Source of the DNA: Liolophura sinensis
Taxonomy: Eukaryota; Mollusca; Polyplacophora; Chitonida; Chitonidae
DNA length: 64,000 bases
Direction of reading: 5' to 3'
Assembly (NCBI RefSeq): GCF_032854445.1
Contig: NC_088302.1
Location: 56,088,237-56,152,236 of the forward strand
A program made the translations under genes and the position numbers. Shown here piece by piece: positions 1 through 64,000 of the stretch; position 1 is the stretch's first letter; each line of letters starts with the position of its first letter. Under the pieces are notes generated by a model. That model had not been told where the DNA came from and made no database searches. It worked only from the letters and a program-made list of their open reading frames with translations.

Positions 1-270
1 AATGTGCAATATGTAAAAGGTCCCTGAATTTCGCTGGGGGGGGGGGGGGGGGGGTGCACACAGATGCCTGGGAAGGCCCGTAGATTCCCAAGGTACACCG
101 ATGTCTGGGAAGGCCCCTGGATTCCCATGGTACACGCTTGTCTGCTTCAGTAACCTAATGTTTAGAGCGTCCGCATAGAAGTCGGGAGACGTGGAAACAT
201 ACTCGAGTCGTGTCGTACCAAAGATTTGTTGTTGTCTCGCTTGACGCTCAGAAGTGAAACATTATAGAAA

Positions 271-529
271 TGGTGTAATGTATAATGTGAATGGGTGGGG
301 TGTCATGTCTGGTGTCTTTGGCAGAACTGGTGTAATGTATAATGTGAATGGGTGGGGTGTCATGTCTGGTGTCTTTGGCAGAACTGGTGTAATGTATAAT
401 GTGAATGAGTGGGGTGCCATGTCTGGTGCCTCTGGCAGAACTGGTGTAATGTATAATGTGAATGGGTGGGATGCCATGTCTGGTGCCTATGGCAGAACTG
501 GTGTAATGTATAATGTGAATGGATGGGGT
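271..529. repeat. 57-bp minisatellite, about 4.5 copies
   Basis: The unit includes GTGTAATGTATAATGTGAAT and GTGTCATGTCTGGTG. In reverse complement it matches the core of the 14.8-kb dispersed element (GACACCAGACATGACACC). The unit length is a multiple of three, so all frames stay open without coding meaning. Confidence 0.9.
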
Positions 530-632
530 TGACTCGCCCTGCCACAAGAACACACAGTATATCTTCACATACCTAATGACTCCTCGTTGTCATATGACTG
601 AAAAATGTTTTAGTGCGATGTAAAACCCCCAG

Positions 633-685
633 CATACATACATACACGCATACATACATAAATACACATACATACATACATACAG
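633..685. repeat. (CATA)n microsatellite
   Basis: An imperfect run of CATA/CACA tetranucleotides of about 53 bp. Confidence 0.9.
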
Positions 686-1090
686 ATGTATGTGAGGGTA
701 TCTACATTCCGCTTGTACACAGATGCCTGGGATGGCTCCCTAGTTCACAGATGCCTGGGAGGGGGTTAGCCTTGCTTGGTTCAGAATGGAGAGGTTTCTA
801 TCCCCAGGGGATGTTTCGACCATCTCGAAACCATTTTCAGATAAAAACAGCACATAGTACCCTGGTTAATAATGTAATCATAACGCTGATGCCATTCGTC
901 TTGCTTGTTTACAGTGACGTCAACGCTAAAGAGCACATTTGTTCGAGATGTTTACGGGCTTAGTCAACGGAAGTACCGCCCGGCATGAAAACACGTGGTT
1001 ACGGACACTTTCCGGTAATTTGGTGCTGTAAGTTCTGGGAAACAATTACACAGTTCCTGTCGATGGCGCTGTATACGTGTGACCCGTTTG

Positions 1091-1417
1091 CATGTCTGTA
1101 CAGCTGAACGCCCGCGCTTCTATTGTGGTTGGCATGTCTGCACAGCTGAACGCCCGCGCTTCTATTGTGGTGGGCATGTCTGCACAGCTGAACGCCCGCG
1201 CTTCTATTGTGGTGGGCATGTCTGCACAGCTGAACGCCCGCGCTTCTATTGTGGTGGGCATGTCTGCACAGCTGAACGCCCGCGCTTCTATTGTGGTGGG
1301 CATGTCTGCACAGCTGAACGCCCGCGCTTCTATTGTGGTGGGCATGTCTGCACAGCTGAACGCCCGCGCTTCTATTGTCGTGGGCATGTCTGCACAGCTG
1401 AACGCCCGCGCTTCTGT
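1091..1417. repeat. 42-bp minisatellite, about 7.8 near-identical copies
   Basis: The unit includes CATGTCTGCACAGCTGAACG and CCCGCGCTTCTATTGTGG. Internal copies differ at only one or two positions, so the array expanded recently or is being homogenised. The 42-bp period keeps frames open on both strands. I do not consider it coding. Confidence 0.95.
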
Positions 1418-1894
1418 TGCCGGACAGCTACTGTACCAGACTTACATCGCTGCAGGAGATTTTTACTTCACCGTTCAATAGAGACAGTTTTCAAACGCAG
1501 TGAAGGGAGTCACGCAGGAACGCCACAAAATAAGAGAGACAGAGGGATATCTATACTGTCCAGTTTACGTAAGACATAGTTTCATGTTTATTTACATTAA
1601 AGAATTGTTCTGATTAATCGGAAGTTATATTTGTAAAACGGCTATTAATATGTATTACTTTATTTTTATTTGCATGGTCAAACCATGCAACAAAGACCAT
1701 GCAAACCATGTAAATGACCACAAGAAGTCTTAACTTTTGCTAGCATGTTGTAACACTTGTCCATTTCTTCTTTCACGCTTTCCATTAATGGGTAACACGA
1801 AATCTCCGCTCAGTGTAACATCGACAACAATTTCCTAAGACAACTATTTTACACATTAAAACTACTTCTCACATTAAACAAGAGGAATGCCTTC

Positions 1895-1950
1895 ATTTTC
1901 ATATTCTTCCGAAATGGAAGTTGCGTGTTCAAATCCAGATCCGGTGAAAG
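1895..1950 (+). other. tRNA-like B-box remnant
   Basis: GCGTGTTCAAATCCAGATCC contains a good RNA polymerase III B-box (GTTCAAATCC). No full cloverleaf is visible. It is probably part of a decayed SINE next to the LINE fragment. Confidence 0.3.
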
Positions 1951-2037
1951 CAAATATCTTAAAATTAGCCATTTTTTGTATTTCCCTCGATTCGCCAGCT
2001 ATAGTTGACATAAGACTATGGTTCAGGTACTAATAGA

Positions 2038-2098
2038 CGGGTGTAGGTATGAAGTGAACGGCTGGGTAGTGCGTCATGTGTGGCGTTTTCAAGAGCAG
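2038..2098. repeat. Single diverged copy of the 57-bp unit
   Basis: GGGTGTAGGTATGAAGTGAA, then GTGCGTCATGTGTGGCG and AGAGCAGAAG align along one full unit of the array at 0.27 kb with many substitutions. It is directly upstream of the reverse transcriptase fragment. Confidence 0.5.
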
Positions 2099-2117
2099 AA
2101 GCACTGTAAATACGGGG

Positions 2118-2243
2118 CACAACGACATATTAGTGTTTAAAACAGGTAAAGCTACACCTATATTTAAATCTGGACGCGAAGGCCGTGGAGTGCCACAGGG
2201 CTTCATATTTGGACCCATACTCTTCTTTTATCTATATCACTGG
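2118..2243 (+). pseudogene. Non-LTR reverse transcriptase fragment, internally deleted
   Basis: One plus-strand frame reads KATPIFKSGRE, then RGVPQGFIFGPILFF, then YLYH. Motifs like PIFKSG and GVPQGSxLGPxLF are both characteristic of LINE reverse transcriptases but normally lie far apart. Here they are directly joined, so the central part is deleted. The catalytic YxDD region is absent. This is a dead remnant. Confidence 0.6.
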
Positions 2244-2684
2244 TAACTTTTCTCCTCTTCTCAACTTAATTCTATTTTTTTAATTACACTTGCCTCTTTC
2301 TTTGTTGGATTGTAACACTGAGGAAGTTATTAATATTGGGGCGTGTGCTGGAGTCAGTTCATTGCTGGCTACATTTCAATAAGCTTTACACTCGATAGAA
2401 AGAAAACTAAATGCACGATCAATAAACTGTGCAAGAAATTTTTTTCTTCAGATATCATGGAGGTAAAAATACCTAACTATGAAATTGAATTAGAACCTGA
2501 ATTCTTTTCTTTCACGTTGTGTTCAACAAAAGTTTGTCACACACATCACATATTAGATATATTTCAAATAAACTTTCGCGCGGCATAGGAACTGCAAGAT
2601 GCATAAAGAATTTAAATAACAGAAAAAACCCTATTGCCCTGATTATCCTCATTTTATCGTATCTTTTCTGTGCTAAGACCGTGC

Positions 2685-2827
2685 GGGGTAACGTCTGTAG
2701 CACTCACTACGCCAGTGCTCTGCGGGCTAACATCTGTAAGCACCCACTACGCCAGAACTCTGCCGGCTAACATCTGAATCATCCACTAGGCTAATGCTCT
2801 GAGGAGTAACATCTGTAGCACCCACTA
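2685..2827. repeat. Roughly 40-43-bp repeat, 3-4 degenerate copies
   Basis: GCTAACATCTGTA, then CACCCACTACGCCAG and a GCTCTGCGGG-like end recur three to four times with substitutions. Confidence 0.75.
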
Positions 2828-3099
2828 AACGCTTTTGAATATTTCGCAAAATCGTGCAATTAGTAAAATCACTACAAGATTTTTCCATATCTTACCTTTA
2901 TTCCAGCAAGTAAATACTCTTGCTATTTTCAACTCAGCATGTTCTCTTGTCTCCAGATTGTTAAAGCTCATATATAGTCCCTTCAACCTTCCAGCACTAA
3001 GATGTTTAAAACATCTTAAAAAAATCCACAGGGCTTTCACGAAAACTTTACCTCTGCATTTGATCCATTTTAAAGGCCTACCAGAAAGGAAAGGAGTTT

Positions 3100-3207
3100 C
3101 CCCTCTGTCCGGTTTCCTCCCACAATAATGCTGGCCGCTGTCGAATAAGTGAAATATTCTTGAGTACGGCGTAAAACACCAATGAAAGAAATAAATAAAA
3201 ATAAACA
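3100..3207 (+). mobile_element. SINE tail fragment
   Basis: A plus-strand 3' part of the same SINE: CCGGTTTCCTCCCAC, TGCTGGCCGC, GAGTACGGCGTAAAACACC and an AAATAAATAAAA tail. The head and upstream body are absent. Confidence 0.7.
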
Positions 3208-4164
3208 CAGAATGAAAATTGCCACTTCTCATTTCTTATTTCAGATAATATTAAAGAGAAACACTTGAGTAATATTGCGGATAACAGTGATTTCCGCTCA
3301 TACGCTGTTACTATCAGTCAGCCCCGTTTCTTTTCTCCACATAGGCTTTATTTCCCGCCTCTTACTCACTTACATGTTTATTTGACACTTTAAATGCTTT
3401 TTGCTATCTTGCTTGTTGTATTTGTAATGTATGAAATTCTTGTCTTATACTGACTGTTACTGAATAAAGAATAAATTATCTCAAAGAATGTGGCTACGTT
3501 TTTGACAACTTGTAGAGTTATGAACAGTACTAAGTCCCATAAATTTGGACGTAGCGTTTTCTATCCGGTTTGATTTTACATTGGAACGGTTATACATTTG
3601 GACAGTATATCTGTTATTGTGACGATATTCTTTCGGCATGACTGTAGGTCTAACGTTCGCTCTCCTGTCATTGTAGTTCTATTACATCTGACACACAAGG
3701 CTGATTAAACATGATTAAACCTTAAGTATAGGACGTGCAACTGACATTAAGTGAAATGACTGTTAGTCATGATGTGTGTTGTGGTTCAGCGAACAACGGT
3801 GAACATGGACTGATTCATTAAAATACCGAAAGATACCAGTACCGAAGATTTTGGCCAAAAATCAACATTCGCTATCCAATTGACATTTTCTGTATTCACC
3901 AAGAATAGCTCAAAGTATTGTCGTATAGTAAATATCAGAATCTTACCTGTGTTATTTATATTGTTAAAATGATTCTAAAGTTTGTAAAAATTTCACGAAT
4001 TAGATTAACTTTATTACCGAGCGGATACACGTGCACAGATGAGGCCAATACTGAGATAGGATGAGGTAAAATGTAATTGTTTTGTGTGTGTGTCGAATCA
4101 GAGAAGAGCACGAGCATGGTTTGTGTAAAAGTTCATGTATATCTGGTTGTACTTGACAACATCA

Positions 4165-5265
4165 TAGTTATGGTCTGGATAAAACTGAAAACAGAATGAA
4201 TATGTTCTGAGAAAACAAGGGAACAACATGAATATGTTCTTCCTGAACCGGAGAACAACATGAGAATAGTTTGGAGTGAACCGGAAGCCAGCATGAGTAT
4301 GATCTCTGTGAACCGTAAACCAGCATGAATACGGTTTGTACGAACATGAGGACAGCATGAATACGGTTTGTACGGACATGAGAACATCATGAATACGGTT
4401 TGTATGAACATGAGAACATCATGAATACTGTCTGTTTGAACAAGAAACTGCATGAATACATTCGTTATGAACATGAAAACAGCATGAATACAGTCTGTGC
4501 GAACAAGAAACTGTATGAATAAGGTCTGTATGAACATGAGTGAGTGAATACTTGGGGTTTAACGTCATACTTAGCAATTTTTCAGCCATATGCCGACGAA
4601 GGAGTCCTGGACCTACCGCCCCCAAAGTGGACGCTCTACTAACTGAGCCTTTGGGACCGGTGTATGAGAACAGCATGGATACGGTCTTTGTGGACATGAG
4701 AACAGCATAAATACGGCCTGTACGAACATGAAAACAGCAGGAATACGGTTTCTGTGAAGAAGAAACAGCATGAATATGGTCTGTATGAACATGAGAACAG
4801 CATTAATACGGTCTGTACCAACATGAGAACAGCATTAATACGGTCGGTACGAACATGAAAACAGCCTGAATATGGTCTCTGTAAAGAAGAAACAACATGA
4901 ATATGGTCTGTATGAACATGAGAACAGTCTGAATATGGTCTGTATGAACATGACGACAGCATGAGAATGGTTTGTATGAACCTGAGAACAGCATGAACAT
5001 GGTCTGTATCAGCATGAGGACAGCCTGAATATGGTCTGTATGAGCATGAGAACAGCCTGAATATGGCCTGTATGAACATGAGGACAGCCTGAACATGGTC
5101 TGTATCAACATGAGGACAGCCTGAATATGGCCTGTATGAACATGAAAACAGCATGAATACGGTCTCTGTAAAGAAGAAACAGCATGAATATGGTCTGTAT
5201 GAACCTGAGAACAGCATGAATATGTTGTTTATGAACATGAGAGCAGCATGAATATGGTCTGTGTA
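4165..5265. repeat. 33-bp minisatellite, about 30 copies, split by an insertion
   Basis: The unit includes GAACATGAGAACAGCATGAA and TACGGTCTGTAT, with a variant carrying GTAAAGAAGAAAC. It is interrupted at 4,538-4,660 by a dispersed element. The 33-bp period produces a 218-residue minus-strand open frame rich in Tyr/Pro/Ser/Cys. That frame shows no non-repetitive domain. Confidence 0.9.
4538..4660 (+). mobile_element. Copy of the TTTAACGTCGT-type element inside a 33-bp minisatellite
   Basis: GAGTGAGTGAATACTTGG, TTTAACGTCATACTTAGC and TTTTTCAGCCATATG match the leader of the 14.8-kb element. It is followed by a unique segment ending near TTTGGGACCGG. The 33-bp tandem repeat is interrupted here and resumes directly afterwards, so the element was inserted into the array or the array grew around it. 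Confidence 0.6.
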
Positions 5266-5299
5266 AACTGTACTGAGTTTGGGGCTTAAAAGCACTTAT

Positions 5300-7221
5300 T
5301 TTCTTCGATTACTATATGATTGTAGCGGTTTGCCCTTAGTAAACAGTGTTCTTTATAAAGCTACTGGTCCACTATGCAGTTTTTTCTTCCGAAACCGTTA
5401 ATTAACTGAGCTCATTTTGTTTACACATTACACAAGAGAATTTTGTACTTCACTAATCTTTCAGCGATGGATTGATAAAATAAGAAAAGGTACAATACCC
5501 CAGTCAATCGGCTGTCACTTCGATGCATTTTTCACACGATTTTTCTACCCTAACCCAGGACTGAGAACTGCAGGAACGGTTTATCCCTCTCGCTGTTGCG
5601 TAAATGGACAGTATAACAGGTTAAACACTAAACTCCAGTTTAAATTACTCTTATTAGTTATTAGGTGAAAACAAAGACAACCTTGACTGGAGCAATCGTT
5701 ATCTGAGGAGAGTTTTGGAAGTCTGCTCTTCGTTCAATGTCCAATTGAACGTTTACACATTACACAAGCTTTATTTTATGAAGAGGTAGAAAAACCACAC
5801 AATCGCCCTGCGCAAGATGTGGGCATAGTTATGACATACTCAAAGGCCTTTTCAGCTGTTATCAGGTCTTTCTTAAAGATAAGCAGACAAGGTCGATTGA
5901 ATATGGATTACAGTCTTAACTAAAAGAGCCGAACGTCTTGTGACGTGAAACCCTACGAGCGACATCATGTGAAGTGTTGGCTCTGTGTACATGTAGTAGC
6001 GCCACGTCTGAATTTCGATTGATGCGCATTACCTAACTAAATGGGCCACATTACCTTTCTCCGCAAGACAGATTTTCGTAACGTCTAATTGAGACGGTGT
6101 GCGATCTTATCTCAGATTTATTTTTTTTACTCTACACCTTCATTGTAGTCAGACTGGCTTGCACTTTAACATCTTGAACTTTTACCATGAACAGAAACGG
6201 CATCGTACTACAAAAGAATGGAATAAAACGTTTATTTTCCAAATATTGCCAGATACTCAGACAACATACAATTTCTGGAATTCACACGGTAAAACATTGG
6301 TATCAACAATTCATCTATAACAAAAATAAAATCATCGACAATGTATGGGCCATACAACACCTACAATTATATATAATACTTCTTAAATAGTCCTGACGTA
6401 GAGGTGCTATGGGGTTATCTTCAGCCCAGAAAAGGAAACACGACGTCCAGCGGTATCCATGAGGCCTCATTAACACGGAAAAGCGCGGTTTGAACACCGA
6501 ATTATATATGTTATAACTGGTTATATAAATATCAATCTAACTAATGATCCATTCCCCCTTTACGAGTACAATTATAGTCAGATAATACAAAGTTATCAAT
6601 ACAGCGTTCGCCAACGGACTAAACCCGACAGATAAATCCAAGCAAGACTCCGAGAATGCATGGCTATAACCGAACCTTCGGCTACATTCTGAATAGTTGC
6701 ATTTACGCCAACTGTTCTTGAACCACGTGCTTTGCTAGGCACGTCAACCTTATGTGCCACAAAAAAAGGTTTTGTCAGTACCCAAAAAAGTCTGACTTCC
6801 TGCCATCTTGTCGTCCACATTGCCTATCGCAGCATCCATGATGTACATCTACGTAGTCTATTCCTATACGTTTTGGCTATTCGTACAGCCGACCGACGGG
6901 GGTTGGGGGGGGGGGCTTGCAACAGAGTCAGGTGATTCAAAAATGGCGGATGACGATGTTAGGAAGCTGTCGATGCGCCAATTCATCAGAGTTAATTGAA
7001 ATGTTAAAGTCTTCAGTGTTCACGGGAAGCAAACTAATGCGAAGGTAGAATTATTTAGTAAAACCGAGAGTACAGATTATGATAGCTGAGCTGAGAAAAA
7101 TAGGAGACAGAAATCAGATGTAGTAAGCCCCTCTGCGCGCATGTTTGTACATTGTGGACATGAAGAAGTAAATGTACTAGCAGCTGTCGCCAACAAAAAA
7201 TCACACCGAATAATTCGCTGC
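5300..7221. other. Unassigned sequence
   Basis: No exon of the main gene, tandem array or recognisable transposon was found. Two A/T-rich short open frames at 6.1-6.4 kb look like chance. A G-run with ACGGGGGTTGGGG lies at 6.9 kb, followed by a possible decayed coding stretch from 6,943. Confidence 0.6.
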
Positions 7222-7827
7222 TAATGACTCTCTTTTACAGAACTGCATGGTAATTACACCGCTAGACTCATCTTCAGAAATGCAGAACTACTTGATAACT
7301 ACGGCACTTGGATCCTCGCCTGAAATATAGAACTACGTTGATAATCTCTTCTCTCATACAGAACTACCTGGTAAATACGTTGCTAATCTCTTCATTTCAT
7401 GTACAGAACTACCTGTTAACTACGTTGCTAATCTCATCACTTCATATACAGAACTGTGGTAACTACATGTACATTGCTAATCTCTTCTCTTGATACTCAG
7501 AACTACATGGTAACTACGTTGGTAATCTCATCACTTCATCCACAGAACTACGTATTACAACGTTGCTACTCTCTTCTCTTGATATACCGAACCACGTATA
7601 AGTGGTAACTACGTCGCTAGTACCCTTTCCTGATATACAGAATTAGTGTACGTGGTAACTACATTGCGGAACTCTCTATTTTCGTACAGATCTACATGGC
7701 AACTACTTTGCTAATTTCTTGCTGTACAAAACTACGTGGTAACTGAGTTGCTTATATCTTCTCTTGATATACAGAACTACATGGTAACTACGTCGCTAGT
7801 ACGTCGCTAGTTTCCTCTCCTGATATA
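7222..7827. repeat. Roughly 45-55-bp minisatellite, about 12 degenerate copies
   Basis: ACAGAACTACATGGTAAC, ACGTTGCTAATCTCTTC and TTGATATAC recur with variable spacing. The array starts about 65 bp downstream (in gene direction) of exon 21. It supplies the stop codon that would end an unspliced exon 21 reading frame. Confidence 0.85.
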
Positions 7828-7892
7828 TTTTTCTCTTCTCCACTGTTCTCACTAAAATCTTCGACGTCGCCGGAAAATTCCTCGATGTTTAC

Positions 7893-8071
7893 GTCACACT
7901 CTTCTACGGAGTTAGCTCCCCCTGACACGGAGGTTGTCCAGCCGTCAGGACAGGGCAGACAACGAGAAGACCCCACGTGCTTCTGGTATGACCCCAGGGG
8001 GCAAGGTAAACAGCCTTGGGGGCCACTTTTATTGGACGGAGATTTCCGGAACCACCCCGATGGACACTGGA
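7893..8071 (-). CDS. Exon 21: GCC2/GCC3 (ephrin-receptor-like) module 3, 3' boundary uncertain
   Basis: The acceptor is tttctgtttccag|TCCAGTG in phase 1. The translation begins VQCPSGWFRKSP, then GCLPCPLGSYQ, then RCLPCPDGWTT and GGANSVEEC. The CPxGxF, CxPCPxGxYQ and CPxGxTTxxxGAxSxxxC pattern is diagnostic for GCC2/GCC3, and this copy is longer than exons 6 and 13. I place the donor at TGTGAC|GTAAAC, which is phase 0 and unlike every other junction. Without splicing the frame continues as a Glu/Asp-rich tail to a stop at about 7,788, inside a tandem repeat. The true 3' end is therefore open. Confidence 0.8.
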
Positions 8072-8507
8072 CTGGAAACAGAAATTCACTTTTCTAAGCA
8101 ACTTAAAACATATACGTGGTTCAAGACGATACAAATACATTGAACACAGTGGGTAACTTCATTAGTTTCCCGCTACACAAGGACATCCAAACTTTTCTGC
8201 TAAAAGTCTGATGAAAAGTCTTTCTGGAATGTGGCATTCCAGAAAGCATAATAGACAACATTACAGATCTATGTATTGAATTTTTTCACAGAAAATGATT
8301 GGCAAGAATCCAGGAAATCCTAGTTTTCAGGTTAATATTAAAATACACAAAGGATATAGTCTTGACTGAAGGGCATTTCTTACCTTCTGGAGAAGGTATA
8401 AACTAATGCCATTGTTTTTGCATGGCCTGGATAACCACTGATCCTCCCCCTTAACACAGGACATTGGAGCCTTCGGTAAGTAAACAATTACTCACCAGAT
8501 TGCTAAC

Positions 8508-8655
8508 GACATCAATGAACTGGACAGACAACATCAATGAACTGGACAGACAACATCAATGAACTGGACAGACGACATCAATGAACTGGACAGACAACAT
8601 CAATGAACTGGACAGACAACATCAATGAACTGGACAGACGATATCAATGAACTGG
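8508..8655. repeat. 22-bp minisatellite, about 6.5 copies
   Basis: ACATCAATGAACTGGACAGA repeats almost perfectly in the intron between exons 20 and 21. The last unit is 20 bp from the exon 20 donor. Confidence 0.95.
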
Positions 8656-8675
8656 ACTGCACACAGTTTACTTAC

Positions 8676-8744
8676 CACAGGAGGAGATGTTGGCTCTGTA
8701 CTCGGACCCGTTCTCGCATCCCTCGCTGTCTTGATGGTGCACAC
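8676..8744 (-). CDS. Exon 20: 23-residue linker exon leading into GCC2/GCC3 module 3
   Basis: A 69-bp exon. The acceptor has a strong pyrimidine tract (ccctttctcttcccgtag) and the donor is TGTG|GTAAGT. Both ends are phase 1. The translation (G)VHHQDSEGC-ENGSEY...SSC has two cysteines and joins exon 21 to give SSC-G-VQCPSG. The strong splice sites and matching phase support a real exon, but its short length gives little homology signal. Read-through of its donor meets a stop (GGT AAG TAA). Confidence 0.7.
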
Positions 8745-8798
8745 CTACGGGAAGAGAAAGGGAAATCTGTGTCCGGGAAATTTGTGAAGGACTTGTGC

Positions 8799-10914
8799 GT
8801 CACTAAAACCAGGGCTCGGTAACAAGTGTGCTCAGCATGGGTCACAAACACCAGGGCTCAGTAACAAGTGTGTTTAACATGGGTCACGAACACCAGGTGT
8901 AGGTAACTAGTGTGTTCAGCATGGGTCGCGAACGCAAGGTGTTGGTAACAAATCTGCCTAGCATGGGTCAATAACACCAGGGCTCGGTAACAAGTATGTT
9001 TAACATGGGTCACGAACACCAGGTGTAGATAACTAGTGTCTTCAGCATGGGTCGCGAAAGCAAGGTGTAGGTAACAAATCTGCCTAGCATGGGTCACTAA
9101 CACCAGGGATCGGTAACAAGTGTGTTTAACATGGGTCACGAACACCAGGTGTAGGTAACAAGTGTGCTCAGCATGGGTCACGAACACCATGGTTCGGTAA
9201 CAAGTGTGTTTAACATGGGTCACGAACACCAGGTGTAGGTAACAAGTGTGCTCAGCATGGGTCACGAACACCAGATGTAGGTAACAAATCTGCCTAGCAT
9301 GGGTCACGAACACCGGGTTTAGGTAACAAATCTGCCTAGCATGGGTCTCTAACACCAGGGCTCGGTAACAAGTGTGTTTAACATGGGTCACAATCACAAG
9401 GTGTAGATAACTAGTGTGTTCAGCATGGGTCGCAAACGCAATGTGTAAGTAACAAATCTGCCTAGCATGAGTCACGAACACCATGGCTCGGTAACAAGTG
9501 TGTTTAACATGGGTCACGAAAACCAGAGGTAGGTAACAAGTGTGCTCAGCATGGGTCACCAACGCAAGGTGTTGGTAACAAATCTGTCTAGCATGGGTCA
9601 CTAACAACAGGGGTTGGTAACAAGTGTGTTTAACATGGGTCACGAACACCAGAGGTAGGTAACAAGTGTGCTCAGCATGGGGCACGAACACCTGGGCTCG
9701 GTAACAAGTGTGTTTAACATGGGTCACAATCACAAGGTGTAGATAACTAGTGTGTTCAGCATGGGTCGCAAACGCAATGTGTAAGTAACAAATCTGCCTA
9801 GCATGAGTCACGAACACCATGGCTCGGTAACAAGTGTGTTTAACATGGGTCACGAACACCAGAGGTAGGTAACAAGTGTGCTCAGCATGGGTCACTGACA
9901 TCAGATGTAGGTAACAAGTGTGCTCAGCATGGGTCACGAACACCGGGTGTAGGTAACAAGTGTGCTCAGCATGGGTCACTGACATCAGATGTAGGTAACA
10001 AGTGTGCTCAGCATGGGTCACGAACACCGGGTGTAGGTAACAAGTGTGCTCAGCATGGGTCACTGACATCAGATGTAGGTAACAACTGTGCTCAGCATGG
10101 GTCACGAACACCGGGTGTAGGTAACAAGTGTGCTCAGCATGGGGCGCTGACACCAGGTGTAGGTAACAAGTGTGCTCAGCATGGGTCACTAACACCAGGG
10201 ATCGGTAACAAGTGTGCTCAGCATGGGTCACGAACACCGGGTGTAGGTAACAAGTGTGCTCAGCATGGGGCACTAACACCAGGGATCGGTAACATGAGTG
10301 ACTAGCACGGCCCACTAACACCAGGGGTTGGTAAGAAGTGATGTCATTAATATGAGGGGTCTGTGACAAGTGTGCCTAGCGTGGGTCACTAACATCTGGG
10401 TCGGTAACAAATGTGCCTAACATAGGTCACTAATATCGGGGCTCTGTTACAAGTGTGTCTAGCATGGGTCACTAGCATCAGAGGTCTATTACAAGTGTGT
10501 TTAGCATGGTTCTTTAATATCAGAGGTCTGTTACAGGTGTGTCTAGCATGGGTCACTTATAGCAGGGGTCGGTAACAAGTGTGTCTAGTATGGGGCACTA
10601 ACATCAGGGGTCTATTACAAGTGTGTCTAGCATGGGTCACTAATATCAGGGGTCTATTACAAATGTGCCTAGCATGGGTCATCAACATCAGGGTTCTGTA
10701 ACAAGTGTGCCTAGCATGGGTCACTTATATCAGGGGTCAGTAACAAGTGTGCTTTGCATGGGTCACCAATATCAGGGACCTGTTACAAGTGTGTCTATCA
10801 TGGGTCACTAATATCAGTGGTCTGTTACAAGTGTGTCTACCTTGGGTCACCAATATCAGGGACCTGTTACAAGTGTGCCTACCATGGGTCATCAATATCA
10901 GTGACCTGTTACAA
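8799..10914. repeat. 42-bp minisatellite, about 50 copies
   Basis: The unit includes GGTAACAAGTGTGCTCAGCA and TGGGTCACGAACACC. It fills most of the intron between exons 19 and 20. Sub-blocks of several units are themselves repeated, for example the blocks near 9.4 and 9.75 kb. The 42-bp period gives a 503-residue minus-strand frame with a 14-residue period, which I reject as a gene. Confidence 0.95.
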
Positions 10915-11111
10915 TTAAAGTGGCTGTTATGATACTCACCGAAGCAGGTCATATCTTTGTTTCACGGGAAGCCAAAGCCTGCTCTGGTATTTACCTTTTG
11001 CTAATGTATGTGGAACTGAATATTTCACGTACATAGCCATGGTGGGATTGTTAGGTAGAGACAGTGTATGAGAGGTGACCTGGGTAAAAAGCTACCCGAA
11101 CTACCTAAATT

Positions 11112-11800
11112 GGGAGGCCTTAGCAGGCCTTGACACAAAAGCCAGGAGGCCTTCACACAAAAGCTAGGAGGCCTTGACACATGACCAGCATCATTTAGCC
11201 GAGGAAAGCCAACTGGCTTCAGGATGTAATATTACATGGCATAGAACCTAGGAGGCCTTGACACAGAAGCTAGGAGGCCTTGACACAGAAGTTAGGAGGC
11301 CTTAACATAGAAGCTAGGAGGCCTTGACGTAAAAGCTAGGAGGCCTTGACACAAAAGCTAGGAGGACTTGACACAAAACTTAGGAGGACTTGACACAGAA
11401 GCTAGGAGACCTTGACACAAAAGCCAGGAGGCCTTGACACAAAAGATAGGAGGCCTTGACAGAAACGCTAGGAGGTCTTGACATAGAAGCTAGCAGGCCT
11501 TGACACAGAAGCTAGGAGGCCTTGACACATGAACACATGATTTAGCCGAGGAAAGCCATCTGGCTTCAGGATGTAATATTACATGACATAGAAGCTAGGA
11601 GGCCTTGACACAGAAGCTAGGAGGTCTTGACACAAAAGCTAGGAGGCCTTGACACAGAAGCTAGGAGGTTTTGACACAGAAACTAGGAGGCCTTGACACA
11701 GAAGCTAGGAGGTCTTGACACAAAAGCTAAGAGGCCTTGACACATGAACACATGATTTAGCCGAGGAAAGCCAGCTGGCTTCAGGATGTAATATTACACG
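11112..11800. repeat. 22-bp minisatellite with three embedded palindromic cassettes
   Basis: The basic unit is GAAGCTAGGAGGCCTTGACA plus two bases. At 11,193, 11,540 and 11,755 the run is punctuated by a cassette of about 46 bp with AGCCGAGGAAAGCC, CTGGCTTCAGG and ATGTAATATTACA. This gives a higher-order structure of unequal block lengths. Confidence 0.9.
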
Positions 11801-12108
11801 CTGTACAGTTCGCCCAGTTCTTTCATGAGTCACCACTGAAGGATAACCGTAGGTGGAAGCTAACAGGCGACACTTGTAAAGTAGAAGCCCTTTGCTTACC
11901 GACTGGCACACCCATATTTTAGCATTTCTGTCCCGTGAACTAATCCGTGCAGTCAGCGAGGAAACAGGACAATAGCATCGGTGTTAAATGAGAGTGGACA
12001 TTGTGGATCTGTCTAAAGCTGTCGCGATGTACGACTGGCTCAGCGACAATCCTCTCCTTCATATCAATATATCAAAGGAACAAAAAGCAGCTTTCGGTTT
12101 CTTCTTAC

Positions 12109-12294
12109 CGACACAATCTGGAATCGTACTAGAGGGTAGCCATGTTGAACCCGTACACACGTAAGTGGTGTTCGACAGGAAATAAAACATCTTCCCGGCT
12201 GGACAGGCTGGCTGACATCTCGTCGTCCCGTCTAATTCTTTCTCACAGTTACTTTCCCCGTGCAGGGGTCCAATGATTTTCGGACATTTCGTTA
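12109..12294 (-). CDS. Exon 19: sushi (CCP) module 3, six cysteines
   Basis: A 186-bp phase 1-1 exon with acceptor atatttcag|TAACGAAATG and donor GTCG|GTAAGA. It begins VTKCPKIIGPLHG, then NCEKELDG, RCQPACPAGKM, VCTGSTW and PDCVG. It has six cysteines and the conserved late Trp. The segment before the fourth cysteine differs from exons 17 and 18, but the module layout is the same. An NTT sequon is present. Confidence 0.9.
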
Positions 12295-12609
12295 CTGAAA
12301 TATGTGGAATTAATGATGTGATCATATTTTATATAAGAAGCGTAATATCACGACGACAACGCTATGTAAAACTCAGTGATATAAAGAGATGAAAAAACTA
12401 AAACCTTACACACAATTACACTTGAATCATAATAACACAATCGTCTAACTTAACCTCTTCCACAATATTCAAGGATAGACAACATGTTAACTATACCATA
12501 ACTGTATTTGATTATTTAGCCAGAATTGTGATACCATGCCATTTACTACAAGGAGATATTTCTGGCAACTAAGTATAATAGCTGGCACATTATAATCTCT
12601 AAAATAAGC

Positions 12610-14430
12610 CTGACCATATCCATAGAAGGTGAACAGTTATCCTATCAACAAATAATGCTGACACTATGCCTGCAGCGAAGGTGAACTGTTGTATTATCAA
12701 CAAATAATGTTGACACTATGCCTGCAGAGAAGGTGAACTGTTGTATTATCAACAAATAATGTTGACACTATGCCAGCAGAGAAGGTGAACCGTTGTATTA
12801 TCAACAAATAATACTGAAACTATGCCAGCAGAGAAGGTGAACCGTTGTATTATCAACGAATAATTCTGACACTATGCCTGCAGAGAAGGTGAACCGTTGT
12901 ATTATCAACAAATAATGCTGACACTATGCCAGCAGAGAAGGTGAACCGTTGTATTATCAACGAATAATACTGAAACTATGCCAGCAGAAACGGTGAACCG
13001 TTGTATTATCAACGAATAATTCTGACACTATGCCTGCAGAGAAGGTGAACCGTTGTATTATCAACAAATAATGCTGACACTATGCCAGCAGAGAAGGTGA
13101 ACCGTTGTATTATCAACGAATAATACTGAAACTATGCCAGCAGAGACGGTGAACCGTTGTATTATCAACAAATAATACTGAAACTATGCCAGCAGAGAAG
13201 GTGAACCGTTGTATTATCAACGAATAATTCTGACACTATACCTGCAGAGAAGGTGAACCGTTGTATTATCAACAAATAATGCTGACACTATGCCAGCAGA
13301 GAAGGTGAACCGTTGTATTATCAACGAATAATACTGAAACTATGCCAGCAGAGACGGTGAACCGTTGTATTATCAATGAATAATGTTGACACTATGCCTG
13401 CCGAGAAGGTGAACCGTTGTATCGAAGAATAATGCTGGCACAATGGCTGTAGACAAGGTGAACCGTTCCATTAACGAATAATACTGGCACTATGCCTGTG
13501 GAGAAGGTGAACCATAACGCTATGCCTGTAGACAAGGTGAACCTTTGTATCAACGAATAAGGCTGATATTATGCCTGTATAGTAAAGGTCAACCGTTCTG
13601 TCAACGAATAATGCTGACACGATGTTTGTAAATAAGTTCTCCTGTCAATGAATAATGATGGTACTATGTCTGTAGAGAAAGTGAACAGTTCTTCTATCGA
13701 GAAATAACACGATGTCTGTAGACAAGATGAACCGTTTTATCAACGAACAATGCTGGCGCTATGACTGTGGAGAAGGTGAATCGTGACACTATGCCTGTAG
13801 AACAAATAATGATTGCAGAAGGTGAACCATTCTCCTATCAACCAATAATGCGGCACTATGCCTGAAGAGAAGGTGAACCGTTCTCCTATCAACCAATAAT
13901 GCGGCACTGTGCCTGTGGAGAAGAAAACCGTTCAATCAACGAACAAGGCTGACACTATGCCTGTGGAGGTGAGGTGTTCTATCAACGAACAAGGCTGACT
14001 CTATGCCTGTAGAGAAGATAAAGCGTTGTTGTTGTTGTTCTAAACACATTTGTACTTTACTCTTATTTGGTTCACCTGAACTAAGCGTGAATAATAATCA
14101 GTTGATCTTAAAATCTGTACATAATTTTATAAGCATATCCAATAGATTCACCATCCAAGCCCTGCAGTAATATGATTTGATTTTGATCTTTCTTTGTTCC
14201 CATCACCTTATTGTGTACCTGTATATGTCATTTGTTCTCTTTGTTTTCTGTGTTGGTGTTTATACGTTGATGTTATGTTGAGGAGATCCCTCGTGGCTAT
14301 AGAGCTGTGGGAAATCCTCAATAAACAAATAAAGAATTACAATTACAATAAAGCGTTCTATCAACGAATAATGCTGACATGATGCATGTAGAGAATTAAG
14401 GTGAACTGTTCGGCTATCAACACTCAGGTG
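12610..14430. repeat. 52-bp minisatellite, about 27 copies, split by a retroelement
   Basis: The unit includes CACTATGCCAGCAGAGAAGG, TGAACCGTTGTATTATC and AACAAATAAT. Copies at 12.66-13.42 kb are regular, and later copies are shortened and diverged. One more copy lies beyond the insertion (14,358-14,430), within 30 bp of the exon 18 donor. Confidence 0.93.
14018..14357. mobile_element. Short retroelement insertion with 10-bp target duplication
   Basis: A roughly 320-bp unrelated segment splits the 52-bp minisatellite. Both edges carry ATAAAGCGTT, at 14,018-14,027 and 14,348-14,357, as expected for a target-site duplication. The right end has AATAAACAAATAAAG and two AATTAC units, like the 3' end of a plus-strand non-LTR retroelement. 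No coding sequence is retained. Confidence 0.65.
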
Positions 14431-14456
14431 AAGACGTTTGTGTATCAGGTACTCAC

Positions 14457-14648
14457 CTTTGACGCAGCGCGGGGGTGGGTGACTCCACTTCTCATCCTCT
14501 GTGCACACGGTGAAGGCACTGCCCGTCCGGGAGTACCCCGCCTTACACCCATAATAACACTTATCCGAAACTTCAGAGTTCCAGCGAGTACAGCGTTTGG
14601 GGAATATCAAGCCATTTTTCTGTTTAGACAGTTTGGGACATTCCTTGG
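14457..14648 (-). CDS. Exon 18: sushi (CCP) module 2, six cysteines
   Basis: A 192-bp phase 1-1 exon with acceptor cccacag|CCAAGGAATGTCC and donor AAAG|GTGAGT. The translation begins AKECPKLSKQKNG, then RCTRWN, CYYGCKAGYSRTG, VCTEDEKW and RCVKG. The six cysteines and the Trp near the C-terminus define a sushi fold with one extra disulfide pair, parallel to exon 17. It stands alone between a 4.5-kb intron and a 2.2-kb intron, both full of minisatellites. Confidence 0.9.
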
Positions 14649-14764
14649 CTGTGGGTTTAAACAGAAACAAAAACAAGACTCACAATATGCTGTCAAAGTT
14701 CGCTTGTACTACCCCAGACAGAATAGAAAAGATTGTCTGTACTAGTGATCTACATCAACTGATA

Positions 14765-15012
14765 TTTGTATGTATGTATGCTAGGGTTTAACGTCGTCCT
14801 TAACAATTTTTCAGTCATACGACTATGAGGAATCATTAGGTGTGTGTACATAGACTGTGTCTTCTTGTGACAGGGCGAGTCCATGCCACCAAAGTGCTGC
14901 CGCAACTGAAGTATCATGCCGAAGACACCAGGTGTGACACCCTGCCCAGTCACAATATACTGACACCGGGCCAACCAGTCCTGTTTGATTGCTCTAACCT
15001 GTCAGTGCTGTG
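14765..15012 (+). mobile_element. Dispersed element with TTTAACGTCGT leader and repeat-prone core
   Basis: It starts around GCTAGGGTTTAACGTCG, continues with TTTTTCAGTCATACGAC, and has a core reading ATGCCGAAGACACCAGG and CACAATATACTGACACC. I recall this kind of element as frequent in molluscan genomes. Its core is the probable source of the tandem arrays at 0.27-0.53 kb and 34.6-35.4 kb. Termini are approximate. Confidence 0.6.
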
Positions 15013-15152
15013 CGACAAGCGACCCAGCAACAAATACCATTATAAAGTCTGTGGCATTACTAGTTTTGACTAGTACGATGGCGGTCAGTTTTATGGGTTG
15101 AGGAAACCGGAATACCGTTAATAACCCACTTCCTCCATGTGTGATGCAGAAA

Positions 15153-15545
15153 TTACACGTACAGATACGACGTACAGCTATGACGCAGAGATATGACGTA
15201 CATATTATACGTACAGATCACACGTACAGATATGACGTACAAATATCACGTACAGATTACACGTACAGATATGACGCGTAGATATGACGTACAGATTACA
15301 CGTACAAATATCACGTACAAATTATACCTACAGATATGTCAGACAGATACGCTGTACAGATGAGACGTACAGATATGATGTACAGATATGACGTACAGAT
15401 ATGATGTACAGATATGAGGTACAGATATGATGTAAAGATATGCCGTACAGATGAGACGTACAGATATGCCGTACTGATATGACGTACAGATATGATGTAC
15501 AGATGTGCCGTACAGATATGACGTTAAGACGTACAGACGTACAAA
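15153..15545. repeat. 13-bp minisatellite with length variants
   Basis: ACGTACAGATATG repeats about 28 times with frequent substitutions and small indels. It abuts the 60-bp array to its right. Confidence 0.9.
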
Positions 15546-15572
15546 TCATGTTGGTGGAAGACATGAGGTAAT

Positions 15573-15812
15573 AAAAAAGTTGGACTGCAGACACGGCCAT
15601 AGACATGTCGTCTATTGGTCACAGTCCAGCGTACAAAAGTTGGACTGCAAACACGGTCATAGACATGTCGTCTATTGACCACAGTCCAGCGTACAAAAGT
15701 TGGACTGCAAACACGGCCATAGACATGTCGTCTATTGGCCACAGTCCAGCGTACAAAAGTTGGACTGCAAACACGGCCACAGACACGTTCTCTATTGACC
15801 ACAGCCCTGCGT
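15573..15812. repeat. 60-bp minisatellite, 4 copies
   Basis: The unit includes GTTGGACTGCAAACACGG, CATAGACATGTCGTCTATTG and CACAGTCCAGCGTAC. AGACATGTCGTCT within it is an imperfect palindrome. Confidence 0.93.
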
Positions 15813-16468
15813 GAACGAAGTGTGAGAATGGGGGGAATCGATCCGGTTTTATAAAATGTTATTTTTACATAATTCCACTGAATTGAACTGATATGGAGTT
15901 CACATGGGCGGGGCGGGTTTCGTTCTTCTCACACTGCCTAAAGTGACGATTTATGAAATGAATCCCAAAAATCGGCCACACTTTCCAAAGATGCTTTAGG
16001 AATGAATTGCCCTCTTCTTAACGTTACCAACACGTACACCTGTCATACCTATACAGTGCTGGTTGCCATAGCAGGTCCATGAGCGCGCCTGCGTCATTAC
16101 TTAGACGGCCTCGTGTACTTTAATGGTCCAGGTGGCCAGTGAACGTTTAATATATTCCTCAGGTATGAGGGTAGAGCAGAAGAATCCACAGCTATTATCT
16201 GTCAGGCCAGAGGTAGCAATTTTCCAACGGGGAGAAGGTATCTTATAGAAAGATAAAGATAGTAAGGACACCAGAAATCGAAAGTCAGAAGCCAGGCTCA
16301 CCTGAACTAGGAAGTGACCTAAATATTAATGGTCTGCCGTTCGACCAGCTTCTTGGAGAGACACTGGCTCTGAACTGCTGTATAATTATACTATCAACTC
16401 ATCCAAGTTAAATTAGTCACGATAATTGGACGTTATCATCGGAATAGCTGCATCGGCCTTGTCATTAA

Positions 16469-16966
16469 TTGACTGTAAATGAGCCCAAATCGCATCCATT
16501 GTTAGCACCCAATACAACAACCTTTACACCTGCTAATGACTTTGCCCCTTCATCTTACACATCCCGCTGCATCATCTGTCAACTGGGAGATTACCTACAA
16601 GGCTTCCACCACCATCTGACAATCAGTTCGATTATCCACCTTAACCCGGCCATTATAGATTCATTACTGTATTACTGGGCGAGTCCAGATTTGATTAACA
16701 CCAGTTTATTATGCGCCAATAGCCCTGTTCAGCGCTGCAACGTTACAGAAGAAAAACATGCGTTCTACTGCCTTTTGGACCTTTTGTGTAGCTCGTCTTC
16801 GAGTCTCCCATTACATGAACGTGTCTTTTCTCACCTTTCATTCCATTATTACTCAGCATTAATAATGTGGGGGAGGTTAGGACGAGTTCTTTCCCTTACA
16901 TCACTGAAAGATGGTGATGGCAAAGACAAGCGGTCATACACAACTTTCAGTTGGACCTTTCTTTGA
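16469..16966 (+). CDS. Unassigned 165-codon open frame, doubtful
   Basis: This is the longest open frame outside the tandem repeats. It is antisense inside the intron between exons 17 and 18. The predicted product is rich in Ser, Leu, His and Tyr and has four CxxC-like or paired cysteines but no domain I recognise. There is no clear Kozak context, splice pattern or poly(A) signal next to it. It may be chance, or the remains of a mobile element. Confidence 0.12.
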   Translation: MTVNEPKSHPLLAPNTTTFTPANDFAPSSYTSRCIICQLGDYLQGFHHHLTISSIIHLNPAIIDSLLYYWASPDLINTSLLCANSPVQRCNVTEEKHAFYCLLDLLCSSSSSLPLHERVFSHLSFHYYSALIMWGRLGRVLSLTSLKDGDGKDKRSYTTFSWTFL

Positions 16967-17364
16967 CTTACGTTTATTGCTTGAATGAGGTATGAATCTA
17001 ATATGGTGACAGGTGATATCTTACCGATATTTCGTGGGCTCCTGTATAAAACATGGTTATAAAGATTGATGTATTTTTTCAGTATACATTAGGAAACTAG
17101 AAATGTTTAGGACACGATACGTGTGTCTGTGTTCTTATTTCATAATGAGGGACTGGTATCACGAGCCTTTACCATGCGGTGGTAATGTCAGTCCCATGAT
17201 AGGACACTTGTGCTGGTTTAATACTAGTTTCTAATGATGCCAATTTATTGCTGATTCATATTATGTGCGGGTTCAAACTCGGCCTTGGACAGAGGATTTG
17301 TACATTTCCACGCTTTCACCGATCACTGGGACTTGGTGACAATAAGCGCTTGACGGCGCTAGTG

Positions 17365-17835
17365 TGGCCGTTTGCACGGCCGTTTGTAAAGACGTTTGCG
17401 CAGCCGTTTGCACGGCCGTTTGTAAAGACGTTTGCGCAGCCGTTTACACGGCCGTTTGTATGGCCGTTTTTAAAGACGTTTGCACAGCCGTTTGCAAAGA
17501 TGTTTGTAAAGACGTTTGTACAGCCGTTTGTAAAGCCGTTTGTAAAGATGTTTGTAAAGACGTTAACAAAGCCGTTTGTAAAGATGTTTGCACAGCCGTT
17601 TGTAAAGACGTTAGCACAGCCGTTTACAAAGCCGTTTGTACAGCCGTTGTAAAGCCGTTTGTAAAGATGTTTGTAAAGACGTTAACAAAGCCGTTTGTAA
17701 AGACGTTTGCACAGCCGTTTGTAAAGACGTTAGCACAGCCGTTTGTAAAGACGTTAACAAAGCCGTTTGTAAAGACGTTTGCACAGCCGTTTGTAAAGAC
17801 GTTAGCACAGCCGTTTACAAAGCCGTTTGTAGAGC
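17365..17835. repeat. 15-bp minisatellite, about 31 copies
   Basis: GCCGTTTGTAAAGAC is the basic unit, with variants such as GCGCAGCC, GTTAACAAA and GTTAGCACA arranged in longer repeated blocks. The 15-bp period keeps several frames open. Confidence 0.95.
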
Positions 17836-17929
17836 AGTTGGCGTAGGCTAACATTCCCTGAAGGCCACTTGTCTTCCAACAATATGGTCTGCTTATGGTG
17901 TGGAAAAAATTCGTAGTAATTTGCCAAAA

Positions 17930-18030
17930 GTTGGTGGTTTTTGTCACGCAATCCGGTTTTCTCCACTCATATTAGTGAAAAATTTCTTTAGTATGGCGTT
18001 AAACGACAATGAAATAAACAAAGAAACAAA
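17930..18030 (+). mobile_element. Diverged SINE tail fragment
   Basis: TCCGGTTTTCTCCACTC, then TAGTATGGCGTTAAACGAC and an AAATAAACAAAG tail parallel the SINE body and tail, with many substitutions. It is an old, decayed copy. Confidence 0.45.
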
Positions 18031-18399
18031 CTGTATTAATCGTATCGAATCTAGCGAAATGACGTGTACAGTAATACTGTTATATTGTAGTCGCGCAACC
18101 GAAAATGGAGTCTTCTCTGCCGACATAAAAGCTGGGGATGAATACTATACCTCTTAAATGAGAACAACTTTGTGGTAGCCTATTGCTAACAAGTCTGCTT
18201 TTATGTATCCAGGTGAAAAATTGGTCTGGTTTATAAAGAGGTGTTAAAGGCTCTATTTTCATCGTATTTCAAATATAGGATTTCATATATCGTGTATAGA
18301 CTACTCAGTCAGATACATTTATTTTAGGTTTCATTACATCACTTTCACAAAGCCAGATACAACGGAATACCATGGACTTGTGTTCTTGTGTCGTGAGAT

Positions 18400-19142
18400 G
18401 TGACTGACCTGTACAGTAGGTGTCATGAGATGTGGCTGTCCTATACAGTGAGTACCATGAAATGTGACTGTCCTATACAGTGAGTATCATGAGATGTTAC
18501 TGTCCTATACAGTGAGTGTCATGAGATGTGACTGGTCTATACAGTGAGTGTCCCGAGATGTTACTGACCTATATAGTAGGTGTCATGGGATGTGACTGTC
18601 CTATACAGTGAATACGGTGAGATGTGACTGACCTATACAGTGAGTGTCGTTAAATGTGAATAACCTATACAGTGAGTGTCGTGAAATGCGACTGACGTAT
18701 ACAATAGGTATCATGAGATGTGAGATTTCACTGACCTATAGAGTGAATGTCGTGAGATGTGATTGACCTGTACCGGGAGTGTCGTGAGATGTGACTGATC
18801 TATACAGTGAGTGTCGTGAGACGTGACTGACCTGTACAACTAAAGTTGTGAGATGTGACTGACCTAAACAATGAGTGTCATGAGATGTGACTGACCTATA
18901 CAGTCTGTGTCGTCAGATGTTACTGACCTATTCAGGGAGTGTCGTGAAATGTGACTCAACCATGCACTGTGTGTTATGAGATGTGACTTACCTAAACGGT
19001 GACTGTCATGAGATGTGACTGGCACAAACAGTAAGTATCATGAGATGTGACTGACTTATACAGTGATTGTCATGAGACGTGACTGACCTACATGTATACA
19101 GTGAGTGTAGTGAGATGTGACTGACCTATACAGTGAGTGTCG
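18400..19142. repeat. 32-bp minisatellite derived from the exon 17 donor junction, about 22 copies
   Basis: The unit includes GAGATGTGACTGACCTATAC and AGTGAGTGTC. The right end overlaps the last 17 bp of exon 17 and its donor. Reading on the gene strand, most units keep the TATAG|GTCAGT exon/donor boundary. The array therefore consists of serial copies of a working 5' splice junction. Confidence 0.93.
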
Positions 19143-19323
19143 CTCCCGCTCCACTCTCCGGTAGCCAAGCAATTTCTCCTCTCGCTCCCCAGCATTTTGT
19201 AGGCGCTAGGGCAGCTGAAGTAGCAGGTAATGCCTACTTTGATCCCCGGTCCCGGGGGAGTGCTGCAACCGCTGGGGCGCATGTCTCCGAAAGTCGGGAT
19301 GGCCAGAATGTAGCAGAAGCGCT
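19126..19323 (-). CDS. Exon 17: sushi (CCP) module 1, six cysteines
   Basis: A 198-bp phase 1-1 exon. The acceptor has a pyrimidine tract ending in cccatag, and the donor is TATAG|GTCAGT. The module runs from ERFCYILAIPTFGDM through GCSTPP, CYFSCPSAYKMLG and RRNCLATGEWSG to THC. It has six cysteines rather than the canonical four. The added pair and the CxFxC...G...C.A.G.WS pattern recall the sushi domains of selectins and SVEP1-like proteins. The last 17 bp of the exon and its donor form the seed of the adjacent 32-bp minisatellite. Confidence 0.85.
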
Positions 19324-19779
19324 CTATGGGGTGAGAAGAACAGTATAGATTAAGGTCAAGGTCACTTCTGTGTCGAGATTCAGGTGCATGTCAACAACAG
19401 GTATTTGCCATCAACAATAGGTTTGCCATCAGTCAAAAGTTGAAATACGCCTTATATGTAAAAATCAATAACTGAAATTCTAAAGATATCTTTTTTATCA
19501 CAAATTCAGTTTTTTCTTTAAAAAGTTTTACAGTAATGTCTCAAATGCTGACTTAGGCCTAAGCACAAACTGGCTTTGTTAATGGGTTGTGATTAAGATT
19601 TGGAACCATCTGTGTTTCTTTATTGAACAGAGCCCGTTTTCACAAAGAGTTCCTTAAGCCTAAATAATTCTTTTGTTACTTTTCACTCTGAAAAACCTCT
19701 GAAAAAGTCTCCAGCACTGTACCAAAGTGGGTGTTAGACAACTGAGACGAGAACGGTTATAGGTGCATTTCCGCTTTAC

Positions 19780-19902
19780 CTTCGCAAGTTTTCCGGTTGC
19801 TGGTCATGAAGAAGGAGCTCGGACACGTGCAGTAGTAGCTCCCCCTGGTGTTGACACAGATATGACTACAGCCGCCATTGTTCTGTCTGCACTCATCCGT
19901 AT
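19780..19902 (-). CDS. Exon 16: calcium-binding EGF module
   Basis: A 123-bp phase 1-1 exon with acceptor gttttcag|ATACGGATG and donor GAAG|GTAAAG. It begins [12 protein letters not shown] and contains [12 protein letters not shown], a full cbEGF signature. The last loop reads [12 protein letters not shown] in place of the common GY motif. This is the last EGF module before the sushi domains. Confidence 0.9.
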
Positions 19903-20216
19903 CTGAAAACATGAATTCATTCTGTTCACCAGGCTGCTACAGGAATGAGGTTTCGAGCAGTTTACAAAACCCTTCCCACAACAGCTACTCTGCTATAATT
20001 TGCCTACTTCCTTAAGGAAATATACATCTAGTGACAAACCTGAATTGTTATTCATAACTGGATCACTGGATATTTAGAAGAAAGAAAAAAAAAGAAAAAC
20101 AACAACAACAACAAAAAAAAAAAAAACAAAAAACAAAACGCAGAAGAATGCATTCATAAATACCGGATATTTCCTTTGCTTTTGTACGGTATAGATCTAC
20201 ACAATGCCAATATACT

Positions 20217-20345
20217 CCACGACCATCCACGGGTTTCAGCCAGGTCTTCCCACGTACGACCGGAGAGGAAGCCAGCATGAGCTGGATGCTTCTGTGTCAT
20301 CATGCTGCGCTAGCGTGCTAACCACTCGGCCAACGAGGCCTCACG
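20217..20345 (-). mobile_element. SINE, head and body without tail
   Basis: On the minus strand the tRNA-like head (GCCTCGTTGGCCGAGTGG) is present. The body continues to about CGTGGATGGTCG, where the match ends. The tail is missing, so this is a 3'-truncated or rearranged copy. It is intronic, between exons 15 and 16. Confidence 0.7.
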
Positions 20346-20349
20346 TTCC

Positions 20350-21530
20350 CTTACTACACCGCAAAGTGAAGGCTTGTGCCGACGTTCATTATATACAAGG
20401 CTAGGCCTAATGGTTATCTGTACCGGGAAGTTTGTACAAACAACCGTGTTTGCAAATACAGTATACTTGTGGTCCACTGGATTCTTCGATGTAATTCATA
20501 TAAATGCGAACAGTATGATTATTATGAACACATATCCGCTGAATTCAGTGGAAACTCATTGTAGATGGGTATACCATTTTGTCCAATAAATGTTCATTTT
20601 TCCTGGTAATAAAGACATGACATATCGTCATCGTGTATCTTTTCATTCACCAAGTCGACCAAACAAAAGTTACAACTCGGGTGTACAGGCACTACTTTTT
20701 TTACATCTTTTTCTTGTCGTCTGTAAATTTCAACATGGCCAACTTTCGACGTGTTTTTGGTATTGAATCGTCATCTAAATCTTCAAAAGAACACTAGCTG
20801 ATGACTAAATTCCAATTAGCCGTTACAACTCTGTGGACTCTTTCGCTTGTTCAACCTTAAGTTAAACTGTCAGTTGTTTTTTGAAAGTTGCTCGGCGTGT
20901 ACTCAGATTTATTCAAATGAAATTTGTCTATTTTTAGATAGTTATTCTTTCTCTAGTAAAATGTAATATTCTTTTTATAAATATTAATGTATTGAACGAT
21001 ACATTGTATAAAGCAAACTTTTAACATGTCTATGGTATAAAAAAGTCGTTATGTAAATAAATTTTGTCTGTACTGTATTATACTCCGCTATGTACTTGTC
21101 ACTTACTGATGACGCTTTACTTGGCCTATATATATGATATCACTACTCGGTTAGGTTTATCAAACGTACAAATGAAAGTTATGCGTAAAAATCCAGAAGA
21201 GAGCGTAAGATGTATGCGAATTCTATGGCGGGCCTAAAGAATCATAAAACCAGTGTTTGGATATTCTGACACTATAAGAAGTTTGAAGTTCTTCCACTTT
21301 AAACACTCCTTTCTGTGTTGGAATAGCTCTTAGTACCCAGGAGTAAAAAGTACTCAATGGAATAGTTTCCAGTCTGTCCGGTGTTGCTTATTCAGTTTTG
21401 AGCATCCTTTTCCTTATGGGGCTAATGTGTACAAAGAGGCTTCAATGAACTCTCGGGGCGTAATTAGGCGTTGCGACATTTGCATTCCGACGGCCTGTGC
21501 CTGAGTTGAGTTACTGACTCTATATGTGAT
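20350..21530. other. Intron sequence between exons 15 and 16
   Basis: Unique A/T-rich intronic DNA. No tandem repeat or additional module exon was found on either strand. Confidence 0.6.
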
Positions 21531-21533
21531 CAC

Positions 21534-21659
21534 CTTGACACCTGAACGTCTGATAGGGATTAGCCTCGTACCCCTGTCGACACTTGCACCAGTATGCTCC
21601 CGGGGTGTTCACACATATATGCTCACACTGGCCGTTTTTATAGCTGCACTCGTCCTGAT
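21534..21659 (-). CDS. Exon 15: EGF module
   Basis: A 126-bp phase 1-1 exon with acceptor tatgtccacag|ATCAGGACG and donor CAAG|GTGATC. It has no internal Met. The translation starts DQDECSYKNGQC, contains CVNTPGAYWCKC, and ends with a divergent C-terminal loop reading YEANPYQTFRC. Six cysteines and the aromatic residue are retained. It is one of three EGF modules (exons 14-16) between the second GCC2/GCC3 module and the sushi block. Confidence 0.88.
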
Positions 21660-21756
21660 CTGTGGACATAGGCGAGATGAGGTGTTAAAGATAAAGGTGT
21701 TAATAAGTTGTTCCCTTCAGGCGTCGCATTAAATTATGAGCTTAATCACAGCCAGG

Positions 21757-21845
21757 TAATGCAAAAGTAGGGCATATTTTACTGTCCTCCTGGAGGCATA
21801 TTTTACTATCCTTCAGGAGGCATGTTTTACTGTCCTCCGGGGCTT
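21757..21845. repeat. Roughly 30-bp repeat, 3 copies
   Basis: GGCATATTTTACTGTCCTCC recurs three times with small changes (GGCATATTTTACTATCC, GGCATGTTTTACTGTCC). It lies in the intron between exons 14 and 15. Confidence 0.85.
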
Positions 21846-22208
21846 TCAGAACATCGTAATATCACAGCATATACCAGTAATTAATCTGTATCTTCCTTAA
21901 ACATTTCCTACTTATTACATACAGACTCTAAGTTGAATTTTAAACTAACTTTATATGCTTAGTAATGTTCGCTATCCTGACTTTCCCACAGATGGGTTTG
22001 ATATTAACCGATACAAACGTTACATCGGAAAGGCTGTATATGTAAGGTGTCAGTAGGCTACATACCTGGTGGAATGAGGACAGAACACTACACCATTATG
22101 CACACAGCAATCGGAGTTACGTTTATAAAGATTAACGTTCACATAATCAACCGCCAGGAAAGATAAACTGAAAACAAGAGATGGAGCTGCAAACAGATGG
22201 ACCAGTAC

Positions 22209-22331
22209 CTTTACATGTCTTCTTGTCAGACAGAAGCTCGTAGCCTTGGGGACAGCCACAGTAGGCACTGCCCACGACGTTCACACAGATGTGAGAGCAC
22301 TTTAGAATGCCATCCTTACACTCATCCACGT
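22209..22331 (-). CDS. Exon 14: EGF module
   Basis: A 123-bp phase 1-1 exon with acceptor cttgtgttgtag|ACGTGG and donor AAAG|GTACTG. It begins DVDECKDGILKC and contains CVNVVGSAYCGC followed by PQGYELLSDKKTC. Six cysteines are present, and Ala replaces the signature aromatic residue as in exons 7 and 9. Its upstream intron holds the 28-bp array. Confidence 0.92.
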
Positions 22332-22750
22332 CTACAACACAAGGAACAAGAGGAATTTCGGCAATGTTGATAGAAATCTAGCAGAGAACCCCGACAAAGT
22401 TTCCTTCGTTGAGGCAATCAGCCATTTGCCCTTCAAACACTGGCACTGATAAGATCAACCATATAGATTAACAGCTGATCTCTGTCATTTGACGGAATTA
22501 AAGGAGCCCTGGTCACGTGCCAAGATACTTACATCGTATGCCTAAGTAATGCTTGCAATTTGTTACATTATTCTATTGAAAATGCAAGTTGTCAATGGCG
22601 TCAAAGAGCGAATCTGACATTACAAGCAGAGAAAAGTTGTTATGACGTCACTGTTGAGATACATTATCTATATGGTGAAAAGTGCCAACCTTAAACTCAA
22701 ATATTCCACAGCACTGAATTCAGTCAGAGATTCATGTACCTCCAGCCCCA

Positions 22751-23560
22751 GACAACAATTTGTGTGGGTAGTTACACAGGCAACCACTAGCGTGGGTAGT
22801 TACACAGGCAACCACTAGCGTGGGAAGTTACACAGGCAACCACTAGCGTGGGTAGTTACACAGGCAACCACTAGCGTGGGTAGTTACACAGGCAACCACT
22901 AACGTGAGTAGTTACACAGGCAACCACTAGCGTGGGTAGTTACACAGACAACAACTAGCGTGGGTTGTTACACAGACAACCGTTTGTGTGGGTAGTTACA
23001 CAGACAACCATTTGTGTGGGTAGTTACACAGGCAACCACTAGCGTGGGTAGTTACACAGACAACCACTAGCGTGGGTAGTTACACAGGCAACCACTAGCG
23101 TCGGTTGTTACACAGGCAATCATTTGTGTGGGTAGTTACACGGGCAACCACTAGCGTCGGTTGTTACACGGGCAACCACTAGCGAGGGTAGTTACACAGG
23201 CAACCACTAGCGTGGGTAGTTACACAGACAACCATTTGTGTGAGTAGCTACACAGGCAACCACTAGCGTGGGTAGTTACACAGGCAACCACTAGCATAGG
23301 TTGTTACACAGGCAACCACTAGCGTGGGTAGTTACACAGGCAACCACTAGCGTCGGTTGTTACACAGGCAACCACTAGCGTGGGTAGTTACACAGGCAAC
23401 CATTTGTGTGAGTAGTTACACGGGCAATCACTAGCGTGGGTAGTTACACAGGCAACCATTTGTGTGGGTAGTTACATGGGCAACCACTAGCGTGGGTAGT
23501 TACACAGGCAACCAGTAGCGTGGGTAGTTACACAGGCAACCACTAGTTTGGGTAACTCCG
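22751..23560. repeat. 28-bp minisatellite, about 29 copies
   Basis: The unit includes GTGGGTAGTTACACAGGCAA and CCACTAGC, with a CCATTTGT variant. The array runs into a duplicated piece of exon 13 at its right edge. A leftover unit-like stretch also flanks the genuine exon 13 donor. Confidence 0.95.
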
Positions 23561-23613
23561 GTAAGGGGTCTTACCTTGACATTGGTCAGCGGTGTCCAGG
23601 TCTCCCCGAGAAG
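23560..23613 (-). pseudogene. Partial duplicate of the exon 13 3' end and its donor
   Basis: CTCCGGTAAGGGGTCTTACC and TTGACATTGGTCAGCGG, with the following exon bases, repeat the sequence at about 23,680-23,735 with a few substitutions. It includes the last ~38 bp of the exon and the CAAG|GTAAGA donor. No acceptor or upstream exon part is present, so it is an exon-end fragment. Confidence 0.85.
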
Positions 23614-23698
23614 TAATTATTATAGACATACTAGGGATTCTTCACACTTCGGCCACAGACAGCCACTACTGTGAGTAGCTCCGGTAAGGGGGTCTTAC

Positions 23699-23848
23699 CT
23701 TGACATTGGTCAGTGGTGTTCAAGTCTCCCCAAAACCCGTCATTACAGACGCACTCTCCCCGGGACACGTGCCTCGTTATTGGTGTATGGGAATACATGG
23801 GGCATTTCTTACACCTGCTTCCGGAACCATATGAGTTCTGAGGACATT
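23699..23848 (-). CDS. Exon 13: GCC2/GCC3 (ephrin-receptor-like) module 2
   Basis: A 150-bp phase 1-1 exon with acceptor ttgtcttgtag|AATGTCC and donor CAAG|GTAAGA. It begins ECPQNSYGSG, then CKKCPMYSHTP, then ECVCNDGFWGD, and ends NTTDQCQ. Its cysteine spacing matches exon 6, so the two are paralogous modules. The 3' end of this exon plus its donor has been partly duplicated about 130 bp away, next to a 28-bp minisatellite. Confidence 0.9.
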
Positions 23849-24485
23849 CTACAAGACAAAATGGCAAAGAGTTAGCATCCCATGCACTTATATGGGTCGA
23901 GAGAACACTTTAATAGGAAAACAAAATAATTCCTATCATTTAACACATTTTTGTCCACATTCATAATTTTGACTTTATCAGCGATTAGCGTACATGTTCC
24001 CAAGTAGAAACATATACACACTACCAGTGCCATTATGTTTGCACCACTTGAAAAGAAAACGCTACTGTCATGCACCGATGGTATGGATCAGATGAACGAG
24101 AGATAATTGATCAAGAAAACCCTGCTGTAATGTATCGATGGTGTGGAACAGATGAAAGAGAGATAAGTGATAATGTTTCACTTCCGGTCATTTACTCCTA
24201 AGAAAAAGACACAAATACAAATAATACGTAGGTACATTTGAAGAAAACTGCATGCAAAGGAGAACTTAAAGAGCAAAATGGTAAATTTCTGAATAGGTCT
24301 GACAAATGATAATTTACCTTGAAAATGTATTTAAATCTGGGCTTGTCCACAGCAATATCGTTTTCAATGATCTTTTACGCCTGAGTTTAATTTACGTATG
24401 GAACATAATGGAACGGTAGTAACTGTATCTGGTTAAAGCACGTGCTTGGTCTACACAAAGTCTTTCCCCCAAATTCGAACATTCC

Positions 24486-24988
24486 GATGATACCAAAATG
24501 AAACTGGTACGCATGAAAACATAATGATAACAAAATGAAATTGGTACTATGATAATGACACCAAATAAAAACTGGTACCTGGGAAACTATGATAATGACA
24601 CCAAATAAAAATTGGTACCTGGGAAAATATGATAATGACACCAAATAAAAATTGGTACCTGGGAAACTATGATAATGACACCAAATAAAAATGGGTACCT
24701 GGGAAACTATGATAATGACACCAAATAAAAATGGGTACCTGGGAAAGTATGATAATGACACCAAATGGAAATTGGTACCCAGGAAACTATGATAATGACA
24801 CCAAATAAAAATTGGTACCCTGGAAACTATGACAATGACACCAAATAAAAATTGGTACCCTGGAAACTATGACAATGACACCAAATAAAAATTGGTACCC
24901 TGGGAACTGTGATAATGACACTAAATAGAGCTTGGTATCCAAGAAACTATGATAATGACACCAAATGGAATTTGGTACCCTCGAAAGC
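24486..24988. repeat. 40-bp minisatellite, about 12 copies
   Basis: The unit includes GATAATGACACCAAATAAAA and ATTGGTACCTGGGAAAC. It lies in the intron between exons 12 and 13. It differs from the 40-bp array at 36.8 kb. Confidence 0.95.
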
Positions 24989-25139
24989 GTAATAAAAAAC
25001 AAAAATTGTAAAACATGATAAATTTCTTTTCACCAAGATTTTAACAAAATGTGGCACTTGAAAACATTCTCGCCTACCATTTTTAATTACCTTGAAATTT
25101 TTGGAATTTGTTGACAAACAAAAGTCTAGAAAAACCAAC

Positions 25140-25262
25140 CTTGGCAATCTCCTTGGCCTTGGAGGAAGTAGCCCGGGCGACATGCACACCGAAAGCTGCC
25201 GTGGGTGTTCACACACATGTGCTGACATATGCTGGTCATGTTTGTCTCGCATTCATCTATGT
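25140..25262 (-). CDS. Exon 12: calcium-binding EGF module
   Basis: A 123-bp phase 1-1 exon with acceptor gtttgcag|ACATAGATG and donor CAAG|GTTGGT. There is no Met, so a start-codon search would miss it, but the translation is unambiguous. It begins DIDECETNMTSIC, contains CVNTHGSFRCAC and RPGYF, and ends GDCQ. NMT is a possible N-glycosylation sequon. Six cysteines and the aromatic residue of the cbEGF signature are intact. Confidence 0.9.
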
Positions 25263-25300
25263 CTGCAAACAAAAGGTAAATATGTGCTTAAGCAGCATGC

Positions 25301-25548
25301 AAAGCCATTCCTCCGCTGGAAAAGCGTAGTACAGCCAGAACGGTTAGCAGCAGGTTTGAGCCATTGCCCCGCTGGCTAAGCGTGGTACAGCCAGAACGGT
25401 TACCATCAGATTTGAACCATTGCCCCGCTGGCTAAGTGCAGTACAGCCAAGACGGTTACCCTCCCGTTTGAGGCACTGCCCTGCTGGCTAAGCGTAGTAA
25501 AACCATAACGGTTATCCTCAGGTTTGGGCCATTGCCACATTGGCTTAG
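25301..25548. repeat. Roughly 58-bp minisatellite A, about 4 copies
   Basis: The unit includes CCCCGCTGGCTAAGCGTGG, TACAGCCAGAACGGTTACC and GGTTTGAGCCATTG. It begins about 40 bp upstream of the exon 12 acceptor and is related to the array at 25.9 kb. Confidence 0.9.
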
Positions 25549-25890
25549 ATGCATATTTGGCTCATCGACAACCTAGAAACTAGCAAAGTACACCATCTGG
25601 ATACTGATTTAGTTTATTAGCATAAACAATTCACTGAAGACTGTTGATTTCTGGCTCGGTCAAAATTTCGTAATTATTTATTTTCTTTATTGGTAACATA
25701 ACAAATATATAGTTCACAGCATCTATTTATTCCTTTAGCGACGTTTCGGTACAGTGTACTGTTACCTTTATCAAGCATAATGATCAATTAGTGACAGCAG
25801 TGGATATTTGGTGATTTCTGTTGCGATTATTGACCATCCATTTTCGTTGACGGCTGGTGTAAGAATGTCTGTTTTGACGCCTAGAATCCC
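25549..25890. other. Unique spacer between two related 58-bp arrays
   Basis: A 340-bp segment containing AGCGACGTTTCGGTACAG and GTTACCTTTATCAAGC. This motif style is seen at the ends of some retroelements, but no coding sequence or clear termini are present. Confidence 0.4.
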
Positions 25891-26332
25891 CATGTTTCAA
25901 AGTCAATGGTTTGCTGGTTAATTGCGGCAAAGCCAGAATGGCTAACATCACGTTTCAAAGTCATTGCTCTGCTGGTTAATCGTGACAAAGCCGGAATGGC
26001 TAACATCATGTTTCAAAGTCATTGCTCTGCTAGTTAATCGTGGCAAAGCTGAAATTGCTAACATCACGTTTCAAAGTCATTGCTCTGCTGGTTAATCGTG
26101 ACAAAGCTGAAATTGCTAACATCACGTTTCAAAGTCATTGCTCTGCTGGTTAATCGTCGCCAAGCCGGAATGGCTAATATCACGTTTCAAAGTCAGTCTG
26201 GTGGATAATTGTGGCAAAGCTGAAATTGCTAACATCAAAGACATTGCTCTGATGGTTAACTGGGGCAAGGCCAGAATGGTAAACATCACGTTTCAAAGTC
26301 ATTGCTCTGCTGACTAAACGTGGTCAGAACCG
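25891..26332. repeat. 58-bp minisatellite B, about 7.5 copies
   Basis: The unit includes GCTGGTTAATCGTGGCAAAG, AATGGCTAACATCACGTTTC and AAAGTCATTGCTCT. It aligns along its whole length with array A, about 340 bp away. The two are diverged halves of one older array. Confidence 0.9.
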
Positions 26333-26339
26333 CTATCAT

Positions 26340-28385
26340 TGTGCACTTCATACGCCTGAGGAGAACAGGTGCACTTCATGCGCCTGAGGAGTGCAGGGGC
26401 ACTTCATACGCCTGAGGAGTGCTGGTGCACTTCATATGCCTGAGGAGAGTATGGTACTTCACACGCCCGAGGAGTGCAGGGTACTTCATACGCCTGAGGA
26501 GTGCAGGGTACTAAATACGTCTGAGGAGTGCAGGGGCACTTCATACGCCTGAGGAGTACAGAGGTACTTCACACGCCTGAGGAGTGCAGGGGCACTTCAT
26601 ATGCCTGAGGAATGCAGGGCACTTCATATGCCTGAGGAATGCAGGAGCACTTCATATGAGTGAGGACTGTAGGGACACTTCATATGCCTGAGGAGAGCAG
26701 GTGCACGTCATGCGCCTGAGGAGTGCAGGGGGGCTTCATACGCCTGAGGACAGCAGGGGCACTTCATACGCCTGAGGAGTGCTGGGGCACTTCATGCGCC
26801 TGAGGAGTGCTGGAGCATATCTTACGACTGAGGAGAACAGGAGCGCTTGGTGCGCCCGAGGCAAGAAGTACTTCACACACCAGAGCAGGGCAAGTGTGTT
26901 TCATACGCCTAAGCAGACCAGGTGCGCTTCACACGCCTAAGGGGAGCAGGTGCACTTCATACGCCGGAGGAGAACAGGAGCATCTCATACGCCTGGGGAA
27001 AACACGAGCGCTTCATACGCCTGAGGAAAACAGAGTCCTTCATACGCCTGAAGATATATCTGTGGAGAGCTTCAACGCACCAGAGACACTTGCGAGGGCA
27101 GCCGCAACCCTTCATATACCTGTGGAGAGCAGGAGTGCTTCATACACCTGAAAAGATAGCGCTCCACAAGCCTGGAGAGAGCAGGAGTGCTTACACAGAG
27201 GCGCTTCAAAAAGGCTATGGAGAGTAAGAGAGCTGGATGAGACTGAAGAGAGCAGGAGCGCTTTGTACACCTGAAGTCTTCACAAGTTTGCAGAGAGAAG
27301 GAGCGCTTTTTTTACACCTGTGGAGTGTAGGAACGCTTCATCCGCTTGAAGACAGCAGGAGCGTTTCATACAGCTGTGGAGAGTAGGACAGCCTCACAGC
27401 CAGGGGCGCTTTATACGTCTGAGGAGAGCAGGAGTGCTTCATACGCCTGAGAACAGCCGGAGCGCTTACAGATGCCTGAGAACAGCATGAGCGCTTCATA
27501 CGCAGGAAGCGTATACCTATGGAGAGCCGGAGTGCTTCAAACACCTGAGAACGGCAGGAGCGCTTCATACGCCTGAGGAGAGCAGGAGTGTTTCATACGC
27601 CTGAGAACAGCAGGAAAGCGCCACACGCCTGAGGAGAGCAGGGACGCTTTATACACCTGAAGAGAGCAAGAGTGCTTTATCTGCCCGAGAACAGCCTGAG
27701 CGCTTCATATGCCTGAGAACAGCAGGAGCGCTTCATACGCTTGAGGAAAGCAAGAGTGCTTCTTACACCTGAGAACAGCATGAGCGCTTCATAAGCAGTA
27801 AGCTTTTTGTGTTCATAAGGCGAGCAAGAGCGCTTCACACGCCTGATGAGAGCAGGGGCACTTGATACGCCTGGAGAGAGCAAGAGTGCTTCATACGCCT
27901 GAGAACAGCGGGGGCGCTTCATTAGTCTGCGGAGGGCAGAAGTGCTTCATACGCTTGAGAACAGCAGGAGCGCTTCATACCCTCTCATAGGAGAGCAGGT
28001 GAGCTTTCTACACCCGAGGAAAGCAGGAGCGCTTCATACGCCTGAGAACAGGAGTGCTTCATATGTCTGAGAACAGCGGGAGTGCTTCTCACGCCTGAGG
28101 AGAGCAGGTGAGCTTTCTACGGCTGCGGAAAGCAGGAGCGCTTCATATGCCTGAGGAGAGCAGGAGCGCTTTGTACACCTGAGGAAAGCGAGGGGCGCTT
28201 TGGACACCTGATGTAAGCAAGAGCGCTTTGTACCCCTGAGGAGAACAGGAGAGCTTCATACGCCTGAGCAGAGCATGAGAGCTTCGCACAGCTGAGGAGA
28301 GCAGATTGCTTTATACGCCTACATTCATAGGGAAAATTAGCGCTCCATATGCCTGAAGAGAGCAAGAGCACTTCATACGCCCGCT
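26340..28385. repeat. 28-bp minisatellite, about 70 copies
   Basis: The unit includes GCACTTCATACGCCTGAGGA and GTGCAGG or GAGCAGGAGC. The left part is fairly regular. Copies from about 26.8 kb onward vary in length and sequence. It lies in the intron between exons 11 and 12. Confidence 0.93.
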
Positions 28386-28389
28386 AAGC

Positions 28390-28850
28390 CTTAAGAACCT
28401 GGTGGATAAGTTACTACTGGAGTGGACAACACCATATGAGAACAGAAATAACAACGCCAACACATTTTTCTTAACAATCTTTATTTTTGAAAAAGGTACA
28501 GATTTGGGGTGGGGGTGGGGGGTGGGGTGGTTGTTGCATTTGAGTTTAAAGAAAATCATCGGCAGTGATGAATTAAATGAGCGAGAGAGGATGCTTTACG
28601 CGGTGTATTTACGATACTCCTGTATAGGCGAGTGAACATGTACGTGGTCTTATTTACTGAGGTCTTTTCAAACCAGTTCGATGCAGTCAAATTCCATAAA
28701 GTCTGCAATAAAAATGTATATTATATTATACACTTGAATCGACTTTGCTGCAGAAAGCGAATGAACTAAAGGTTCCAAAGGTCAACGCACACCAGATAAA
28801 TATAAATATTCAAATATAAATAACTTTTCTTTATGAGACGGAAAAAAAAC
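28390..28850. other. Intron sequence between exons 11 and 12
   Basis: Unique intronic DNA with a G-rich run (GGGGTGGGGGTGGGGGG) near 28,505. No exon found. Confidence 0.55.
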
Positions 28851-28852
28851 CT

Positions 28853-29005
28853 TAGGAAACAGGAGGAAAGCGAACAAAACACAGAGGAAACCAAATAAAA
28901 CCACAGAGGAAACCAAACAAAAATCCAGAGGAAACCAAACAAAACCCACAGGAAACCAAACAAAAACTCTGGAGAAACCAAACAAAAAAGGAGGTGAAAC
29001 CAAAT
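28853..29005. repeat. Roughly 17-20-bp A/C-rich repeat, about 8 copies
   Basis: GAGGAAACCAAACAAAA recurs with small insertions such as CCACA and CTCTG. Confidence 0.85.
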
Positions 29006-29697
29006 TACCGATTTCGAGTCAGCAAGCTCAGAGCTGTGACTTCACATTCTGAAGGACATGGCATAAACGTAGGAAGTGATCAACGCATTTACACGGTCTA
29101 CGCTCAGCAGGTGCTCGAAATGCAGTTCATAAAAGAAAGCTACAGATCAGATTCCACATGCTACTACTGTGTGTGGTTATACATAAGCCTGGGCAAAGGT
29201 CTAATCAATATACTTACTGGCTTCAGGTAGAATTATCCACTACAAGATAAAGATTAACGTTAAAATAGTTTATCAAACAAGTGTTCAACCCCAGGTGTAC
29301 AGCGCATACCTCAAACGCCAATTCGGTAACTTACGCCATCAGCACTAAAAATTCCCGAATTGCAATGGACAAAACAAAATCAAGCGCATCTTTTATGAAA
29401 ATGGACGAAACAGCCTGAACTCGAACTTTATCTTTAAGTCATCATAGTGAAACTAAAACTAAACCATGTACCAAGCTTCAAGTCAATACGACGAGCCGCT
29501 CTGAAAAAAAGTCTAGAAAACTGATTTGTTACGGACTGAGGGACTGACGGACGAGTTGTAAACCTACAGTATAGTACCGGTAAGGGTCTAATAACGAACT
29601 TGCCCTTCGACATATGAAATTTCACACATATATGTTTAATACTGAATAAAATTATTTCACCCAAAGGTTCTTTGGAGTGTAAAGTGTAACAAATTAG

Positions 29698-29880
29698 TAT
29701 CGTTTGTTCGCTTGTATGTACATTTGTTTGTTTGTATGTTTGCTCGTTACGTTTGTTTGTATGTTTGTTCGTTTGTATGTTTGTATATTTGTTTGCTCAA
29801 TTGTATGTTTATTTCTTTCTTTGCTCGTTTGTATATTTGTTTGTTCGTTTGTATGTTTGTTTGCTTATTTATTTATTTAT
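29698..29880. repeat. TTTG/TATG-rich simple repeat
   Basis: GTTTGTTTGTATGTTTG-type motifs with TTCG variants merge into the tail of the SINE at 29.87 kb. Confidence 0.85.
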
Positions 29881-30006
29881 CTGATTGGTGTTTTACGCCG
29901 TACTCAAGACTTTTTTTTATTTTATATGACGGTGGCCGGCATTTTGTTGAGAGCAAACTGGGCGGAACCCAGGGAAACCCACGTCGATCCGCAGGTTGCT
30001 GGAAGA
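29869..30006 (-). mobile_element. SINE, 5'-truncated copy
   Basis: The body and tail of the tRNA-SINE family, preceded on the plus strand by a TTTG/TATG-rich simple repeat. The A/T tail of the SINE may have seeded that repeat. It is diverged from the 36.3-kb copy and lies in the intron between exons 11 and 12. Confidence 0.7.
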
Positions 30007-30171
30007 TGTTTGTTTGCATTTTTGTTTCACCACACTGATAAAGGATTATGGATCGCTATCAACTTTAATTTCGTCACATCTAATTATTTAAGGCCAGATT
30101 AGTTGAAGGCAATTAGCAATAACGCTGAGTATATAAATTATTTGATTATTTCTTTGGGTGAATGTACTTAC

Positions 30172-30297
30172 CCAAACAGTTACGGCCGTCGCTGCTAAGG
30201 ACAAAACCCTCATTTCTACACAAGCACGTGTACGACCCCTTGGTGTTTCTGCAGGTATCTTCACACAGCCCGGACAACTCGTAACACTCGTTAATAT
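30172..30297 (-). CDS. Exon 11: calcium-binding EGF module
   Basis: A 126-bp phase 1-1 exon with acceptor atgttatag|ATATTAACG and donor TTGG|GTAAGT. It begins DINECYELSGLC and contains CRNTKGSYTCLC, a complete cbEGF signature, with six cysteines. It is followed in the transcript by a 4.9-kb intron that is mostly minisatellite (28-bp and 58-bp families). Confidence 0.92.
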
Positions 30298-30334
30298 CTA
30301 TAACATAAACAATATACAGTGACGAGTCCACAAT

Positions 30335-31255
30335 TCAAGCAGGCACTTCACATTACCATGAATCTATTGTCACGTGTCTACAATATCACATGTCCACAAT
30401 TCCAAGAACATTCAGACACTTCACATTACCCAGAACCTATTGTCATGTGTCTACAAAAACACATGTCCACAATTCCAAGGACATTCAGACACGTCACATT
30501 ACCCAGAACCTATTGTCACGTGTCTACAATATAAACATGGAGACTAAAGCCAGAGAAGCGACGACAATGTCAAGAACACACAGTCATATGTCTACAATAC
30601 AAATAACGTACAGTTACGCGTCCACAACACCAATAAAATACTGTTACATATCCAAAATACAAAGAAAACAGAATGTCCACAATACCAAGAACTTGTAGAC
30701 CAAAATGAGTTACTTTGAACAAATACTGGAGTAAAGTCAAAAGCACACGACTGCAAAATTATCAAAGTCATATGTCCATAAAACCACGAGCATAAAATCA
30801 CATTTCCACAGTGACAAGATCATACAATCACACTTCCACAGTGACAAGATCATACAATCACGCTTCCACAGTGACAAGAGCATAAAATCACACTTCCTTA
30901 GTGACAAGATCATACAATCACACCTCCACAGTGACAAGAGCATAAAATCTCATTTCCACAGTGAAAGGAGCATAAAATCACATTTCCACAGTGACAAGAG
31001 CATACAATCACATTTCCACAGTGACAAGAACATACAATCACATTTCCACAGTGACAAGAACATACAATCACATGTTCACAACAAGAAGATAAACTCACAT
31101 GTTCACAATAACAAGAACATAAATTCACATGAAGTTCATAATAACAAGAGTATAAACTCACATGTTCACAATAACAAAGACGTGCAGTCACATGTCTGCA
31201 ATGCCAAGAACATACAGTCACAAGTTAACAACACACAGAAACTATAGTCCTTAGT
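30335..31255. repeat. Composite minisatellite: 73-bp blocks, then a 30-bp array
   Basis: Two 73-bp blocks (ACATGTCCACAATTCCAAG, ACATTACCCAGAACC) lie at 30.39-30.53 kb. From about 30.79 kb a 30-bp unit (AATCACATTTCCACAGTGAC, AAGAGCATAC) repeats about 10 times and then degenerates. It begins within about 40 bp of exon 11. Confidence 0.85.
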
Positions 31256-31434
31256 ATCAAGAACACAGGCCTATAGTGTTGATAAAAATTATATGTATAC
31301 CTTTCTTTTTGATTGAAATATAACGATTCGCTGTTGGGAAAAATAAACCCTCTTGGGGTCTAGTTCTGTTATCTCCATTTGGTACATGTCAGTTTTTAAA
31401 GAACGGGAAGGAAAAAAATAAAACCTCCTCGCAC

Positions 31435-31560
31435 CTTCGCACGATCTTCTGTCGGAGTTGAGTCTGTATCCGGCCACGGTGCATTCACAGTGAAATGATC
31501 CAGCGATATTCAGACATCTATCCTCACAGCCTCCATTCTGCACACTACATTCATCAATAT
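31435..31560 (-). CDS. Exon 10: calcium-binding EGF module
   Basis: A 126-bp phase 1-1 exon. The acceptor is gttgttgtag|ATATTGATG. The donor GAAG|GTGCGA is weaker than the others. The module starts DIDEC and contains [12 protein letters not shown], a full cbEGF signature. It closes with [13 protein letters not shown]. The weak donor makes this exon a candidate for alternative inclusion, and its phase 1-1 structure would allow skipping without a frameshift. Confidence 0.9.
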
Positions 31561-32011
31561 CTACAACAACAACATGCCTTAAGAAGTACACGCTGTTTCG
31601 TGCAGAAATCGAAGAGTGGAACTGACAGATTTACTGCGATACAAAATACGGTTTTACGCAGGAGTGTAAAAAAGTTCTTAAGACACGATTTACAGTGATT
31701 TACAGAAACATGACAAAAAACTGGTATCGTGGCGGGTTATGTAGTCTGGCAAACAATCAGGCAGCAGAGCTTTTGAAACGTTTGAAGACAACAGCATGAA
31801 GACGTCAGGGAATACATGTGTCATGCGCTCACACGTCTTCCCGTTCGGCATCATCAGGAAATTTACGGGCGTAAAACAATAAGCCAGTCAGAATTCTCCA
31901 TTTCCTTTATCGCGGTGCTTTTAAACGGTCCTGTTGTAAGATTGATCGCACATAATGTTTTCCGCCGCTGCAGCAAGTCATGACGGAAAACGGTCCAGCT
32001 GGTTTTAATAC

Positions 32012-32134
32012 CTGTACAGTTTTTTCCGTCACTGGCGAGGGAATATCCCAGGGAACAGTTACAATGCGCAGATCCCTCTGTGTTAATACAGATGTCTGCG
32101 CAGCGGAAATTCACCTCCAGGCATTCGTTAATAT
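32012..32134 (-). CDS. Exon 9: EGF module
   Basis: A 123-bp phase 1-1 exon with acceptor cctcacag|ATATTAACG and donor ACAG|GTATTA. It starts DINEC and contains CINTEGSAHCNC, then SLGYSLASDGKNC. It has six cysteines and the Ala-for-aromatic variant shared with exons 7 and 14. It is part of a compact run of exons (6 to 10, 31.4-34.1 kb) with short introns and no minisatellites, unlike the rest of the gene. Confidence 0.92.
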
Positions 32135-32618
32135 CTGTGAGGGAATAACAGGCAGAACTATTAAACTGCAACTATCACACGCACCTAAAAAGCGAAATAC
32201 ATGTCTGGCTGATTGTATATATCAAAAACTTAAAACAAGAGAAACAATACATATTATTAATACACTCATTAAAAGGTCATCTATAACCCTCTTCCTGTAC
32301 ACCTGTAGTTTTATTCATACATTACAACAGCGCAACAAACCTTTAGAAGTGAAAATGACAAGGCCCGTTCTGCAGGATGCCGGCCATCTTGCTATTTTAC
32401 GCCTACACACTTAAACTTTTCTGAAATGCTGATTGACATCAGCTATCACATGTCTACTTCGACCTGCACCAGACGTGTTTCAACGAAGAAATCGAGGAAG
32501 CAGTCGGGCAAAAAGTGAACTGAACACACTTTGAAAGCTTGTATGGGGTAAAATCCGTCCTGTCCAAACTGTTGAGGTATGGTCATGAACTTGGTCTGAT
32601 TGGTAAGGGATCACCTAC

Positions 32619-32744
32619 CTTGACACTTCTGACCATCCTCGGCCAGTACAAAGCCCGGCTGTCCACACTTACACCGCCGAGTACCATTCATATTGATACA
32701 CAGGTCCTCACAACCACCATTGTCTACCTTACATTCATCCAAAT
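32619..32744 (-). CDS. Exon 8: EGF module
   Basis: A 126-bp phase 1-1 exon with acceptor ccccag|ATTTGGATGAATG and donor CAAG|GTAGGT. It begins DLDEC and contains CINMNGTRRCKC. The NGT within that loop is a possible N-glycosylation site. Arg replaces the signature aromatic residue. Six cysteines and the GFVLAEDGQKC end match the EGF consensus of the neighbouring exons. A full-length SINE lies in the intron upstream of this exon in the transcript, between exons 7 and 8. Confidence 0.92.
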
Positions 32745-33170
32745 CTGGGGATATACAGAATGTAGGCTGATAATTTGATCATCTTATGTAAATCAATCGC
32801 TGTGAAGGAAGAACCTCCGACACCGACAATGACATGTGTTGTACCCGTCCATATGTTACATGTTAAAGTGTATCCAATTCGAAAGGAAGTATCTAAATTA
32901 TCAATTCATTAAAGAAAAACAACAGGTTTTCTATTACAAAAAATATAAACTTCAAAAAATGTGTCCCCTGTTTATAAAAGAGAACGGGTATATTCAGGAT
33001 TTTTTTAAAGGGATGAGTAGATGAGTGAAGCGGTTTGTGGCAGGGATGATGGTCCTGTCGCCATCAAACGTATCCACATTTAGAAAAGTCCTACAACAGT
33101 TAGTCGAAAGAAACAACACAATTTCTCAGGAAGATCAAGATCTCTAACGTATTATACATTGCATATATTT

Positions 33171-33386
33171 ATTTATTATATAGGTGTTTTACGCCGTACT
33201 CTAGAATGTTTCTCATCCGACGGCGACCAGCACTATGGTATAAGGAAAACCACGACCATCCGCAAGTTGCCGGTAGATCTCCAGCATGAGCTGGACTTCA
33301 ACTCAAAGCGACCTCATTGGTGAGAGGCTTCTGCGTCAACGCGCCAAGCTGGCGTGCTAACAACCTCGGTCACGGAGGACCCCTAA
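33171..33386 (-). mobile_element. tRNA-derived SINE, near full length
   Basis: Read on the minus strand, it starts with a tRNA-like head: an A-box region near CCGTGACCGAGGTTGTTAGC and a B-box-like GAGTTGAAGTCC. It runs through a conserved body and ends in CACCTATATAATAAATAAAT. Other copies in the window share the tail sequence TACGGCGTAAAACACC. It lies in the intron between exons 7 and 8. Confidence 0.75.
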
Positions 33387-33438
33387 TACATTGTAAGGAA
33401 CAGAGTGTAACAAGAGAGACAAGATAAGTGAGGCTTAC

Positions 33439-33561
33439 CATCACAATTCTTCCCGTCTTCCGTTAGTTCATAGCCTGACGGGCAAGTGCAGTGAGCACTT
33501 CCGGGGGTATTCTCACAACCAAATTCACAACCAAAGTTTGCGTTCTGACATTCGTCAATAT
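33439..33561 (-). CDS. Exon 7: EGF module
   Basis: A 123-bp phase 1-1 exon with acceptor tttcctgtag|ATATTGACG and donor GATG|GTAAGC. It starts DIDEC and contains [12 protein letters not shown] followed by PSGYEL. All six cysteines are present. Ala stands where cbEGF modules have Phe/Tyr, a change shared with exons 9 and 14, which may mark a sub-lineage of duplicated modules. The intron between exons 6 and 7 is short and repeat-free. Confidence 0.92.
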
Positions 33562-33944
33562 CTACAGGAAAAGATGCACAAAACAGATTAACAGGAGAAA
33601 GACAATTCACGATATTTCCGAACAAACAGATTAAATGTATCGCCAGCATAATAAAGGTCTAAAATACTGAGGATACCTGTAAATTTCAATCGGTATTTAA
33701 AGGAAGACTGGATTGGAGAAATAAAATGATAACGCCACAGTGTCTGAACTTCACAGATTCCTTTAACTTCAAGTATATTTGAGGCGTATAAGATCGTATA
33801 AAAAAACCCCAAACTTTCAACATAACGAGTTAAGCAATACTTAAAATAATGAAAAAAATATCACATTTGCCGCTACTCTTGGTACAATCCCCACCTAACT
33901 AAACTCTTACCATTTAATTTTAGATGAATTTCCAGTGTATTTAC

Positions 33945-34106
33945 CTTGACAGTCAACGTCTATAGCCGGAATACCACGAAAGCCAGCATCACATTTACAA
34001 CTTCGTTTGAATTTTCTCCCTAGTCCATTAGTGTGGGAATTGACTGGACAGTTTACACACTTTCCGGTGCGTCTTCGGCCACGGTAATACGTGTTCCTAG
34101 GGCAAG
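33945..34106 (-). CDS. Exon 6: GCC2/GCC3 (ephrin-receptor-like) module 1
   Basis: A 162-bp phase 1-1 exon. The acceptor is tcctgcag|CTTGCCC and the donor is CAAG|GTAAAT. It begins SCPRNTYYRG, then CVNCPVNSHTN, then SCKCDAGFRG, and ends DCQ. The CP-x-NTYY, CxxCP-x-NS and CxCDxGF spacing matches the short ephrin-receptor-like (GCC2/GCC3) modules interspersed with EGF repeats in SVEP1/SCUBE-type proteins. It separates the first five EGF modules from the next six. Function beyond structural spacing is not evident. Confidence 0.9.
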
Positions 34107-34559
34107 CTGCAGGAAATACAGTGGAAAGCATTAACAAACTGGTACATGTAAGCGGAGGCCAATCTCTGGGGGTGCCACGCTGGTAAGCCATGTTTACGAT
34201 GCCACTTTTGTATGTAGCCAATGAAAATGACCGCAGATGTCATAATCTGGTCGATTATTAAGACAGAACAGGCAAACGTGCCGCACGAGCAGCTAAAGGA
34301 AACACGGAGAGAACGACTATCATCTGATCTACAAATCTGATATTATGTCTCTGCTGATCACCAACATCTAACTGCCACCGGACGATTTTGGTTCACTAGT
34401 GATAAGCATTGTTTGCTTTGGTTTATCATGGCTTTCAACAGTATCTCACGGCCCTGTCCCATTATGTGCCTATGTCCATGGTGTTCATAGTGCTGTCTTA
34501 GCGAAGCGTCATGAGGAAGGCCTTATATTACTCAGTCACAGTACATTAGTAACAATACC

Positions 34560-35398
34560 GATATAGTGATGGTCCACTGGAGCACTATACCAAAGACACA
34601 CTACTCAGTCAATGTGTACTGGTAATAGGCCGGTACTAATGCCGATAAACAAGTAGCGCTAGCACACAGGAACGTCATCCTCAAGGCACCGCACATGACG
34701 CCCTAACCATTCACTGTATACTGGTAACATGCCAGTCCCAATGACGATAAAGTGGTGCCTCACATGAACGTCATATCAACGACACCGCACACCACACCTA
34801 CCCAGTCACTGTACCCTGGTGACAAGCCAGTCAAAATGCTGACATAGTGCTGCCTCACAGAAACGTTATACCGAAAACACCGCACATGACACCTACCCCG
34901 TCACCTTATATAGGTAACAGGTCGGTCCCAATGTCGATATACTACTGCCTCACAGAAACGTCATATCGAAAACACCGCACATGACACCTAATTTGTCACC
35001 TTATACTGGTAACAGGCCGGTCCCAATGCCGATACAGTGCTCCCTCACAGAAACGTCATATCGAAAACACAACACATGACACCTACCCAGTCACCTTATA
35101 CTGGTAACAGGTCGGTCCCAATGCCGATACAGTGCTCCCTCACAGAAACGTCATATCGAAAACACAACACATGACACCTACCCAGTCACCTTATACTGGT
35201 AACAGGTCGGTCCCAATGCCAATACACTGCTGCCTCACAGGAACGTCATACCAAAAACACCGCACATGACACCTACCTAGTCACCTAATACTTTTAACTG
35301 GCCGGTCCCAATGCCGATATAGTACTGCCTCACAAGAACGTCATATCGAAGACACCGCATAGGACACCTATCCAGTGACATTATAATGATAACAGGCC
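34560..35398. repeat. 95-bp minisatellite, about 8-9 copies
   Basis: The unit includes CTCACAGAAACGTCATATCG, AAAACACCGCACATGACACC, TACCCAGTCACCTTATACTG and GTAACAGGCCGGTCCCAATG. It aligns with the core of the 14.8-kb dispersed element. It lies in the intron between exons 5 and 6. Confidence 0.9.
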
Positions 35399-35439
35399 CT
35401 CGAGTACTAAAAAACAACAGTATTCCTGTATTTTTGAGC

Positions 35440-36085
35440 AAACTTGTAACCTATTGTTCATTCCTGTTTTTGCCACCAGATAGTAACCTTCTGTTCATTT
35501 CTGTCTTTGCCAGTAAACTAGTAACCTATTCTTCATTTCTATCTTTTCGAGTAAACTAGTAACCTATTGTTAATTCGTGTCTTAGTCAGTAGCTATTAAC
35601 CTATTGTTCATTCGTGTCTTTGCCAGCAAACATATAACCTATTGTTCATTCATGTCTTAGTCAGCAGCTAGTAACCTATTATTCATTCTTGTCTTTGCCA
35701 GCAAACTTATAACCTATTGTTAATTCCTGTCTTAGTCAGCAGCTAGTAACCTACTGTTTATCCTGTCTTCGTCAGCTGCTAGTAACCTATTATTCATTCT
35801 TGTCTTTGCCAGCAAACTTATAACCTATTGTTAATTCCTGTCTTAGTCAGCAGGTAGTAACCTACTGTTTATTCCTGTCTTAGTCAGCAGGTAGTAACCT
35901 ACTGTTTATTCCTGTCTTCGTCAGAAGCTAGTAACCTATTATTCATTCCTGTTTTTGCCAACAAACTTACAACCTATTGTTAATTCCTGTCTTAGTCAGC
36001 AGGTAGTAACCTATTGTTAATTCCTGTCTTAGTCAGCAGGTAGTAACCTACTGTTCATTCCTGTCTTCCTGTTCCTGTAAAGTCA
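35440..36085. repeat. 37-bp minisatellite, about 17 copies
   Basis: The unit includes TAGTAACCTATTGTTCATTC and CTGTCTTAGTCAGCAG. Two alternating versions (CAGCAG and CCAGCAAACTTA) form longer repeated blocks. It adjoins the 95-bp array. Confidence 0.93.
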
Positions 36086-36144
36086 GCAGTCTAAGCTAGT
36101 TGGAGTGAAAATAGATTCCTGTATATAATGACGGGATTACTTAC

Positions 36145-36270
36145 ATTTGCAAGACTTTCCATCTTGACTTACAATATAACCTCGTTTTAAACATACACAG
36201 CGGAATGAGCCAATCCTGTTCAAGCATCGGTCTTGACAACCACCATTGTTTTCCAGGCACTCATTGACAT
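36145..36270 (-). CDS. Exon 5: calcium-binding EGF module
   Basis: A 126-bp phase 1-1 exon. The acceptor is tctctttcag|ATGTCAATGAG. The donor AAAT|GTAAGT leaves a T rather than the usual G at the split codon. That T joins the next exon's CT to give Ser, so the junction reads SCK-SCPRN. The module begins DVNEC and contains CLNRIGSFRCVC, a complete cbEGF signature. A truncated SINE starts about 17 bp upstream of the acceptor. Confidence 0.92.
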
Positions 36271-36286
36271 CTGAAAGAGACAATTT

Positions 36287-36440
36287 ATTTATTTGATTGG
36301 TGCCGTACTCAAGAATATTTCACTTATACGACGGCGGCCAGCATTATGGTGGGTGGAAACCGGGCAGAGCCCGGGGGAAACCCACGACCATCCGCAGGTT
36401 GCTGTCAGACCTTCCCACTTACAGCCGGAGAGGAAGCCAG
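36287..36440 (-). mobile_element. SINE, 5'-truncated copy
   Basis: The body and A-rich tail of the same SINE family as at 33.2 kb (AAATATTCTTGAGTACGGC on the minus strand), lacking the tRNA head. It ends at about GGAAGCCAG. It is inserted within about 20 bp of the exon 5 acceptor. Confidence 0.75.
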
Positions 36441-36777
36441 GAAAGAGATATTAGCAATACGTTAGACAATCCAGCGCTTACGCTACTTATTTTTGAACAG
36501 CGCTTTTTTTTGTAGAAAATTGGTACGACCAGGGGTTTTTTTTACCTACGGCTACGAATGATGCTAAGAGACCCGCGGAACAGTGAAAATGGTTATCTGA
36601 AGGCAAGATGGCATTTCGGTCCCAAAAGTGCCTTCTTATTCGTATTTTTTAAAAGGTTTTCTCCGAACCAGAGTAAAAACAAAGTTCTAATAAATATATA
36701 TTTAGTTCTAAATAAAACGTTTTACAATTCCGTTAAGGAGTGATTTACACGTCAACGCCATACCCAAACCTATTTCA

Positions 36778-39700
36778 GGTAAATATGGATGGTCAGCTTT
36801 ATGAGGAGATGACAGCAGGTAAATATGGATGGTCAGGTTTATGAGGAGATGGCAGCAGGTAAATATGGATGGTTAGGTTTATGAGGAGATGGCAGCAGGT
36901 AAATATGGATGGCCAGGTTTATGCGGAGATGACAGTAGGTAAATATGGATGGTCAGGTTTATGAGGAGATGACAGCAGGTAAATATGGATGGTCAGCTTT
37001 ATGAGGAGATGGCAGCAGGTAAATATGGATGGTCAGGTTTATGAGGAGATGACAGCAGGTAAATATGGATGGTCAGGTTTATAAGGAGATGACAGCAGGT
37101 AAATATGGATGGTCAGGTTTACGATGAGATGACAGTAGGTAAATATGGATGGACAGGTTTATGAGGAGATGACAGCAGGTAAATATGGATGGTTAGGTTT
37201 ATGAGGAGATGACAGCAGGTAAATATGGATGGTCAGGTTTATAAGGAGATGACAGCAGGTAAATATGGATGGTCAGCTTTATGAGGAGATGACAGCAGGT
37301 CAATATGGATAGTCAGGTTTATGAGGAGATGACAGTAGGTAAATATGGATGGTCAGCTTTACAATGAGATGACAGCAGGTAAATATGGATGGTCAGGTTT
37401 ATGAGGAGATGACAGCAGGTAAATATGGATGGTCAGGTTTATAGGAGATGACAACAGGTAAATATGGATGGTCAGCTTTATAGGAGATGACAGTAGGTAA
37501 ATATGGATGGTCAGGTTTATGAGGAGATGACAGCAGGTAAATATGGATGGACAGGTTTATGAGGAGATGACAGCAGGTAAATATGGATGGTTAGGTTTAT
37601 GAGGAGATGACAGCAGGTAAATATGGATGGTCAGGTTTATAAGGAGATGACAGTAGGTAAATATGGATGGTCAGCTTTATGAGGAGATGACAGCAGGTCA
37701 ATATGGATAGTCAGGTTTATGAGGAGATGACAGTAGGTAAATATGGATGGTCAGCTTTACGATGAGATGACAGCAGGTAAATATGGATAGTCAGGTTTAT
37801 GAGGAGATGACAGTAGGTAAATATGGATGGTCAGGTTTATGAGGAGATGACAGCAGGTAAATATGGATGGTCAGGTTTATAGGAGATGACAACAGGTAAA
37901 TATGGATGGTCAGGTTGATAGGAGATGACAGTAGGTCAATATGGATGGTCAGGTTTATGAGGAGATGACAGCAGGTAAATATGGATGGTTAGGTTTATGA
38001 GGAGATGACAGTAGGTAAATATGGATGGTCAGGTTTATGAGGAGATGACAGTAGGTAAATATGGATGGTCAGCTTTATGAGGAGATCACAGTAGGTAAAT
38101 ATGGATGGTCAGCTTTATGAGGAGATGGCAGCAGGTAAATACGGATGGTCAGCTTTATGAGGAGATGGCAGCAGGTCAGTATGGATGGTCAGGTTTATGA
38201 GGAGATGACAGCAGGTAAATATGGATGGTCAGGTTTATGAGGAGATGACAGCAGGTAAATATGGATGGTCAGGTTTATGCGGAGATGACAGCAGGTAAAT
38301 ATGGATAGTCAGGTTTATGAGGAGATGACAGCAGGTCAATATGGATGGTCAGGTTTATGAGGAGATGACAACAGGTCAATATGGATGGTCAGGTTTATGA
38401 GGAGATGGCAGCAGGTAAATATGGATGGTCAGGTTTATGAGGAGATGACAGCAGGTCAATATGGATGGTCAGGTTTATGAGGAGATGGCAGCAGGTAAAT
38501 ATGGATGGTCAGGTTTATGAGGAGATGACAGCAGGTAAATATGGATGGTCAGCTTTATGAGGAGATGGCAGCAGGTAAATATGGATGGTTAGGTTTATGA
38601 GGAGATGACAGCAGGTAAATATGGATGGTCAGGTTTATGAGGAGATGGCAGCAGGTAAATATGGATGGTCAGGTTTATGAGGAGATGGCAGCAGGTCAAT
38701 ATGGATAGTCAGGTTTATGAGGAGATGACAGTAGGTAAATATGGATGGTCAGCTTTACGATGAGATGACAGCAGGTAAATATGGATGGTCAGGTTTATGA
38801 GGAGATGACAGCAGGTAAATATGGATGGTCAGGTTTATAGGAGATGACAACAGGTAAATATGGATGGTCAGGTTGATAGGAGATGACAGTAGGTAAATAT
38901 GGATGGTCAGGTTTATGAGGAGATGACAGCAGGTAAATATGGATGGTTAGGTTTATGAGGAGATGACAGTAGGTAAATATGGATGGTTAGGTTTATGAGG
39001 AGATGACAGCAGGTAAATATGGATGGTCAGCTTTATGAGGAGATGACAGTAGGTAAATATGGATGGTCAGCTTTATGAGGAGATGGCAGAAGGTAAATAT
39101 GGATGGTCAGCTTTATGAGGAGATGGCAGCAGGTCAATATGGATGGTCAGGTTTATGAGGAGATGACAGCAGGTAAATATGGATGGTCAGGTTTATGAGG
39201 AGATGACAGCAGGTAAATATGGATGGTCAGGTTTATGAGGAGATGACAGCAGGTCAATATGGATGGTCAGGTTTATGAGGAGATGGCAGCAGGTAAATAT
39301 GGATGGTCAGGTTTATAGGAGATGACAGTAGGTCAATATGGATGGTCAGGTTTATGAGGAGATGACAGCAGGTAAATATGGATGGTCAGGTTTATGAGGA
39401 GATGGCAGCAGGTAAATATGGATGGTCAGGTTTATGAGGAGATGGCAGCAGGTAAATATGGATGGTTAGGTTTATGAGATGACAGTAGGTAAATATGGAT
39501 GGTCAGGTTTATAGGAGATGACAGCAGGTAAATATGGATGGTCAGCTTTATGAGGAGATGACAGCAGGTAAATATGGATGGTCAGGTTTATGAGGAAATG
39601 ACAGCAGGTAAATATGGATGGTTAGGTTTGTAGGAGATGACAGCAGGTAAATATGGATGGTCAGGTTTATGAGGAGATGACAGCAGGTAAATATGGATGG

Positions 39701-42452
39701 TCAGGTTTATGAGGAGATGACAGCAGGTAAATATGGATGGTCAGGTTTATGAGGAGATGACAGCAGGTAAATATGGATGGTCAGGTTTACGATGAGATGA
39801 CAGCAGGTAAATATGGATGGTCAGGTTTATAGGAGATGACAGCAGGTAAATATGGATGGTCAGGTTTATGAGGAGATGACAGCAGGTAAATATGGATGGT
39901 CAGCTTTACGATGAGATGACAGCAGGTAAATATGGATGGTCAGCTTTATGCGGAGATGACAACAGGCAAATATGGATGGTTAGGTTTATGAGGAGATGAC
40001 AGCAGGTAAATATGGATGGTCAGGTTTATGAGGAGATGGCAGCAGGTAAATATGGATGGTCAGGTTTATGCGGAGATGACAGCAGGTAAATATGGATGGT
40101 TAGGTTTATGAGGAGATGACAGCAGGTAAATATGGATGGTCAGGTTTATGCGGAGATGACAGCAGGTAAATATGGATGGTTAGGTTTATAAGGAGATGAC
40201 AGTAGGTAAATATGGATGGTCAGGTTTATAGGAGATGACAGCAGGTCAGTATGGATGGTCAGGTTTATAGGAGATGACAGTAGGTAAATATGGATGGTCA
40301 GGTTTATGAGGAGATGACAGCAGGTAAATATGGATGGCCAGGTTTATGAGGAGATGACAGTAGGTAAATATGGATGGTCAGGTTTATGAGGAGATGACAG
40401 TAGGTAAATATGGATGGACAGGTTTATGCGGAGATGACAGCAGGTAAATATGGATGGTTAGGTTTATAAGGAGATGACAGTAGGTAAATATGGATGGTCA
40501 GGTTTATGCGGAGATGACAGCAGGTAAATATGGATGGTTAGGTTTATAAGGAGATGACAGTAGGTAAATATGGATGGTCAGGTTTATGAGGAGATGACAG
40601 CAGGTCAATATGGATGGTCAGGTTTATGAGATGACAGTAGGTAAATATGGATGGTCAGGTTTATGAGGAGATGACAGCAGGTAAATATGGATGGTCAGGT
40701 TTATGAGGAGATGACAGTAGGTAAATATGGATGGTCAGGTTTATGAGGAGATGACAGTAGGTAAATATGGATGGTCAGGTTTATGCGGAGATGACAGCAG
40801 GTAAATATGGATGGTTAGGTTTATAAGGAGATGACAGTAGGTAAATATGGATGGTCAGGTTTATGAGGAGATGACAGCAGGTAAATATGGATGGTCAGGT
40901 TTATGAGGAGATGACAGTAGGTAAATATGGATGGTCAGGTTTATGAGGAGATGACAGCAGGTAAATATGGATGGTCAGGTTTATGAGGAGATGACAGTAG
41001 GTAAATATGGATGGTCAGGTTTATGAGGAGATGACAGCAGGTAAATATGGATGGACAGGTTTATGAGGAGATGACAGTAGGTAAATATGGATGGTCAGGT
41101 TTATGAGGAGATGACAACAGGTAAACATGGATGGTCAGGTTTATGAGGAGATGACAGCAGGTAAATATGGATGGTCAGGTTTATGAGGAGATGACAGTAG
41201 GTAAATATGGATGGTCAGGTTTATAGGAGATGACAGCAGGTAAATATGGATGGTCAGGTTTATGAGGAGATGACAGTAGGTAAATATGGATGGATGGTCA
41301 GGTTTATGAGGAGATGACAGTAGGTAAATATGGATGGTCAGGTTTATGAGGAGATGACAGTAGGCAAATATGGATGGTCAGGTTTATGAGGAGATGACAG
41401 CAGGTAAATATGGATGGTCAGGTTTATGAGGAGATGACAGTAGGCAAATATGGATGGTCAGGTTTATGAGGAGATGACAGTAGGCAAATATGGATGGTCA
41501 GGTTTATGAGGAGATGGCAGCAGGTAAATATGGATGGTCAGGTTTATGAGGAGATGACAGCAGGTAAATATGGATGGACAGGTTTATAGGAGATGACAGC
41601 AGGTCAATATGGATAGATGGTCAGGTTTATGAGGAGATGACAGTAGGTAAATATGGATGGTCAGCTTTATGAGGAGATGGCAGCAGGTAAATATGGATGG
41701 TCAGGTTTATGAGGAGATGACAGCAGGTAAATATGGATGGTCAGGTTTATGAGGAGATGACAGCAGGTAAATATGGATGGACAGGTTTATGAGGAGATGA
41801 CAGTAGGTAAATATGGATGGTCAGGTTTATGAGGAGATGACAGCAGGTCAATATGGATGGTCAGGTTTATGAGGAGATGACAGTAGGTAAATATGGATGG
41901 TTAGGTTTATGAGGAGATGACAGCAGGTAAATATGGATGGACAGGTTAATGAGGAGATGACAGTAGGTAAATATGGATGGTCAGGTTTATGAGGAGATGA
42001 CAGCAGGTAAATATGGATGGTCAGGTTTATGAGGAGATGACAGCAGGTAAATATGGATGGTCAGGTTTATGAGGAGATAGCAGCAGGTAAATATGGATGG
42101 TTAGGTTTATGAGGAGATGACAGTAGGTAAATATGGATGGATGGTCAGGTTTATGAGGAGATGACAGTAGGTAAATATGGATGGTCAGGTTTATGAGGAG
42201 ATGACAGCAGGTAAATATGGATGGTCAGGTTTATAGGAGATGACAGCAGGTCAATATGGATGGATGGTCAGGTTTATGAGGAGATGACAGTAGGTAAATA
42301 TGGATGGTCAGGTTTATGAGGAGATGGCAGCAGGTAAATATGGATGGTCAGGTTTATGAGGAGATGACAGCAGGTCAATATGGATGGTCAGGTTTATAGG
42401 AGATGACATCAGGTCAATATGGATGGTCAGGTCTTTGAGGAGATGACAGCAG
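36778..42452. repeat. 40-bp minisatellite, about 142 copies, 5.7 kb
   Basis: The unit includes GGTAAATATGGATGGTCAGG and TTTATGAGGAGATGACAGCA. It is the largest array in the window and nearly the whole intron between exons 4 and 5. Variants (AGCTTTA, GGTCAATA, CAGTA, 2-4 bp deletions, GATG duplications) recur in repeated blocks, showing amplification of multi-unit segments. The plus strand of each unit carries CAG|GTAAAT, a 5' splice-site consensus antisense to the gene. Confidence 0.97.
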
Positions 42453-42514
42453 GTATAATATGAAGGTATTCACCGCACAACGTCACATACAGAACAAACC
42501 TCCTATCCACAAGT

Positions 42515-42590
42515 AGAGCAGAGGACAAGATTCGAACTCACGACATTATATTACAAGAGCTTATAATCCCTAGGAAGGCGTCTTAGGTTT
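42515..42590 (-). other. tRNA-like (SINE-derived) segment
   Basis: The minus strand contains GTGAGTTCGAATCTTGTCC, a canonical B-box. About 35 bp upstream, a degenerate A-box-like TTAGGGATTATAAGCTC is visible. It lies between the 40-bp array and exon 4, so it is intronic. It is unlikely to be a functional tRNA. Confidence 0.35.
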
Positions 42591-42646
42591 CTAAACTGCA
42601 AACGGCCAAGGGTTGAGATGTGGAAACTTTCTGTAGTAGCATTTAC

Positions 42647-42769
42647 CAAAGCATGACGTCTTGTTTTGATGAAGCTGAAATCCAGGCCGACATGCGCAAT
42701 GGTGACTTCCCGGAGTGTTTACACAAACTTGTCGACAACCTCCGTTGTTTTTCGCGCATTCGTTGTCAT
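42647..42769 (-). CDS. Exon 4: EGF module
   Basis: A 123-bp phase 1-1 exon. The acceptor is tctctttacag|ATGACAACG and the donor is TTTG|GTAAAT. It starts DDNEC and contains [12 protein letters not shown]. Six cysteines are present, but His replaces the usual Phe/Tyr of the cbEGF signature. An N-glycosylation sequon, NKT, precedes the last cysteine. The exon sits between the two largest intronic arrays in the window, the 24-bp and 40-bp repeats. Confidence 0.92.
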
Positions 42770-43030
42770 CTGTAAAGAGAGAGAAACCGGGCCCCAAAGA
42801 GACAATCACAAACTAACTGAGATTATCTGATTAGTCAAATCAGCTTGTATGGTCGCCGGTGATACATCCAACCATGGGTAAGTTTTTCCCTTCAGGTTCC
42901 ATAACCTACGATTTGTATTATGGCTTTCAGAAATATGTTACAGTTTAGAGGACAGGTTTAATAACAAAATTATTTTTTGCATTATTGAATGAACGGTGAT
43001 TCGTAATTTATCAAAGGCAAAGGAATAAGG

Positions 43031-44948
43031 GTACATTCGGGTATGGGTATGGTAAGGTCGGTATATTCGGGTATGGTAGGGTCGGTATATTCGGGTATGG
43101 TAGGGTCGGTATATTCGGGTATGGTAGGGTTCCTATATTCGGGTATGGTAGGGTTCCTATATTCGTTTATGGTAGGGTCCCTATATTCGGGTATGGTAGG
43201 GTCCCTATATTCGGGTATGGTAAGGTCCCTATATTCGGGTATGGTAGGGCCCCTATATTCGGGTATGGTAAGGTCCCCATATTCGGGTATGGTAGGGTCC
43301 CTATATTCCGGTATGGTAGGGTCCCTATATTCGGCTATGGTTGGGTCCCTATATTCGGGTATGGTAGGGCCCCTATATTCGGGTATGGTAAGGTCCCCAT
43401 ATTCCGGTATGGTAGGGTCCCTATATTCCGGTATGGTAGGGTCCCTATATTCGGGTATGGTTGGGTCCCTATATTCGGGTATGGTATGGTAGGGTCCCTA
43501 TATTCGGGTATGGTAGGGTCGCTTTATTCGGGTATGGTCCCTATATTCTGGTATGGTTGGGTCCCTATATTCGGGTATGGTTGGGTCCCTTTATTCGGGT
43601 ATGGTAGGGTCCCTATATTCGGGTATGGTTGGGTCCCTATATTCGGGTATGGTTGGGTCCCTATATTCGGGTATGGTAGGGTCCCTTTATTCGGGTATGG
43701 TAGGGTCCCTATATTCGGGTATGGTATGGTAGGGTCCCTATATTCGGGTATGGTAGGGTCCCTATATTCGGGTATGGTAAGGTCCCCATATTCGGGTATG
43801 GTAGGGTCCCTATATTCCGGTATGGTAGGGTCCCTATATTCGGGTATGGTTGGGTCCCTATATTCGGGTATGGTAGGGTCCCTATATTCGGGTATGGTAA
43901 GGTCCCCATATTCGGGTATGGTAGGGTCCCTATATTCCGGTATGGTAGGGTCCCTATATTCGGGTATGGTTGGGTCCCTATATTCGGGTATGGTAGGGTC
44001 CCTATATTCGGGTATGGTAGGGCCCCTATATTCGGGTATGGTAAGGTCCCCATATTCGGGTATGGTAGGGTCCCTATATTCCGGTATGGTAGGGTCCCTA
44101 TATTCGGGTATGGTTGGGTCCCTATATTCGGGTATGGTAGGGTCCCTATATTCGGGTATGGTATGGTAGGGTCCCTATATTCGGGTATGGTAGGGTCCCT
44201 ATATTCGGGTATGGTAAGGTCCCCATATTCGGGTATGGTAGGGTCCCTATATTCCGGTATGGTAGGGTCCCTATATTCGGGTATGGTTGGGTCCCTATAT
44301 TCGGGTATGGTAGGGTCCCTATATTCGGGTATGGTAGGGTCCCTATATTCCGGTATGGTAGGGTCCCTATATTCGGGTATGGTTGGGTCCCTATATTCGG
44401 GTATGGTAGGGTCCCTATATTCGGGTATGGTAGGGTCGCTTTATTCGGGTATGGTCCCTATATTCGGGTATGGTTGGGTCCCTATATTCGGGTATGGTAG
44501 GGTCCCTATATTCTGGTATGGTTAGGTCCCTATATTCGGGTATGGTTGGGTCCCTATATTCGGGTATGGTAGGGTCCCTTTATTCGGGTATGGTAGGGTC
44601 CCTATATTCGGGTATGGTATGGTAGGGTCCCTATATTCGGGTATGGTAGGGTCCCTATATTCGTGTATGGTAAGGTCCCCATATTCGGATACGGTAGGGT
44701 CCCTATATTCGGGTATGGTAGGGTCCCTATATTCGTGTATGGTATGGTAGGGTCCCTATATTCGTGCATGGTATGGTAGGGTCCCTATATTCGGGTATGG
44801 TAGGGTCCCTATATTCGTGTATGGTAAGGTCCCTATATTCGGATACGGTAGGGTCCCTATATTCGGGTATGGTAGGGTCCCTATATTCGGGTGTAGTAGA
44901 GTTCCTATATTCGTGTATGGTTGGGTCCCTATATTTTGGTATGGTAGA
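43031..44948. repeat. 24-bp minisatellite, about 80 copies
   Basis: The unit is GGTATGGTAGGGTCCCTATA plus TTCG. It fills the intron between exons 3 and 4. Blocks of about 130-170 bp with the same variant order (AAGGTCCCCAT, TTCCGG, GGTTGGG) recur. The 24-bp period gives open frames of up to 227 residues encoding an eight-residue repeat, not considered a gene. Confidence 0.96.
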
Positions 44949-45156
44949 GTTCACACGAACCCTATAAGGACCAGATTCTTTGATATTAGCTAAAGTTGCT
45001 ACAGTCTTTTTCAGATCATATTTGAAGTATTGCGACGAATTATACACACAGATTGCAAACAGTATTTGGTCCTGCATGTGCCTCAAGACATAAACATCTG
45101 TGGTTTCCTATGGATCTATTTACCAAGTTAGAAAGTGGACATGTTATAGGTGTTAC

Positions 45157-45285
45157 CTTCACAGTGGGCTTTGTCAGGTGTGACGGTGAATCCTTTAGCA
45201 CATTCACACACGTACGAGCCGATTGTATTGAAACAGTAGCCGTCAGCATTACAGATATCCTTATATCGCTGGCACTCATCGATAT
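45157..45285 (-). CDS. Exon 3: calcium-binding EGF module
   Basis: A 129-bp phase 1-1 exon, the longest EGF exon here. The acceptor is ccccag|ATATCGATGAGTG and the donor is GAAG|GTAACA. The translation starts DIDECQRYKDIC and has CFNTIGSYVCEC, a full cbEGF signature. The spacing between the second and third cysteines is two residues longer than in its neighbours, as in many fibrillin-type modules. Downstream in the transcript lies a 2.4-kb intron filled by a 24-bp minisatellite. Confidence 0.93.
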
Positions 45286-45403
45286 CTGGGGAAGAAATGC
45301 ACAGCTACAAAATCTCCTAAAATGGTTCAGATGTTTTCTAAATTTGTAACTTTGTCAAACGTATATGTGTGGTCTTTTTTAAATGACGGAAGACGGATTT
45401 TAC

Positions 45404-45529
45404 CTTCACACTGAGTTTTGCTCTTGGCCATCTTAAAGCCGGCCTTTTCACAGCGACAATTGTAGGAACCTCTGGTGTTCACACAGACGTCATCACAGCC
45501 TCCATTAGCTTCCAGGCATTCGTCCACAT
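45404..45529 (-). CDS. Exon 2: calcium-binding EGF module
   Basis: A 126-bp phase 1-1 exon with acceptor tatag|ATGTGGACGAATG and donor GAAG|GTAAAA. It begins DVDEC and contains [12 protein letters not shown], a complete cbEGF hydroxylation/calcium signature with six cysteines. It lies only 118 bp from exon 3, the shortest intron seen and one free of tandem repeats. The tight spacing and similar length suggest that exons 2 and 3 are a fairly local duplication pair. Confidence 0.92.
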
Positions 45530-45649
45530 CTATAAAATGGTGATATGGAAATTTGGAGTACTTTATATTAAAGGTAGGTTAACATTTCTAAGCTAAGTTC
45601 CAATGGCACGATATCGGGGTTAACTACCCATTCGTATTTCAAGCCCGAC

Positions 45650-46550
45650 CAAATTCGGGACAAGCGAGGAAATAGCAAGATTGACAAGCCCGACCTAACT
45701 CTGGGAATGCCAGGAAGTAAGAAGATCGACAAGCCCGTCTCAACCGTGGAAAGGCGAGGAAGTACCATGACTGACAAGCCCGATAAACCACAGAGTAGCA
45801 AGATTGATGAAATCTACCCAACTTTGGGCAGGCGTGCAAGTAGCAAGACAGGCAAACCCGACCCATCTCTGGACGGCAGAGGAAGTAGCAATATTGACAA
45901 ACACGACCCAATTCTTGACAGGTAAGGAAGCCGCAATACGGACAATCCAGATCTTAACTTGGACCAGTGAGGCAGTACCTAGATTGATAAACCCAGCCTA
46001 GCTCTGGACGGCAGAGGAAGTAGCAATATTGACAAACACGACCCAATTCTTGACAAGTAAGGAAGCCGCAATACTGACAATCTAGATCCTAACTTGGACC
46101 AGTGAGGCAGTACCTAGATTGGCAGTACCCAGCCCATCTCTGGACGGCAGAGGAAGTAGCAATATTGACAAACACGACCCAATTCTTGACAAGTACGGAA
46201 GCCGCAATACTGACAACCCAGATTCTAACTTCGACCAGTGAGGCATTACCTAGATTGATAAACCCAGCCTAGCTCTGGACGGCAGAGGAAGTAGCAATAT
46301 TGACAAACACGACCCAATTCTTGACAAGTAAGGAAGCCGCAATACTGACAACCCAGGTCTAAACTTGGACCAGTGAGGCAGTACCTAGATTGGCAGTACC
46401 CAGCCCATCTCTGGACGGCAGAGGAAGTAGCAATATTGACAAACACGACCCAATTCTTGACAAATAAGGAAGCCGCAATACTGACAACCCAGGTGTTAAC
46501 TTCGACCAGTGAGGCAGTACCTAGATTGGCAGTACCCAGCCAAGCTCTGG
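45650..46550. repeat. 45-bp repeat organised in 136-bp higher-order units
   Basis: Basic units share GGAAGTAGCAATATTGACAA-like sequence. From 45.87 kb three different 45-bp units alternate as a 136-bp block (GGCAGAGGAAGTAGC, AAGGAAGCCGCAATAC, GTGAGGCAGTACCTAG) repeated about 5 times. It lies in the intron between exons 1 and 2. Confidence 0.93.
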
Positions 46551-46794
46551 ATTAAGCCATCTTGTAAGAGGCTTTCTTCATGTTATGTCCGCAATGTAGG
46601 CATTACTTTGTCATGACAGTCACGTGCTGGTAACTAAGAGAGTTCATGTAAATAAATAAAACAGTATGATAACCCTGTCACTATTTCTGTTGATTAGTTC
46701 TTTACTCCTCAGAATGCTTTAATAAAGCGGAAGTTGAGTAACCCAGATGCAATGTTTATCATTTCTCGTAGTTGTGACACTACACTTGCCTTAC

Positions 46795-46920
46795 CTCCAC
46801 AAAACTGTAGGTTAGGGGTCGTGATATAGCCCGGGATCGAGCAGTTACAGGCGTAGGTTCCGGGTAGGTTTATACATGGTCCCGGGCACAGGCTTCTGGA
46901 ACTCGCACATTCATCCACAT
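46795..46920 (-). CDS. Exon 1 (first seen): calcium-binding EGF module
   Basis: A 126-bp phase 1-1 exon. The acceptor is a T/A-rich tract ending in cag before ATGTGGATGAATG, and the donor is GGAG|GTAAGG. The translation opens with DVDEC and has the six EGF cysteines. It carries the cbEGF signature CINLPGTYACNC, which fits the C-x-[DN]-x4-[FY]-x-C-x-C pattern linked to Asn hydroxylation and calcium binding. It is the most 5' recognised exon of the gene. Upstream exons, including any signal peptide, must lie above 46.9 kb or outside the window. Confidence 0.9.
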
Positions 46921-47049
46921 CTGAAAAAATATAATTACCGGTACGTAATAACACTGGAAACAAAATAAAGTTGAAAACTGCCTGTCGGAAAATAGTACAG
47001 AGCCCCAGTCTTGAGCGACTTTGCGACTGGAAGACAATCACCTCGACCA

Positions 47050-49611
47050 ATTGGCAGCGATCGGTTTGAAATGAAGTCCAGATTTGGATTAATATGCTAA
47101 TTTATATGATAGAATAGATTGAACACAAACTGTAAGCATGATTATTTCAGCCATTTTAACTTCTTTGAGAAGTTATTCGTGCACTGAATCATTCCTTGAA
47201 ACTTCACTATTAGCATAACATTTCTACAAGGGTAGCTTTATCACATATTTTGAAAAAAAGGGAAAATTCCCTAGTCTCCCAAGGCGAAAGAAAACTGCCG
47301 ATTACAGCTGTTTCAAATCTGACAGCAAAGTTCTCGCGGATATTATCTTAAAGGGTTTTGAAGTTTGTTTGTCTAGGTCACTTAGTTTGGGGCCATATTG
47401 GACTTCCAGCATAAACTTAAAAACATGTTCTCCAGTACCAACGACGGACTCTTCTGAAATTCGTTACGTATGTAAAGCAATGGCAATACTAGTAACATAA
47501 ACACTGAACAGTTAAAAACTTTAGATCCTGGTCATTGGTCGAATATATGACGTCATAAACGTTCTGAATTTTTATTAACTTTGATGTATTCCGGTGTTTA
47601 CGGGCTAGTGATCCGAAGCTTTTGTTTTCTGTCTATGTTCGTAACTTGTCATCCATATTCTAATCATAGGGTTTTGAACTCACGTGATTTTTAATGGCCT
47701 GTAAATAAAAGACTATGAAAACTAAACATTTGTAATTTTTCTCAAATTGTAGCCCAAAGTATGCATTTGCCGTCGTTTTGAACATATTTGGGCTATATAT
47801 GATTAATATTTTTCCCACTCAAAGTGTTTAATTAACGTCACTCTCAGAAAGAGACATTACGTGCTTTGGAACAACCTAGTTAAATGACCATGGTTTTCCA
47901 AAGTGGTCCGTGTATCTTAAAGCACCAGCATCGCTGCTTTGCTTAACGACTGTCACAAACATTGTCATGTCGTAAACAGCACTGTATTTAATAAAAAGCT
48001 GAAAACCATACGTCCAGACAATTTGGAGTTCGAGTGAGTGAGTGCTTGGAGTTCAGACTGTTTGGAAGCCGTGAATCAGCAGCCATTCACTGCTGTGATC
48101 GGATACAGGCCAACATTTCATCCCATTTCAGTGGAGGTACACCATGAGTTCATTCATGAAAGTTGAACATTTATCTTAATATCTTCTATCCTGTATGTTC
48201 TTTTTTCCTTAATCCAGGGTAAAATTTTGAACATAGGTTGATGTATTTCCCACACTGTAACAGCCACCTCAAACCGGTGATAATACACTGGCTTCAGTAA
48301 AACTCGAACCCATGATTTGAGGTATCCAGCAACACCTTTTTTACCTGACGAGGTACCCAACCGGATGGTAACAACTCCCCATTTAGAGTTTGGACTGGTA
48401 CCTGAGATGATAGGGCGTTGGGACTAGGCATACTAAATCGTAAGTTCGAGTCTCACACGAGCCATCTCACAGTGTCGAACTCAGTGTCGGAAATTCATAT
48501 ATATCATACTGGTTTGTAACAGTAAGCTAATATATTCTGTCATCCAGAAAACAAAGTATTATGTCGATTCAGCAAATAGTATTCAGAGTGGGGTCGGACA
48601 CAAACTTCAACAAGTACATGTATCATACAAGATGTAGGCCTAACTCTTTCAAAATAAGTAAACTCAAATGTTTGTCATTCTTTAGCTGTTATGACTAGTT
48701 ACATAATTCATAAGAAATGTTTAAAGAAAGAGATTTGCATTTTGAGACAAAGTTAATGAAATTTTTTACTGCGCATTCTGTCATTCCAAGCATAGATATC
48801 ATCTAAAGTGTCGTTACTACATATATATTCATTCATAAATTATACAACCTACGGCCCATTTCTCCCCGGGACCGAACATTGGCAATATAGAATTTATTCA
48901 CCAATGCATGTGAATGAACAAAATGTGTCGAAAAAATCACGTACTGAGATGGCATGGTTAAATAGTCGCATTTTAGTTACACTATATTCATGCTAACAAA
49001 CCTATTGATTTTAACCCTGTACAATTTTGATTTCATTGATTTTAAATGACTACAGCGCGGCTTCCCGAGAAGGGAAAGTATCCCGTGGAATGACGACTTT
49101 GTTCATAGAATCGGATAATACCAGGGCAAATGACATTCTAGTACATGGCACAGGTAAATCCGCTGATATCATTACAAATTCAAACCACGCTCTGTTAATT
49201 TGTATTAGCTTCTCTGACTTCCATATATCACCTATACTGAATATGATTTGATCTTGAACGTGACTTCCGTGTTTGATAACCCCGGTGCTCCTACGAGAGG
49301 AGCACGGGCCTGGGAGAAACCATATGAAAGAACCAAACAACCTGTGGAGTCCTCAGGGACTTTACACACGCCGTACAGTGGGACACACATACTAATACTC
49401 TTTTCGTCATCCTTTATAACAATAAAAGCCAGTGAATGTCACATCGTAACATCGTAGTGATGGGAAAAGGCAGGAAACGACTGGATGATGCTACAGAGAG
49501 ATGCCATGATGGAACGAAACGATGGCCTGATAACCATGTCCTCGAACTGTCGTAACATTCTACCATCGAGATGTTCAACGTTGGAAAACGAGAACCCCAT
49601 TTCCAACCAGT
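47050..49611. other. Unassigned sequence upstream of exon 1
   Basis: Probably intron or 5' flank of the main gene. I found no EGF, sushi or GCC2/GCC3 exon on either strand. It contains one tRNA-like segment (48.4 kb) and a GAGTGAGTGAGTGCTTGG stretch at 48,030 resembling the start of the dispersed 14.8-kb element. A 96-codon minus-strand frame at 49.05-49.34 kb shows no recognisable domain. Confidence 0.6.
48403..48472 (+). other. tRNA-like segment
   Basis: GGTACCTGAGATGATAGGGC followed by GTAAGTTCGAGTCTCACACG gives an A-box-like and a B-box-like block at about tRNA spacing. The acceptor stem does not pair well, so this is more likely a tRNA-derived SINE head than a tRNA gene. Confidence 0.35.
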
Positions 49612-51136
49612 TGACAACACCTGTCTGCTGTGTGTTCCTGTAATTTGGACATGGCATGTTGACAACTCCTGTCTGCTGTGTGTTGTCTCTGTGATTTGGA
49701 CATGACATGTTGACAACGCCTGTCTGCTGTGTGTTGTCTCTGTGATATGGACATGGCATGTTGACAACACCTGTCTGCTGTGTGTTGTCTCTGTGATTTG
49801 GACATGGCATGTTGACAACGCCTGTCTGCTGTGTGTTGTCTCTGTGATTTGGACATGGCATGTTGACAACGCCTGTCTGCTGTGTGTTGTCTCTGTGATA
49901 TGGACATGGCATGTTGACAACGGCTGTCTGCTGTGTGTTGTCTCTGTGATTTGGACATGGCATGTTGACACCGCCTGTCTGCTGTGTCTTGTCTCTGTGA
50001 TTTGGACATGGCATGTTGACAACACTGTCTGCTGTGTGTTGACTATGTGATATGGACATGGCATGTTGACAACGCCTGTCTGCTGTGTGTTGTCTCTGTG
50101 ATTTGGACATGGCATGTTGACAACGCCTGTCTGCTGTGTCTTGTCTCTGTGATTTGGACATGGCATGTTGACAACGCTGTCTGCTGTGTGTTGACTATGC
50201 GATATGAACATGGCATGTTGACAACGCCTGTCTGATGTGTGTTGACCATGCCATCTGAACATGGCCTGTTGAAAACGCCTGTCGCCTGTGTGATTTCTCT
50301 GTAATTTGGACATGGCATGCTGACAACGCCTGTCTGCTGTGTGTTTTCTCTGTGATTTGGACATGGCATGTTAACAACGCCTGTCTGCTGTGTCTTGACT
50401 ATGCCATTTGAACATGGCATGTTGACAACGCCTGTCTGCTGTGTGTTGTCTCTGTGATTTGGACATGGCATGTTGACAACTTCTGTCTGCTGTGTGTTGA
50501 CCATGCCATCTGAACATGGCATGTTGACAACGCCTGTCCCCTGTGTGATTTCTCTGTGATTTGGACATGGCATGTTGACAACGCCTGTCTGCTGTGTGTT
50601 GTCTCCGTGATTTGGACATGGCATGTTGACAACGCTGTCTGCTGTGTGTTGACTATGCGATTTGAACATGGCCTGTTGACAACGCCTGTATGCTGTGTGT
50701 TGTCTCTGTGATTTGGACATGGCATGTTGACAACGCCTGTCTGCTGTGTGTTGACCATGCCATCTGAACATGGCATGTTGACAACGCCTGTCGCCTGTGT
50801 GATTTCTCTGTGATTTGGATATGGCACGTTGACAACGCCTGTCTGCTGTGCGTTGACTATGCCATTTGAACATGGTATGTTGACAACTCCTGTCTGCTGT
50901 GTGTTCCTGTAATTTGGACATGGCATGTTGACAACACCTGTCTGCTGTGTGTTGTCTCTGTGATTTGGACATGGCATGTTGACAACGCCTGTCTGCTGTG
51001 TGTTGTCTCTGTAATTTGGACATGGCCTGTTGACAACGCCTGTCTGCTGTGTGTTGTGTATGCCATTTGAACACGGCATGTTGACAACTCCTGTCTGCTG
51101 TGTGTTGTCTCTGTGATTTGGACATGGCATGTTGCC
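49612..51136. repeat. 51-bp minisatellite, about 30 copies
   Basis: The unit includes GTCTCTGTGATTTGGACATG, GCATGTTGACAACGCC and TGTCTGCTGTGTG. Several variant units (GACCATGCCATCTGAAC, GCCTGTGTGATTTC) recur in the same order. The 51-bp period opens all minus frames for up to 360 residues. No non-repetitive domain is seen. Confidence 0.96.
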
Positions 51137-51196
51137 TTTGATTTCTATTCTAACGTATCATATATTTGGACATTAAAACCGAAAACTGCCTCCCTG

Positions 51197-51744
51197 TAGA
51201 TGTGTATGTGTATGTGCAGATGTGTATGTGTAGATGTGTATGTGTATGTGCAGATGTGTATGTGTAGATGTGTATGTGTATGTGGAGATGTGTATGTGTA
51301 GATGTGTATGTGTATGTGGAGATGTGTATGTGTAGATGTGTATGTGTATGTGCAGATGTGTATGTGTATGTGTGTATGTATGTGTATGTGTATGTGTAGA
51401 TGTGTATGTGTAGGTCTAGGTGTAGATGTGTAGATGTAGATGTAGATGTGTATGTGTGTGTATGTGTAGATGTGTATGTGTAGATGTAGATGTGTATGTG
51501 TAGATGTAGATGTGTATGTGCAGATGTAGATGTGCAGATGTGTAGATGTAGATGCGTATGTGTAGATGTGTATGTGTATGTTAATGTTTAGATGTGTATG
51601 TTAATTTGTAGATGTGTATGTGTACATGTGTATGTGAATGTGTAGATGTGTATGTGTAGGTGTAGATGTGTATGAGTGTGTATGTGTAGATGTGTATGTG
51701 AATATGTGTATGTGTAGATGTGTAGATGTGTAGGTGTATGTGTA
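51197..51744. repeat. (TGTATG/TAGATG)n microsatellite
   Basis: Hexamer-based GTGTATGTGTAGAT motifs extend over about 550 bp with irregular order. Confidence 0.95.
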
Positions 51745-52034
51745 TCACAGGAAAATGACCTAATCCGTGATCGTAGATCATTAACCTTAGAACGTCATGG
51801 GCTGATCAATTTGTAAATCAACTTTATCTCAGTTTTATTTCCGAGGTTTAGAGGAAAGCACACGTTTTGACAGCACAATCCAGAATCCCTGCTTTTTGGC
51901 GTAATGCCACAGTCGACACCTTGATTAGTGTGAACCCCAGGTGTGTATGTTTTTCCAGTCTGACTACACTTCTCTCAGAATTTGTTTTAAAGGTAAAGTT
52001 TTCCAAGCTATGTTATAGAATTGAGGTTGTCGCT

Positions 52035-53757
52035 GGCTACCTGCCAGAGGGCGGTGGTTTATCCCGGGCAATCCGGATTGTCAGGTACCTGACAGAGGGC
52101 GGTGGTTTATCCCGGGCAATCGGTTTTGTCAGGTACCTGACAGAGGGCGGTGGTTTATCCTGGGCAATCCAGTTTGTCAGGTACCTGACAGACGGCAGTT
52201 GTTTATCCCGGGCAATCCGGTTGGCAGGTACCTGTCAGAGGGCGGTGGTTTATTCCCGGCAGTTTGGTTTGTCAGGTAGCTGCCAGAGGGCCGTGGTTTA
52301 ATCCCAGGCAATTCGGTTTGTCAGGTACCTGACAGGAGGCGGTCGTTTATCCCGGGCAATCCGGTTTGCGAGGTACCTGACAGACGGCGGTGGTTTATCC
52401 CCGGCAATCGGTTTTGTCAGGTACTTGACAGAGGCCGGTGGTTTATCCCGGGCAATCCGGTTTGTCAGGTACCTGCCACAGGGCGGTGGTTTAATCCTGG
52501 GCAATCCGGTTTGTCAGGTACCTGACAGGAGGCAGTGTTTTGTCCCGGGCAATCCGGTTTGCTAGGTAGCTGCCAGAGGGCCGTGGTTTAATCCTTGGCA
52601 ATCCGGTTTGTCAGGTACCTGACAGACAGCGGTGGTTTATCCCGGGCAATCGGTTTTGTCAGGTACATTACAGACAGCGGTCGTTTATCCCGGACAATCC
52701 GGTTTGTCAGGTACCTGACAGAGGGCGGTGGTTTATCCCGGGTAATCCGGTTTGTCAGGTACCTGACAGAGGGCCGTGGTTTAATCCTGGGCAATCTGGT
52801 GTGCGAGGTACCTGACAGACGGTGGGAGTTTATCCCGGGCAATCGGTTTTGTCAGGTACCTGACAGACGGCGGTGGTTTATCTCGGGCAAACGGTTTTGT
52901 CAGCTACATGACAGACAGCGGTCGTTTATCCCGGACAATCCGGTTTGTCAGGTACCTGACAGAGGGCGGTCGTTTATCCCGGGTAATCCGGATTGTCAGG
53001 TACCTGAAAGGAGGCGGTGGTTTATTCCGGGTAATTCGGTTTGTCAGGTACCTGAAAGGAGGCGGTGGTTTATCCCCGGGAATCCGGTTTGCGAGGTACC
53101 TGACAGAGGGCGGTGGTTTAATTCCAGCCAGTTTGGTATGTCAGGTACCTGAAAGGAGGCGGTGGTTTATCCCGGGCAATCCGGTTTGTCAGGTACCTGA
53201 CAGACGGTGGTGGTTTATCCCGGGCAATCCGGTTTGTCAGGTACCTGACAGACGGTGGTGGTTTATCCCGGGCAATTCGGTTTGTCAGGTACCTGACAGA
53301 CGGCGGTGGTTTATCCCGGGCAATTCGGTTTGTCAGGTACCTGACAGACGGTGGTGGTTTATCCCGGGCAATTCGGTTTGTCAGGTACCTGACAGACGGT
53401 GGTGGTTTATCCCGGGCAATTCGGTTTGTCAGGTACCTGACAGACGGCGGTGGTTTATCCCGGGCAATTCGGTTTGTCAGGTGCCTGACAGACGGTGGTG
53501 GTTTATCCCGGGCAATTCGGTTTGTCAGGTACATGACAGACGGCGGTTGTTTATCCCGGGCAATTCGGTTTGTCAGGTACCTGACAGAGGGCCGTGGTTA
53601 ATACCGGGCAATCCGGTTTGTCAGGTACCTGACAGACGGCGGTTGTTTATCCCGGGCAATCCGGTTTGTCAGGTACCTGACAGACGGTGGTGGTTTATCC
53701 CGGGCAATCCGGTTTGTCAGGTACCTGACAGACGGTGGTGGTTTATCCCGGGCAATT
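52035..53757. repeat. 48-bp minisatellite, about 36 copies
   Basis: The unit includes GGTTTATCCCGGGCAATCCG, GTTTGTCAGGTACCTGACAG and ACGGCGGT. The GTCAGGTACCTGAC part is a perfect 14-bp palindrome in most units. Copies at 53.16-53.75 kb are much more alike than those at 52.0-53.1 kb. The 48-bp period gives a 318-residue plus-strand frame, rejected as a gene. Confidence 0.96.
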
Positions 53758-54435
53758 CTGAGAATGCATATTTACGTTGTAGCCAGCTTAACTCACTGAC
53801 TTCGCCGCTGGAGTTATGCCCCTTTTGCACTTTCGAACAGCGTTCACACGATTATGACCGATAGAGAACACCTCTATGAAATTTTCGATCAAAAACGCTA
53901 ATTTTTCCTTACTTAACGACGTACTGTGTTTTTACTTTGCAGTTACAAGAATAACGTTAACCAGAAACATATCTCTACTGAAACTTTCAAGTGTGTGTTT
54001 CTACGTGCTGTCAAAGCTTCGTTTTGGTTAACGTTTGTCTTCGTATGTAAAACATAAACTTTGTAAAGTGATCAATTTTGTCATATTCTGGCAAGTTTTA
54101 AAATCCGTATTTCTTCAATCTTCTATCAAGCATACTTCATAAAACAGTGAACAAACCAAATCATTGTGGAGAGCAGGTTGCGCCTCAAGGAAGAGTTCGA
54201 ATCTTTGTTGGTTTGTTTTGTCTATTTTGTTTGGAAATATAGTTTTGTCTAAATAAAGATATAGGCCGTTTTGCATTAAATCAGTGTTATCATGAATTAG
54301 AATGGATATTTGTTAAGTGGCATTACGTAACGTGTGGCAACTACAACGAAATCATGTGTGAATCCTGGTTGAGAGCACATTAATATTAACACGTTATGGG
54401 TAGCAGAAGTATAAGGCTGAAAGTTACATTTGTTA

Positions 54436-54490
54436 TATATTTATTTACTTGATTGGAGCATAACTGCGTGCTTAAGAAGTTTTCAGAAAG
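54436..54490 (-). mobile_element. Diverged SINE tail fragment
   Basis: ATTTATTTACTTGATTGG followed by a decayed TACTCAAGAA-like stretch matches the tail end of the SINE family on the minus strand. The remainder is lost. Confidence 0.35.
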
Positions 54491-57084
54491 TTACATTTTT
54501 GGTAGGATGATTTGTCTAATTTACAAAAAAATATATATTTTTCAGTGTGACTGGAGTAGGCTGCCATTTTTCATACCATACCGGTCCTTTATTTAAATAA
54601 AGAATAAATCAAATTTTAAATTCCTGTCACCAACCAGTACTGAAACATGGTGTAGTCAAGATTAAAAGAGCGGACAATGCTGGAAGGAAAAGCGATCACT
54701 ATATACACCCGAACAAAACTCCTGTCACAGCGAAATGTCCTCTATAGGCTTCCATACATGATGGCATTGTATTGTTGAAAGCAAACAGGGAGGGTAAATC
54801 CTTCAGATAACGTACATATGGTTTTATTGTCAGTGGCAACCTAGAGGTTCATCTTCTACTCGGAGACAGTCTATAACACAGTGCGTGTCCACTTTACACG
54901 TGCGTGTCCACTTTACACGACCGCCTGCAGAATGATACAAATCGTTGCATGGCCGTTGATAAATTCCTCCGTTGTTGTTTGATACAGATTAACAAAAGGG
55001 TCGATAGAGTTAGAATTTATAGAGTTTTAATACCTTTTCTCTCTTATTTGAACAACTCTTGTGACTACAAAAAAATCAGGACGTGGTGTAACAAATTTTA
55101 CAACCACCCACCTCTTTACTATATGACGTTCCAACGAGTTTTTACGACGACTGTTCAGTTTCTTATTCCTTTGGAACAATTTGCGTGTGATTTATATTTC
55201 TAGGGTAATTCACGTTATATTTCACTTTCATTTGATAGTTTCTCTGACAAGACTGGCAATCAAGACATACACTGACCCTATTCGGCTATTCCGATCACAG
55301 AAGTGTCATGCTATAGATTTAATGTATCTAAATCAGGGGTTACGGTAATTTGTTTATGGCCGTGTTAGTTTAAACCTTTTTGTGGAAATTTGTTTTCCCA
55401 AGACTAAGGCAGAGTATCCAATACTATAGAAGGCCGGTTTGAGAGTGTCTGTTTCGACGTCTTGATGCAGACTCCAGACAGGATCCTTGGTAGCCGAGCC
55501 GTCTCGTAGGGGACGATCAGATGGTACACAGAGTAAAACTAGAACAACGACCCTGACGTGATAACTGACAAACGGTAACAAATGGTAACCCACGAAATCC
55601 GACCTCAGTTTACGTCAGTTGGGGTTTTATCTGATCATGTGATGCTTAAAATGGTGACTTACAATCCCCTAGCACCTCTCGCTGATTCAGCGTTAATAAA
55701 AGGTTTATCAAATATAAGTACGGCCAGGAATGCTGGTTTCTTCTGACCTTTATCCTGTTTTCTCCATCTATCAAACTTTTCCTCGCCTTGTAGTCAAATA
55801 TTTTATGCTCAATGTTGTAAAACATCAATTCAATACGAATAAATAATGAAACAATCACGATAAGTAACTGACAGTTAAAACTGTGTATACCTCTGTAGAC
55901 CCGACAACCGCATCCATGACCCCAGCGATCATAACTGTAACAAGGCTATTCGTAAATCTCCCGTTATTACCCACTTACTGTAAATACCCTTGTGGGTGAA
56001 TCAACACGTGCGACGCACCGGAAATCTGACCACACAATCAAATAGATAACTGAATCACATTACTTAGCCTTTTTTTTGAAAATTCAATCATTAATTTGCA
56101 AAGAGGTCATCGTCACGCAATAAAACAAGGCACATGGCACTAAATACGGAAATCAACGTATTTAACACATTGGCAAAGCTGGCTAACTTAATTTTACTAT
56201 TTCATTTTAGAGATATTTAAGAAGCAACCTTCATGTTTAAGGCTTTAACCAGGTTCTTTAGCCTCGGGTTTGCGATCGTGATTAGGAAATACGTAAGTAA
56301 CGTTACATGCACTTAACTTCCATGGCGACCAATACTGTAGGTATTACGTCGTCATGGTAGTTACGTAAACGTAGCGGTACGTGCCCTGTGTGAAACGGGC
56401 CTGCATCAAGACACATCCAAAGATCAACTTGGTCAATGCTATTAACATAGTTACATAGGTGCGTAATTTCCCAGAAAACTGTTACATCTGCTGATCGTGA
56501 AAGATATGATGATGAACGAGGAAATATGTCATAGTTCGCTGTAACCTTAAATGTCCCTCATGGACCCTATTCAAATTCTTCCGGCACTCTTCCGCGACCT
56601 TGATACAATGGCTAATATCAGCCGATTTCACTTTGGCTACAAATAGAAGAACATGGACCATCAAGTACATAAATCACACGACACAATTTCCTTATAGACC
56701 ACCGGTTAAGGCTACCGTCGGCTTCAAGTGGCTAAATTGTTGTAAGGTCGTTTCTGTGTGAACTACACGCCACTTGAGCTGCTCCTGTGTTATACACATT
56801 CAAAGATAGCCGGTAGTCTGGTTCACCTGCCTTAATGCTTGGTCTGGAAGGGGTTTTCCCTATTTTTTCCAGCCTATGTACCCAAAAACCTATTAATAAC
56901 ATTTTGTGATCGTTTTAATCTACCTTTTCCCATTAAAGGATCAAGCGGCAAATTATGTGATTTGTAAAATCTGTAGAGGCCTTTCGTCCAAAATTCTTAC
57001 TGGCTCAGTTGATTAAGGTGCAGTGCTCGAGGCGGCCAAATCTAGTTCTCAACACTCCGACTGAGGTTTTAAACCAGGAGAATG

Positions 57085-57165
57085 TTGGATAACTTCACTT
57101 TCACCGCAAAATGTAATTTTCTTGGATACGGCGTGAAAACTGGAATAAATTTTACAAAATGAATA
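57085..57165 (+). mobile_element. Diverged SINE tail fragment with tRNA-like sequence upstream
   Basis: CTTGGATACGGCGTGAAAAC followed by TGGAATAAAT resembles the SINE tail. About 70 bp upstream, TGGCTCAGTTGATTAAGGTG resembles a tRNA A-box. Together they may be one heavily decayed full-length element. Confidence 0.35.
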
Positions 57166-58176
57166 TGCATACATTCTAGCTTTCGTCAATGTTCTTTTGT
57201 AAAATTCAAGCCGTTATATTCGCAAATTTAGTTAAAAAATGCAGAATATAAAAATCTAGGTTAGGTTAGGTTGTACATTTGTATCTTTGCAGACTGGGAG
57301 ATATATTCATTTATTGCTTTATTCAATTCTGCCTGGGTGCCTCCACTCATACACGTCATAGGATACCTGAAAAGTTCTTGAGTTAGGCCTTAATTCCCTA
57401 TCACCCCACTACATAAATTTCTTTAGTTTTCTCGAAAGTCTCCGCCTTAATTTCCTATACTTTATACTTTCCTCAGTAGTTTGTCTCGGCCGTTGTTTTC
57501 GAAACTGGTCTTGCGGTTACTAACCTGGATCTTTCATAATGTTTGACAATTTGAATGCAAATGTTAGACACGACGCCTAGAACTGCCGAACTGGCTTAGC
57601 GCGTTGTCTGGTCAAATCACATGAAAAGTGATCTGGACACCATTAAACAATTTTCCACAAAAGTGGTTCAATATAATATCTGAAAACGGTTGGTACCAAA
57701 TTTAAAATCGAAAAAACTGAAATAGAGAAAGACCATGCTTGGTGCCGTGTGGCTTGAATCTCAATCTGTTGGTTTAAAGCCTGTAACGCTCGTCATTTTC
57801 GAATACCGCATAACCTGGGGCCGTAACAGCAGCCATACTCATTACATCTACATGATGCCTTTATGAACAGTTGCGACCAAAGCGCGACTGAGATACCTTG
57901 TTTATTGTTACTTGAACTCATTCATGGACTACGAATTTCTACTTTGATACGGAATTCATGCCTGGAATATACACTGTCTGCCCGGTATCACTGAAAACTG
58001 ATGACCGCTTCTCTCTTGTGTGTTACCGGCTTTATTTCCTATTTGTATAATTTGTTACATACCTTTGTCAATGGGAGCTAGTGTTAAACGTTGTTTTGGA
58101 AATGGATCTTGCGATTATCGACTTGGAACGCCCTTTACGGCCTACGAATAGTATACGAATGTCGGACATGACACTT

Positions 58177-59893
58177 AGATTGACAGAGACATTAGTGTGG
58201 CTTGAGAGACACATCAGAGTGACTTGACAGAGTTTGGTGTGGATTGACAGAGACATCAGTGTGGTTTGACAGAGAGATCAGTATGGCTTGAGAAAGACAA
58301 TCAGTATGGTTTGACAGAGACATCAGTGTGGTTTGACAGAGGCATTAGTGTGGCTTAACAGAGGAATTAGCATTGGCTTGACACAGAGATTAGTGTGGTT
58401 TGACAGAGACATCAGTGTGGCTTGACAGAGAGATCAGTGTGGCTTGACACAGAGATTAGTGTCACTTGACAGAGACATCAGCCTGGCTTGACAGAGAGAT
58501 TAGTGTGGTTTGACAGAGACATCAGTGTGGTTTGACAGAGAGATTAATACGGTTTGACCGAGGCGTTAGTGTGGCTTGACACAGACATCAGTGTGGTTCG
58601 ACAGAGAGATCAGTATGGCTTGACAGAGAGATTAGTGTGGCTTGAGAGAGACATTAGCGTGGTTTGACAGAGAGATTAGTGTGGTTTGACTGAGAGATTA
58701 GTGTGGTTTGACAGAGGTATTAGTGTGGCTTGAGAGAGACATTAGTGTCACTTGACAGAGAGATTAGTGTGGCTTGACAGAGACATATTAGTATGATTTG
58801 ACAAAGACAAACTGCCAAACCACACTAAACCACACGTCAGTGTGGTTAGAGAGAGAGTTTAGTATGGCTTGACAGAGAGATTAGTGTGGCTTGAGAGAGA
58901 CATTATTATGGTTTGACAGAGAGATTAGTGTGGTTTGACTGAGAGATTAGTGTGGTTTGACAGAGACATCAGTGTGGTTTGACAGAGAGATTAATACGGT
59001 TTGACCGAGGCGTTAGTGTGGCTTGACACAGACATCAGTGTGGTTCGACAGAGAGATCAGTATGGCTTGACAGAGAGATTAGTGTGGCTTGAGAGAGACA
59101 TTAGCGGTATTAGTGTGGCTTGAGAGAGACATTAGTGTCACTTGACAGAGAGATTAGTGTGGCTTGACAGAGACATCAGTGTGGTTTGACAGAGAGATTA
59201 GTGTGATTTGACAGAGGCATTAGTGTAGCTTGAGAGAGACCTCAGTGTCGCTTGGCAGAGATATCAGTGTTGTTTGGCAGAGACATTAGTGTGGCTTAAC
59301 AGAGACATTAGTGTGGCTTGCGAGAGACATCAGTGTGGCTTGACAGAGACATTAGTGTGGCTTGCGAGAGACATCAATTTGGTTTGACAGAGACATCAGT
59401 GTGGTTTGACAGAGACATCAGTGTGGTTTGACAGAGACATCAGTTTGGTTTGACATAGACATCACTGTGGTTGACAGAGGCATCAGTGTGGCTTGACAGA
59501 GACATTAGTGTGGTTTGACAGAGGCATTAGTGTGGTTTGACAGAGAGATTAGTGTGGCTTGACAGAGACATCAGTGTGGTTTGACAGAGGCATTAGTGTG
59601 GTTTGACAGAGACATCAGTGTGGCTTGACAGAGAAATAAGTATGATTTGACAGAGAGATTAGTGTTGCTTGACGGAGACATCCGAGAGGCTTGACAGAGA
59701 CATCAGTGTGGCTTGACAGAGACATTAGTGTGGCTTTACACAGACATTAGTGTGGCTTGAGAGAGACATCAGTGTGGTTTGACAGAGACATCAGTATGCT
59801 TTGACAGAAATATCAGTGTGGCATGACAGAAATATCAGTGTGGTTTGACAGACATCAGTGTGGTTGGACCGAGACATTAGTGTGGTTTGAATA
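58177..59893. repeat. 22-bp minisatellite, about 78 copies
   Basis: ACAGAGACATCAGTGTGGTT plus TG is the unit, with ATTAG and CTTG variants. A block of about 115 bp at 58.54 kb recurs at 58.99 kb. An inverted piece lies at about 58,815-58,847. Confidence 0.95.
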
Positions 59894-60386
59894 CTTGTTC
59901 AGACTGTTATCCGGAAACAGCTTTTGTTTTGGTTTGTTCTGAAAAACCCTAACTTGGAGACCATCGCACGTGCAAAGGGAAATATATACATTGGGTGATA
60001 CGTCATAAAATCTTTTCTGTAAAAATGTTTTCTTTTGAATTTATTTATTTAGCTTGTTCCCGACAGTGTCTGTCACGACAAAAACGACACGACTTTCACA
60101 TCAGGATAAATAACATCCGCAACGCACATCCTGCGACGGTGCCTAAAATATGTAACAAGCACTGCACAGATATACTCTGTGACCTGACAATATAATGGTT
60201 GCACACAGTTATATTTGTAAAGAGCCTACATACTGTGTAACGAAAATCACAGTGACATCCAAAACAATTAACTGGTTTAATAACGCGTTATGCATGCGTG
60301 TTATTATTCTATGCATTTTTAAACCAAAAGCAAGAGGAGAAGCTCTCAACAACCTTTTAAAGCTTTCGGAAGAAAGGCGTGTAAAC

Positions 60387-60600
60387 AACAGATAATATTT
60401 CGTTAACTCAAAAGACCGAAATGCGGTAACAGTGCTTGCGGCAGATCCAGCTTACGTTTACTTCCAGGTCTCCGACGGTCACCGGTTAACCCCAGATAAG
60501 ACTTTCTAAGAAATTATTTCTCTAAATGTGACCAGTCTTTGTCAGATCTTGTCCCTTGGCTGAGTACCACAGCCTATACACTGTAACAGGAAGCCATAAT
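60387..60600. repeat. Dispersed duplicated segment, copy 1
   Basis: ACAGATAATATTTCGTTAAC followed by GAAATGCGGTAAC, ATTTCTCTAAATGTGACC and TTGTCAGATCTTGTC aligns with 61,636-61,800 in the same order and orientation. It is a diverged direct repeat, perhaps an unrecognised transposon. Confidence 0.6.
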
Positions 60601-60835
60601 CCTCTCCAGGCCCTGTAGAAATCACGTGTTGATCAGAACTCATTAACAGCTATAAGCGCTAGGATAGTAACATATTCAATATTGATGTAAAAATGAAGTT
60701 ATGGTAAAAAAAATTTTCGTGCAACGCTAATTAATTTTTCATTCAGAAAGACAAGTAAACAGATTCCCCAATGTTCTCGTTTCTCTTGTACGTGATCATA
60801 TAAGCAGCACTGAACACCAGTATAAAAAAATTAGA

Positions 60836-60866
<31 letters not shown>
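60836..60866. repeat. Poly(A) run
   Basis: About 27-30 consecutive A residues. It may be the tail of a retroelement, but no recognisable body precedes it. Confidence 0.9.
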
Positions 60867-60868
<2 letters not shown>

Positions 60869-61575
60869 ATCGGATACGTAACTGAGACTAAGCCAGTAGC
60901 ACACTTCTTCGCCCAAGCGTGTCATTCCGCTTAAAAAGTACGATGAACAACTGCTAGAAATACTCATGAGTCATGCTTGGCGAGTCACACACATTAACAC
61001 GTGGTGGCTGCCGTCTTCATTATTTCACCTCTTCTCGGTTTTGTTATAACACAGCCTAGAGGACGGACATTTCAAAATGGCCACAGTGACTTTCCTGACA
61101 CTAACGTGATTTGAAAATTTTCAGGGGTTGGCAGAAAGAGGGGCAAGACCGAAGGGCGAGGTGGGGAAGGCAGAAAAATATAAAATGAGTGAACTAGGTG
61201 GGAAAGTTTCTGACTAATACAGAGTATCAGAATGCAAAGTTTGACTGCGGTATTGCTGTTGCTGTATTGCTCCGGTGTTAACTCTGGATTCTAAGAAGCA
61301 GAGCCACAACTGAAACTGTAGAATTCACCACAGATTGTCATCATGTTACATAACAGACGTGACCTTTTCTGCAAAAATCTCCACTAGTTATAGTCCGACT
61401 TGAGTCTCACAAAAGGCTATAAAAATGGTACTTGTTGCTGTCTCGCTTGGCGCTCAGCATTGAGTACTATCTCAAACTTGCAGTCATACCTGCAGTCGTA
61501 AAGATAGCGAAAGAAAGGACCACGTTGTTGTAGGTGGACTATGCTTCCCCGAGGCCTCTTCCTTGTCATGATTTC

Positions 61576-61800
61576 ATGTGATGACAACGAAGCATTTTAA
61601 GTAACTCTAAACCAGTGATGTCTTATACACTGCTATTAACAGATAATATTTCGTTAACTCTTAAGCCTGAAATGTGGTAAGAGCACATGCGTCAGATCTC
61701 ACTGACATGTACTTCCGTTACACCACTGATAAAATTTCCAGGAAATCATTTCTTTAAACCTTTGTCAGGTCCTGTCATCTCCCTGAATGTCACAGCTTAG
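61576..61800. repeat. Dispersed duplicated segment, copy 2
   Basis: ACAGATAATATTTCGTTAAC, GAAATGTGGTAAG and TTTGTCAGGTCCTGTC parallel copy 1. Its left part (GTGATGACAACGAAGCATTT) recurs again at about 61,920-61,975 as a third partial copy. Confidence 0.6.
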
Positions 61801-62721
61801 GTATCTGGCATATGCTAAGTATTGGTGTATTCAAACACGCCATGTGTTGTTAACCAAGACAAGGTCATATCAGTGGAGAAGACGAGCTCATACACTGATA
61901 TAGGAAGGCATATTCAACGTGATGACAACGCAGCATTTTGAGTCATTCTAGACCAATGGCTTCTTAGACGTAGCTTAACATTTTTACACACAATTCTGCT
62001 TAAACCATGGCGATGTAGGTGTATTTGTATAACCATCAATAAATTGTACATTAGTCAACCATATATAATAGATGTTAGGTCTGTAACAGAACGACCAGTC
62101 AACTCAAAGCACCGAAGAAATAAAACAGTTGGTAAAGTAACAAAATAACAGTTTTCAACTATGGTCGCTGATGGCGTCCATCTCGAACGCGACTTTAGAG
62201 GGCACCCAACCGCGCCCTCCGCTACCTTTGTACCACCGCCCAAACTGAAATGGATGTTGATGGCAGGTTAATTTAACTTGCATTTAAATCATGAACCATG
62301 CTGGTTACATGTAGAAATTTGCCTTTCAGCCGAGCTTTTATTGAAAATGTGCATCTATCGGACGTTGTGATTTTATCAAGGAAAGCCAGTATTTCTGGGT
62401 TAAGCGGACAAAGACACGATTATGAAGCAAGATACTCATTGTAAAATTTAAGAGACTTACAGTGCAAGCGTTTGATGGAATACCCCAGAAAGTAATAACT
62501 GGTCACGTAAATATCGCTATTCATCACGGTGGATGTGAGGAAATTCTACAATTCCATTCTTCTATATATAGATTATTTAAAGTTAATGAATCATTAATAT
62601 CATTAAGTCGACCGCGAATCTACATGCTAGCTCTTAAAAAGTTTCTGCATGTATAGGAGAAAATTAATGGCCTACAGTTCTTCCAAACGGTGAGAGCGGG
62701 GTGGTGGGGGGTGGGGGTGGA

Positions 62722-62990
62722 TTGACTAACAGGCTGACTAGCAGGCGGACTAAAAGACTGTCTATCAGACAGGCCAACAGGCTGACTAACACACTGACTA
62801 GCAGGCGGACTAAAAGACTGTCTATCAGACAGGCCAACAGACTGACTAACACACTGACTAGCAGGCGGACTAAAAGACTGTCTATCAGACAGGCCAACAC
62901 ACTTACTAACACACTGACTTGCAGGCGGACTAAAAGACTGTCTATCAGACAGGCCAACACATTGACTAACACACTGACTAAGAGACAGGC
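62722..62990. repeat. 60-bp minisatellite, about 4.4 copies
   Basis: The unit includes GACTAACACACTGACTAGCA, GGCGGACTAAAAGACTGTC and TATCAGACAGGCCAACA. It is preceded by a G-rich GTGGTGGGGGGTGGGGG run. Confidence 0.93.
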
Positions 62991-64000
62991 ATTAGTACGT
63001 CAAGCCAGTAGCCGAGTGACATGCTCCACCCAAGAGCTTAACCTCGATTTACTTTTGTAGACGGGCTTTTGTAAACGTTCGTCATTTGAAGATTGGGTGG
63101 CTGATGTTTCATAAAGATAAACACTGGGATATTTTTTGTCAAATATTTCAACACGGATTACGGAGAAGAATCGCTGAAGCGCAACGTTAAAAGGAAACAG
63201 CAAAATGACTTTGTTAGTTTGCATATTCAGCTACCACCTCCAAACATCTGATGAGATTGTAGGCAGAAAGTGTAGCGCGCAAGATAATTATCTGACTTCC
63301 GGTATGGTGATAATGGACATCATTAAAACACACGTGCAGGCAATATGCCCCAGAGCAGGCCAGCACGAGACCGACGAGTAGAGAAGTTCAACAAATCCTC
63401 TCTAATTATAAACCTTTAAAAATATAGTCCTGTAGCCATTATGATCTAAGAAATATAAGCCATTTACGGATCAGGATAGTCATCATAAAACTGAAAAATT
63501 AAGCACGACATTAAATCCCACGCATGCAGGCAGACACGCACGCAGGCGCGTGGGCACACGCGCACACACGAGCACACGCACGCACGCATTCCAACACCTC
63601 CTACTCCCACCCTAACCCCACCCCACTCCGTCCAGTTGGTTTCACTCCGCCCTAGTTGGTTTCACAGCGGCTTTAAGCCAAGGCCCAGTTAACCACATGT
63701 TCATCCACAGATCTGTAGTAAGGGCTGTAGATGATTGCGGAAAACTCACGAAATGAATTTTAACATAACATCCCAATGTTCTATACAAATTGTGGAAGAT
63801 ATCATCATCACACCTCGAATAAGAAACAACTTAACATTCAAAGCACTGGATATTCCCATAGGACTAACCAGTCAGGTAAAAAAACAGGTGAGAGTACAGA
63901 GGGTTATATATGGCATCAAAGAGACGGTAAAATATGAAAACTTAAAGGTAATGAATATACAATAAAATCCAATAACACAACAATTCACTAAAAACGTTCT
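62991..64000. other. Unassigned sequence at the right edge
   Basis: It holds only a CA/CG simple repeat and a C-rich CCCACCCTAACCCCACCCC stretch. A 76-codon plus-strand frame near the end has no recognisable domain. Confidence 0.6.
63528..63590. repeat. CA/CG-rich simple repeat
   Basis: CACGCA and GCACACG motifs alternate over about 60 bp, a potential Z-DNA-forming purine/pyrimidine tract. Confidence 0.85.

Follow-up and report, generated by a model that had tools for sequence, protein, structure and literature searches.

The window, that is, the whole 64,000-nucleotide stretch of chiton DNA analysed here, contains a minus-strand gene which, according to translation, intron phase and Pfam matches, consists of a row of phase-1 EGF_CA-type exons, followed by sushi domains and then by an ephrin-receptor-like cysteine domain. 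The sushi (CCP) exon that an earlier note on this DNA had counted as exon 17 occupies positions 19126 to 19323 on the minus strand (198 nt, phase 1-1, from translation). Its acceptor reads ccccatag|AGCGC, its translated carboxyl terminus is W-S-G-S-D-T-H-C-I-G|, and it shows 32-44% identity with other sushi exons of the genome. When it was joined with the next exon, Pfam returned two Sushi stretches. This next recognised exon, which carries the second sushi domain, lies at 14457 to 14648 (minus strand) and was placed by its acceptor at 14648, its phase and its Pfam Sushi match; its 3' end is approximate, being derived from the phase-1 reading. For a third sushi-like exon (acceptor 12294), Pfam gave no match.

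The donor of the focal exon is TATAG|GTCAGT, with intron bases +1 to +6 at 19120 to 19125 (minus strand). The junction 19126|19125 is in phase 1 and lies four bases past the last sushi Cys codon (TGT ATA G|GT), a spacing that is also found in many survey exons of the EGF and sushi families (see below). From its phase and its position relative to the last Cys codon, we infer that the donor at 19126 is the site used. A rival GT at 19132 would split that codon. The phase 1-1 edge of the sushi exon looks ancestral.

This donor lies within a 32-bp minisatellite that spans the exon/intron junction (18388 to 19141, minus strand, delimited by TRF and unit alignment). TRF reported a period of 32, 23.2 copies, a score of 740 and 75% matches, and the alignment on the gene strand resolved the array into the authentic unit, 22 further complete units and a partial one. 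Owing to insertions, two units measure 38 and 39 bp instead of 32. The earlier note had stated that the unit holds the last 15-17 bp of the exon together with its 5' splice site, and this was borne out: the array includes exactly the last 16 bases of the exon (19126 to 19141, minus strand), since identity with the unit is 16/16 over exon bases -1 to -16 and 0/8 over bases -17 to -24. In the remainder of the exon, remote from the 3' end, no 16-mer matches the unit at more than 9/16 positions. The unit thus combines 16 exonic bases, the donor and intron bases, which is what defines a junction-spanning tandem repeat, and an array of this kind is not expected by chance. The authentic unit does not differ from the consensus of the array at any aligned position, and unit 15, 493 nt distant, is identical to the authentic unit, which suggests turnover among the units.

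The window is unusually rich in minisatellites. Tandem arrays (TRF score of at least 50) mask 28,151 of its 64,000 bases (44%), compared to 6.3% (TRF score of at least 40) in 50 other loci of the genome. In such surroundings an array could easily be placed near an exon at random, so a purely intronic minisatellite might have grown against the exon, the shared 16 bases then resulting from conversion of the exon to the repeat. We regard this origin as unlikely, because these bases code for an unremarkable sushi terminus (W-S-G-x-x-x-x-C-I-G) whose phase and spacing are the usual ones. Exon ends of this form also occur elsewhere: among the 116 survey donors, six exons end in ATAG and five in TGTATAG, and four of these five, all of them other EGF/sushi exons, have no array across the donor. 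Since the exon end is ordinary and is mostly found without an array, the repeat unit probably derives from the exon, rather than the exon end from the repeat. No close paralogue or second copy of the focal locus was found in the genome, and a search for near copies without the array, made for the focal exon and for two array-bearing survey loci (L047 and L025), yielded none that was close. With no close paralogue and one assembly compared, the direction of origin rests on the ordinary form of the exon.

The array supplies 22 decoy units (18394 to 19110, minus strand, from the unit alignment), in agreement with the approximately 22 units given by the earlier note. Its further claim that most of them preserve TATAG|GTCAGT was an overstatement. 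GT stands at the donor position in 14 decoys, AG|GT in 12, AG|GTCAGT in nine and TAG|GTCAGT in seven, while the exact TATAG|GTCAGT was counted in four, by eye, in the alignment. The same note had named the unit alignment as the place to look for loss of the GT or of its flanking consensus; there, GT is retained in the majority of the units (14/22), whereas the flanking consensus AG|GTCAGT is retained in 9/22. Five of the eight GT losses are found among the last seven units, four of these five being changes from GT to GA, and this clustering fits local homogenisation. The series of GT decoys begins with offsets of +38, +70, +134 and +198 into the intron. Use of a decoy would therefore not add multiples of 32 bp, as had been proposed, because two units carry insertions.

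Each unit was scored with a chiton 5' splice-site model, a check that the earlier note had suggested. The model was built from 119 sites, 12 of which come from this window, and it leans towards the consensus because survey junctions were set by phase and by the best human-type donor score. The authentic donor scored 3.75, above 30% of the 119 chiton donors. The strongest decoy, TTTAG|GTAAGT (18986 to 18991, minus strand, 134 nt into the intron), reached 8.67, above 99% of them, and in all 8/22 decoys scored at least as high as the authentic donor. The ladder of near-identical decoys described earlier is present, but its members are not mere equals of the real site. If the choice depended on donor strength alone, a decoy as far above the real site as the one at 18991 would be surprising.

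When the authentic donor is read through, an in-frame TAG (19088 to 19090, minus strand) is met that starts 35 nt into the intron, upstream of every decoy. All 14 GT decoys lie beyond this stop and would add it to the mRNA whatever the number of units, so that the idea that three added units restore the frame fails, and frame arithmetic is irrelevant in this allele. Occasional use of a decoy could then act as a regulator: the transcript would gain a poison segment that carries an early stop, and expression would fall through unproductive splicing. The stop downstream of the real site, the GT retained in 14/22 units, the eight decoys that equal or exceed the real donor in score and the near-ideal GTAAGT speak for such a regulator. 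Against it, the donors are not conserved above background: the nine donor columns have a mean conservation of 0.88 versus 0.86 for the rest of the unit, and 23/32 rotated donor windows score no higher than the true placement. At the +2 column, conservation is comparatively low within the unit (0.73). These figures give no sign that the donors are either kept or purged, although the test is weak at 22 units and slight selection is possible. Moreover, the early stop is ordinary: in 113 surveyed introns the first in-frame stop starts at a median of 38 nt, and in half of them at 35 nt or less. Similar ladders also occur elsewhere in the genome, both at donors and at acceptors. A regulatory role of the ladder thus appears improbable.

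The joined acceptor-donor sequence AG|GT, found in 12/22 units, might instead point to recursive splicing, in which the units would serve as zero-length exons for stepwise removal of the long intron. This would call for acceptor-quality sequence before AG|GT. AG is present at 19/21 scored positions (the authentic one included, two units unscored), with acceptor scores from -9.4 to +2.0, while real acceptors have a 5th percentile of 1.2 and a median of 7.3. Eighteen of the 19 AG positions fall below 1.2; only the one at 18831 (+2.0) exceeds it, and no clear pyrimidine tract was seen. Recursive splice sites were rejected on these scores, and we consider this explanation very unlikely. Several exon ends are approximate in this comparison, as they are in the comparison of arrays with exons below.

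When 34 array units of the window (some TRF arrays being left out) were compared with 20 exon regions, the focal array gave a z of 22.6 and the array at 7331-7592 a z of 13.0. Three further arrays gave z values of 3.4-4.4 and the rest 2.0 or less. The possibility that the deep-intronic arrays are relics of other junction-spanning arrays was rejected, as only the two highest stood out. The second of these, an array of ~45-bp units, seems to continue in degenerate form (7331-7815, minus strand) to the open-frame end of the ephrin-receptor-like exon. The last codons of this exon are repeat-like and its end is approximate; the array may be another junction-spanning one. Another array, with 73-bp units (30300-30532, minus strand), seems to reach, also in degenerate form, the acceptor of an EGF exon at 30297. 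The window further contains, at 36776-42462, 142 copies of a 40-bp unit that match at 93%, with a GC skew of up to 0.675 in 2-kb windows. Of the 40 edges of the 20 recognised exons, one is spanned by any of the 34 arrays compared.

The frequency of such structures was assessed in other EGF and sushi exons of the genome, drawn from at least 150 Sushi and at least 150 EGF_CA matches. We fetched 130 loci: the best 25 of each family (50) and 80 picked by hand, approximately in order of score, from the 250 remaining listed matches. Rows of a C7 cluster, apparent duplicates, one match with stops, one within the window and a few others were passed over in this picking. Six loci (L011, L013, L016, L024, L029 and L034), which belong to a long-open-frame cluster on C7, were excluded before counting. 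The resulting set comprised 124 exons, with 116 donors and 120 acceptors called (236 junctions); it includes seven near-identical pairs, none with a spanning array.

Arrays spanned 7/236 junctions (95% interval 1.2-6.0%), namely the donors of L025, L061 and L106 and the acceptors of L035, L037, L047 and L087. Those of L037 and L106 have fewer than three copies, so that arrays of at least three copies span 5/236 junctions. The seven were stable at TRF thresholds from 40 to 150; an eighth, of low copy number, appeared at 30, and six were left at 300. Random rotation of the arrays predicted 11.2 +/- 3.3 spanned junctions (P(sim<=obs)=0.126). With seven observed, junctions are not array hotspots, and they may be slightly avoided. 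Array coverage was ~5-7% in intron at least 100 nt off the junction, 3-4% in the adjoining 20 bases and 1-3% within the exon.

In the five other arrays of at least three copies, the splice dinucleotide is kept in 8/10 decoys at L025, 9/13 at L061, 32/35 at L047, 10/15 at L035 and 4/4 at L087, and six, one, ten, five and four decoys, respectively, equal or exceed the real site in strength. Nearly all the dinucleotide-keeping decoys lie past an in-frame stop (8/8, 9/9, 32/32, 9/10 and 4/4, in the same order). Conservation of the dinucleotide columns is mostly close to the unit mean (L025, 0.90 versus 0.90; L061, 0.85 versus 0.82; L047, 0.94 versus 0.91; L035, 0.80 versus 0.82); it is above the mean at L087 (1.00 versus 0.94), where only four decoys are available. 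The array of L047 (402-1509) has 35.8 copies of a 31-bp unit with the acceptor GACAG|ACATGAAT, and AG is lost in the two decoys nearest to the real acceptor. The donor-side array of L061 (551-960, reverse complement as fetched) consists of 29-bp units within an 87-bp higher-order repeat. Of its 13 decoys, one has the GTAAGT of the real donor, and the remaining 12 have the weaker GTAGGT or have lost GT.

The focal array is a junction-spanning minisatellite, or mirage, in a gene for an EGF/sushi extracellular protein, and these features taken together make it probable that it is a neutral by-product of minisatellite turnover that splicing tolerates. The earlier note had left the choice between a neutral by-product and a source of splicing noise or regulation; the array edge within the sushi exon, the donor columns, which evolve like the rest of the unit, and the survey favour the neutral option. 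In the proposed scenario, a segment that straddles the junction, with the 16 terminal bases of the sushi exon and about 16 bases of intron including the 5' splice site, would have been duplicated in tandem, presumably by slippage or unequal exchange. The array would then have expanded into the intron to give the 22 further units, which mutated and were partly homogenised, while coding constraint would stop it from advancing further into the exon. Exon definition, with its preference for the site adjoining the real exon, would account for use of the exon-proximal donor, and the decoys would drift neutrally. As the use of any GT decoy would bring in a premature stop, one would expect splicing errors to be cleared at the RNA level and not to yield protein variants.

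The chiton array has the same structure as the mirages of amphioxus, in which, according to an account of them (PMC3087553), 5' and 3' boundaries are duplicated and many units carry AG/GT signals. That text gives unit lengths of 10-72 bp in Adh3, a range that includes the 32-bp unit, and of 150-160 bp in the globins. It also mentions RT-PCR that suggested regular splicing, length instability, and a proposal that introns may be gained from mirage units. The genes concerned are Adh3 and the globins BflGb6 and BflGb9, to which another paper adds PGBD5, with Adh and troponin C cited (PMC3902484). As in amphioxus, the splice signal is present in many but not all units of the chiton array (GT in 14/22, TAG|GTCAGT in 7/22). 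Unlike the amphioxus cases, this array is found in a mollusc and not a cephalochordate, has 22 extra units, and includes one decoy stronger than the real site. Moreover, correct splicing and length instability are reported for amphioxus, whereas the chiton array is known from the sequence of one assembly. In the sources available the term mirage has so far been used for amphioxus, and it names a structure, not descent.

Two other known systems are related in part. Tandem duplication of exon segments bearing AGGT has been discussed as a source of introns, with the Rogers model, 24-bp arrays in fission yeast and ATP2A1 as examples in the text at hand (PMC4974935). The focal array shares with this model the tandem copies of an AG|GT segment. 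The model duplication makes a new intron, whereas here an existing donor is copied into its intron and no new intron was seen. In human segmental duplications, internal tandem repeats with units of ~30 bp on average, some of them at exon-intron boundaries, alter exon or intron structure and provide cryptic splice sites, as far as the accessible part of that report goes (PMC2812944). The human repeats belong to recent primate paralogues with transcript support, while no second copy of the chiton locus was found and its array is known at the DNA level. Within the open-licence papers that the searches returned, as far as their accessible text goes, mirages were described for amphioxus and none for a chiton or any other mollusc. 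No open-licence paper on chitons and minisatellites was found, and the main text of the chiton genome paper (PMC11068029) has no word beginning with minisatellite, tandem or intron. In the accessible parts of the relevant papers, no junction-spanning array is described for conotoxin, G-protein alpha or chicken MUC2 genes, nor for the earthworm metallothionein genes, where minisatellites lie within an intron.

The structure is thus real and ordinary in kind, most likely a neutral mirage of a known type, here found in a mollusc, and it offers a natural test of how splice sites are chosen. Together with the spanned junctions of the survey (7/236), it suggests that mirages may originate wherever minisatellites are abundant. 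Loci of this kind could mislead gene prediction and short-read mapping as to where exons end. We give about even chances to the view that mirages are general in this mollusc genome, at ~1-6% of junctions if the EGF and sushi exons are representative, and at donors and acceptors alike. Each mirage is a natural case of competition between near-identical splice signals that differ mainly in position, and such cases recur. If mirages are indeed general, several arrays hold decoys that equal or surpass the real site in strength, and the chiton spliceosome must routinely choose the exon-proximal copy by position and not by strength. Mirage loci would then be ready-made natural competition experiments on splice-site choice.
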